Part shown: positions 1 through 36,414 of the stretch, in pieces
Layout of the letters: every line of letters begins with the position of its first letter
How positions within the stretch are numbered: the stretch's first letter is position 1
DNA from: Paracoccus sp. (in: a-proteobacteria)
GTDB lineage: Bacteria > Pseudomonadota > Alphaproteobacteria > Rhodobacterales > Rhodobacteraceae
Reading direction: 5' to 3'
Assembly (NCBI RefSeq): GCF_030536915.1
Contig: NZ_JAUNPC010000023.1
Coordinates: forward strand, 3,697-40,110
DNA: 36,414 nt
Position numbers and translations under genes: made by a program
The notes under the pieces: model-generated
Database searches by the model: none
What the model was told of the DNA's origin: nothing
Seen by the model: only the letters and a program-made list of their open reading frames with translations

Positions 1-726
1 ATCCATGAACAGAACGGCATCATGGGCCGGGTGAACCGCATCTTGGCCCGCCGGGTGGACCGGGTCGCCTGCGGCACATGGCCGACCGATCTGCCCAAGG
101 GGGTCAGGGGCCTGCATGTCGGCAACCCGGTGCGGCAGGCGGTGCTGGACCAGGCAGGCGCGCCCTATCAGCCGCCCGGCGACGGGTTGCTGAAGCTGCT
201 GGTGATCGGCGGCAGCCAGGGGGCGCGGGTGCTGTCGCAGACCGTGCCCGCCGCCGTGGCGGCCCTGCCGGACGAATTGCGGGCGCGGCTGCAGGTCAGC
301 CATCAGGCCCGGGCCGAGGATGCGGGGCGCGTCACCCGCGCCTATGCGGACGCCGGCATCCGGGCCGAGGTGCAGCCCTTCTTCACCGACGTGCCGGAAC
401 GGCTTGCGGCCTGCCAACTTGTCGTCAGCCGGGCGGGGGCGTCCTCCATCGCCGACATCACCGTGATCGGGCGGCCCGCGATCCTTATTCCCTATGCGGC
501 GGCGGCGGGCGACCACCAGACCGCCAACGCCCGCGCATTGGCGGAAACCGGCGCAGCGGTCGTGCTGCCCGAATCCGTGCTGGACGCGGGCAGCCTGACA
601 CGCGATCTGCGGGCGATCCTGACGGACGCATCCCGCGCCCGCCGGATGGCGGAAGCCGCGCTCTCCCTGGGCCGCCCCGATGCGGCGGCCCGACTGCATG
701 ACCTTGTGACGGAACTGACCCCATGA
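1..726 (+). CDS. murG: UDP-GlcNAc:lipid II precursor transferase MurG, C-terminal part (5' end outside window)
   Basis: MurG transfers GlcNAc from UDP-GlcNAc to undecaprenyl-pyrophosphoryl-MurNAc-pentapeptide (lipid I) at the inner face of the cytoplasmic membrane, giving lipid II. The frame is already open at base 1 and begins [13 protein letters not shown], the MurG HEQN-x-MGxxNR segment of the N-terminal lobe, so the start lies before the window. The visible part carries the second-lobe nucleotide-sugar motifs: [10 protein letters not shown], and [11 protein letters not shown], which matches the family's SRAGAxTxAE signature. About 241 residues are visible of a usual length near 360. The stop overlaps the murC start (ATGA), so translation of the two is probably coupled. 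Identification is firm; only the N-terminus is missing. Confidence 0.97.
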
Positions 727-2147
727 ACGCAGCCACCAAGCTTCCCGGAGAACTCGGGCCGATCCACTTCGTGGGCATCGGCGGCATCGGCATGTCCGGG
801 ATCGCCGAGGTGCTGATGACGCTGGGCTATACGGTCCAGGGATCGGACGCCAAGCGGTCCAAGATCACCGACCGGCTGGAAAAGCTGGGCGCCACGGTCT
901 TCGAGGGCCAGCGGGCCGAGAACATCGGCGACGCGGGCGTGGTCGTGATCTCGACCGCCATCAGGAAGGGCAACCCCGAGCTTGAGGAGGCCCGCCGCCG
1001 CGGCCTGCCCGTCGTCCGCCGGGCCGAGATGCTGGCCGAACTGATGCGGCTGAAATCCAACATCGCCATTGCCGGGACGCACGGGAAGACCACCACCACG
1101 ACGATGGTGGCGACGCTGCTGGACGCAGGCGGGCTGGACCCGACCGTCATCAACGGCGGCGTGATCCACGCCTATGGGTCGAACGCGCGCGCGGGCGCGG
1201 GCGAGTGGATGGTGGTCGAGGCCGACGAATCGGACGGCAGCTTCAACCGCCTGCCCGCGACCATCGCCATCGTCACCAACATCGACCCCGAGCATATGGA
1301 GCACTGGGGCAGCTTCGACGCGCTGCGGAAGGGCTTCACTGACTTCGTGTCGAACATCCCCTTCTACGGCCTCGCCGTCTGCTGCACCGACCACCCCGAG
1401 GTTCAAAGCCTCGTCGGCCGCGTCACCGACCGCCGTGTCGTGACCTTCGGCTTCAACGCCCAGGCCGACGTGCGCGCCGTGAACCTGCGCTATGAGGATG
1501 GCATCGCGCATTTCGACGTGGCCCTGCAGGGCGAACGTGACGACAACGGCGAGGTGCCGATGATCGAAGGCTGCACCTTGCCGATGCCGGGCGACCACAA
1601 CGTGTCCAACGCCCTGTCGGCCGTCGCCGTGGCGCGTCACCTCGGGCTGAAGCGGTCGCAGATCCGCGATGCGCTGGCGAATTTCGCGGGCGTGGGACGG
1701 CGCTTCACCAAGGTGGGCGAGGTGGGGGGCGTCACCATCATCGACGACTACGGCCACCATCCGGTCGAGATCGCCGCCGTCCTCAAGGCCGCGCGGCAGG
1801 CGACCAAGGGCCGCGTGATCGCGGTCCACCAGCCGCACCGCTATTCGCGGCTGTCGAGCCTCTTCGACGATTTCTGCACCTGCTTCAACGAGGCCGACGT
1901 GGTCGCCATCGCCGAGGTCTATTCGGCGGGCGAGGACCCGATCCCCGGCGCCTCGCGCGACGATCTCGTGGCCGGGCTGATCGCCCATGGCCACCGCCAC
2001 GCCCGCGCGGTGATGGACGAATCGGACCTTGAACGGCTCGTCCGCGAACAGGCGCGGCCGGGCGACATGGTGGTCTGCCTCGGCGCGGGGACGATCAGCG
2101 CCTGGGCCAACGGGCTGCCCGAGCGGCTGACGCTGAAGGCGGCCTGA
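723..2147 (+). CDS. murC: UDP-N-acetylmuramate--L-alanine ligase MurC
   Basis: MurC uses ATP to add L-alanine to UDP-MurNAc, the first step of stem-peptide assembly in the cytoplasm. The 474-residue protein has the N-terminal UDP-binding glycine motif [11 protein letters not shown] at residues 18-28, the Mur-ligase ATP loop GTHGKTTTT at 118-126, then the central ATPase and C-terminal Rossmann-like domains; the length is normal for MurC. The ATG overlaps the murG stop by four bases (ATGA). The next gene, a small membrane protein, begins four bases after the stop, so the two are probably co-transcribed. The motif set separates it from MurD, MurE and MurF. Confidence 0.98.
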
Positions 2148-2151
2148 GGGC

Positions 2152-2433
2152 ATGATCGGGGACTATGCCCTGCCGGCGGCGCTGGCGGTGACCCTGCCGG
2201 GAATGCTCGCTTGGGCCAGCGGGCGGCGCTTCGGCCTTGCGGGGCTGATCGCCGTGATGATCCTCGTCGGCGTGATGGCGATCGTCGGCTGGAACCTGAC
2301 CCTCGAGGTGCTGACCGGCGACGACCAGCTGCGCCGGTCGTCGATCATCTTCTTCGTGGTGGTGCCGGGGATCGTCTCGGTCGTCCTTGGCGCCATCGCC
2401 GGCTTCTGGGAGGCGCACCGGCGGCGCCTGTGA
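2152..2433 (+). CDS. small membrane protein of unknown function, between murC and betC
   Basis: This is a 93-residue protein with three likely membrane helices (about residues 5-22, 27-50 and 65-86) and a short basic tail ending HRRRL. It starts only four bases after the murC stop and keeps the same high-GC codon use, so it is probably the last gene of the murG-murC transcript. I recognise no domain. Its place among peptidoglycan genes suggests a link to the cell envelope, but that rests on position alone. The next gene, betC, converges on it, and a GC hairpin lies between them. Confidence 0.8.
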   Translation: MIGDYALPAALAVTLPGMLAWASGRRFGLAGLIAVMILVGVMAIVGWNLTLEVLTGDDQLRRSSIIFFVVVPGIVSVVLGAIAGFWEAHRRRL

Positions 2434-2444
2434 GTGCCGCAGCA

Positions 2445-2463
2445 GGGGGGCTTTCCGCCCCCC
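2445..2463. terminator. GC hairpin between convergent genes
   Basis: A perfect inverted repeat, GGGGGGC / GCCCCCC with the five-base loop tttcc, lies just after the small membrane gene and before the betC 3' end. It could stop transcription from either side. There is no long T run on either strand, so it is not a textbook intrinsic terminator. Confidence 0.55.
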
Positions 2464-2506
2464 GCCGCTTCGCCTGCCTCGCTGATATTCGAAACCGTCC
2501 GAAGCG

Positions 2507-4009
2507 CTATTCGCCCCGCGGGAAGCGCTTGCTTTCTTCGAGGATGTCCAGGTTCATGTGATTGCGCATGTAACGCTCGGACGCCTGCATGAGCGGCTGG
2601 TAGTCCCAGGGGAAATAGGCGCCGTTCCGCAGCGCCTCGTAGACGATCCAGCGGCGGGCCTGCGACTGGCGCACCTCGGCGTCATAGGCGGGCAGGTCCC
2701 ATTGCGCCTCGGCCATCGCCCGCAGCCGTGAGAGCGTTTCGGCATGGGCCGGGTCGTCCGCGAGGTTCACGCGCTCCTCGGGGTCTGCGTCCAGGTCGAA
2801 CAACTGCTCGGGATCGGCAAGGCAGCGGGTGTATTTCCACCGGCCCTCGCGGATGCCGACAATGGGCGTGACCGAGGCTTCCGCCGCATATTCCATCAGC
2901 ACCGGCGGGGCCGCCGCGCCCGAGGCCACGGCAACCAGCGACTGCCCGTCCGTCCAGGGCGCGATTTCGTCCAGCGAGATGCCGGCGAGTTCCCCGAGCG
3001 TCGGCAGCACGTCGATGGTGGACACCGGCCTGTCCACCCGGCCTGCAGGCATTTCCGGCGCCGCGATCATCAGGGGCACGCGGGCGGACGGCTCGAAGAA
3101 GTTCATCTTGAACCACAGCCCGCGCTCTCCCAGCATCTCGCCGTGGTCGGACAGGACGACGATGACCGCCTTTTGCCGGGTGTCGCGCAGCACGGCCATG
3201 ATCTCGCCGATCTTGTCGTCGATATAGCTGATGTTGGCGAAATAGCCCTGCCGGGCGCGCCGGACCTGCTCGGGCGTAAGGTCATATTTCCGCCAGTCGC
3301 AGGCATCGAGGATGCGCCGCGAATGTGCGTCCTGTTCTTCGTAGGGAATCGGCGCGGGCGGTTCCAGTTCCGGCGCCCCTTCATACAGGTCCCAGTAGCG
3401 GCGGCGGGCGACGAAGGGATCGTGCGGATGGGTGAAGCTGACCGTCAGGCACCAGGGGCGCGGATCGGCGCCGCGCGACAGGTCGTAAAGCTTGCGGCAG
3501 GCGTTATAGGCGACCTCATCGTCATATTCATACTGGTTGGTGATCTCGGCCACGCCCGCGCCGGTGATCGAGCCCATGTTGTGATACCACCAGTCGATCC
3601 GTTCGCCGGGGCGGCGGTAGTCGGGGGTCCAGCCGAAGTCGGCGGGATAGATGTCGGTGGTCAGCCGCTCCTCGAATCCGTGCATCTGGTCGGGGCCGAC
3701 GAAATGCATCTTGCCCGACAGGCAGGTGTGCCAGCCCGCGCGGCGCAGGTGATGGGCATAGGTCGGGATGTCGGAGGCGAACTCGGCCGCGTTGTCATAG
3801 ACCCGCGTCCGCCGCGGCAACTGCCCCGACATGAAGGCCGCCCGCGCGGGCGCGCAGAGGGGCGAGGCCGTGTAGGCATTGGCGAAGCGGGCCGAGCGGT
3901 CCGCCAGCGCCCGCAGGTTCGGCGCGTGCAGGAAGGGGGCGGGACCGTCGGGGAACCAGACCCCCGACAACTGGTCCGCCATCAGGATCAGGATATTGGG
4001 ACGGCTCAC
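2507..4009 (-). CDS. betC: choline-sulfatase BetC
   Basis: BetC hydrolyses choline-O-sulfate to choline and sulfate, feeding choline to glycine-betaine synthesis or catabolism. The 500-residue protein has a sulfatase core with metal-site D12, and the modification motif LCAPAR with C52 as the residue expected to become formylglycine. Other likely active-site residues are K100, H102, H195 and the D288-H289 pair in SDHGE. Residues from about 446 resemble the choline-sulfatase C-terminal domain (ERYMRNHMNLDILEESKR), which favours choline sulfate over other sulfate esters. The start is GTG; it overlaps the choX stop by four bases (GTGA), so the two form a coupled operon choX-betC. The pair lies on the strand opposite to the surrounding mur genes. 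No betI, betA or betB is in view. Confidence 0.93.
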   Translation of the reverse strand: MSRPNILILMADQLSGVWFPDGPAPFLHAPNLRALADRSARFANAYTASPLCAPARAAFMSGQLPRRTRVYDNAAEFASDIPTYAHHLRRAGWHTCLSGKMHFVGPDQMHGFEERLTTDIYPADFGWTPDYRRPGERIDWWYHNMGSITGAGVAEITNQYEYDDEVAYNACRKLYDLSRGADPRPWCLTVSFTHPHDPFVARRRYWDLYEGAPELEPPAPIPYEEQDAHSRRILDACDWRKYDLTPEQVRRARQGYFANISYIDDKIGEIMAVLRDTRQKAVIVVLSDHGEMLGERGLWFKMNFFEPSARVPLMIAAPEMPAGRVDRPVSTIDVLPTLGELAGISLDEIAPWTDGQSLVAVASGAAAPPVLMEYAAEASVTPIVGIREGRWKYTRCLADPEQLFDLDADPEERVNLADDPAHAETLSRLRAMAEAQWDLPAYDAEVRQSQARRWIVYEALRNGAYFPWDYQPLMQASERYMRNHMNLDILEESKRFPRGE

Positions 4010-4950
4010 TTCAGCAGCTCGTCCCTGGCGGCGGCGGTGCCGTCCTGGCCGTCCAGCGTGGTGACACCGGCGGTCCAGCGCTCGATCAGGTCGGGCTTGT
4101 CGGCAAGGTAGGCTTCCGCCGCCTGCGGGCCGGTCATCGCCTCGTCAAGGATCAGCGCCATCAGCGCGTTCTCCGTCTCCACGTCGAAGGTCAGTTGCGT
4201 CAGCAGCCTGGCCGCGTTGGGGCAGCGCGCCGCCCAGTCCCTGCGGGCCAGCGTATGGACGCTGGCGCCGCCGAAATCGGGGCCGAACTCCGCGTCGCCC
4301 CCGGTCAGCCAGGTGATCTGGTGCGCCACGTTCATCGGGTGCGGCGCCCAGGCGAGGAACACCGTGGGCGTATCCTGCTGGTCGTTGCGGGCGACCTGCG
4401 CCAGCATCGCCTGCTCGCTCGATTCGACCAGTTCCCAGTCGCCGAGGCCGAACTTGTCCGCCTGGATCATGCCGGCGACCGACAGGTTGGCGGGCGCCCC
4501 CGGCTCGATGCCGTAGATCCGCCCCTCGAAGGCGTCGCGATGGCTGTCGAGATCGGCGAAGTCCCGGACCCCCAGCGCCGCGCCCGCCGCGTTGACGCCC
4601 AGCGTGAACCTGGCGCCTTCGAGGTTCACGGCCAGTTCCTCGACCTGCCCCGAGGCGTCCAGATCGGCCCGGAAGGCCTGCTGCGCCGGCATCCAGTTGC
4701 CCAGGAAGGCGTCGGTCTGCCCGGTCTTCAGCGCCTCGTAGCCGATCGGCACCGACAGGGACCGGATGTCGGGCCGGTAGCCCAGCGCTTCCAGCAGCAC
4801 ATGGGCCACGCCGTTGGTCGCGGTGATGTCGGTCCAGCCCGGATCGGACAGCCGGACGGTTTCGCAGGACGCATCCTCGGCCAGTGCCGGGGCGGCAAGG
4901 CCAAGCGCCAGCGCGGCGGTCAGGGCGGCGGAACGGGCGGGCAGGGGCAT
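4006..4950 (-). CDS. choX: choline ABC transporter substrate-binding protein ChoX
   Basis: This is a periplasmic binding protein for choline-type quaternary amines, used by ChoXWV-type ABC importers. It has 314 residues with a Sec signal peptide (basic start, hydrophobic residues 8-20, likely cleavage after ALA-24). Aromatic-box residues expected from Sinorhizobium ChoX appear at matching places: W39 and D41 in GWTDI, W86 in NWMP and W201 in LAWAPHPMN. F115 seems to stand where ChoX has a tyrosine, an alignment by eye. No permease or ATPase gene is beside it, so it must use partners coded elsewhere or serve another uptake system. Coupling to betC suggests the ligand could be choline-O-sulfate as well as choline. 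The frame stays open far upstream over murB, but the ATG at 4950 starts the signal peptide and is the clear start. Confidence 0.92.
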   Translation of the reverse strand: MPLPARSAALTAALALGLAAPALAEDASCETVRLSDPGWTDITATNGVAHVLLEALGYRPDIRSLSVPIGYEALKTGQTDAFLGNWMPAQQAFRADLDASGQVEELAVNLEGARFTLGVNAAGAALGVRDFADLDSHRDAFEGRIYGIEPGAPANLSVAGMIQADKFGLGDWELVESSEQAMLAQVARNDQQDTPTVFLAWAPHPMNVAHQITWLTGGDAEFGPDFGGASVHTLARRDWAARCPNAARLLTQLTFDVETENALMALILDEAMTGPQAAEAYLADKPDLIERWTAGVTTLDGQDGTAAARDELLK

Positions 4951-5079
4951 CGGGTCTCCGGTCTTGGGGCGCAGGGGCGCCGGTGTCGCGGGATGGTGGC
5001 GCGGGCACCGGGGCATTGCAACCGGCTTGCCCGGCGGGACCCCCTGCCCTAGGCGGGGCCTGCTGGAAGGAGCATGCCG

Positions 5080-5997
5080 ATGACCAACCCGCCGCCCATC
5101 CGGGGCACGCTGACCCAAAGTCGCCCGCTGGCCGACCTGACATGGCTGCGCGTGGGCGGCCCCGCCGACTGGCTGTTCCAGCCCGCCGACCAAGACGACC
5201 TGGCGCTGTTCCTGCGGAACCTCGTGCCCGAGGTGCCGGTCTTCCCCATGGGCGTCGGCTCGAACCTGATCGTGCGCGACGGCGGCATCCGCGGCGTGGT
5301 GATCCGGCTCGGCCGCGGCTTCAACGGCGTCGAGACCGAAAACGGCATGGTCCACGCAGGCGCCGCCGCGCTGGACATGCACGTCGCCCGCCGCGCGGCC
5401 GAGGCCGGGCTCGACCTGACCTTCCTGCGCACCATCCCCGGCACCGTCGGCGGGGCGATTCGGATGAACGCGGGCTGCTACGGTTCCTACGTCGCCGACC
5501 ATCTGGTGCAGGCCGAGGCCGTGACCCGGCAGGGCGAGCTGCGGGTGCTGACCCCCGGCGACCTGCGATTCGCCTATCGCTCGTCGGCGCTGCCCGAGGG
5601 CTGGGTGCTGACCCGCGCCACATTCCGCGCCGTGCCCGGCGACCCGCAGGCGCTGGCCGCGAAGATGGAGGAGCAGCTTGCGACACGCGATGCCTCCCAG
5701 CCGACGAAGGACCGCACCGCCGGGTCCACCTTCCGCAACCCGGCAGGCTACAGTTCCACCGGGCGGGCGGACGACAGCCACGATCTCAAGGCCTGGAAGC
5801 TGATCGAGGACGCGGGCCTGCGCGGCCACCGCCTTGGCGGCGCGCAGATGAGCGAAAAGCACCCGAACTTCCTGCTCAACACCGGCGGGGCCACGGCGGC
5901 CGATCTCGAGAATCTGGGAGAGCTTGTCCGCGCCCGCGTCCGCGCGGCCAGTGGCCATGACCTGGCGTGGGAGGTCGTGCGGGTCGGCGAGCGCTGA
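5080..5997 (+). CDS. murB: UDP-N-acetylenolpyruvoylglucosamine reductase MurB
   Basis: MurB is the FAD enzyme that reduces UDP-GlcNAc-enolpyruvate to UDP-MurNAc with NADPH. The 305-residue protein has the FAD-binding part ([11 protein letters not shown] at about 59-69 and [13 protein letters not shown] at 120-132) and likely catalytic residues R167 in FAYRSS, S216 in AGSTFRN and E298 near the C-terminus. Two ATGs compete, at 5074 and 5080. The ribosome site GGAAGGAG at 5065-5072 is one base from the first and seven from the second, so 5080 is preferred; an annotation may use 5074, which adds two residues. It is divergent from choX, with about 120 bases between them for both promoters. Confidence 0.96.
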
Positions 5998-6098
5998 TCG
6001 CGCGGAACGTGTGTTCGCCGCGCGAACCCCCTTCCCCCGGCCACGGCTTTGTGACTATCATCACCGCATCGAACAGCGCCGTCCAAGGCGCGGCGGAA

Positions 6099-6139
6099 CC
6101 GGGGGCGAAGATCCCCGAATCAGTCCCCGGCTTACGGGG
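6099..6139 (+). promoter_or_regulatory. GC-rich leader of ddl with overlapping hairpins
   Basis: In the 154-base murB-ddl gap, CCGGGG (6099-6104) can pair with CCCCGG (6125-6130), while CCCCG (6125-6129) can instead pair with CGGGG (6135-6139) across a five-base loop. The two pairings exclude each other, and the second ends 12 bases before the GTG start of ddl, next to its ribosome site. A further dyad, GTTCGC-cgc-GCGAAC, lies at 6013-6027. A role in tuning ddl translation is only a guess. Confidence 0.3.
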
Positions 6140-6151
6140 CGAAAGGCAGAT

Positions 6152-7084
6152 GTGGCGGGCAGGTCGAGCAGGACAGCCCACACCGTAGCGGTCCTGATGG
6201 GCGGCCCCTCGGCGGAACGAGAGGTGTCGCTATCGTCGGGGCGCGGATGCGCGGATGCGCTGCGGGTGGCGGGATACGAGGTGGTCGAGATCGCGCTTGG
6301 CCCGGATGACGGCGCGAGCCTGCCCCTGCGGCTGGCGGAAGCCCGTCCCGATGTGGTCTTCAACGCGCTGCATGGCCGCATGGGCGAGGATGGGCGCGTC
6401 CAGGGCCTGCTGGAATGGCTGGGCTACCGCTATACCCATTCGGGCGTGCTGGCCTCGGCGCTGGCGATGGACAAGACCCGCGCCAAGCAGGTCTTCCGCG
6501 AGGCCGGGCTGCCGGTCGTCGACAGCGTGCTGGCCAGCCGCGAGGACGCGCGGGCCGAGCATCTGCTGCCGCCCCCTTATGTCGTGAAGCCGAATGACGA
6601 GGGCTCGTCCGTCGGCGTCTATATCGTCCGCGAGGGCGACAATCTCCCGCCCTTGTCCGACGACATGCCCGACGAGGTCATGGTCGAGGCCTATGCGCCG
6701 GGCCGCGAGCTGACCACCACCGTCCTCGGCGACCGGGCGCTGGGCGTGACCGAGATCGTGACCGACGGCTGGTACGACTACGAGGCCAAGTATTCGGCGG
6801 GCGGCTCGCGCCACGTGGTCCCGGCCGAGATCCCCGATCAGATCACCCGCGCCTGCCTTGATTACGCGCTCAGGGCGCATGACGCGCTGGGCTGCCAGGG
6901 GCTGTCGCGCAGCGATTTCCGCTGGGACGACTCGCGCGGCCTGGACGGGCTGGTGATCCTTGAGACGAACACCCAGCCCGGCATGACGCCGACCTCGCTC
7001 GCCCCCGAGCAGGCGGCGCTGGTGGGCATCGATTTCCCCGCGCTCTGCCGCTGGATCGTGGAGGACGCGCTGTGTCGGGACTGA
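6152..7084 (+). CDS. ddl: D-alanine--D-alanine ligase
   Basis: Ddl joins two D-alanines with ATP to supply the dipeptide that MurF adds to the peptidoglycan stem. The protein has 310 residues from a GTG start, with AAAGG five bases upstream. Visible ATP-grasp features are [12 protein letters not shown] (16-27), HGRMGEDG (74-81), [11 protein letters not shown] (147-157), the omega-loop KYSAGGSRH (213-221) and the metal-binding ETNTQPGMT (271-279). Possible earlier starts in this frame lack a ribosome site and would add unrelated sequence. The 3' end overlaps ftsQ by 13 bases, which argues for a common transcript. Confidence 0.96.
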
Positions 7085-8091
7085 AGCATCTCACCCGGAC
7101 CTTCCAGGCCGCCCGCCTGCCCGCGCCCATGCGCCGCGCGGGCGCGCGTCCGCAGCCTGCCGCCGCCCCGCGGCGGGAACCGGGACCGTCGCGGCTGGCC
7201 TACCGGCTGAACCGGCTGTGGCTGACGCCGCTTTACCGGCGGCTGTTCCGCGTCGGCGTTCCGATCCTCGTGATCTGCGCCTTTGCGGGGGCATGGCTGG
7301 CCGACGACACCCGCCGCGCCAACCTGACCGGCGCGATGACGGCGATGGTGGACCGCGTCCAGTCGCAGGACGCCTTCATGGTCCACCGCATGGACATCGA
7401 GGGCGCATCCCCCGCCGTGGACAAGGCGCTGCGCGCCATGCTGCCGGTGACGCTGCCCGCGTCCAGCTTCGACATCGACCTGCCCGCGCTGCGCGTGGCG
7501 GCGGAACGGCTGGACGCGATCGAGAAGATGGAACTGCGGATCCAGCCCGGCGGGGTGCTGTCGGCCGTGGTGACCGAACGGACCCCGGCGATCCTGTGGC
7601 GCCATGCGCGGGGGCTGGACCTGCTGGACGCGGGCGGCCATCGCGTGGCCTCGGTCACCTCGCGCGACGTGCGCACCGACCTGCCGATGATCGCGGGCGA
7701 GGGCGCGGGCCGCCACGCCGCCGAGGCGCTGGCGCTGATCGACGCGATCGGCCCGATCCTGCCGCGCCTGCGCGGGCTGGAACGCATGGGCGAACGGCGC
7801 TGGGACGTGGTGCTGGACCGCGGCCAGCGGATCATGCTGCCGACCGACCGGCCGCTGCCGGCGCTGAAGCGGGTTCTGGCCATCGACCGCGAGGACGGGC
7901 TTTTGTCCCGCGATGTGGTGGCCGTGGACATGCGCGACCCCGCGCGCCCGGTGCTGCGGATGGGGCTGACCGCGCAGAACACGCTGCGCCGCGCCGCCGG
8001 GCTGCCGGAACTGGACGCCGAGGGCAACGAGATCGACCCCGAGGACGGGGCAGGGGGCGGCGCCAGAACCGCAAGCGCGACGCGCGGCTGA
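7072..8091 (+). CDS. ftsQ: cell division protein FtsQ
   Basis: FtsQ is a bitopic divisome protein that links the early Z-ring proteins to FtsB, FtsL and the septal synthases. The 339-residue protein has a long basic and proline-rich cytoplasmic tail (1-60), one membrane helix (about 61-77, [17 protein letters not shown]), a POTRA-like segment from about 100, and the beta domain. The GTG start has GGAGG seven bases upstream inside ddl. ftsA follows after 26 bases. The acidic glycine-rich end (about 310-339) is low complexity and probably disordered. Order ddl-ftsQ-ftsA-ftsZ is the classic dcw arrangement. Confidence 0.95.
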
Positions 8092-8117
8092 CGATAGGGA
8101 CAGGGGGACGAACGGGG

Positions 8118-9455
8118 ATGCGCGATCTTTACGAGGCCCAGCGGGCGATGCGGCAGGCGCGCCGCACGGCGATGGCGCGGGGCGTGCTGGCGCTGCTGGA
8201 CATCGGGACCTCGAAAGTGACCTGCATCATCCTGGAATTCGACGGCCCCGGCCAGTTCCGCGGGACCGACGGGGTCGGGCCGATGGCCGGGCAGTCCTCG
8301 TTCCGGGTGATCGGCCAGTTCACCACCCAGTCCCGCGGCGTCCGCTATGGCGAGATCGAGGCCATGGCCGAAACCGAGCGCTGCGTCCGCCACGCGATCC
8401 AGGGCGCGCAGAAGCAGGCGGGGGTCCGCGTCGATCACGTCATCGCCACCATCTCGGGCGGCCGTCCCTCCTCCTACGGGCTGGCCGGAGAGGTGGCGCT
8501 GCGGTCGGGCAAGGTGGCCGAGGCCGACATCGGCGCCGTGCTGGCCGCCTGCGACGTGCCCGATTTCGGCCGCAACCGCGACGTGCTGCATGCGCAGCCG
8601 GTGAACTTCGCGGTCGATTCGCGATCCGGCCTGTCGGACCCGCGCGACATCGTGGGCAACCGGCTGGCCGTGGACATGCACGTCCTGACCATCGACAGCG
8701 CCACCGTGTCGAACCTGATCCACTGCATGCGGCGCTGCGACCTGGAGCTCGCGGGCCTCGGCTCGGCGGCCTATGCGGCGGGCCGGGCGGCGCTGGTCGA
8801 GGACGAGCAGGAACTGGGCGCCGCCTGCATCGACATGGGCGGCGGCGTCACCGGCGTGTCGCTGTTCCTGAAAAAACACATGCTGTTCGCCGATGCCGTG
8901 CGAATGGGGGGCGAGCTGGTCACGCGCGACATCAGCCAGGGATTGCGGGTGCCGATGGCGGTGGCCGAATGGCTCAAGACCCGCCACGGCGGGCTTGAGG
9001 CCACGGGCCGCGACGACCGCGAGATGATCCCCGTCACCGACGAGAACGCGGGCGACCACGGGGGCGAGCGCCGGCATGTCAGCCGCGCCGACCTGATCGG
9101 CATCATGCGCCCGCGGGTCGAGGAGATCTTCGACGGCGTGCGCGAGATCCTGGACGCCGCGGGCTTCGACCAGATGCCCGCCCGCCAGGTGGTGCTGACC
9201 GGCGGCGGCAGCCAGATCCCCGGCCTCGACACGCTGGCGACCCGCATCCTGGGCTACAACGTGCGGATCGGGCGGCCGCTGCGGATACAGGGGCTGGCCC
9301 AGCAGCACACCGCCGCCTGCCATGCCGCGACCGTGGGGCTGGCGCTGCACGCGGCCAACCCGCAGGACGAATGGTGGGACTTCGAGATGCCTGCCGAACG
9401 GGCCGGGGTCGCGGGCCTTGGCCGGGCGATCCGCTGGTTCCGCGCCAACTGGTAG
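8118..9455 (+). CDS. ftsA: cell division protein FtsA
   Basis: FtsA is the actin-fold ATPase that anchors FtsZ filaments to the membrane and recruits later divisome proteins. The 445-residue protein has the phosphate-1 loop LLDIGTSKVTC (26-36), an inserted SHS2/1C region after it, the phosphate-2 region CIDMGGGVTGVSLF and the adenosine motif LTGGGSQIPGL. It ends AGLGRAIRWFRANW, an amphipathic basic and aromatic helix that fits the membrane-targeting sequence. About 22 residues lie before the fold, longer than in Escherichia coli FtsA. The ATG has a purine-rich site (GAACGGGG) before it. It is followed by a 199-base gap that probably holds the ftsZ promoter. Confidence 0.96.
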   Translation: MRDLYEAQRAMRQARRTAMARGVLALLDIGTSKVTCIILEFDGPGQFRGTDGVGPMAGQSSFRVIGQFTTQSRGVRYGEIEAMAETERCVRHAIQGAQKQAGVRVDHVIATISGGRPSSYGLAGEVALRSGKVAEADIGAVLAACDVPDFGRNRDVLHAQPVNFAVDSRSGLSDPRDIVGNRLAVDMHVLTIDSATVSNLIHCMRRCDLELAGLGSAAYAAGRAALVEDEQELGAACIDMGGGVTGVSLFLKKHMLFADAVRMGGELVTRDISQGLRVPMAVAEWLKTRHGGLEATGRDDREMIPVTDENAGDHGGERRHVSRADLIGIMRPRVEEIFDGVREILDAAGFDQMPARQVVLTGGGSQIPGLDTLATRILGYNVRIGRPLRIQGLAQQHTAACHAATVGLALHAANPQDEWWDFEMPAERAGVAGLGRAIRWFRANW

Positions 9456-9562
9456 CGCTGCCGCTGCGCGCTGTCGCACCCGGTTGCACTATCGGCGGCA
9501 TACCGCCACAACCCGCCCCGATCGGGCGGCGAATCGGCGGAAAGCGGACGATTGGTAAGTGA

Positions 9563-9590
9563 CGCGAAGGCTCAATCTGATACCTTCGCG
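9563..9590 (+). promoter_or_regulatory. 8-bp inverted repeat upstream of ftsZ
   Basis: CGCGAAGG (9563-9570) and CCTTCGCG (9583-9590) form a perfect inverted repeat with a 12-base AT-rich centre, 64 bases before the ftsZ start. No T run follows, so an intrinsic terminator for ftsA is unlikely. It could be an operator or a 5' leader hairpin of ftsZ. I could not place a convincing -35/-10 pair in the gap. Confidence 0.45.
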
Positions 9591-9654
9591 GCAAAAGAAG
9601 CAGATTCGACCGGGCGCCCGACGCTCCGGCAGGCAAACAGAAGGGCAGGCGGCG

Positions 9655-11244
9655 ATGAATCTGAACCTGATGATGAGCGATGACGAGGAACTGCGCCCGC
9701 GCATCACCGTCTTTGGCGTCGGCGGGGCCGGCGGCAATGCTGTCAACAACATGATCGAGAAGCAACTGGACGGCGTGACCTTCGTGGTCGCCAACACCGA
9801 CGCGCAGGCGCTGGCGCAAAGCCGTTCGGAAGCGCGCATCCAGCTTGGCCCCAAGGTCACCGAAGGACTGGGCGCGGGGGCCAAGCCCTCGATCGGGGCC
9901 AAGGCCGCCGAGGAAACGATCGAGGACATCGTCGATCACCTGATGGGCGCGCATATGTGCTTCATCACCTGCGGCATGGGCGGCGGCACCGGCACCGGCG
10001 CGGCCCCGATCATCGCCCAGGCCGCGCGCGAGATGGGCATCCTGACCGTCGGCGTCGTGACCAAGCCCTTCCAGTTCGAGGGTTCCAAGCGGATGCGGCA
10101 GGCCGACGAGGGCGTCGAGAACCTGCAGAAGGTCGTCGATACCCTCATCATCATCCCCAACCAGAACCTGTTCCGCATCGCCAACGAGAAGACCACCTTC
10201 ACCGAAGCCTTCGCCATGGCCGACGACGTGCTGTATCAGGGCGTCAAGGGCGTGACCGACCTGATGGTGCGCCCGGGCCTCATCAACCTCGACTTCGCCG
10301 ACGTGCGCGCGGTGATGGACGAGATGGGCAAGGCCATGATGGGCGCGGGCGAGGCCACGGGGGACAACCGCGCCGTGGAAGCCGCCGAAAAGGCCATCGC
10401 CAACCCGCTTCTGGACGAGATCAGCCTGCATGGCGCCAAGGGCGTCCTCATCAACATCACCGGCGGCCATGACCTGACCCTGTTCGAGATGGACGAGGCG
10501 GCCGAGAAGATCCGCGAGAAGGTCGATCCCGAGGCCAACATCATCGTCGGCTCGACGCTCGACCCGTCGCTGGAAGGCGCGGTCCGCGTCTCGGTCGTGG
10601 CCACCGGCATCGACAGCTCCGCCACCGCCGAAGCCCCGGCCCCCCGCCGCGGCCTGAAAGAGCCGCTGACCCAGAACCCGACCGTCGGCCGCGCCCCCGC
10701 GCCCGCGCCCGAGGAAGCCCCGGTCCGCCGCAGCCCGGTCATGGAGGCCCCCGCCGCGCGTCCCGCCCCGGCCGCCGAGGATCTGCCGGAACCGGCCTAC
10801 CGCCCGGCGCCCGAAGCCGCGCCCGAGCCGCGCGTCCAGATCCGCACGGACACCCGCAGCATGGACCAGCGGCTGAACGACCCGGCCAGCGACTTCACCG
10901 CCCCCGCGCGGCCCCAGTCCCCGCGCCCCGAGCCGTCGCCGGCGGTCCGGGAACGCCTTGACCGCGCGCTCAACCGCGACACCGACGCTGCCCCCCGCCG
11001 TCCCGGCGCGCCCGAGCCCACCACCGCACAGGGCCGGATGTCGGGCCTTGGCCGGATGCTGAACCGCGTCGCCGGCACCTCGCCCGAGGCCGAGCGTCCC
11101 CGCCCCGAGACGATCGCCGAGCGGGTGAGCGACCGCATGGCCCGCGTCCGCAAGGCCGAGGCCGATTTCGACGACCTCGCCTCGCCCGATGCAGGCCAGG
11201 ACAATGTCGAGATCCCGGCCTTCCTGCGGCGCCAGGCGAACTGA
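9655..11244 (+). CDS. ftsZ: cell division GTPase FtsZ
   Basis: FtsZ is the tubulin-like GTPase that polymerises into the Z-ring. The 529-residue protein has [15 protein letters not shown] (19-33), the tubulin signature GGGTGTG (109-115) and the T7 catalytic loop NLDFADVR (211-218). The core ends near 319. A linker of about 195 residues follows, rich in proline, alanine, arginine and acidic residues, then the C-terminal peptide [11 protein letters not shown] (519-529) that binds FtsA and other partners. The long linker is typical of alphaproteobacteria and far longer than in E. coli. The frame stays open 96 bases upstream, but the ATG at 9655 before [12 protein letters not shown] has the ribosome site and fits family starts. 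A strong terminator follows. Confidence 0.98.
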
Positions 11245-11254
11245 CAGGGGGCGC

Positions 11255-11270
11255 GGGTTCACGAGAACCC
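11255..11270 (+). repeat. hairpin after ftsZ
   Basis: GGGTTC-acga-GAACCC forms a perfect six-base-pair stem with a four-base loop, eleven bases after the ftsZ stop. It precedes the main terminator and may act as a protective 3' end structure for the ftsZ mRNA. Confidence 0.5.
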
Positions 11271-11291
11271 GGCCCGCCCAAGGAACAGGGG

Positions 11292-11321
11292 AAAGGCCGC
11301 GAACGCGGCCTTTTCCTTTTT
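11292..11321 (+). terminator. intrinsic terminator of ftsZ
   Basis: AAAGGCCGC (11292-11300) and GCGGCCTTT (11305-11313) form a nine-base-pair stem with the loop gaac, running into TTTTCCTTTTT (11311-11321). This is the clearest rho-independent terminator in the window and separates ftsZ from lpxC, so lpxC needs its own promoter within 11322-11476. Confidence 0.88.
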
Positions 11322-11476
11322 CCCGCCAGTTGTTTATGCCGGCATGTCCTTTCGGTGACGGTATGGCGGACCATGTTACAGGGCGTCACAATTCGTTAAT
11401 TGAGAGACTCCCCGGCCGCGCCTACATCGATCCTGACACGGGAGCCCTTGCGTTCCCCAACAAGACGGACAGGACG

Positions 11477-12415
11477 ATGCAAGCCACCCTCGCCACCCCC
11501 GCCCGCTTCACGGGTGCCGGGCTCCACTCGGGGCAACCGGCAAGGCTGACCATCAACCCGGCCCCCGCCGGGCACGGCATCATCTTCCGCCGCACCGATC
11601 TGGGCGGCGCGCGGATTCCTGCGCGCTGGGATCACGTCGTCCCCTCGCCGCTCTGCACCCTGTTGCAGGGCGAAAGCGGGGCCACCGTCTCGACCGTCGA
11701 GCATGTGATGGCGGCGCTGGTCGGCACCGGCGTCCACAACGCCCTGATCGACATCGACGGCCCCGAGGTTCCGATTCTCGACGGCTCGTCGGCGCCCTTC
11801 GTCGCGGGCATCCTCAAGGCCGGCCTGCGCCATTCGCCCGCGCCGCTGCGCGCCATCCGCGTCCTCAAGACCGTCGAGGTGCATCAGGGCGCGGGCTTTG
11901 CGCGCCTGTCGCCGTCGGACAGCCTGCAGATGGATTTCGCCATCGACTTCGCCGACGCGGCCATCGGGCGGCAGGAAAAGCAGCTCGACCTCGCCAACGG
12001 CGCCTTCCTGCGCGAGCTGATGGATTCGCGCACCTTCTGCCGGCAGGCGGATGTCGAGGCGATGAAGGCCAACGGTCTTGCCCTGGGCGGCACCTATTTC
12101 AACGCCGTCGTGGTGGACGGCGACCGGGTGCTGTCGCCCGGCGGCCTGCGCCACCGCGACGAGCCGGTGCGCCACAAGATGCTGGACGCCGTGGGCGATC
12201 TTGCGCTGGCGGGGGCGCCGCTGCTGGCGCGCTATACCGGCAACCGCGCCGGTCACGCGATGACGAACCGCCTGCTGCGGACGCTTTTCGCGACCGAGGG
12301 CGCCTGGGAATGGACCACCTGCACCCCCGAGATCGAGGAACAGCTTCCCGGCGCGGGCATCATCGCCCAGCGGGCCCCCGCGCCGGTTGTCGCCCGCGTC
12401 CGCGCCGTCGCCTGA
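11477..12415 (+). CDS. lpxC: UDP-3-O-acyl-N-acetylglucosamine deacetylase LpxC
   Basis: LpxC is the zinc deacetylase that commits UDP-3-O-acyl-GlcNAc to lipid A synthesis. The 312-residue protein carries the zinc ligands H76 (STVEH), H233 and D237 (VRHKMLD), the general base E75 and the catalytic H260, matching H79, H238, D242, E78 and H265 of E. coli by order and spacing. The ATG at 11477 has AGGA just upstream; a longer open frame exists but has no family-like N-terminus. The 155 bases after the ftsZ terminator, which include the small dyad CAATT-cgtt-AATTG (11389-11402), should hold the promoter; I cannot assign its boxes with confidence. In E. coli LpxC is controlled by FtsH proteolysis, which the sequence cannot show here. 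Confidence 0.96.
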   Translation: MQATLATPARFTGAGLHSGQPARLTINPAPAGHGIIFRRTDLGGARIPARWDHVVPSPLCTLLQGESGATVSTVEHVMAALVGTGVHNALIDIDGPEVPILDGSSAPFVAGILKAGLRHSPAPLRAIRVLKTVEVHQGAGFARLSPSDSLQMDFAIDFADAAIGRQEKQLDLANGAFLRELMDSRTFCRQADVEAMKANGLALGGTYFNAVVVDGDRVLSPGGLRHRDEPVRHKMLDAVGDLALAGAPLLARYTGNRAGHAMTNRLLRTLFATEGAWEWTTCTPEIEEQLPGAGIIAQRAPAPVVARVRAVA

Positions 12416-12431
12416 CGCGTGTAGCGGCCTG

Positions 12432-12486
12432 AAAAGGGCTGGCGCTGTGGTCACAACTGCCTGAACACAGGGCGACTTGCCCTTTT
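12432..12486 (+). repeat. nested inverted repeat between lpxC and bamD
   Basis: AAAAGGGC (12432-12439) pairs with GCCCTTTT (12479-12486), and inside it CTGTG (12445-12449) pairs with CACAG (12466-12470). Together they can form a long interrupted hairpin 16 bases after the lpxC stop whose 3' arm ends in TTTT. It may be a weak terminator or a processing site. Confidence 0.4.
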
Positions 12487-12582
12487 GCGCGGGTCCATGT
12501 TGTGTGCTAGGACAGCCGGGCCGCGCGGGCGTTGACAGGTGCGGGGCACGCGACCGCAGGACGACGGACAGACAGGACGGAC

Positions 12583-13425
12583 ATGGCATTCAGCAAAACG
12601 CGCCTCGTGCTCATGGCAGTCGCGCTGTCCCTTTCGCTGGCGGCTTGCGGGCGCGGCACGGTCTCGACGTCCGAGCCGCTGGACAACTTCACCGCCGAGG
12701 AAATCTACAAGCGCGGCGAATACGAGCTTGAGAACCGCAACCGCCCTCAGGACGCCGTCCGCTATTTCAGCGAGATCGAGCGGCTTTACCCTTATTCCGA
12801 ATGGGCCAAACGGGCGCTGATCATGCAGGCCTATTCGCATCACAAGGCCCGCCAGTATGACGAGGCGCGCGGCGCCGCCCAGCGCTTCATTGACAACTAT
12901 CCGGGCGACGAGGACGCGGCCTATGCCAAGTATCTGCTCGCGCTGTCCTATTACGACCAGGTGGATGAGGTCGGCCGCGACCAGGGCCTGACCTTCCAGG
13001 CGTTGCAGGGCTTGCGCGAGGTGATCGAGCAATATCCCGACAGCGAATACGCCAAGTCCTCGGTGCTCAAGTTCGACCTGGCCTTTGACCATCTCGCCGG
13101 GAAAGAGATGGAGATCGGCCGCTACTATCTCAAGCGCGGCCACCACACCGCGGCCATCAACCGCTTCCGCGTCGTGGTCGAGGATTTCCAGACCACCACC
13201 CACACGCCCGAGGCGCTGATGCGGCTGGTCGAGGCATACCTCGCGCTTGGCCTGACCGACGAGGCGCAAACGGCGGGGGCGATCCTAGGGCACAATTTCC
13301 GCTCGTCGCCCTTCTATGCCGACGCCTATGCGCAGTTGCGCGGGCGCGGGCTGACGGCGACGCCGCAGGGCGACAACTGGCTGACCCGCGTCTATCGCGA
13401 GGTGATCCAGGGCCGGTGGCTGTAA
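12583..13425 (+). CDS. bamD: outer membrane protein assembly factor BamD (lipoprotein)
   Basis: BamD is the essential lipoprotein partner of BamA that helps fold beta-barrel proteins into the outer membrane. The 280-residue product has a lipoprotein signal peptide with lipobox LAAC and the acylated cysteine at residue 22, then TPR-like helical repeats (for example YKRGEYELENRNRPQDAVRY and YPDSEYAKSS). The frame is open earlier, but the ATG at 12583 gives the proper signal peptide and has AGGA upstream. recN follows after 28 bases, an arrangement shared by many alphaproteobacteria. Length and repeats fit BamD rather than the periplasmic CpoB/YbgF. Confidence 0.94.
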   Translation: MAFSKTRLVLMAVALSLSLAACGRGTVSTSEPLDNFTAEEIYKRGEYELENRNRPQDAVRYFSEIERLYPYSEWAKRALIMQAYSHHKARQYDEARGAAQRFIDNYPGDEDAAYAKYLLALSYYDQVDEVGRDQGLTFQALQGLREVIEQYPDSEYAKSSVLKFDLAFDHLAGKEMEIGRYYLKRGHHTAAINRFRVVVEDFQTTTHTPEALMRLVEAYLALGLTDEAQTAGAILGHNFRSSPFYADAYAQLRGRGLTATPQGDNWLTRVYREVIQGRWL

Positions 13426-13453
13426 CGGCCGCGGGCCGGCGGGGAACGGGCGC

Positions 13454-15127
13454 ATGCTGCGGACGCTGGACATACGCGACATCCTGCTGATCGACCGGCT
13501 GTCGCTCGACTTCGCGCCGGGGCTGAACGTGCTGACCGGCGAGACGGGGGCGGGCAAGTCGATCCTGCTGGACTGCCTGGGCTTCGTGCTGGGCTGGCGG
13601 GGCCGGGCCGAACTGGTCCGCGCGGGCGCCGCGCAGGGCGAGGTCACGGCCGTCTTCGACCTTCCTCCGGGCCATCCCGCCCGGGCCGTTCTGGACGAGG
13701 CGGGGATCGAGGCCGAGGACGAGCTGATCCTGCGCCGGGTGAACGCCGCCGACGGCCGCAAGACCGGCTGGGTCAACGACCGCCGCGTCTCGGGCGAGGT
13801 GCTGCGGGCACTGTCGGACGCGCTGGTGGAACTGCACGGCCAGCACGACGACCGCGGCCTTCTGAACCCGCGCGGGCACCGGCTGCTGCTCGACGCCTTC
13901 GGGGCGCTGGACCTGTCGCAGGTCCGCGCCGCATGGACCGCCCGCCGGCAGGCGGCGGCGGCGCTGACTGATGCCGAGACGGCGCTGGACGCCGCCCGGA
14001 AAGAGGAAGACTTCCTGCGCCATGCCGTGGCCGAACTGGAAAAGCTCGACCCCCAGCCCGGCGAGGAAGCCACGCTCGACATCTCGCGCCGCCAGATGCA
14101 GGCGGCGGAACGGGTGCGCGGCGACGTGGCCCGCGCCTTGCAGATGCTCGCGGGCGCAGGCGCGGACCTCGGGGCCGAGGGGCTGATCGTCGAGGCAACC
14201 CGCTGGCTGGAAGGCGCGGCCGACAAGATCGGCGACAGCGACGATACGCTGGCCGAACCCTTGGCCGCCCTCTCCCGCGCCTCGATCGAACTGGGCGAGG
14301 CCACCCGCGGGGTCGAGGAGGCCCTGTCCCGCATGGACTTCGACCCCCGCGCGCTGGACGCCGCCGAGGAACGGCTGTTCGCCCTGCGGGCGCTCGCCCG
14401 CAAGCATGACGTGCTGCCGGACGATCTGGCGACCCTGGCCGCGGACCTGTCCGCCCGCCTTGCCGCGCTGGACGCGGGCGAGGCGCGGATGGGTGATCTC
14501 GGGCAGGCTCTCCGCGAGGCCGATGCCGCCTATGACGCGGCGGCGGGTCGGGTCAGCGCCGAACGGCGCGCGGCGGCCGGGCGGCTCGATGCCGCCATGG
14601 CCGCCGAACTTGCGCCGCTGAAGATGGAACGCGCCGTCTTCGAGACCCGCGTGACCGCAGGAGAGCCCGGCCCCGACGGCCGCGACAGCGTGGCCTTCAC
14701 CGTCGCCACCAACCCCGGTGCCCCTGCCGGGCCGCTGGACCGCATCGCCTCGGGCGGCGAGTTGTCGCGCTTCCTCCTCGCGCTCAAGGTCTGCCTCGCC
14801 CGTGGCGGCGAGCCGCTGGTGATGATCTTCGATGAAATCGACCGCGGGGTAGGCGGCGCCACCGCCGATGCCGTGGGCCGCCGTCTCGCCCGGCTGGCCG
14901 AAGGCGCGCAGGTGCTGGTCGTCACCCATTCGCCGCAGGTGGCCGCGCTGGGGCAGCAGCATTTCCGGGTGGCCAAGTCGGTGACGGATGGCGTCACCAC
15001 CTCGCGCGTGGCGGCGCTGGACGACGCCGAGCGGGTCGAGGAGATCGCCCGGATGCTCGCCGGCGAAGAGATCACGCCCGCCGCCCGCGCCGCCGCCATC
15101 GCCCTGCTGACCGCCGCGCCCGCCTGA
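13454..15127 (+). CDS. recN: DNA repair protein RecN
   Basis: RecN is an SMC-like ATPase that holds broken DNA ends together for recombinational repair. The 557-residue protein has Walker A GETGAGKS (29-36), a long central coiled-coil part rich in alanine and glutamate, the ABC signature ASGGELSRF near 430, and Walker B LVMIFDEID near 455 followed by the D-loop-like RGVGG. Length fits the family (about 550). It is close behind bamD and probably co-transcribed. I see no GTTC-N7-GTTC alphaproteobacterial SOS box directly before it, so LexA control is not supported here. It converges with the RcnB-like gene 18 bases later. Confidence 0.95.
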   Translation: MLRTLDIRDILLIDRLSLDFAPGLNVLTGETGAGKSILLDCLGFVLGWRGRAELVRAGAAQGEVTAVFDLPPGHPARAVLDEAGIEAEDELILRRVNAADGRKTGWVNDRRVSGEVLRALSDALVELHGQHDDRGLLNPRGHRLLLDAFGALDLSQVRAAWTARRQAAAALTDAETALDAARKEEDFLRHAVAELEKLDPQPGEEATLDISRRQMQAAERVRGDVARALQMLAGAGADLGAEGLIVEATRWLEGAADKIGDSDDTLAEPLAALSRASIELGEATRGVEEALSRMDFDPRALDAAEERLFALRALARKHDVLPDDLATLAADLSARLAALDAGEARMGDLGQALREADAAYDAAAGRVSAERRAAAGRLDAAMAAELAPLKMERAVFETRVTAGEPGPDGRDSVAFTVATNPGAPAGPLDRIASGGELSRFLLALKVCLARGGEPLVMIFDEIDRGVGGATADAVGRRLARLAEGAQVLVVTHSPQVAALGQQHFRVAKSVTDGVTTSRVAALDDAERVEEIARMLAGEEITPAARAAAIALLTAAPA

Positions 15128-15145
15128 ACCCTCGGCCCCTCGCGG

Positions 15146-15541
15146 TCAGTCGAGGATCGCCTCGACGCTTCGGATCACCGACAGCACCTTGGCCGAGCGC
15201 GCCTCGATCCGCACCAGCCTGCCGTCGATGATGGCGTAATGCTGCCCCTCGGGCGGATCGGCCAGGCCGTAAAGTCCCGGCTTCCTGACAACATGCACGT
15301 CATTCCAATCGGCGATCCGGCCCACCAGCGGACCATGTGCCGCCTGTCCGGGCAGAAGGCATCCCCCGTCATCCCTTGCCTGCCCCGGTGGACAGCCGGG
15401 CGGGTCCTGCTGGACGATGACCACCCGCCCGTCCCTTTCCGCAGGGACAGGCGGGTTGTCCCGGGCCGCCTGATCCGTCAGCGCGGCCGGCGCAAACGCC
15501 AGGGCCAGGGCGGCACCCGCAAGGAAACCTGAAAGTTTCAT
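15146..15541 (-). CDS. secreted RcnB-like protein of unknown function
   Basis: The 131-residue protein has a Sec signal peptide (MKLSGFLAGAALALAFAPAALT), a variable middle with two cysteines (in PPGCPPG and GGCLLPG), and a C-terminal part YGLADPPEGQHYAIIDGRLVRIEARSAKVL whose pattern (tyrosine, PP-x-G, a short strand with a final hydrophobic 'V-L') resembles the periplasmic RcnB family. RcnB itself tunes nickel and cobalt export, but many relatives have no known role, so metal function is not claimed. Start: ATG at 15541 with AAAGGA upstream. It stands 56 bases downstream of mmsB on the same strand and could be read through from the valine operon, or have its own promoter. Confidence 0.7.
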   Translation of the reverse strand: MKLSGFLAGAALALAFAPAALTDQAARDNPPVPAERDGRVVIVQQDPPGCPPGQARDDGGCLLPGQAAHGPLVGRIADWNDVHVVRKPGLYGLADPPEGQHYAIIDGRLVRIEARSAKVLSVIRSVEAILD

Positions 15542-15597
15542 CCTGCGTCCTTTCTGCTGTGGCTGAACCAACGCGCCACCGGCAGGCAGGTTTCGCC

Positions 15598-16485
15598 TCA
15601 GTCCTCCGGTCGGCCCCCACGGGCGCGTGCGGCAAGGCGCGGCAGCATGGCCGAGAAGTCGAGGCCCCGGCCGTCCTCGCGCTCGACGAAGTCGGCGTAA
15701 AGCCGCGTCGCCATCTCGCCCATCGGCGTATCCGCATCCGCGCTTTCGGCGGCCTGCTGCGACAGCCGCAGGTCCTTGAGCATCAGTTCGGCCGCGAAAC
15801 CGGGCTTGTAGCCGTTGTCGGCAGGCGAGACCGGCCCCACGCCCGGCGCCGGGCAATAGGCGTTCATCGACCAGCTGTAGCCCGACGAGGTGGACACCAC
15901 GTCGAACATCCGCGCGCGGTCCAGCCCCAGCTTGTCGGCCAGCGCGAAGGCCTCGCAGGTGGCGATCATGGTCACGCCCAGGATCATGTTGTTGCAGATC
16001 TTGGCCGCCTGTCCTGCGCCCGACTCGCCGCAATGGACGGCCTTCTGTCCCATGATGTCGAACAGCGGCTTCACCGTGGCGAAATCCCCGGCCGAGCCAC
16101 CGACCATGAAGGTCAGCGTCCCCGCCGCAGCCCCGCCGACGCCGCCCGAGACCGGCGCGTCCAGCGTGCCCAGCCCCGCGGCTCGCGCCTGTTCCGCCAC
16201 CGCCCGGGCGCTGTCCACGTCCACGGTCGAGCAGTCGCAGAGCACCGCCCCCGCCTGCATCACCGGGATCACCTGCCCGGCGACGCTGCGCAGGATCTCG
16301 CCGTTCGGCAGCATGGTGATGACCACCTCGGCGCCCCGCGCGGCCTCGGCTGCGCTGACGGCGGGGATGACGCCCTCGACATCCGGCGCCGCCACGTCGA
16401 AGCCGGTGACCTCGTGCCCCGCCTGCGCGAGATTGCGGGCCATCGGGCCGCCCATGTTGCCAAGGCCGATGAAGGCGACCTTCAT
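15598..16485 (-). CDS. mmsB: 3-hydroxyisobutyrate dehydrogenase MmsB
   Basis: MmsB oxidises 3-hydroxyisobutyrate to methylmalonate semialdehyde with NAD+ in valine breakdown. The 295-residue protein has the Rossmann motif GLGNMGGPMARNL (7-19), the substrate-binding DAPVSGGVGGA (109-119), catalytic lysine K162 in GAGQAAKICNNM, and the C-terminal helix KDLRLS. These are the marks of the beta-hydroxyacid dehydrogenase family, and the valine-pathway neighbours choose this member over glyoxylate or tartronate reductases. The ATG overlaps the stop of the upstream hydrolase by four bases (ATGA), with GGAGG upstream. It is the last gene of the three-gene operon. Confidence 0.93.
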   Translation of the reverse strand: MKVAFIGLGNMGGPMARNLAQAGHEVTGFDVAAPDVEGVIPAVSAAEAARGAEVVITMLPNGEILRSVAGQVIPVMQAGAVLCDCSTVDVDSARAVAEQARAAGLGTLDAPVSGGVGGAAAGTLTFMVGGSAGDFATVKPLFDIMGQKAVHCGESGAGQAAKICNNMILGVTMIATCEAFALADKLGLDRARMFDVVSTSSGYSWSMNAYCPAPGVGPVSPADNGYKPGFAAELMLKDLRLSQQAAESADADTPMGEMATRLYADFVEREDGRGLDFSAMLPRLAARARGGRPED

Positions 16486-17489
16486 GCCTGTTCCTCCCAC
16501 GTCAGTTCCTCGGGGCCGAGATCGGCCAGCATCGCCTCCACCATCGCCGGGTCGGCCGGCGCCTTCCACGAGGGCTTGCGGTCCTTGTCGATGATCTGCG
16601 CCCGCACGCCTTCCAGGAAGTCGCTTTCCGCCGTCGCCCGGTGGGTGAAGCGGTATTCGCGCGACAGCGATTCCTGCATCCGCCGGTCGCCCCGCGCCGC
16701 CCTGACCATCGCCAGCGTCGCCGCCATCGACAGGGGCGAGTTGCGGCGCATCACCTTCAGCGCCTCGGCGTCGCCCGCATGTTCCAGCGCGCCGATGATG
16801 TCCTCGACCGTGCGGCCGCCAAAGGCCGACAGGTCGCGGCTTTCCAGTGCCGCCGGGGGCGGGGTCCCCCGTTTCAGGACCGAGATGTCGCCGGTTTCGG
16901 CCAACTGCTTTTTCACCGCCGCCCATTCGGCTTCCGGCAGGTAGATGTCGGCAAACCCCGCGTGGATGGCGTCGCCCGCCCCCATCCGCGCCCCGGTGAG
17001 GCCCAGATATTCCCCGATCCGCCCCGGCGCGCGGGCCAGAAGCCATGTCCCGCCCACGTCGGGGATCAGCCCGATGCCCGATTCCGGCATCGCCACCTGC
17101 GTCGTGTCGCCCACGACCCGGTGGCTGGCATGGCCGCCGATGCCGACGCCGCCGCCCATGACAAAGCCCTGCATGAAGGCGGCGATGGGCTTGGGATAGT
17201 CTCTGATCGCGGCGTTCATGCGGTATTCGTCCGCGAAGAACTGCTGCCCGATCCCGTGATCGCCCGCGCGGCCGCCGTGATAGACGGCGGCGATGTCGCC
17301 CCCGGCGCAGAAGGCGCGGTCGCCCTCGGCGTCGATGATGACCAGCCTGACCGCCGGATCGTCGCGCCAGCCGTCCAGCGCCGCCTTGATCGCATTGGCC
17401 ATCTCGTGGCTCAGCGCGTTCAGCGCCTGAGGGCGGTTGAGGGTGATGCGGCCGGCGTTCCGGTCGCGTCGGATGTTCAGCTCGTCCAT
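16482..17489 (-). CDS. 3-hydroxyisobutyryl-CoA hydrolase (enoyl-CoA hydratase superfamily)
   Basis: It is expected to release 3-hydroxyisobutyrate from its CoA ester. The 335-residue length and the pattern CAGGDIAAVYHGG (61-73), MGGGVGIGGHASHR (111-124) and AMPESGIGLIPDVGG (133-147) match human HIBCH-type hydrolases; E136 and D144 stand at the catalytic places, and the two glycine-rich turns form the oxyanion hole. Ordinary enoyl-CoA hydratases are near 260 residues and lack the long C-terminal part present here. The ATG shares one base with the stop of the acyl-CoA dehydrogenase (TGATG), and the stop overlaps mmsB, so the three are translated in a coupled row. Many genomes label this protein simply 'enoyl-CoA hydratase'. 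Confidence 0.9.
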   Translation of the reverse strand: MDELNIRRDRNAGRITLNRPQALNALSHEMANAIKAALDGWRDDPAVRLVIIDAEGDRAFCAGGDIAAVYHGGRAGDHGIGQQFFADEYRMNAAIRDYPKPIAAFMQGFVMGGGVGIGGHASHRVVGDTTQVAMPESGIGLIPDVGGTWLLARAPGRIGEYLGLTGARMGAGDAIHAGFADIYLPEAEWAAVKKQLAETGDISVLKRGTPPPAALESRDLSAFGGRTVEDIIGALEHAGDAEALKVMRRNSPLSMAATLAMVRAARGDRRMQESLSREYRFTHRATAESDFLEGVRAQIIDKDRKPSWKAPADPAMVEAMLADLGPEELTWEEQA

Positions 17490-18634
17490 CAGCCCCTCTC
17501 GGCCAGCATGGCGCGGCTGACGATCAGCCGCATGATCTCGTTGGTGCCTTCCAGGATCTGGTGCACGCGCAGGTCGCGCACGATCTTTTCCACACCATAG
17601 TCGGCCAGGTAGCCATAGCCACCATGCAGTTGCAGGCAGCCGTTCGCGACCTCGAAGGCGCGGTCGGTGACATACATCTTGGCCATGGCGCAGAACTTGG
17701 TCGCATCCGGGGCCTTGTTGTCCAGCTTCCACGCCGCCTGCCGCAGGAAGGTGCGGGCGGATTGCAGCGCCACTTCCATCTCGGCCAGCCGGAACTGCAG
17801 CGCCTGGAACTGGTCGAGGCTTTTGCCGAAGGCCTTGCGCTCGCCCATGTAGACCAGCGTCCGGTCCAGCGCCGCCTGCGCGCCCCCCAGCGCGCCCGCG
17901 GCGATGTTCAGCCGCCCGCCGTCCAGACCCGCCATGGCATAGGCAAAGCCGCGTCCTTCCTCGCCCAGCAGGTTCTCGGCCGGGATCGCGCAGTCGTCGA
18001 ACTGAACCACGGTCGTCGGCTGCGCCTGCCAGCCCATCTTCTGCTCCAGCGCGCCGAAGGACAGGCCCGGCGTGCCGTCCTCGACCACGACCGTGGAAAT
18101 CCCCTTCGGCCCGTCCTCGCCCGAGCGCACCATGCAGACGTAAGCGTCCGAATAGCCGCCGCCCGAGATGAAGGCCTTGGTCCCGTTCAGCTTCCAGCCC
18201 TCGTTCGTCCGCTCGGCCCGCGTCCGCAGGGCGGCGGCGTCGGACCCCGAGCCGGGTTCCGTCAGGCAGTAGGAAAACACCTTCTTCATGCTGCAGAGGT
18301 CGGGCAGCCAGCGCTCCTTGTCCTCGGGCTTGCCGAACTTGTCGATCATGCCGCCGCACATGTTGTGGATGGACAGAAACGATCCCACCGCCGGATCGGC
18401 CATCGCCAGCGCCTCGAAGACCAGCGTCGCGTCCAGCCGCGTCAGCCCCGAGCCGCCGTAGTCCTCGGACACGTAAAGCCCGCCGAAGCCAAGCTCGGCA
18501 ATGCGCGGCCACAGGTCCTTGGGGATGGTCCCCGCCGCTTCCCACTCACGCGAATGGGGGGCGATATGCTCGGCCCCGAAATCCCGCGCCATGTCGAAGA
18601 TGGCCTGCTGTTCCTCGGTCAGTGCGAAATCCAT
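17489..18634 (-). CDS. isobutyryl-CoA dehydrogenase (acyl-CoA dehydrogenase family)
   Basis: An FAD enzyme that would oxidise isobutyryl-CoA to methacrylyl-CoA and pass electrons to ETF. The 381-residue protein shows the three-part acyl-CoA dehydrogenase layout: helical start MDFALTEEQQAIFDMARDF, the FAD/substrate motif YCLTEPGSGSDAAAL, and the C-terminal helices with LQLHGGYGYLADYGVEKIVRDLR. The catalytic glutamate is E362 in QILEGTNEIM, the position used by most members and by isobutyryl-CoA dehydrogenases. Substrate choice is inferred from the operon. ATG at 18634 with GGGAGG four bases upstream; an earlier frame start lacks support. An 18-bp palindrome about 100 bases upstream may control it. 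Confidence 0.9.
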   Translation of the reverse strand: MDFALTEEQQAIFDMARDFGAEHIAPHSREWEAAGTIPKDLWPRIAELGFGGLYVSEDYGGSGLTRLDATLVFEALAMADPAVGSFLSIHNMCGGMIDKFGKPEDKERWLPDLCSMKKVFSYCLTEPGSGSDAAALRTRAERTNEGWKLNGTKAFISGGGYSDAYVCMVRSGEDGPKGISTVVVEDGTPGLSFGALEQKMGWQAQPTTVVQFDDCAIPAENLLGEEGRGFAYAMAGLDGGRLNIAAGALGGAQAALDRTLVYMGERKAFGKSLDQFQALQFRLAEMEVALQSARTFLRQAAWKLDNKAPDATKFCAMAKMYVTDRAFEVANGCLQLHGGYGYLADYGVEKIVRDLRVHQILEGTNEIMRLIVSRAMLAERG

Positions 18635-18731
18635 GCGACCTCCCCTTGCATCCTCTTGCGGCCAAGACATCCGAGTTGCCACGCCTTCGCAACCCGGATG
18701 CCGTTCTTCTTCGTCCAAGTATCCTGCCGGG

Positions 18732-18749
18732 ATCGTCGTATACGACGAT
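18732..18749. promoter_or_regulatory. perfect 18-bp palindrome between mmsA and the acyl-CoA dehydrogenase operon
   Basis: ATCGTCGTATACGACGAT is its own reverse complement. It lies 98 bases upstream of the acyl-CoA dehydrogenase start and 29 bases after the mmsA stop. A zero-spacer palindrome of this length makes a poor RNA hairpin, so a dimeric repressor operator is the better reading. The CGTATACG core is of a kind seen in GntR-type sites, but I cannot assign a family. Confidence 0.6.
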
Positions 18750-18762
18750 GGGGCAGCGCCCC
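18750..18762 (-). terminator. short GC hairpin after mmsA
   Basis: GGGGC-agc-GCCCC forms a five-base-pair stem 15 bases after the mmsA stop and abuts the 18-bp palindrome. There is no T run, so it is at best a weak or factor-dependent terminator that would partly separate mmsA from the following operon. Confidence 0.35.
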
Positions 18763-18777
18763 GGTCCGGCAGTCCCG

Positions 18778-20280
18778 TCAGTCCATCGCCTTGAAGTTGA
18801 AGGCCGCGCCTTCCTTGATCCCCGAAGGCCAGCGGCTCGTCACCGTCTTGGTGCGGGTATAGAAGCGGAAGGCGTCCGGCCCGTGCTGGTTGAGGTCGCC
18901 GAAGCCCGACTTCTTCCAGCCGCCGAAGGTGAAATAGGCCAGCGGCACCGGGATCGGGACGTTGATCCCCACCATGCCGATGTTGCAGCGGCTGGCGAAG
19001 TCGCGGGCCGCGTCCCCGTCGCGGGTGAAGATCGCGGTGCCGTTGCCGTATTCGTGGTCCATCGCCAGCTTCAGCGCTTCCTCATAGGAAGCCGCGCGGA
19101 CGGTGGACAGCACCGGCCCGAAGATCTCGGTCTTGTAGATGTCCATGTCGGGCGTCACCCGGTCGAACAGATGCGGGCCGACGAAGAAGCCGTCCTCATA
19201 GCCCTGCAGGCTGAAGTCGCGGCCGTCCACGACCAGTTCCGCGCCCTGCTGAACCCCGGTTTCCACCAGCCGCAGGATGTTTTCCTTCGCGGCCTTGGTC
19301 ACGACCGGGCCGTAATCCACGTCGTTTCCGGCGGTCCAAGGGCCGACCTTCAGCTTCTCGATCCGAGGCACCAGCTTCTCGATCAGCCGGTCGGCGGTTT
19401 CCTCGCCCACCGGCACCGCGACGGAAATCGCCATGCAGCGCTCGCCCGCAGCACCGTAGCCCGCGCCGACCAGCGCATCCGCCGCCTGGTCCATGTCGGC
19501 GTCGGGCATGATGATCATGTGGTTCTTGGCGCCGCCGAAGCACTGCGCCCGCTTGCCGGTCTGGGCCGCGCGCTCATAGATGTACTGCGCGATGGGGGTC
19601 GAGCCCACGAAGCCCACTGCCTGGATGATCGGGGAATCGAGGATCGCGTCCACGGCCTCCTTGTCGCCATGGACGACCTGCAGCACGCCGTCGGGCAGCC
19701 CGGCTTCCTTGAACAGCGCCGCGATCATGTTGGGCACGGTCGGGTCGCGTTCCGACGGCTTCAGGATCACCGCGTTGCCGGATGCAAGCGCCGGACCCAG
19801 CTTCCACAGCGGGATCATGGCGGGGAAGTTGAAGGGCGTGATGGCTGCCACGACGCCCAGCGGCTGGCGCATGGAATACATGTCGATGCCGGGACCGGCG
19901 CCGTCGATGAACTCGCCCTTCAACTGGTGCGGGGCGCCGATGGAAAACTCGATGACCTCAAGGCCGCGCTGGATGTCGCCCTTGGCGTCGGGAAAGGTCT
20001 TGCCATGCTCGGACGACAGCATCTCGGCCAGCTTGTCCATGTCGCGGTTCAGAAGCCGCACCATCTCCATCATCACCCGCGCGCGGCGCTGGGGGTTGGT
20101 CGCGCCCCAGGCGGGCTGCGCTGCGGCGGCGCGGGCGATGGCGTCATCCATCTCTGCCTTGGTGGCGAGATCCAGCTTTGCCTGCACCTCGCCGGTGGCG
20201 GGGTTGAAGACATCGGCGGTGCGGCCGGACGTGCCGGGCGCTTCCTGGCCGTCGATCCAGTGATGAACGGAACGCATCAT
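18778..20280 (-). CDS. mmsA: CoA-acylating methylmalonate-semialdehyde dehydrogenase MmsA
   Basis: MmsA converts methylmalonate semialdehyde, NAD+ and CoA to propionyl-CoA and CO2; it also acts on malonate semialdehyde. The 500-residue aldehyde dehydrogenase has N151 in TPFNFP, catalytic C282 in GERCMAIS, and arginines R105 and R281 near the places that are special to CoA-dependent MmsA enzymes. The ending FTFGGWKKSGFGDLNQHGPDAFRFYTRTKTVT is diagnostic for the subfamily. Two adjacent ATGs (20280 and 20277) both fit the GGGAGAG site. It is the first of four valine-pathway genes on this strand, with 143 bases before the next one, and diverges from a LysR gene 92 bases away. Confidence 0.96.
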   Translation of the reverse strand: MMRSVHHWIDGQEAPGTSGRTADVFNPATGEVQAKLDLATKAEMDDAIARAAAAQPAWGATNPQRRARVMMEMVRLLNRDMDKLAEMLSSEHGKTFPDAKGDIQRGLEVIEFSIGAPHQLKGEFIDGAGPGIDMYSMRQPLGVVAAITPFNFPAMIPLWKLGPALASGNAVILKPSERDPTVPNMIAALFKEAGLPDGVLQVVHGDKEAVDAILDSPIIQAVGFVGSTPIAQYIYERAAQTGKRAQCFGGAKNHMIIMPDADMDQAADALVGAGYGAAGERCMAISVAVPVGEETADRLIEKLVPRIEKLKVGPWTAGNDVDYGPVVTKAAKENILRLVETGVQQGAELVVDGRDFSLQGYEDGFFVGPHLFDRVTPDMDIYKTEIFGPVLSTVRAASYEEALKLAMDHEYGNGTAIFTRDGDAARDFASRCNIGMVGINVPIPVPLAYFTFGGWKKSGFGDLNQHGPDAFRFYTRTKTVTSRWPSGIKEGAAFNFKAMD

Positions 20281-20313
20281 AAGCTCTCCCTTGATTTCGG
20301 CGGCAGCCTACCC

Positions 20314-20371
20314 TTGCACAAACGCCTGCGTAAAGCGACGATCCGGCCAAACGGTTTTGCAGGATTGCAGG
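20314..20371. promoter_or_regulatory. mmsA-lysR divergent promoter region with PccR-like half-sites
   Basis: The 92-base gap contains CGGTTTTGCA (20352-20361), an exact ten-base match to one arm of the large inverted repeat upstream of the ScfR/PccR-type regulator (26687-26696), and TTGCACAAAC (20314-20323), a poorer copy in the opposite sense. There is also a direct repeat TTGCAGG-a-TTGCAGG (20357-20371), which includes the lysR ribosome-site area. Either the LysR protein or the PccR-type protein could bind here; the sequence alone does not decide. Confidence 0.4.
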
Positions 20372-20372
20372 G

Positions 20373-21266
20373 ATGGACTGGGACGACCTGCGCATCTTCC
20401 TTGCCGTCGCGCGCGAGGAGTCGCTGTCCCGCGCCGGGCGGCGGCTGGGGATGGACGCCTCGACCGTGGGCCGCCGCATCGCCCGGCTGGAAACCGCGCT
20501 GGGCCGGGTCCTCTTCGCCAAGACCCCCCAAGGCTATGCCGCGACGCCCGAGGGCGCGGCGCTGGTCCCCCATGCCGAGGCCGCCGAGGCCGCGGCGCAG
20601 GCGGCGGCCGAATCCTTCACGCGAACCCTTGGCGGCCAGTTGCGCATCGGCGCGCCCGACGGCTGCGCCAACTACCTGCTGCCGCAGCTTGCCGCGCGGC
20701 TGATGGCCGAGCATCCGGGGCTGGAGATCCAGATCGTCGCCCTGCCGCGCGTCTTCAACCTTTCCCGGCGCGAGGCCGACATGGCCATCGCCGTCAGCCG
20801 CCCACAGACGGGCAGGGCGGCGATCCAGAAGATCGCGGATTACCAGCTGCACCTGGCGGGACACGCCGACTACCTCGACCGCCACCCGCCGATCCGCAGC
20901 CGCGCCGATCTGAAAGGCCACCGGATGATCGGCTATATCCCCGACATGATCTTCGACCGCGAACTGGACTACCTGTCCGAAACCGGGGCGGACCAGGTGG
21001 CGCTGTCCTCGAACTCGGTCAGTGTGCAGTTGCAGGCGATCCGGGTGGGCGCGGGCCTGGGGATCGTCCACGACTTCGCCATCCCCTTTGTGCCCGGCGT
21101 GCGGCGGCTGCTGGTTGACGAGATTTCGCTGACCCGGTCCTTCTGGCTGCTGCGCCCTGCCGACGACCGCCGCTCGGACCGGCTGAACCGGCTGGCCGAG
21201 GCGGTGGCGACCGGCCTGAGGCGCGAGATCGCGCGGCTGGAAGCCTCAGTCCAAGCGCAGGGTTGA
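20373..21266 (+). CDS. LysR-family transcriptional regulator
   Basis: The 297-residue protein begins with a LysR winged helix-turn-helix (MDWDDLRIFLAVAREESLSRAGRRLGMDASTVGRRIARLE, residues 1-41 and on to about 60), then a linker helix and an effector-binding domain starting at GQLRIGAPDG near residue 89. AGGA lies eight bases before the ATG. It is divergent from mmsA, the usual layout for a LysR gene and its target, so control of valine or isobutyrate catabolism is a fair inference. The ligand is unknown. LysR proteins often repress their own gene from the shared promoter. It has no near match to a named regulator that I recognise. Confidence 0.88.
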   Translation: MDWDDLRIFLAVAREESLSRAGRRLGMDASTVGRRIARLETALGRVLFAKTPQGYAATPEGAALVPHAEAAEAAAQAAAESFTRTLGGQLRIGAPDGCANYLLPQLAARLMAEHPGLEIQIVALPRVFNLSRREADMAIAVSRPQTGRAAIQKIADYQLHLAGHADYLDRHPPIRSRADLKGHRMIGYIPDMIFDRELDYLSETGADQVALSSNSVSVQLQAIRVGAGLGIVHDFAIPFVPGVRRLLVDEISLTRSFWLLRPADDRRSDRLNRLAEAVATGLRREIARLEASVQAQG

Positions 21267-21322
21267 CGAAACGATCCTGCGCGGCAACGCTGGGTGGTGA
21301 AACGAATGCGAAGGTGCCCGCC

Positions 21323-21763
21323 ATGATCGTCAAGCAGATCCTCGCCATGAAAGCCGGACCGGAGGAAATCGTGACGGTCCGTCCCGATTCGACCGTGGGC
21401 GAGGCCGCGCGGCTGCTGTCGGAACGCCGCATCGGCGCGGTGGTCGTGTCCTCGGACGGGCGCACGGCCCAGGGCATCCTGTCGGAACGCGACATCGTGC
21501 GCGAACTGGGCCGTTCCGGCCCCGAGGTGCTGGACCGCAAGACAAGCGAGCTGATGACCAGCAAGGTCATGACCTGCGTCTGCGGCGACGACGCGCTGGA
21601 ACTGCTGGACCGGATGACCAAGGGCCGCTTCCGCCACCTGCCGGTGCTGGACGACAAGGGCGAGATGCTGGGCGTGGTGTCCATCGGCGACGTGGTCTTC
21701 GGCCGGCTCAAGGAACTCAACGCCGAAAAAGAGGCGCTGACCGGCATGATCATGGGCAACTGA
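21323..21763 (+). CDS. twin CBS-domain protein
   Basis: A 146-residue cytoplasmic protein made almost only of two CBS domains: the first near residues 5-65 (VTVRPDSTVGEAARLLSERR...GILSERDIVREL) and the second near 75-135 (MTSKVMTCVCGDDALELLDR...LGVVSIGDVV). Paired CBS domains bind adenosine nucleotides and act as energy or charge sensors. Such short stand-alone proteins have no agreed function in this group. The start is taken as ATG 21323 with AAGG upstream; a TTG at 21263 overlapping lysR is possible but gives an odd N-terminus. It sits 56 bases after lysR, and coaD follows after 73 bases. Confidence 0.88.
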   Translation: MIVKQILAMKAGPEEIVTVRPDSTVGEAARLLSERRIGAVVVSSDGRTAQGILSERDIVRELGRSGPEVLDRKTSELMTSKVMTCVCGDDALELLDRMTKGRFRHLPVLDDKGEMLGVVSIGDVVFGRLKELNAEKEALTGMIMGN

Positions 21764-21801
21764 GCGCCCTTGCCGCTTGCAAAGCGCCGAGGTTTGACGT
21801 T

Positions 21802-21817
21802 TTCCGTCCTGACGGAA
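21802..21817 (+). promoter_or_regulatory. 16-bp dyad upstream of coaD
   Basis: TTCCGTC-ct-GACGGAA is a perfect inverted repeat 20 bases before the coaD ATG, directly after TTGACG (21794-21799), which resembles a -35 box. A protein bound here would lie in the promoter spacer. I could not see a good -10, so the promoter is unproven. Confidence 0.4.
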
Positions 21818-21836
21818 CCGTGAACGGAGCAGCCCC

Positions 21837-22355
21837 ATGCGGATCGGCCTTTACCCCGGCACCTTCGACCCGATCACGCTCGGCCATGTGGACATCATCC
21901 AGCGGGCTGCCACCTTGGTGGACCGGCTGGTGATCGGCGTCGCCATCAATCGCGACAAGGGACCGCTGTTCCCGCTGGAAGAGCGCGTGGCGATGGTCGA
22001 GGCCGAATGCGAGCCGATTGCCCGCACGACCGGCATCGAGATCGTCGTCCACCCCTTCGAGAACCTGCTGATCGACTGCGCCCGCGACGTGGGCGCCAGC
22101 GTGATCGTGCGCGGCCTGCGGGCGGTCGCGGATTTCGAGTACGAGTTCCAGATGGTCGGCATGAACCGGGCGCTCGATGCCAGCGTGGAAACGGTGTTCC
22201 TGATGGCCGACGCGCGGCGGCAGGCGATCGCGTCCAAGCTGGTGAAGGAAATCGCCCGGCTGGGCGGGGACGTGTCCAAGTTCGTGCCGCCGGCGATCAA
22301 CCGGGCGCTGCGGGACCGCTATGCGCCCAGCGGCCACGGAAAGACCGCGGGATGA
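21837..22355 (+). CDS. coaD: pantetheine-phosphate adenylyltransferase CoaD
   Basis: CoaD transfers AMP from ATP to 4'-phosphopantetheine to make dephospho-CoA, the fourth step of CoA synthesis. The 172-residue protein has GLYPGTFDPITLGH (4-17), the T/HxGH nucleotidyltransferase motif, and the family motifs VIVRGLRAVADFEYEFQM and SKLVKEIARLGGDVSKFVP. Where many CoaD proteins have SSxxVKE this one has ASKLVKE. GGAG sits seven bases before the ATG. The stop overlaps the DUF2189 start by four bases (ATGA). CoA supply is of general use to the acyl-CoA pathways nearby, but nothing shows special coupling. Confidence 0.96.
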   Translation: MRIGLYPGTFDPITLGHVDIIQRAATLVDRLVIGVAINRDKGPLFPLEERVAMVEAECEPIARTTGIEIVVHPFENLLIDCARDVGASVIVRGLRAVADFEYEFQMVGMNRALDASVETVFLMADARRQAIASKLVKEIARLGGDVSKFVPPAINRALRDRYAPSGHGKTAG

Positions 22356-23299
22356 GCGATCCGCGTCCGCCCCGCCCGATTCCCGATCCCACCCGCCCGC
22401 CGATGCCCGACCCGGCGCCCGATCCCGCGCCCGGCCCGAACAAGGTGCGGCGGACGAACTTCACCCGCCTGACGGCGCATGACGAACGGTCCACCCCCTA
22501 CAGCCCGGCCTCGCTGCGGGCCGACATCGCGGCGGACAGGATTCCCGAACCCGCGCTGATCGGCTTCGACGCGATCATCGATTCGCTGAAGGCGGGCTGG
22601 TCGGATTTCCGCCGCGCCCCCGGCTTCGGGCTGTTCTTCGCCGCCTTCTACGTGCTGGGCGGGCTGGTCCTGACGGCGGTGGCCGCCGCCTCGGGGCAGG
22701 AATGGTGGCTGATGCCCTTCATCGTGGGCTTTCCCCTGCTCGCCCCCTTCGCGGCCGTGGGTCTCTACGAGGTCAGCCGCAGGCTCGAATCCGGCGAGGC
22801 GCTGGACTGGGCGGGCGTGCTGGGCGTGGTCTTCGCCCAGAAGGACCGGCAGGTGCCGTCGATGGCGATGGCGATCCTCTTGATGTTCATGTTCTGGGTC
22901 TTCGTCGCCCATACGATCTTCGCCGTCTTCATGGGCATCCAGTCGCTGACCAACATCTCGAATTCGCCCGAACTGCTGCTGCAGCCGCGCGGGCTGACGA
23001 TGCTGGCGCTGGGCACGGTGATCGGCGCGGGCTTTGCCGCCGCGCTGTTCGGCATGACCGTGGGCGGGCTGCCCCTGATCCTCGACCGCGAGGTGGACCT
23101 CGTCAGCGCCATCATCGCCAGCTTCGACGCGGTGACGGCGAACCCGCTGGTGATGCTGGCCTGGGCGGTCACGATCGCGGCGATCCTGTTTGCGGGAATC
23201 CTGCCGCTGTTCCTGGGGCTTTTCATCGCCCTGCCGGTGCTGGGCCACGCAAGCTGGCACATGTACCGCCACCTGCTGCCGCCCGAGGACTGGGACTGA
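22352..23299 (+). CDS. DUF2189 family integral membrane protein
   Basis: The 315-residue protein begins with a proline-rich, low-complexity cytoplasmic tail (1-30, many PDP and PRP units), followed by a soluble stretch and about six hydrophobic segments from residue 85 on. The FRRAPGFGLFFAAFYVLGG start of the membrane part and GLYEVSRRLESGE match the DUF2189 pattern as I know it; no activity is known for the family. Some relatives are labelled as cytochrome c oxidase-related, without clear proof. It overlaps coaD by four bases and ends at a hairpin shared with the convergent bactofilin gene. Confidence 0.82.
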   Translation: MSDPRPPRPIPDPTRPPMPDPAPDPAPGPNKVRRTNFTRLTAHDERSTPYSPASLRADIAADRIPEPALIGFDAIIDSLKAGWSDFRRAPGFGLFFAAFYVLGGLVLTAVAAASGQEWWLMPFIVGFPLLAPFAAVGLYEVSRRLESGEALDWAGVLGVVFAQKDRQVPSMAMAILLMFMFWVFVAHTIFAVFMGIQSLTNISNSPELLLQPRGLTMLALGTVIGAGFAAALFGMTVGGLPLILDREVDLVSAIIASFDAVTANPLVMLAWAVTIAAILFAGILPLFLGLFIALPVLGHASWHMYRHLLPPEDWD

Positions 23300-23306
23300 A
23301 ACAACA

Positions 23307-23329
23307 ACGGGCGCCGCAAGGGCGCCCGT
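23307..23329. terminator. hairpin between convergent DUF2189 and bactofilin genes
   Basis: ACGGGCGCC (23307-23315) and GGCGCCCGT (23321-23329) form a nine-base-pair stem with loop gcaag. On the minus strand it is followed by the T-rich tgttgtttc, so it may end the bactofilin transcript better than the + strand one. It lies within 30 bases of both stops. Confidence 0.7.
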
Positions 23330-23350
23330 CATCTCGAATCCAAGGAACGA

Positions 23351-23845
23351 TCAGGCGTCCATGTCGGCCGACACGGGCGGCGCCAGCTTCGGCGTGATGC
23401 CGTTGCCCAGCGGGTCTTCCTGCCGCTGGACCGAGCCCTCGAAATGCGCGCCCGATTCGATGGCGATGGTCTTGTGGACGATGTCGCCTTCCACCCGCGC
23501 GGTCGCCGACAGCCGGACCTTGAGGCCGCGGACCCGGCCCACGACCCGGCCGTTCACGATGATCTCGTCGGCGACGATCTCGCCCCGGATGGTGGCGCTT
23601 TCGCCGACCGTCAGCTGGTGGGCGCGGATGTCGCCCTCCACCGTGCCCTCGATCTGGGCGTCGCCCTGGGTGGTGATGTTGCCCTTGACGGTCAGGTCGC
23701 TGGACAGGACCGACGGCCCCGACCGGGTGCGCATCGCGGCGGGCGGGGGAAAGTCGGGTTTCATGTCCATGGCGGGCCGGTTCATTTCCGATTCTTGGGA
23801 TTGGGCACGGGGGCCGGGGTCGGTGACGCGGGTCTTAGAAAACAT
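23351..23845 (-). CDS. bactofilin (polymer-forming cytoskeletal protein)
   Basis: Bactofilins form stable filaments at the membrane and recruit cell-wall enzymes to shape cells. The 164-residue protein has a 40-residue disordered N-terminal tail, then a bactofilin beta-helix core (about 46-140) with regular hydrophobic turns: VKGNITTQGDAQIEGTVEGD, ESATIRGEIVADEIIVNGRV and ARVEGDIVHKTIAIESGAHF. A short tail follows. Its start lies inside the end of the M23 peptidase gene, overlapping by 11 bases, so the two are co-translated. Such bactofilin-M23 pairs are known shape modules (BacA-LmdC in Hyphomonas, CcmA with Csd proteins in Helicobacter). Confidence 0.94.
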   Translation of the reverse strand: MFSKTRVTDPGPRAQSQESEMNRPAMDMKPDFPPPAAMRTRSGPSVLSSDLTVKGNITTQGDAQIEGTVEGDIRAHQLTVGESATIRGEIVADEIIVNGRVVGRVRGLKVRLSATARVEGDIVHKTIAIESGAHFEGSVQRQEDPLGNGITPKLAPPVSADMDA

Positions 23846-25064
23846 TCTGTGCGGCCTTGATGAAGCTCATGGGATTCACGGCCTTCCCGTCCACGCGCAC
23901 TTCATAGTGCAGATGCGGTCCGGTCGAGCGGCCGGTGTTGCCCATATCACCGATCAGGCTGTTGCGCGAGACCTTCTGGCCCGCCTTCACCCGGATCTTG
24001 GACAGGTGGCCATAGCGCGTCTCGGTCCCCAGCTCGTGCTGGATCTTGATGAGGTTGCCATAGCCGCGCTGCCAGCCGGCAAAGGTCACGACCCCGTCGG
24101 CGGTGGAAAAGATCGGGGTGCCCACGGGACCGGCAAGGTCCAGCCCCTGGTGCTGGCGGCCCCAGCGCGGCCCGAAGCCCGAGGTGAAGCGGAAGGCCGA
24201 CTTGACCGGCATCGCCAGCGGCAGCTTGCTGACGGCGATCTTGTAATCCTTGACCTTGCCCAGCGAGACCATGACCTCGGTCGCCCGCGCCTCGGATTCG
24301 GTGATGGCGGCATTGCCGCGCGAGGAATAGCCCATCGGCGTCAGCGGCCCGCCGGTGCCCTCATAGCCCTCGCGCACGGTGGCCAGCAGACGGTCGCTGT
24401 CCACGCCCACCTGCTCGAACATCTCGTCCAGGGGCTTGACCGACATCTCGACGGCTTCTTCAAGCTGGGCAAAGATTTCCTCGTTGCGCTTCAGCATGGC
24501 ATCGCGCTCGACCGCCATGGCCTCGGCGGTGCGGACGGCCGCCTCGGCGCGCAGGCTGGCCGCGGTCTTTTCGGCGGCGGTGGCCGACAGTTCGCTCGAC
24601 AGCGCCTCCAGCGCCACCGACATCTCGGCGGCCCGCGGCAGGGCATCCGGCCGCTCGGCCGCGGCAAGCTGGCGGCGCGCCGCCTCGGTTTCCGCCTGCA
24701 TGTCATGCAGCGCGGCCTGGATCGCGCCGATGCCGCTTTCCAGCTCGCGCCGCTTTTCCTCGGATGCCAGCAGGTGCGACTGCATGGCCGAGATCTGGTC
24801 CAGCGCCGCGGTGAAGCGGCTTTGCGCGGCGGCGGCCTCGGCGGCGCGGGTGTCGCGCTCGGCGGCAAGCTGCTGAAGCTGCTGTTCCATCGCCGCGGAT
24901 GCGCTGCGCGGCGCGGTCCCGCCCATGGCGTCCAGCGCCAGGATCGAGCTTGCGGCAGCGGCCCATCCGACCACCACCACCGTGCCGATCCGCCGCACCA
25001 GCGGGCGGCGTGCAGGGAAAACAGGGGCAATGGTTGCGGGACGGTCAACAGCCGGTCGCGTCAT
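23835..25064 (-). CDS. M23 family metallopeptidase, membrane-anchored with coiled coil (LmdC-like)
   Basis: A likely peptidoglycan endopeptidase. The 409-residue protein has a short basic cytoplasmic tail, one membrane helix (26-44), a long periplasmic coiled coil (about 56-220), and a C-terminal LytM/M23 domain with all zinc and catalytic residues: H305 and D309 in HQGLD, H353 in RYGHLS, and H384 and H386 in GPHLHYE. Because these are intact it should be an active enzyme rather than an EnvC/NlpD-type activator. The frame opens earlier, but the ATG at 25064 gives the conserved layout. A possible promoter with a dyad lies upstream. The overlapping bactofilin gene suggests that bactofilin places this hydrolase, presumably through its cytoplasmic tail. 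Confidence 0.94.
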   Translation of the reverse strand: MTRPAVDRPATIAPVFPARRPLVRRIGTVVVVGWAAAASSILALDAMGGTAPRSASAAMEQQLQQLAAERDTRAAEAAAAQSRFTAALDQISAMQSHLLASEEKRRELESGIGAIQAALHDMQAETEAARRQLAAAERPDALPRAAEMSVALEALSSELSATAAEKTAASLRAEAAVRTAEAMAVERDAMLKRNEEIFAQLEEAVEMSVKPLDEMFEQVGVDSDRLLATVREGYEGTGGPLTPMGYSSRGNAAITESEARATEVMVSLGKVKDYKIAVSKLPLAMPVKSAFRFTSGFGPRWGRQHQGLDLAGPVGTPIFSTADGVVTFAGWQRGYGNLIKIQHELGTETRYGHLSKIRVKAGQKVSRNSLIGDMGNTGRSTGPHLHYEVRVDGKAVNPMSFIKAAQNVF

Positions 25065-25087
25065 GGGGGTTATCCATTCGTGAAGGC

Positions 25088-25143
25088 CGAGGCGGTCGCC
25101 TCGCGGTTGCGGCTTGCTAGCGGAAACCGTGGCAGACCTGCAA
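25088..25143 (-). promoter_or_regulatory. possible promoter and dyad upstream of the M23-bactofilin operon
   Basis: On the minus strand TTGCAG (25143-25138) and CTAGCA (25120-25115) are separated by 17 bases, a weak -35/-10 pair. Just downstream lies the perfect dyad CGAGGCG-gt-CGCCTCG (25088-25103), which would fall at the start of the transcript and could be an operator or a leader hairpin. Both calls are by eye. Confidence 0.35.
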
Positions 25144-25253
25144 CGCTTCACGAAATCTTTGAAGAAAGGTCGGCGGAAGCCCGCGCAGCAAAGCCGCTCC
25201 GGTGGAATCTTTCCGCCCAATCACGGCGGCGCGACCACTTGTGTCTTGCCCTT

Positions 25254-26651
25254 TCAGGCCATGGCATAGGGCAGGGGACCGGTGCGGTCCTCGGGAATCG
25301 TCACCTCGCGGTCGATGGCCGGGACAGACCGCTGGTGGCAGTCCTGCCGGGGGCAGATGCGGCAACTGACGCCGATCTGCTCATATCCCGCGGGGTTCGC
25401 GACATCGAGATCGTCGGCATAGGTCAGGTCGCGCGCATGGGTGATCTCGCAGCCGAGACAGATGGCAAAGCGCCGGACGGGCGCGCGGAAGGACCCGCCG
25501 GGCTTGGCCACCTCGCGCGAGAGGCAGAGGTAACGCACCCCGTCCGGCGTCTGCGCCAGTTGCCGCAGGAACCGGCCCGGAGTCTCGAAGGCGCGATGCA
25601 CGTTCCACAAGGGACAGGCGCCGCCGAAGCGGGCGAATTGCAGGCGCGTGGCGGAATGGCGCTTGGTGATGGTGCCTGCCTGATCGACCCGGACGAAGAA
25701 AAAGGGGATGCCGCGTTCCCCCGCCCGCTGCAGGGTGGACAGCCGGTGCGCCACCTGTTCCAGCGAGGCGCTGAAGAGATGCGACAGCCGTTCCAGATCG
25801 TGCCGTTCCGCCCGTGCCGCCGACAGGAAGCCGCGGTAAGGCAGCAGCGCCGCCCCGGCGAAATAATTGGCCAGCCCCAGCCGGGCGATGTCGCGGGCGG
25901 CATTGCTGCGGAACCGCGCAAGGTCCAAGGTCGCGTCCAGCAGGTCCCCCCGCGTTTCCCGCGCGACGAGGTTCAGCAACTGGAACACCTGCGTCGCGGG
26001 ATCGGCCAGCGTGTTCAGCGTGACCACCTCGCCATCCCGGCGGAAGACCGATCCCGGCGCAAGCTCGGCCGCGCGGACGCTGATCCCCCGCTGGCCCAGC
26101 GCGGCCAGCGCGCGGTCCATCGGCGGGGCGCGCCGTCCCTCGGGACAGGCGAAGCGTTCGGCGGCGCGGTCCACGGCGTCGATGTAATTGTCGCAGTAAT
26201 GGAAGAAGTCGCGCACCTCCTCCCATGGCGAGGTGAGCGCGTTCCGGCCAGTGGGTCCGAAAGCCTCGTCCAGCGCCGCCAGCCGGTCCTGGCCTGCGCG
26301 ATGGGCGCGATAAAGGTCCAGAAAGGCCCGCACCAGCCCCGGCGTGTTGGACGCGGCCAGCCGCATGTCGGCCAGCGTCGGGGTCGCGGCGAACAGCGGA
26401 TCGGCCAGCGCCTCGGCCAGATCGACCACCATCCGGTCGGCGTCCCCCGCCGCCAGCGCGCCCACGTCCACCGAGAACTCGGAGGCCAGCCGCAGCAGCA
26501 CGCCCGCGGAAATCGGACGGTGGTTGTTCTCCATCTGGCTGAGATAGGGCAGCGAGACACCCAGCCGGTCGGCAAAGACCCGCTGCGTCAGCCCGTGGCG
26601 GTTGCGCGTCTCGCGCAGCGAGGCGCCGGCATAGATCTTGTGACTGGCCAT
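25254..26651 (-). CDS. XRE-family short-chain fatty acyl regulator (ScfR/PccR/RamB type)
   Basis: The 465-residue protein has an N-terminal XRE helix-turn-helix (about 8-62: LRETRNRHGLTQRVFADRLGVSLPYLSQMENN), a middle IrrE/ImmA-like region, and a C-terminal DUF2083-type domain with a cysteine set (CLGCEITHA, GVSCRICPRQDCHQRSVP). This is the layout of RamB, MccR and PccR. In Rhodobacter sphaeroides PccR controls propionyl-CoA assimilation, and acyl-CoA is thought to be the signal in this family. GGAGGG lies just before the ATG at 26651. A 27-bp perfect inverted repeat with TTTGCAAA half-sites begins 20 bases upstream, a likely autoregulatory operator; corynebacterial RamB also uses TTTGCAAA-type sites. 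Which of the subtypes this is cannot be fixed by eye. Confidence 0.9.
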   Translation of the reverse strand: MASHKIYAGASLRETRNRHGLTQRVFADRLGVSLPYLSQMENNHRPISAGVLLRLASEFSVDVGALAAGDADRMVVDLAEALADPLFAATPTLADMRLAASNTPGLVRAFLDLYRAHRAGQDRLAALDEAFGPTGRNALTSPWEEVRDFFHYCDNYIDAVDRAAERFACPEGRRAPPMDRALAALGQRGISVRAAELAPGSVFRRDGEVVTLNTLADPATQVFQLLNLVARETRGDLLDATLDLARFRSNAARDIARLGLANYFAGAALLPYRGFLSAARAERHDLERLSHLFSASLEQVAHRLSTLQRAGERGIPFFFVRVDQAGTITKRHSATRLQFARFGGACPLWNVHRAFETPGRFLRQLAQTPDGVRYLCLSREVAKPGGSFRAPVRRFAICLGCEITHARDLTYADDLDVANPAGYEQIGVSCRICPRQDCHQRSVPAIDREVTIPEDRTGPLPYAMA

Positions 26652-26671
26652 CGATCCCTCCTGCCGCGCCC

Positions 26672-26698
26672 TTTGCAAAACCCTGGCGGTTTTGCAAA
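26672..26698. promoter_or_regulatory. 27-bp inverted repeat with TTTGCAAA half-sites, probable operator
   Basis: TTTGCAAAACC (26672-26682) and GGTTTTGCAAA (26688-26698) are exact reverse complements around a five-base centre. It lies 21-47 bases before the regulator's start. Each arm also holds the small palindrome TTTGCAAA (or its match). The position fits negative autoregulation by the ScfR/PccR-type protein. Confidence 0.72.
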
Positions 26699-26724
26699 CG
26701 GAAATGCAGGGCGGCGTTCAGATC

Positions 26725-26769
26725 GGCCGTGCACGACCTGTGCATCGCTCGTGCATCGGGTGCACGGCC
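26725..26769. repeat. phased GTGCA repeats within a 10-bp inverted repeat
   Basis: GTGCA occurs at 26729, 26740, 26751 and 26760, the first three exactly 11 bases apart. The outer copies form the perfect inverted repeat GGCCGTGCAC (26725-26734) and GTGCACGGCC (26760-26769), and the two inner copies are GTGCATCG. It is upstream of the PccR-type gene and downstream of the DUF486 gene. Confidence 0.55.
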
Positions 26770-26774
26770 CGCAG

Positions 26775-26795
26775 GGTGCGTGTTCTGCACGCACC
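26775..26795 (-). terminator. hairpin after the DUF486 gene
   Basis: GGTGCGTG and CACGCACC form a perfect eight-base-pair stem with a five-base loop (ttctg on the + strand), seven bases beyond the DUF486 stop. There is no T run. It may end the dnaB-DUF486 transcript before the regulator's promoter. Confidence 0.5.
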
Positions 26796-26802
26796 GCTCG
26801 CC

Positions 26803-27153
26803 TCATCCCCAGTCGTGGAACACGAACCAGGCCCCTGCGCAGATCAGCCCGAAGCCGACGGCGTGCTGCCATCCCAGCCGCTCACCGAGGTAAAGCCACG
26901 AGAAGCCCGCGAAGACGGTCAGGCTGATGACCTCCTGGATGGTCTTCAACTGCGCCGCGCTGAAATGCCCGTGGCCGATGCGGTTCGCGGGCACCTGCAG
27001 CACATATTCGAAGAAGGCGATGCCCCAGCTGACCAGGATCACCATGACCAGCGGGGCCGTCTTGAACTTGAGATGGCCGTACCAGGCCAGCGTCATGAAC
27101 AGGTTGGACGCGATCAGCAGGCCGATGGTGACGGCCGGGACGCTCAGCCCCAT
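26803..27153 (-). CDS. DUF486 family small membrane protein
   Basis: The 116-residue protein has four likely membrane helices and the family pattern FMTLAWYGHLKF near its start and IQEVISLTVFAGFSWLYLGE in the third helix. DUF486 proteins look like half-size drug/metabolite transporters; no substrate is known. It starts inside the dnaB 3' end, overlapping by 10 bases, so it is probably translated from the dnaB mRNA. A link to replication is not implied by that alone. Confidence 0.85.
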   Translation of the reverse strand: MGLSVPAVTIGLLIASNLFMTLAWYGHLKFKTAPLVMVILVSWGIAFFEYVLQVPANRIGHGHFSAAQLKTIQEVISLTVFAGFSWLYLGERLGWQHAVGFGLICAGAWFVFHDWG

Positions 27154-28637
27154 TGCTGGACGTGGTTCCGCGCGAGGTTGCCGAAGCGGGTGAAGCGGCC
27201 CTCGAAGCTCAGTTCCACCGTGCCGATCGGCCCGTGGCGCTGCTTGCCGATGATGACCTCGGCCTTGCCGTGGACCTGCTCCATCAGCTTCTGCCAGTCC
27301 GCCATCTTGTCGAGGTCGTGGTCGGACGGCTTCTCGCGCTCGCGGTAATATTCCTCGCGGAAGACGAACATGACGATGTCGGCGTCCTGCTCGATCGAGC
27401 CGGATTCGCGCAGGTCCGAAAGCTGCGGGCGCTTGTCCTCGCGGCTTTCGACCTGCCGGGAAAGCTGGCTCAGCGCGATCACCGGGATGTTCAGTTCCTT
27501 GGCGATGGCCTTCAGCCCCTGGGTGATCTCGCTCACCTCGTTCACGCGGCTGTCCTTGGCGGATGCCGCGCGCAGAAGCTGCAGGTAGTCCACGATCAGC
27601 ACATCCAGCCCCATCGTTCGCTTCAGCTTGCGGGCACGGGCGGCCAACTGGTTGATGGGCAGGGCAGGCGTGTCGTCGATATAAAGCGGGCAGTTCTGCA
27701 GCGCATGGGCGGCTTCCACGAAGCGGCGGAACTCCTCCTCGGAAAGCTCGCCCCGGCGGATCATCTCGCTGGGGACTTCCGAGGCTTCGGACAGAATCCG
27801 CGCCGCCAACTGCTCGGCCGACATCTCCAGCGAGAAGAAACCGACGACGCCCCCGTCCACCGTGCCCCTGCTGCCATCGGGCAGGTCGCCCATGCGGTGC
27901 GCCCTGGCGACGTTGAAGGCGATGTTGGTCGCCAGCGAGGTCTTTCCCATCGAGGGACGCCCCGCAAGGATCAGCAGGTCCGACTTGTTGAGGCCCCCCA
28001 GCTTGGCGTCGAGGTCGGTCAGCCCGGTCGAAATCCCCGAAAGCTTACCCCCGCGCTGATAGGCGGCGTTTGCAGTCTCCACGGCGCCCGTCACGGCCTG
28101 CAGGAAGGACTGGAAGCCGCGTTCCGCCACGCCCTGCTCGCCCAGCTTGTAAAGCGTCTGCTCGGCGGTCTTGATCTGCTCCTCGGCGTCGTCGTCGATG
28201 GCGACGGTCGCGGCGCGGGCCGAGATTTCCTGCCCCAGCGCGATCAATTCGCGGCGCAGGGCGAATTCGCGGATCATCTTGGCATAGTCCCGCGCGGCGT
28301 AGGACGACACCGCCGCCCCTGCCAGACGCGCGAGATAGGCGGGGCCGCCCAGTTCCTTCAGCCCCGCGTCATGTTCCATGAAGGCCTTGATCGTCACCGG
28401 GCTTGCCAGCGCGTTCCGCACGATGCGTTCGGAACACAGCTCGAAGATGCGGCGATGGACGGGGTCGTAGAAATGCTCGGCGCGGATCAGGCGGGTGATG
28501 GAATCGAACACGTCGTTGTTGGTCAGCAGCGCGCCCAGAAGCTGCTGCTCGGCCTCGATCGAGAAGGGCACCGAGGGGGTGTCGGACTCCTCGGCAGCCG
28601 CCACGGGGCGGGGCGCGAGCGCGCGAAGCTCGTTCAT
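27144..28637 (-). CDS. dnaB: replicative DNA helicase DnaB
   Basis: DnaB is the hexameric helicase that unwinds DNA at the replication fork and binds primase. The 497-residue protein has the N-terminal domain (about 25-130), a linker helix, and the RecA-like domain with Walker A AGRPSMGKTS (225-234), the following FFSLEMSAEQLAAR, Walker B LDVLIVDYLQLL, and the C-terminal LSDLRESGSIEQDADIVMF. A short insertion DGSRGTVDGG (254-263) after Walker A is of the kind seen in related bacteria. GAGGA precedes the ATG. Its upstream region has two exact DnaA boxes, which suggests control by DnaA. Confidence 0.97.
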   Translation of the reverse strand: MNELRALAPRPVAAAEESDTPSVPFSIEAEQQLLGALLTNNDVFDSITRLIRAEHFYDPVHRRIFELCSERIVRNALASPVTIKAFMEHDAGLKELGGPAYLARLAGAAVSSYAARDYAKMIREFALRRELIALGQEISARAATVAIDDDAEEQIKTAEQTLYKLGEQGVAERGFQSFLQAVTGAVETANAAYQRGGKLSGISTGLTDLDAKLGGLNKSDLLILAGRPSMGKTSLATNIAFNVARAHRMGDLPDGSRGTVDGGVVGFFSLEMSAEQLAARILSEASEVPSEMIRRGELSEEEFRRFVEAAHALQNCPLYIDDTPALPINQLAARARKLKRTMGLDVLIVDYLQLLRAASAKDSRVNEVSEITQGLKAIAKELNIPVIALSQLSRQVESREDKRPQLSDLRESGSIEQDADIVMFVFREEYYREREKPSDHDLDKMADWQKLMEQVHGKAEVIIGKQRHGPIGTVELSFEGRFTRFGNLARNHVQQWG

Positions 28638-28724
28638 CTCATGTCCTCGACTCGGGTGCGCCCGACTATCTCACGACCGAGGCCAAGGGTCCACGATCCG
28701 GCCCTTCATGGACGAGGGCAGGTC

Positions 28725-28763
28725 TGTGGATAACCGCGGGACAAGGGGTGAACTTGTGGATAA
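28725..28763. promoter_or_regulatory. two perfect DnaA boxes upstream of dnaB
   Basis: TGTGGATAA, the reverse complement of the consensus DnaA box TTATCCACA, occurs exactly at 28725-28733 and 28755-28763, same orientation, 30 bases start to start (close to three helical turns). They lie 88 and 118 bases before the dnaB start. GANTC sites (28649-28653, 28774-28778) flank them; these are CcrM targets in related bacteria. Confidence 0.75.
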
Positions 28764-28776
28764 ACCTGTGCCCGAA

Positions 28777-29445
28777 TCAGGGATGGGCCGCCTGCCAGCC
28801 GCGCGGGTCGTTCAGGAAAGCCTCGACTTCCGAAAGGGTTGCGGCGTCGAAAGACCCCTGTTCCCTGGCCTCGGCCAGCACGTCCCACCAGGTGCACAGG
28901 TGATGCAGCATTACACCATGGTCGGTCAGACGCCGCGTCGTCTCGGGGAAAATGCCGTAGTAGAAGATCACCGCCGTATGGGCGCAACTCGCCCCCGTCT
29001 CGCGGATGGCGTCCACAAAGGACAGCTTGGACCCGCCGTCGGTGGTCAGGTCCTCGACCAGCAGCACGCGCTGGCCTTCGCGCATCTCGCCCTCGATCCG
29101 GGCGTTGCGGCCGTAGCCCTTGGGCTTCTTGCGGACATAGGTCATGGGCAGGCCCAGCCGTTCCGCGACCAGCGCCGCGAAGGGGATGCCCGCCGTCTCG
29201 CCGCCCGCGATGTTGTCGAAAGCCTCGAAGCCCGCGTCGCGGCAGACGGTGGCCGCCATGAAATCCATCAGCGTGCCCCGGATGCGGGGGTATGAGATGA
29301 GCTTGCGGCAGTCGATATAGGTCGGCCCCTTCAGCCCCGAGGCATAGGTGAAGGGCTCGGCCGAGAAATGCACGGCCCCGATCTCCAGCAGCATCCGGGC
29401 CGAGAGGCGGGCGATCTCCTCGCGGGTGGGGAAGGTCAGGGTCAT
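28777..29445 (-). CDS. pyrE: orotate phosphoribosyltransferase PyrE
   Basis: PyrE joins orotate to PRPP to form OMP in pyrimidine synthesis. The 222-residue protein has the PRPP-binding loop [14 protein letters not shown] (127-140), the YIDCRKL segment, and the flexible loop around [17 protein letters not shown] (103-119). The ATG overlaps the pyrC stop by four bases (ATGA), so pyrC and pyrE are translationally coupled. The dnaB control region follows directly after its stop. Confidence 0.96.
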
Positions 29446-30494
29446 GCGTCGGTCTCGATATGCCAGAACAGGGGAAAGCCGGGGTCGAAGACGGTCACGG
29501 TCTCGCCCCCCGCCTCGATGCGGTCGGGGAAGATCGCAGGTTCGTCGCGGCGGACAAGGCGGATATGGTCATCGTTCGGGGGCAGGCGGTAGAATGCGGG
29601 ACCGTTCAGGCTGGTGAAGGCTTCCAGCTTGTCCAAGGCGCCCGCTTCCTCGAAGACATGGGCGCAGATCGACAGCCAGTTCGGCGCGGTGAAGCAGCCC
29701 GCGCAACCGCAGGCGCTTTCCTTGGCCCGGTCGGGATGGGGCGCGCTGTCGGTGCCGCTGAAAAAGCGCGGGTCGCCCGAGGTCGCGGCCTCGACCAGCG
29801 CCAGCCGGTACGATTCGCGCTTGGCGACGGGCAGGCAGTAGTAATGCGGCCGGATGCCGCCCGAAAGGATGTGGTTGCGGTTGATGACGAGGTGATGCGT
29901 CGTGATCGTCGCGCCGATGTCGCCGCCTGCGCGGACGTAGTCCACGCCGTCGCGGGTCGTCACATGCTCCATCACCACCCGAAGGCCGGGAGTGGCGCGG
30001 CGGATCGGGTCCAGCACCCGGTCGATGAAGACAGCCTCGCGGTCGAAGATGTCCACGGCGGGGTCCGTCACCTCGCCATGGACGCAAAGGGGGATGCCGG
30101 CCTCGGCCATAGCCTCGAAGACGGGCCGCACGCGGTCGAAATCGCGCACGCCGCTGGCCGAGTTGGTGGTCGCGCCCGCCGGGTAAAGCTTGACCGCCGA
30201 GATGATTCCCTGCGCCTGCGCGGCCACCACATCGGCCGGATCGGTGGTCTCGGTGAGGTAAAGCGTCATCAACGGACGCAACGTCGCGTTTTCCGGCAGC
30301 GCGGCCCTGATGCGGTCGCGATAGGCCGCCGCCTCGGACCCCGTAACTATCGGCGGAACAAGGTTCGGCATGATGATCGCACGCCCCAGATCGGCCGACC
30401 AGGGGGCCACCGCAGCCAGCATTTGATGGTCGCGCAGGTGCAGGTGCCAGTCGTCGGGGCGGCGAAGTCGCAATAAGTTGTTCATGACCTGCAT
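29442..30494 (-). CDS. pyrC: dihydroorotase PyrC
   Basis: PyrC closes carbamoyl-aspartate to dihydroorotate. The 350-residue protein is the E. coli-like class with zinc ligands H17 and H19 (DDWHLHLRD), the carboxylated lysine K102 ([14 protein letters not shown]), H139 (CVHGE), H177 (MEHVT) and D249 (GTDSAPH). Start is uncertain between ATG 30494 and ATG 30485: neither has a strong ribosome site, and a GTTATAG sequence sits directly before the first ATG, so the mRNA may have a very short leader. The next enzyme step, pyrE, is coupled to it. Divergent from a small + strand gene 140 bases away. Confidence 0.96.
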
Positions 30495-30634
30495 CTATAA
30501 CGAACCATATCGCGTTAGCCAGCGGTCGGACTGCGCCCGTCCGGTGCCCTGTCCAAAAGGCTGAGTGGCGTGTATGACCATCGTCCCTCAGTTTCGGCAG
30601 CAATGACGCAGATCAATTCGAAAGGATCTCTTTG

Positions 30635-30940
30635 ATGAACATGATGCTTGGCCCGCTTGTGCCTTCGGTGAAACTCTGGGGCGACATGATGCGGATGGGG
30701 ATCGAGGCGCAGTTCGTCATGACCCTGCGCACCGCAGGGATGCTGGGCCTGCTGCCCCATGGCAAGAACGAGAACACGCTGATGGTCTCGGAAAAGACCG
30801 ACGCGGTGCGGGAATCCTTCGGCGCGGCCTTCCGCTCGGCCGCACGGGGCGCGCGTGCCGACCAGATCCTCGCGGCGGCGCTGAAGCCCTACGGGCGGCG
30901 GACGCGGGCCAATGCCAAGCGGCTCGGCACCCGGCGCTGA
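30635..30940 (+). CDS. conserved-looking small protein of unknown function
   Basis: A 101-residue protein that starts at the ATG with AAGGA eight bases upstream. The first 45 residues (LGPLVPSVKLWGDMMRMGIEAQFVMTLRTAGMLG) are amphipathic and methionine-rich, and the rest is basic, ending RRTRANAKRLGTRR. The isoelectric point must be high. The pattern suggests a protein that binds membranes, granule surfaces or nucleic acid; I cannot choose, and name no family. It stands alone between divergent pyrC and convergent gap, with a terminator after it, so it is likely to be its own transcription unit. Confidence 0.75.
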   Translation: MNMMLGPLVPSVKLWGDMMRMGIEAQFVMTLRTAGMLGLLPHGKNENTLMVSEKTDAVRESFGAAFRSAARGARADQILAAALKPYGRRTRANAKRLGTRR

Positions 30941-30956
30941 GGCGGCGGACAGCGAA

Positions 30957-30980
30957 AAGGCCCGGCAATCGCCGGGCCTT
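30957..30980. terminator. bidirectional terminator between the small gene and gap
   Basis: AAGGCCCGGC (30957-30966) and GCCGGGCCTT (30971-30980) form a perfect ten-base-pair stem with loop aatc. On the minus strand the 3' arm continues as TTTT, making a better terminator for gap than for the + strand gene. Confidence 0.82.
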
Positions 30981-31003
30981 CGTCGTTCAGGGGGCGCAGG
31001 GGC

Positions 31004-32023
<1,020 letters not shown>

Positions 32024-32065
32024 GAATACCTCCAACCGCTGACTGCGCGGGGACGCAATGCCCAA

Positions 32066-32085
32066 GATTGCGGGGAAATGCAATC
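32066..32085 (-). promoter_or_regulatory. inverted repeat upstream of gap
   Basis: GATTGC (32066-32071) and GCAATC (32080-32085) form a six-base inverted repeat with an eight-base spacer, 43-62 bases before the gap start. This is a candidate operator in the gap promoter region; no -35/-10 pair is convincing. Confidence 0.3.
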
Positions 32086-32129
32086 AGTCGAAGGGGGCGG
32101 CGGCCCGCGCCGGCGGGGAAAGCGGCCGG

Positions 32130-32273
32130 TCAGCGCCAGAAGCTGACCCATTCGATCAGCGACAGCATCTGCCGCCCGACCAGCAGCGGCAGGTTCCAGT
32201 GCAGCACCGCCGTGTCGAGAACGAAGAACCCGACAACGATCAGCGCAAGCACCAGCGCAATGCTGTTGGTCAT
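32130..32273 (-). CDS. 47-residue single-helix membrane protein upstream of gap
   Basis: A small ORF reads MTNSIALVLALIVVGFFVLD, then TAVLHWNLPLLVGRQMLSLI and EWVSFWR. The first part is one strong membrane helix (about 5-20), followed by a tryptophan-bearing amphipathic stretch. GGGGGCAG lies just before the ATG, and codon use is like that of the neighbours. It lies about 106 bases before the gap start on the same strand, so a shared transcript is possible. I recall similar short proteins beside gap in Rhodobacteraceae but cannot check this. The function is unknown; a regulatory leader peptide is less likely because of the membrane helix. Confidence 0.65.
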   Translation of the reverse strand: MTNSIALVLALIVVGFFVLDTAVLHWNLPLLVGRQMLSLIEWVSFWR

Positions 32274-32362
32274 GGCTCTGCCCCCGAACACGTCCTGCGC
32301 GCGTCATAGTCGGGCCGCCCGCTGCCCTGCAAGCCGGCGGCTGATCCGCGCACCGCCCTTCC

Positions 32363-32378
32363 GCACCCTGCCGGGTGC
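32363..32378 (-). terminator. hairpin after the fliG-like gene
   Basis: GCACCC-tgcc-GGGTGC forms a six-base-pair stem two bases after the fliG stop on the minus strand. No T run follows, so the call is moderate. Confidence 0.45.
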
Positions 32379-32380
32379 CG

Positions 32381-33403
32381 TCACGCGCCGGTGTCCTCGT
32401 CCTCCTCGACGATCAGGAACAGCTCTCCGGCCTGTTCCATCCGCCGGATCGCGGCGACGACGGCGCTCATCGCCTCGTCGGCGTCGCGGGTCGTGACCTT
32501 GCCCTCGCCTTCCATCTCCTCCCGCATGCTGTCGGCCAGCCGGGTGCTGAGGCCGGACAGCAGGAACTCCACCGTTGCGGCATTCTCGCCGGTGGCGCCG
32601 GCGAGGGCCTTGGCGATGGTGGCGGCATCGACCTCGCGGATGACGCGGGGAATGTCGCGGGGGTCGATGCGGCGGGGGATGGTGGCCCAGGTGAAGATGG
32701 TCCTGCGGACGCGGCCCGCGAAATCGGCGTCGTCCTGGTCCAGTCCCGCCAGCACCGCGTCCCGCGTCGGCGCAGGCGCGAAGTTGAGGATCGCGCCGAC
32801 CTTTTCGACCGGCAGCCCCTCGATTGCGGGCCGGGGCAGGGCGTCCACGGCGCGCATCAGCGCAAGCCCGATCCGCCGCAGCGCGGGCGCCTCGATCCCG
32901 GCGGTCAGCGACATCGCATAGGCGATCTGGCGGGCAAGCGCGGGGTCGAGCAGCCCGAAGACCTCGGACGCGCGGGCGATGGGCAGGCGGGTGAACATCA
33001 CCGCCGCGACCTCGACGGCCTCGGTCCGCGCGAGTTCCGCAAGCTGCGCGGGCGGCAGCACCGCGATCCGGTCCCAAGGGTCGGCCGAGCCGTTCAGCGC
33101 CGCGATCCGCCGCAGCCGGCTGTTGGTGTCGGCCGACAGATGCGCGCCGATGATATCGAGCGTGCCGTCGATGGACCCGGGGAAGGTCACGCCCACCGCT
33201 TCCAACTGGTCGCAGAACTCGGCGATCACCCGGTCGCAGGTGTCGCGGTCGACAAGCTCCATCCCCGCCATTTCCTGCGCCAGCGCCGCCTGCAACTCGG
33301 GGGGCAAGCGGGACAGGTCGAGATCCGCCCCGTCCGCGAGCATCACCCGGACCACCACCGCCGCCTTCTGCCGGGGCGAAAGCCCCGGCACTGCCCTCAG
33401 CAT
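32381..33403 (-). CDS. fliG: divergent flagellar motor switch protein FliG
   Basis: FliG forms the rotor ring that meets the stator and sets torque and direction. The 340-residue protein has three FliG-like parts; the C-terminal one is clearest (IPRRIDPRDIPRVIREVDAATIAKALAG at 242-269, FLLSGLSTRLADSMREEMEGEGKVTTRDADEA at 280-311, and RRMEQAGEL). The middle domain lacks the EHPQ motif used to bind FliM and reads EAVE at 128-131. The last residues are acidic. No other flagellar gene is nearby. A perfect CtrA-type box lies 48-62 bases upstream of the ATG, and a GC hairpin covers codons 6-11. It may be the single FliG of a divergent motor, or a paralogue. Confidence 0.82.
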   Translation of the reverse strand: MLRAVPGLSPRQKAAVVVRVMLADGADLDLSRLPPELQAALAQEMAGMELVDRDTCDRVIAEFCDQLEAVGVTFPGSIDGTLDIIGAHLSADTNSRLRRIAALNGSADPWDRIAVLPPAQLAELARTEAVEVAAVMFTRLPIARASEVFGLLDPALARQIAYAMSLTAGIEAPALRRIGLALMRAVDALPRPAIEGLPVEKVGAILNFAPAPTRDAVLAGLDQDDADFAGRVRRTIFTWATIPRRIDPRDIPRVIREVDAATIAKALAGATGENAATVEFLLSGLSTRLADSMREEMEGEGKVTTRDADEAMSAVVAAIRRMEQAGELFLIVEEDEDTGA

Positions 33404-33450
33404 GTCCGCCCCCGTGAATCAGACCTCGGGGGCAGTCTCGCAGACGGGCC

Positions 33451-33465
33451 TTAACCTCAGGTTAA
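33451..33465. promoter_or_regulatory. perfect CtrA-type box upstream of fliG
   Basis: TTAACCTCAGGTTAA has TTAA at each end with exactly seven bases between, the full CtrA consensus TTAA-N7-TTAA, and it is also a perfect palindrome around one base. TTAACC agrees with the first six bases of the half-site TTAACCAT. It begins five bases beyond the purB stop and ends 48 bases before the fliG start. Confidence 0.78.
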
Positions 33466-33470
33466 CGGCT

Positions 33471-34778
<1,308 letters not shown>

Positions 34779-34849
34779 GGCGGGCCTTCCATCCGGGTGA
34801 AAACTCGCCCGCCTCTTAGAACCCCCCGCGCCGCCAGTGCAACCGAATC

Positions 34850-34872
34850 GGGCCGGCCGCGCGGGCCGGCCC
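34850..34872 (-). terminator. GC hairpin after the alcohol dehydrogenase gene
   Basis: GGGCCGGCC (34850-34858) and GGCCGGCCC (34864-34872) form a nine-base-pair all-GC stem with a five-base loop, 11 bases after the stop. There is no T run on the minus strand. Confidence 0.55.
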
Positions 34873-34883
34873 CGGTCAGCCCA

Positions 34884-36053
34884 TCAGGGCGTCATCACGC
34901 ATTTGGTGAACTCGGAGCGGTTGTCGCGGAAGTTCCTGTAGAACTCCGGTCCGTCCTCCAGCGTGCCGCGATGGCTGATGATCGTGCTGGGGTCGATCTC
35001 GCCCGCCTCGATGCGCTTGAGCAGGCGCTCCATGTAGGCGCGGGTGTGGGTCTGGCCGCCGCGCAGCATCAGTCCCTTGCCGAAGGCCGCGCCGATGGGG
35101 AACTTGTCGACGAAGCCCGCGTAAACGCCAGGAATCGAGACCGCGCCGCCCTTGCGGCAGCACATGATCGCGTCGCGCAGGGCGTTCGGCCGGTCGGTTT
35201 CCATCATCAGCGCCGTCTTGGCCTTGTCGTAGATGTTGCCGATGACGGACGCGCCATGCGCTTCCAGCCCCACCGCGTCGATGCAGCGGTTGGGCAGCTT
35301 GCCCCCGGTCAGGTCCAGCAGCCGCTCGTAGCTGTCCTCTTTCGAGAGGTTGATCGTCTCGGCCCCTGCCTGCCGGGCAAGCTCCAGCCGCCCTTCCTCA
35401 AAATCGAGCGCAAAGACCCGCTCGGCGCCCAGCAGGAAGGCCGAGCGGATGGCGAACTGCCCTACGGGGCCTGCGCCCCAGACCGCGACCATGTCGCCGG
35501 GGCCAGTGCCGACCTGTTCCACCGCCTGATAGCCGGTCGGGAAGATGTCGGTCAGGAACAGCACCTTCTCGTCGGGCAGGCTTTCGGGGACCGCGACCAG
35601 CCCCACGTCGGCATGGGGCACGCGCACATATTCCGCCTGACCCCCGGCATAGCCGCCGAACAGGTGCGAATAGCCGAACATCCCCCCGGGCGACTGACCA
35701 TAGAGCGGCTCGACCTTCTCGTGGTCCGGGTTGGTGTTGTCGCAGAGCGAGAAGGCATCGACGCGGCAGAAGTCGCATTTGCCGCAGGCGATGTTGAAGG
35801 GCACCAGCACACGGTCGCCCTGCTTGAACCTGGTCACGCCGGAACCCACGGCGACGATCTCGCCCATGAACTCGTGGCCGAGGACGTCGCCTTTCCGCAT
35901 CTCGGGGATGAAGCCGTCGTAGAGATGCAGGTCGGACCCGCAGATGGCGGTCGAGGTGACCTTGAGGACGATGTCGCCCTGGTCCTCGATGGTCGGGTCG
36001 TCCACGTTGTCCACCTGGACCTTGCCGGTGCCCTGATAGGTGATCGCGCGCAT
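34884..36053 (-). CDS. zinc-dependent alcohol dehydrogenase (formaldehyde/threonine dehydrogenase-like)
   Basis: A 389-residue medium-chain dehydrogenase. Catalytic zinc ligands are C38 (ICGSDLHLY), H60 and E61 (GHEFMG). The structural zinc is held by C90, C93, C96 and C104 (CGKCDFCRVDAFSLC). The nucleotide-binding motif GAGPVGQFA stands near residue 200. The layout with IEDQGDIVLKV and the GGMFGYSHLFGGYAGGQAEYVRVP stretch matches the 'glutathione-independent formaldehyde dehydrogenase-like' group common in Rhodobacterales. The true substrate is not known. GGAGG lies five bases before the ATG. It follows glnA on the same strand but a terminator lies between, so it should have its own promoter. 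Confidence 0.92.
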   Translation of the reverse strand: MRAITYQGTGKVQVDNVDDPTIEDQGDIVLKVTSTAICGSDLHLYDGFIPEMRKGDVLGHEFMGEIVAVGSGVTRFKQGDRVLVPFNIACGKCDFCRVDAFSLCDNTNPDHEKVEPLYGQSPGGMFGYSHLFGGYAGGQAEYVRVPHADVGLVAVPESLPDEKVLFLTDIFPTGYQAVEQVGTGPGDMVAVWGAGPVGQFAIRSAFLLGAERVFALDFEEGRLELARQAGAETINLSKEDSYERLLDLTGGKLPNRCIDAVGLEAHGASVIGNIYDKAKTALMMETDRPNALRDAIMCCRKGGAVSIPGVYAGFVDKFPIGAAFGKGLMLRGGQTHTRAYMERLLKRIEAGEIDPSTIISHRGTLEDGPEFYRNFRDNRSEFTKCVMTP

Positions 36054-36140
36054 GAAAGCCTCCAACTGTTGCGCCAGCCGAACGGCGGCGGGGGCGGGGC
36101 TGTTCCGCTGAAGTTTGTTGAGAAGGGCGCCGGGCAACGG

Positions 36141-36168
36141 AAAAGGGCGCCCGCGAGGGGCACCCTTT
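36141..36168 (-). terminator. intrinsic terminator of glnA
   Basis: On the minus strand AAAGGGTGCCC and GGGCGCCCTTT pair over eleven positions (one G-U) around a five-base loop (36142-36168), and the 3' arm continues to TTTT and CC. It begins 20 bases after the glnA stop. Confidence 0.82.
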
Positions 36169-36187
36169 GCAGCCGATCCGCGTGGGA

Positions 36188-36414
36188 TCAGCAGCTGTAA
36201 TACATCGCGTATTCGATGGGGTGGGGGGTGTGCTCGAAGGCATAGACCTCTTCCCACTTGAGCCGGATGTAGCTTTCAAGCTGGTCGCGGGTGAAGACGT
36301 CGCCCGCCAGCAGGAAGTCCATGTCCTTCTCCAGCTCCTCCAGCGCCTCGCGCAAGCTGCCGCAGACGGTCGGGATCTCGGCCAGTTCCTCGGGCGGCAG
36401 GTCATAGAGGTCCT
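36188..36414 (-). CDS. glnA: glutamine synthetase GlnA, C-terminal end (5' part outside window)
   Basis: Only the last 75 codons are present. They read DLYDLPPEELAEIPTVCGSL, REALEELEKDMDFLLAGDVF and then TRDQLESYIRLKWEEVYAFE, ending HTPHPIEYAMYYSC. This is the type I glutamine synthetase C-terminus, with the RLKWEEV and HPxEYxMYYSC ending of bacterial GlnA. The enzyme forms glutamine from glutamate and ammonia with ATP; the adenylylated tyrosine lies upstream of the window. An intrinsic terminator follows the stop. Confidence 0.95.
   Translation of the reverse strand, partial: DLYDLPPEELAEIPTVCGSLREALEELEKDMDFLLAGDVFTRDQLESYIRLKWEEVYAFEHTPHPIEYAMYYSC

Follow-up and report, generated by a model that had tools for sequence, protein, structure and literature searches.

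The purB-fliG locus

The window, i.e. the whole stretch of 36,414 nucleotides analysed here (Paracoccus sp., contig NZ_JAUNPC010000023.1, positions 3,697 to 40,110), carries fliG (32381..33403, minus strand) and, upstream and co-directional with it, the adenylosuccinate lyase gene purB (33471..34778, minus strand; TIGR00928, 513.6 bits, cut-off 326.2). fliG encodes a divergent flagellar motor switch protein of 340 amino acids, in which FliG_N, FliG_M and FliG_C score over the Pfam cut-offs. The draft assembly of the source genome comprises 3.16 Mb in 228 contigs and is 86% complete. In this draft fliG is present in a single copy on contig C227, apart from FlhA, fliF, fliL, fliP and flhB, which are all on contig C212; the description of fliG as solitary, given in a sequence-only reading of the window, is therefore correct as far as the draft shows.

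The gap between the two genes, as derived from the sequence and the list of open reading frames, is 67 bases (33404-33470). It contains an exact TTAA-N7-TTAA motif, TTAACCTGAGGTTAA as read on the fliG strand (33451..33465, minus strand), which ends 47 bases before the fliG ATG. The sequence-only reading had reported this exact CtrA box between purB and fliG, and we find it there, both distances having been given one base too long (68 and 48). A pattern scan showed it to be the sole exact match within the window. An extended -10 element (33434..33442, minus strand; TGC followed by the hexamer GAGACT, consensus TGnCAnnnT) lies 8 nt after the box. It was recognised through conservation alone; a scan with the sigma-70 consensus gave no match. 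From the geometry relative to this -10 we infer that the box overlaps the -35 region of a fliG promoter, with a predicted transcription start approximately 7 nt after the -10 (33425..33429, minus strand).

FliG annotation. No other FliG was found in the genome, yet the window protein scores 112.6 bits against the NCBIfam fliG model TIGR00207 (cut-off 226.7), only half of what is required, and annotation by this model alone would miss it. The 15 named relatives identified with FliG all belong to Paracoccus. Among 125 Paracoccus genomes fliG was found in 122 and FlhA in 121, and several (e.g. G060, G064, G050 and G066) match the FlhA family a second time, which may reflect a further flagellar or type III system.

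Conservation of the fliG promoter

The fliG upstream regions were read in all 122 fliG-bearing Paracoccus genomes. purB is upstream of fliG on the same strand in all 122 loci, and the gap is at most 140 nt in 121 of these. The exact box is present in only two genomes, the source genome and one sister, while 26 have one mismatch, 92 have two and two have three; in shuffled upstream regions the corresponding numbers for zero to three mismatches were 0.1, 2.4, 25.8 and 75.4 of 122. The conserved form in the genus is instead nTAAC-N6-TTAR followed, after 8 nt, by the extended -10 TGnCAnnnTG. The strict pattern (AA-N7-TT, spacer and TGnnAnnnT) was detected in 99 of the 122 upstream regions, compared to 0.12 of 122 after shuffling. 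Looking for the box in the purB-fliG gap of relatives, as had been proposed, hence gives a divided answer: the exact sequence is rarely kept, the degenerate equivalent in the same position is. Specifically, the -10 hexamer has A at its second and T at its sixth position in 116 of 122 genomes (near-invariant columns, A 0.96 and T 0.97), the TG is present in 107, the middle bases of the box vary, and in 45 genomes the last base of the purB stop codon falls within the left half-site. That the exact pattern occurs in so few genomes would suit a chance match, and this reading is contradicted by the positional conservation of the box together with the -10; we consider its probability practically negligible.

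For other Rhodobacteraceae genera 88 loci were fetched and 85 processed (L179, L196 and L227 were left out). The promoter score was loosened after some rows had been seen, to accept G beside C after the left half-site and C beside G after the -10, and the shuffled and reverse-complement controls use the same loosened score. A score of at least 12 was reached by 21 of the 85 loci, versus none of the shuffled and none of the reverse-complemented sequences, and at a score of at least 11 the numbers were 38, one and six, respectively. The right half of the box often reads TTAACC in these genera. Judged by these scores, the promoter is recognisable in a large minority of the other Rhodobacteraceae loci, not in all.

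CtrA-type sites and CtrA signalling genes in the source genome

In 100 dinucleotide shuffles of the window TTAA-N7-TTAA gave no match; this zero overstates the rarity of the box, and the fairer control is the pattern read backwards across the whole genome. On this scale there are 11 exact sites in 3.16 Mb versus two for the reversed pattern, so the box is enriched in the genome and less rare than the sequence-only reading held, in which one match in several million bases was expected. We scanned the neighbours of nine of the other ten exact sites, the tenth being the one on contig C40. Open reading frames beside eight of them encode a CckA-like kinase, DprA, RadC, a holin-associated N-acetylmuramidase, an RTX protein, a Hint-domain protein, a glycosyltransferase and a PAS protein, and one further site adjoins a Sde182-like gene. 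Near-exact sites are located before ctrA, between fliF and fliL, and in the recA region. The last of these is 143 nt before the longest recA open reading frame and 19 nt from a divergent methyltransferase frame, and is for that reason not leaned on here.

The set of genes near boxes resembles the CtrA regulon of Rhodobacterales. For Dinoroseobacter shibae, ctrA, cckA and flagellar genes are among the predicted CtrA targets (PMC6473078, PMC4046655), and LexA, not CtrA, is the predicted regulator of dprA and recA (PMC6473078). A matrix built from the Paracoccus fliG promoters (without L112, L130 and L135) scored 35.1 at the window site, 18.3 at the muramidase, 18.0 at dprA, 16.0 near recA and 11.7 at radC. 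With this matrix the fliF and fliL promoters are not above background (-1.1 and -2.0; shuffled windows reach 9.1), and the cckA box is absent from the top hits of the full matrix.

The genome encodes CtrA (410 bits, cut-off 350), a ChpT-type protein (HPTransfase over its cut-off) and a CckA-like hybrid kinase, the gene for which sits behind its own exact box and which has CckA models as its best NCBIfam matches, below their cut-offs; genes of all three kinds are thus present. The box could also be read as a palindrome, TTAACC-N3-GGTTAA, and hence as the operator of another regulator, in keeping with the local symmetry and with the CTAACC...TTAG seen in many relatives. The middle bases vary, though, and similar sites near ctrA, the CckA-like kinase and dprA and between fliF and fliL constitute a CtrA-type regulon, which makes such an operator very improbable.

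We conclude from these comparisons that the conserved element is a genuine fliG promoter, very probably CtrA's, and a CtrA-dependent promoter owned by fliG, taken by itself, appears to us highly probable. The CtrA input to a solitary fliG, as proposed in the sequence-only reading, is in this respect well supported by conservation in place and by the ctrA, ChpT-type and CckA-like genes, with the amendment that the exact box is not the conserved form. This part was mostly to be expected, because a solitary fliG and the dependence of fliG on CtrA are already published for relatives. fliG lies outside the flagellar cluster of Phaeobacter inhibens, where it is yet required for motility (PMC12363192), and away from the main cluster in D. 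shibae (PMC6473078, PMC4046655). Flagellar genes are down in a D. shibae ctrA mutant (PMC6473078, PMC4046655), and fliG expression is lower in a ctrA mutant of Ruegeria sp. KLH11 (PMC3692519). No high-similarity CtrA site was found by the KLH11 authors upstream of its motility genes, fliG included (PMC3692519), and five D. shibae flagellar genes are predicted to have a CtrA motif, its two separately located ones not being among them (PMC4046655). The solitary fliG of P. inhibens and D. shibae resembles ours in its location, and no fliG promoter or leader architecture is described in the available text of PMC12363192, PMC6473078 and PMC4046655.

Compared to CtrA-activated flagellar promoters of Caulobacter and of the Rhodobacter sphaeroides fla2 system, as presented in PMC6180460, the Paracoccus element is alike in having a TTAA-N7-TTAA type site near -35 (exact in the window, degenerate at the equivalent place in relatives, and on sequence grounds suitably spaced from the -10), a flagellar target and CckA-ChpT-CtrA genes. 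It is unlike them in that a single gene outside the flagellar cluster is concerned, and in that the -10 and start region is complementary to the Shine-Dalgarno (SD) sequence.

An inverted repeat covers the fliG Shine-Dalgarno

An inverted repeat extends from the -10 to the ATG; its sequence differs between clades while the pairing is kept (for example GCCCCCGA with TCGGGGGC and CCAGATTGG with CCAATCTGG, among others). In the window, folding gives a 5' arm CTGCCCCCG (33427..33435, minus strand), which shares bases with the end of the -10 and with the predicted start site, and a 3' arm CGGGGGCGG (33406..33414, minus strand), which covers the fliG SD. The read-through RNA of the window has a z of -4.8, to which a hairpin inside fliG contributes in part, and its 42-base core a z of -3.0. 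Rfam returned only a meaningless sub-threshold hit.

Folding was compared with dinucleotide shuffles for 118 of the 122 Paracoccus leaders; L112, L130 and L135 were dropped since the box was not confidently placed, and L151 since no start was found. Significance at p≤0.05 was reached by 71 of 118 (53 at p≤0.01), and after dereplication by 12 of 30 (10 at 0.01), leaving 47 of 118 and 18 of 30 leaders not significant at 0.05. As a control we used 77 open reading frame starts of the same genome (longest-frame starts of at least 200 codons, i.e. putative genes), of which four were significant at 0.05 and none at 0.01. For the other genera, where 81 of the 85 loci had a usable start, 22 leaders were significant at 0.05, 15 at 0.01, and 59 were not significant at 0.05.

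A net stem of at least 6 was detected in 81 of the 118 Paracoccus leaders. The median distance from the end of its 3' arm to the start codon is 3 nt, and in 67 of the 81 the 5' arm starts no later than the final -10 base. The SD has a predicted accessibility of 0.16 in the read-through RNA and 0.50 in the promoter-started RNA, being higher in the latter for 107 of 118 leaders, compared to 0.36 versus 0.38 after a like truncation of the 77 control starts. For the short RNA of the window itself the value is 0.46, i.e. the SD is half free and part of it pairs.

Moreover, interior stem mismatches in Paracoccus are G-U in 53 cases, A-C in 10 and other in 38 (18, 6 and 21 after dereplication), and in the other genera 12, 5 and 28, respectively. 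That G-U mismatches outnumber A-C ones speaks for selection on the sense RNA; the deficit of A-C could come from the SD and -10 constraints alone. Covariation was analysed in 12 sequences of one clade and hairpin type, picked by eye. In this set 78.3% of cells are paired, a value as high as which was seen in 2 of 500 shuffles, and 8 of 500 matched the number of double-change cells and 10 of 500 the covariation; two other measures were not above shuffles (308 and 99 of 500 as high). Registers slid against each other pair at most 52.4% of cells, and in two of them there are as many pairs with double change as in the actual register.

When arms were exchanged among species, native pairs had better folding than permuted pairs, and so had a control with reversed 3' arms (both 0 of 5000 permutations); because the control also scored, the swap is not used as evidence.

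A separate 9-pair GC-rich hairpin, TGCCGGGGC-TTTC-GCCCCGGCA, lies in the first fliG codons (33369-33390). It is strong in the window and not general in the genus (mean z -0.35).

Possible read-through from purB

The sequence-only reading assumed that purB stays constitutive while fliG has its own CtrA input; the latter is well supported, and the former misses possible read-through. No terminator-like site was found between purB and fliG in the window (33300-33600), including any GC-rich stem with a T-run behind purB, so read-through into fliG is possible. In the genus, 5 of 118 leaders are terminator-like by the T-run rule. Locus L075 has a sulfotransferase-like gene (named by eye) on the same strand between purB and the box, and here the promoter stays with fliG and the hairpin is lost (z 0.5).

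Whether the hairpin belongs to purB rather than to fliG was tested with fliG-less genomes, in 21 of which purB was sought, giving 16 loci that were read. Neither box nor hairpin is present by purB in G108. In G105, which yielded neither fliG nor FlhA, the box, -10 and hairpin on the purB side persist before an apparent fliG deletion scar (L282:2808-2880), an apparent fossil of the deleted fliG. Inspection by eye of fliG-less genera revealed purB followed by a hairpin with a T-run in L283, L285 and L290, and by a hairpin with few T in L286.

These data bear on the reading that fliG has the CtrA promoter and nothing more, the inverted repeat being a protector of the purB 3' end, a weak purB terminator or a by-product of a C-rich start and a G-rich SD. 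The purB hairpins with a T-run in those three loci and the leaders that lack a hairpin speak for it. Against it are the scarcity of T-run terminators in the genus and their absence from the window stretch, the position of the 3' arm on the fliG SD, the like arrangement behind ccmE (see below), and the lack of any folding excess at control starts. On balance we consider this reading unlikely.

A putative translational gate at fliG

The fliG leader looks built to silence purB read-through. In the mechanism that we propose, the box would act as an activator site, where CtrA binds over the -35 region ahead of the 8-nt spacer, the extended -10 and a start some 7 nt on, and the DNA of the -10 and start region would have a second task as the complement of the fliG SD region. 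RNA reading through from purB would carry both arms, fold and hide the ribosome site, while RNA started at the CtrA promoter would contain little or none of the 5' arm and hence be translatable. FliG would then be made mainly while CtrA is active, despite purB being expressed all the time and despite the lack of a detected terminator. The hairpin is expected only in purB read-through RNA because most of the 5' arm is promoter DNA that should be absent from fliG's own mRNA. Given the promoter, we put the chances of such a gate on the ribosome-binding site at about even, and those of CtrA promoter and read-through gate together at just under even.

The position of the arms also admits a CtrA promoter at which transcription begins at or ahead of the hairpin; the stem-loop in the fliG mRNA would then be a 5' stabiliser or a regulated mask of the ribosome-binding site, for which FlbT-like regulation would be an example. 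The fliG start is a predicted one, and the 3' arm lies so near the start codon that it would act in any RNA with both arms; set against this, the -10 is near-invariant, and most stems have a 5' arm that starts in it or ahead of it, a part that this promoter should not transcribe. We regard this alternative as rather improbable.

The proposed gate at fliG has a precedent in phage T4, where the leaders of gene e, soc, 49 and I-TevI form the comparison set (PMC3014915). In T4 gene e the DNA that encodes the 5' strand of the hairpin contains the late promoters, and lysozyme synthesis is reduced 100-fold by the structure (PMC3014915). As in gene e, the long RNA is predicted to hide the fliG ribosome-binding site and the promoter-started RNA to leave it free, and, given the inferred start, the fliG promoter likewise falls within DNA encoding the 5' strand of the hairpin. 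The fliG case differs in being chromosomal, in having the promoter of a cell-cycle regulator and a housekeeping gene as the source of read-through, and in being known from sequence alone. What appears to be new is the predicted pairing of the -10 and start region with the fliG SD. Among the matches listed in a literature search, no titles or opening lines of abstracts mention a CtrA promoter with such a hairpin.

Leaders of other genes with CtrA-type boxes

Ten leaders of the source genome were folded. Significance was not reached by those of fliF, cckA, RTX and recA, ctrA (p 0.057) and fliL (p 0.067) were borderline, and fliG (0.010), the muramidase (0.030), Hint (0.007) and dprA (0.050) were at or below 0.05. 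The dprA gene lies behind a TldD/PmbA-family gene with a conserved box of the type CTAACC-N5-TTAACC (L003:1501-1560, L251-L280), and its leaders have a CCCTGC...GCAGGG hairpin in some species. Since its start codon is uncertain, the dprA result (11 of 30 leaders at p≤0.05) is kept as a hint only.

The gene for the holin-associated N-acetylmuramidase (L155:14582-15193, minus strand; exact box at L155:15237-15251) is located directly behind a CcmE-domain gene (ccmE), and its leader carries an inverted repeat predicted to hide the SD, as do other Paracoccus loci that were read. Of 124 genomes with a match, 30 loci were read. TTAA-N7-TTAA is exact in 29 of these, the hairpin is significant (p≤0.05) in 14 of 30 leaders and in 4 of 14 after dereplication, and predicted accessibility of the SD in the promoter-started RNA is up in 29 of 30 (mean 0.15 to 0.53). 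An open co-directional frame ends within approximately 90 nt before the box in all ten loci checked of the 30.

We tentatively suggest, as a possibility that we would still sooner doubt than assert, that bacterial chromosomes use transcript-origin gates of the T4 lysozyme kind at CtrA-driven genes behind housekeeping genes, such that only CtrA-started RNA makes protein; this would take in fliG behind purB, a lysis muramidase behind ccmE and perhaps dprA behind the TldD-family gene. In gene-dense chromosomes a tightly regulated gene behind a constitutive one must stay silent when there is no terminator between them. If the suggestion is true, promoter DNA doubling as half of an RNA switch would be a compact solution, one that recurs in a regulon for motility and probably cell lysis and predicts which operon-like neighbours are no true operons. 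Finally, the muramidase is probably the counterpart of rcc00555, the lysozyme of the Rhodobacter GTA (PMC3423380).
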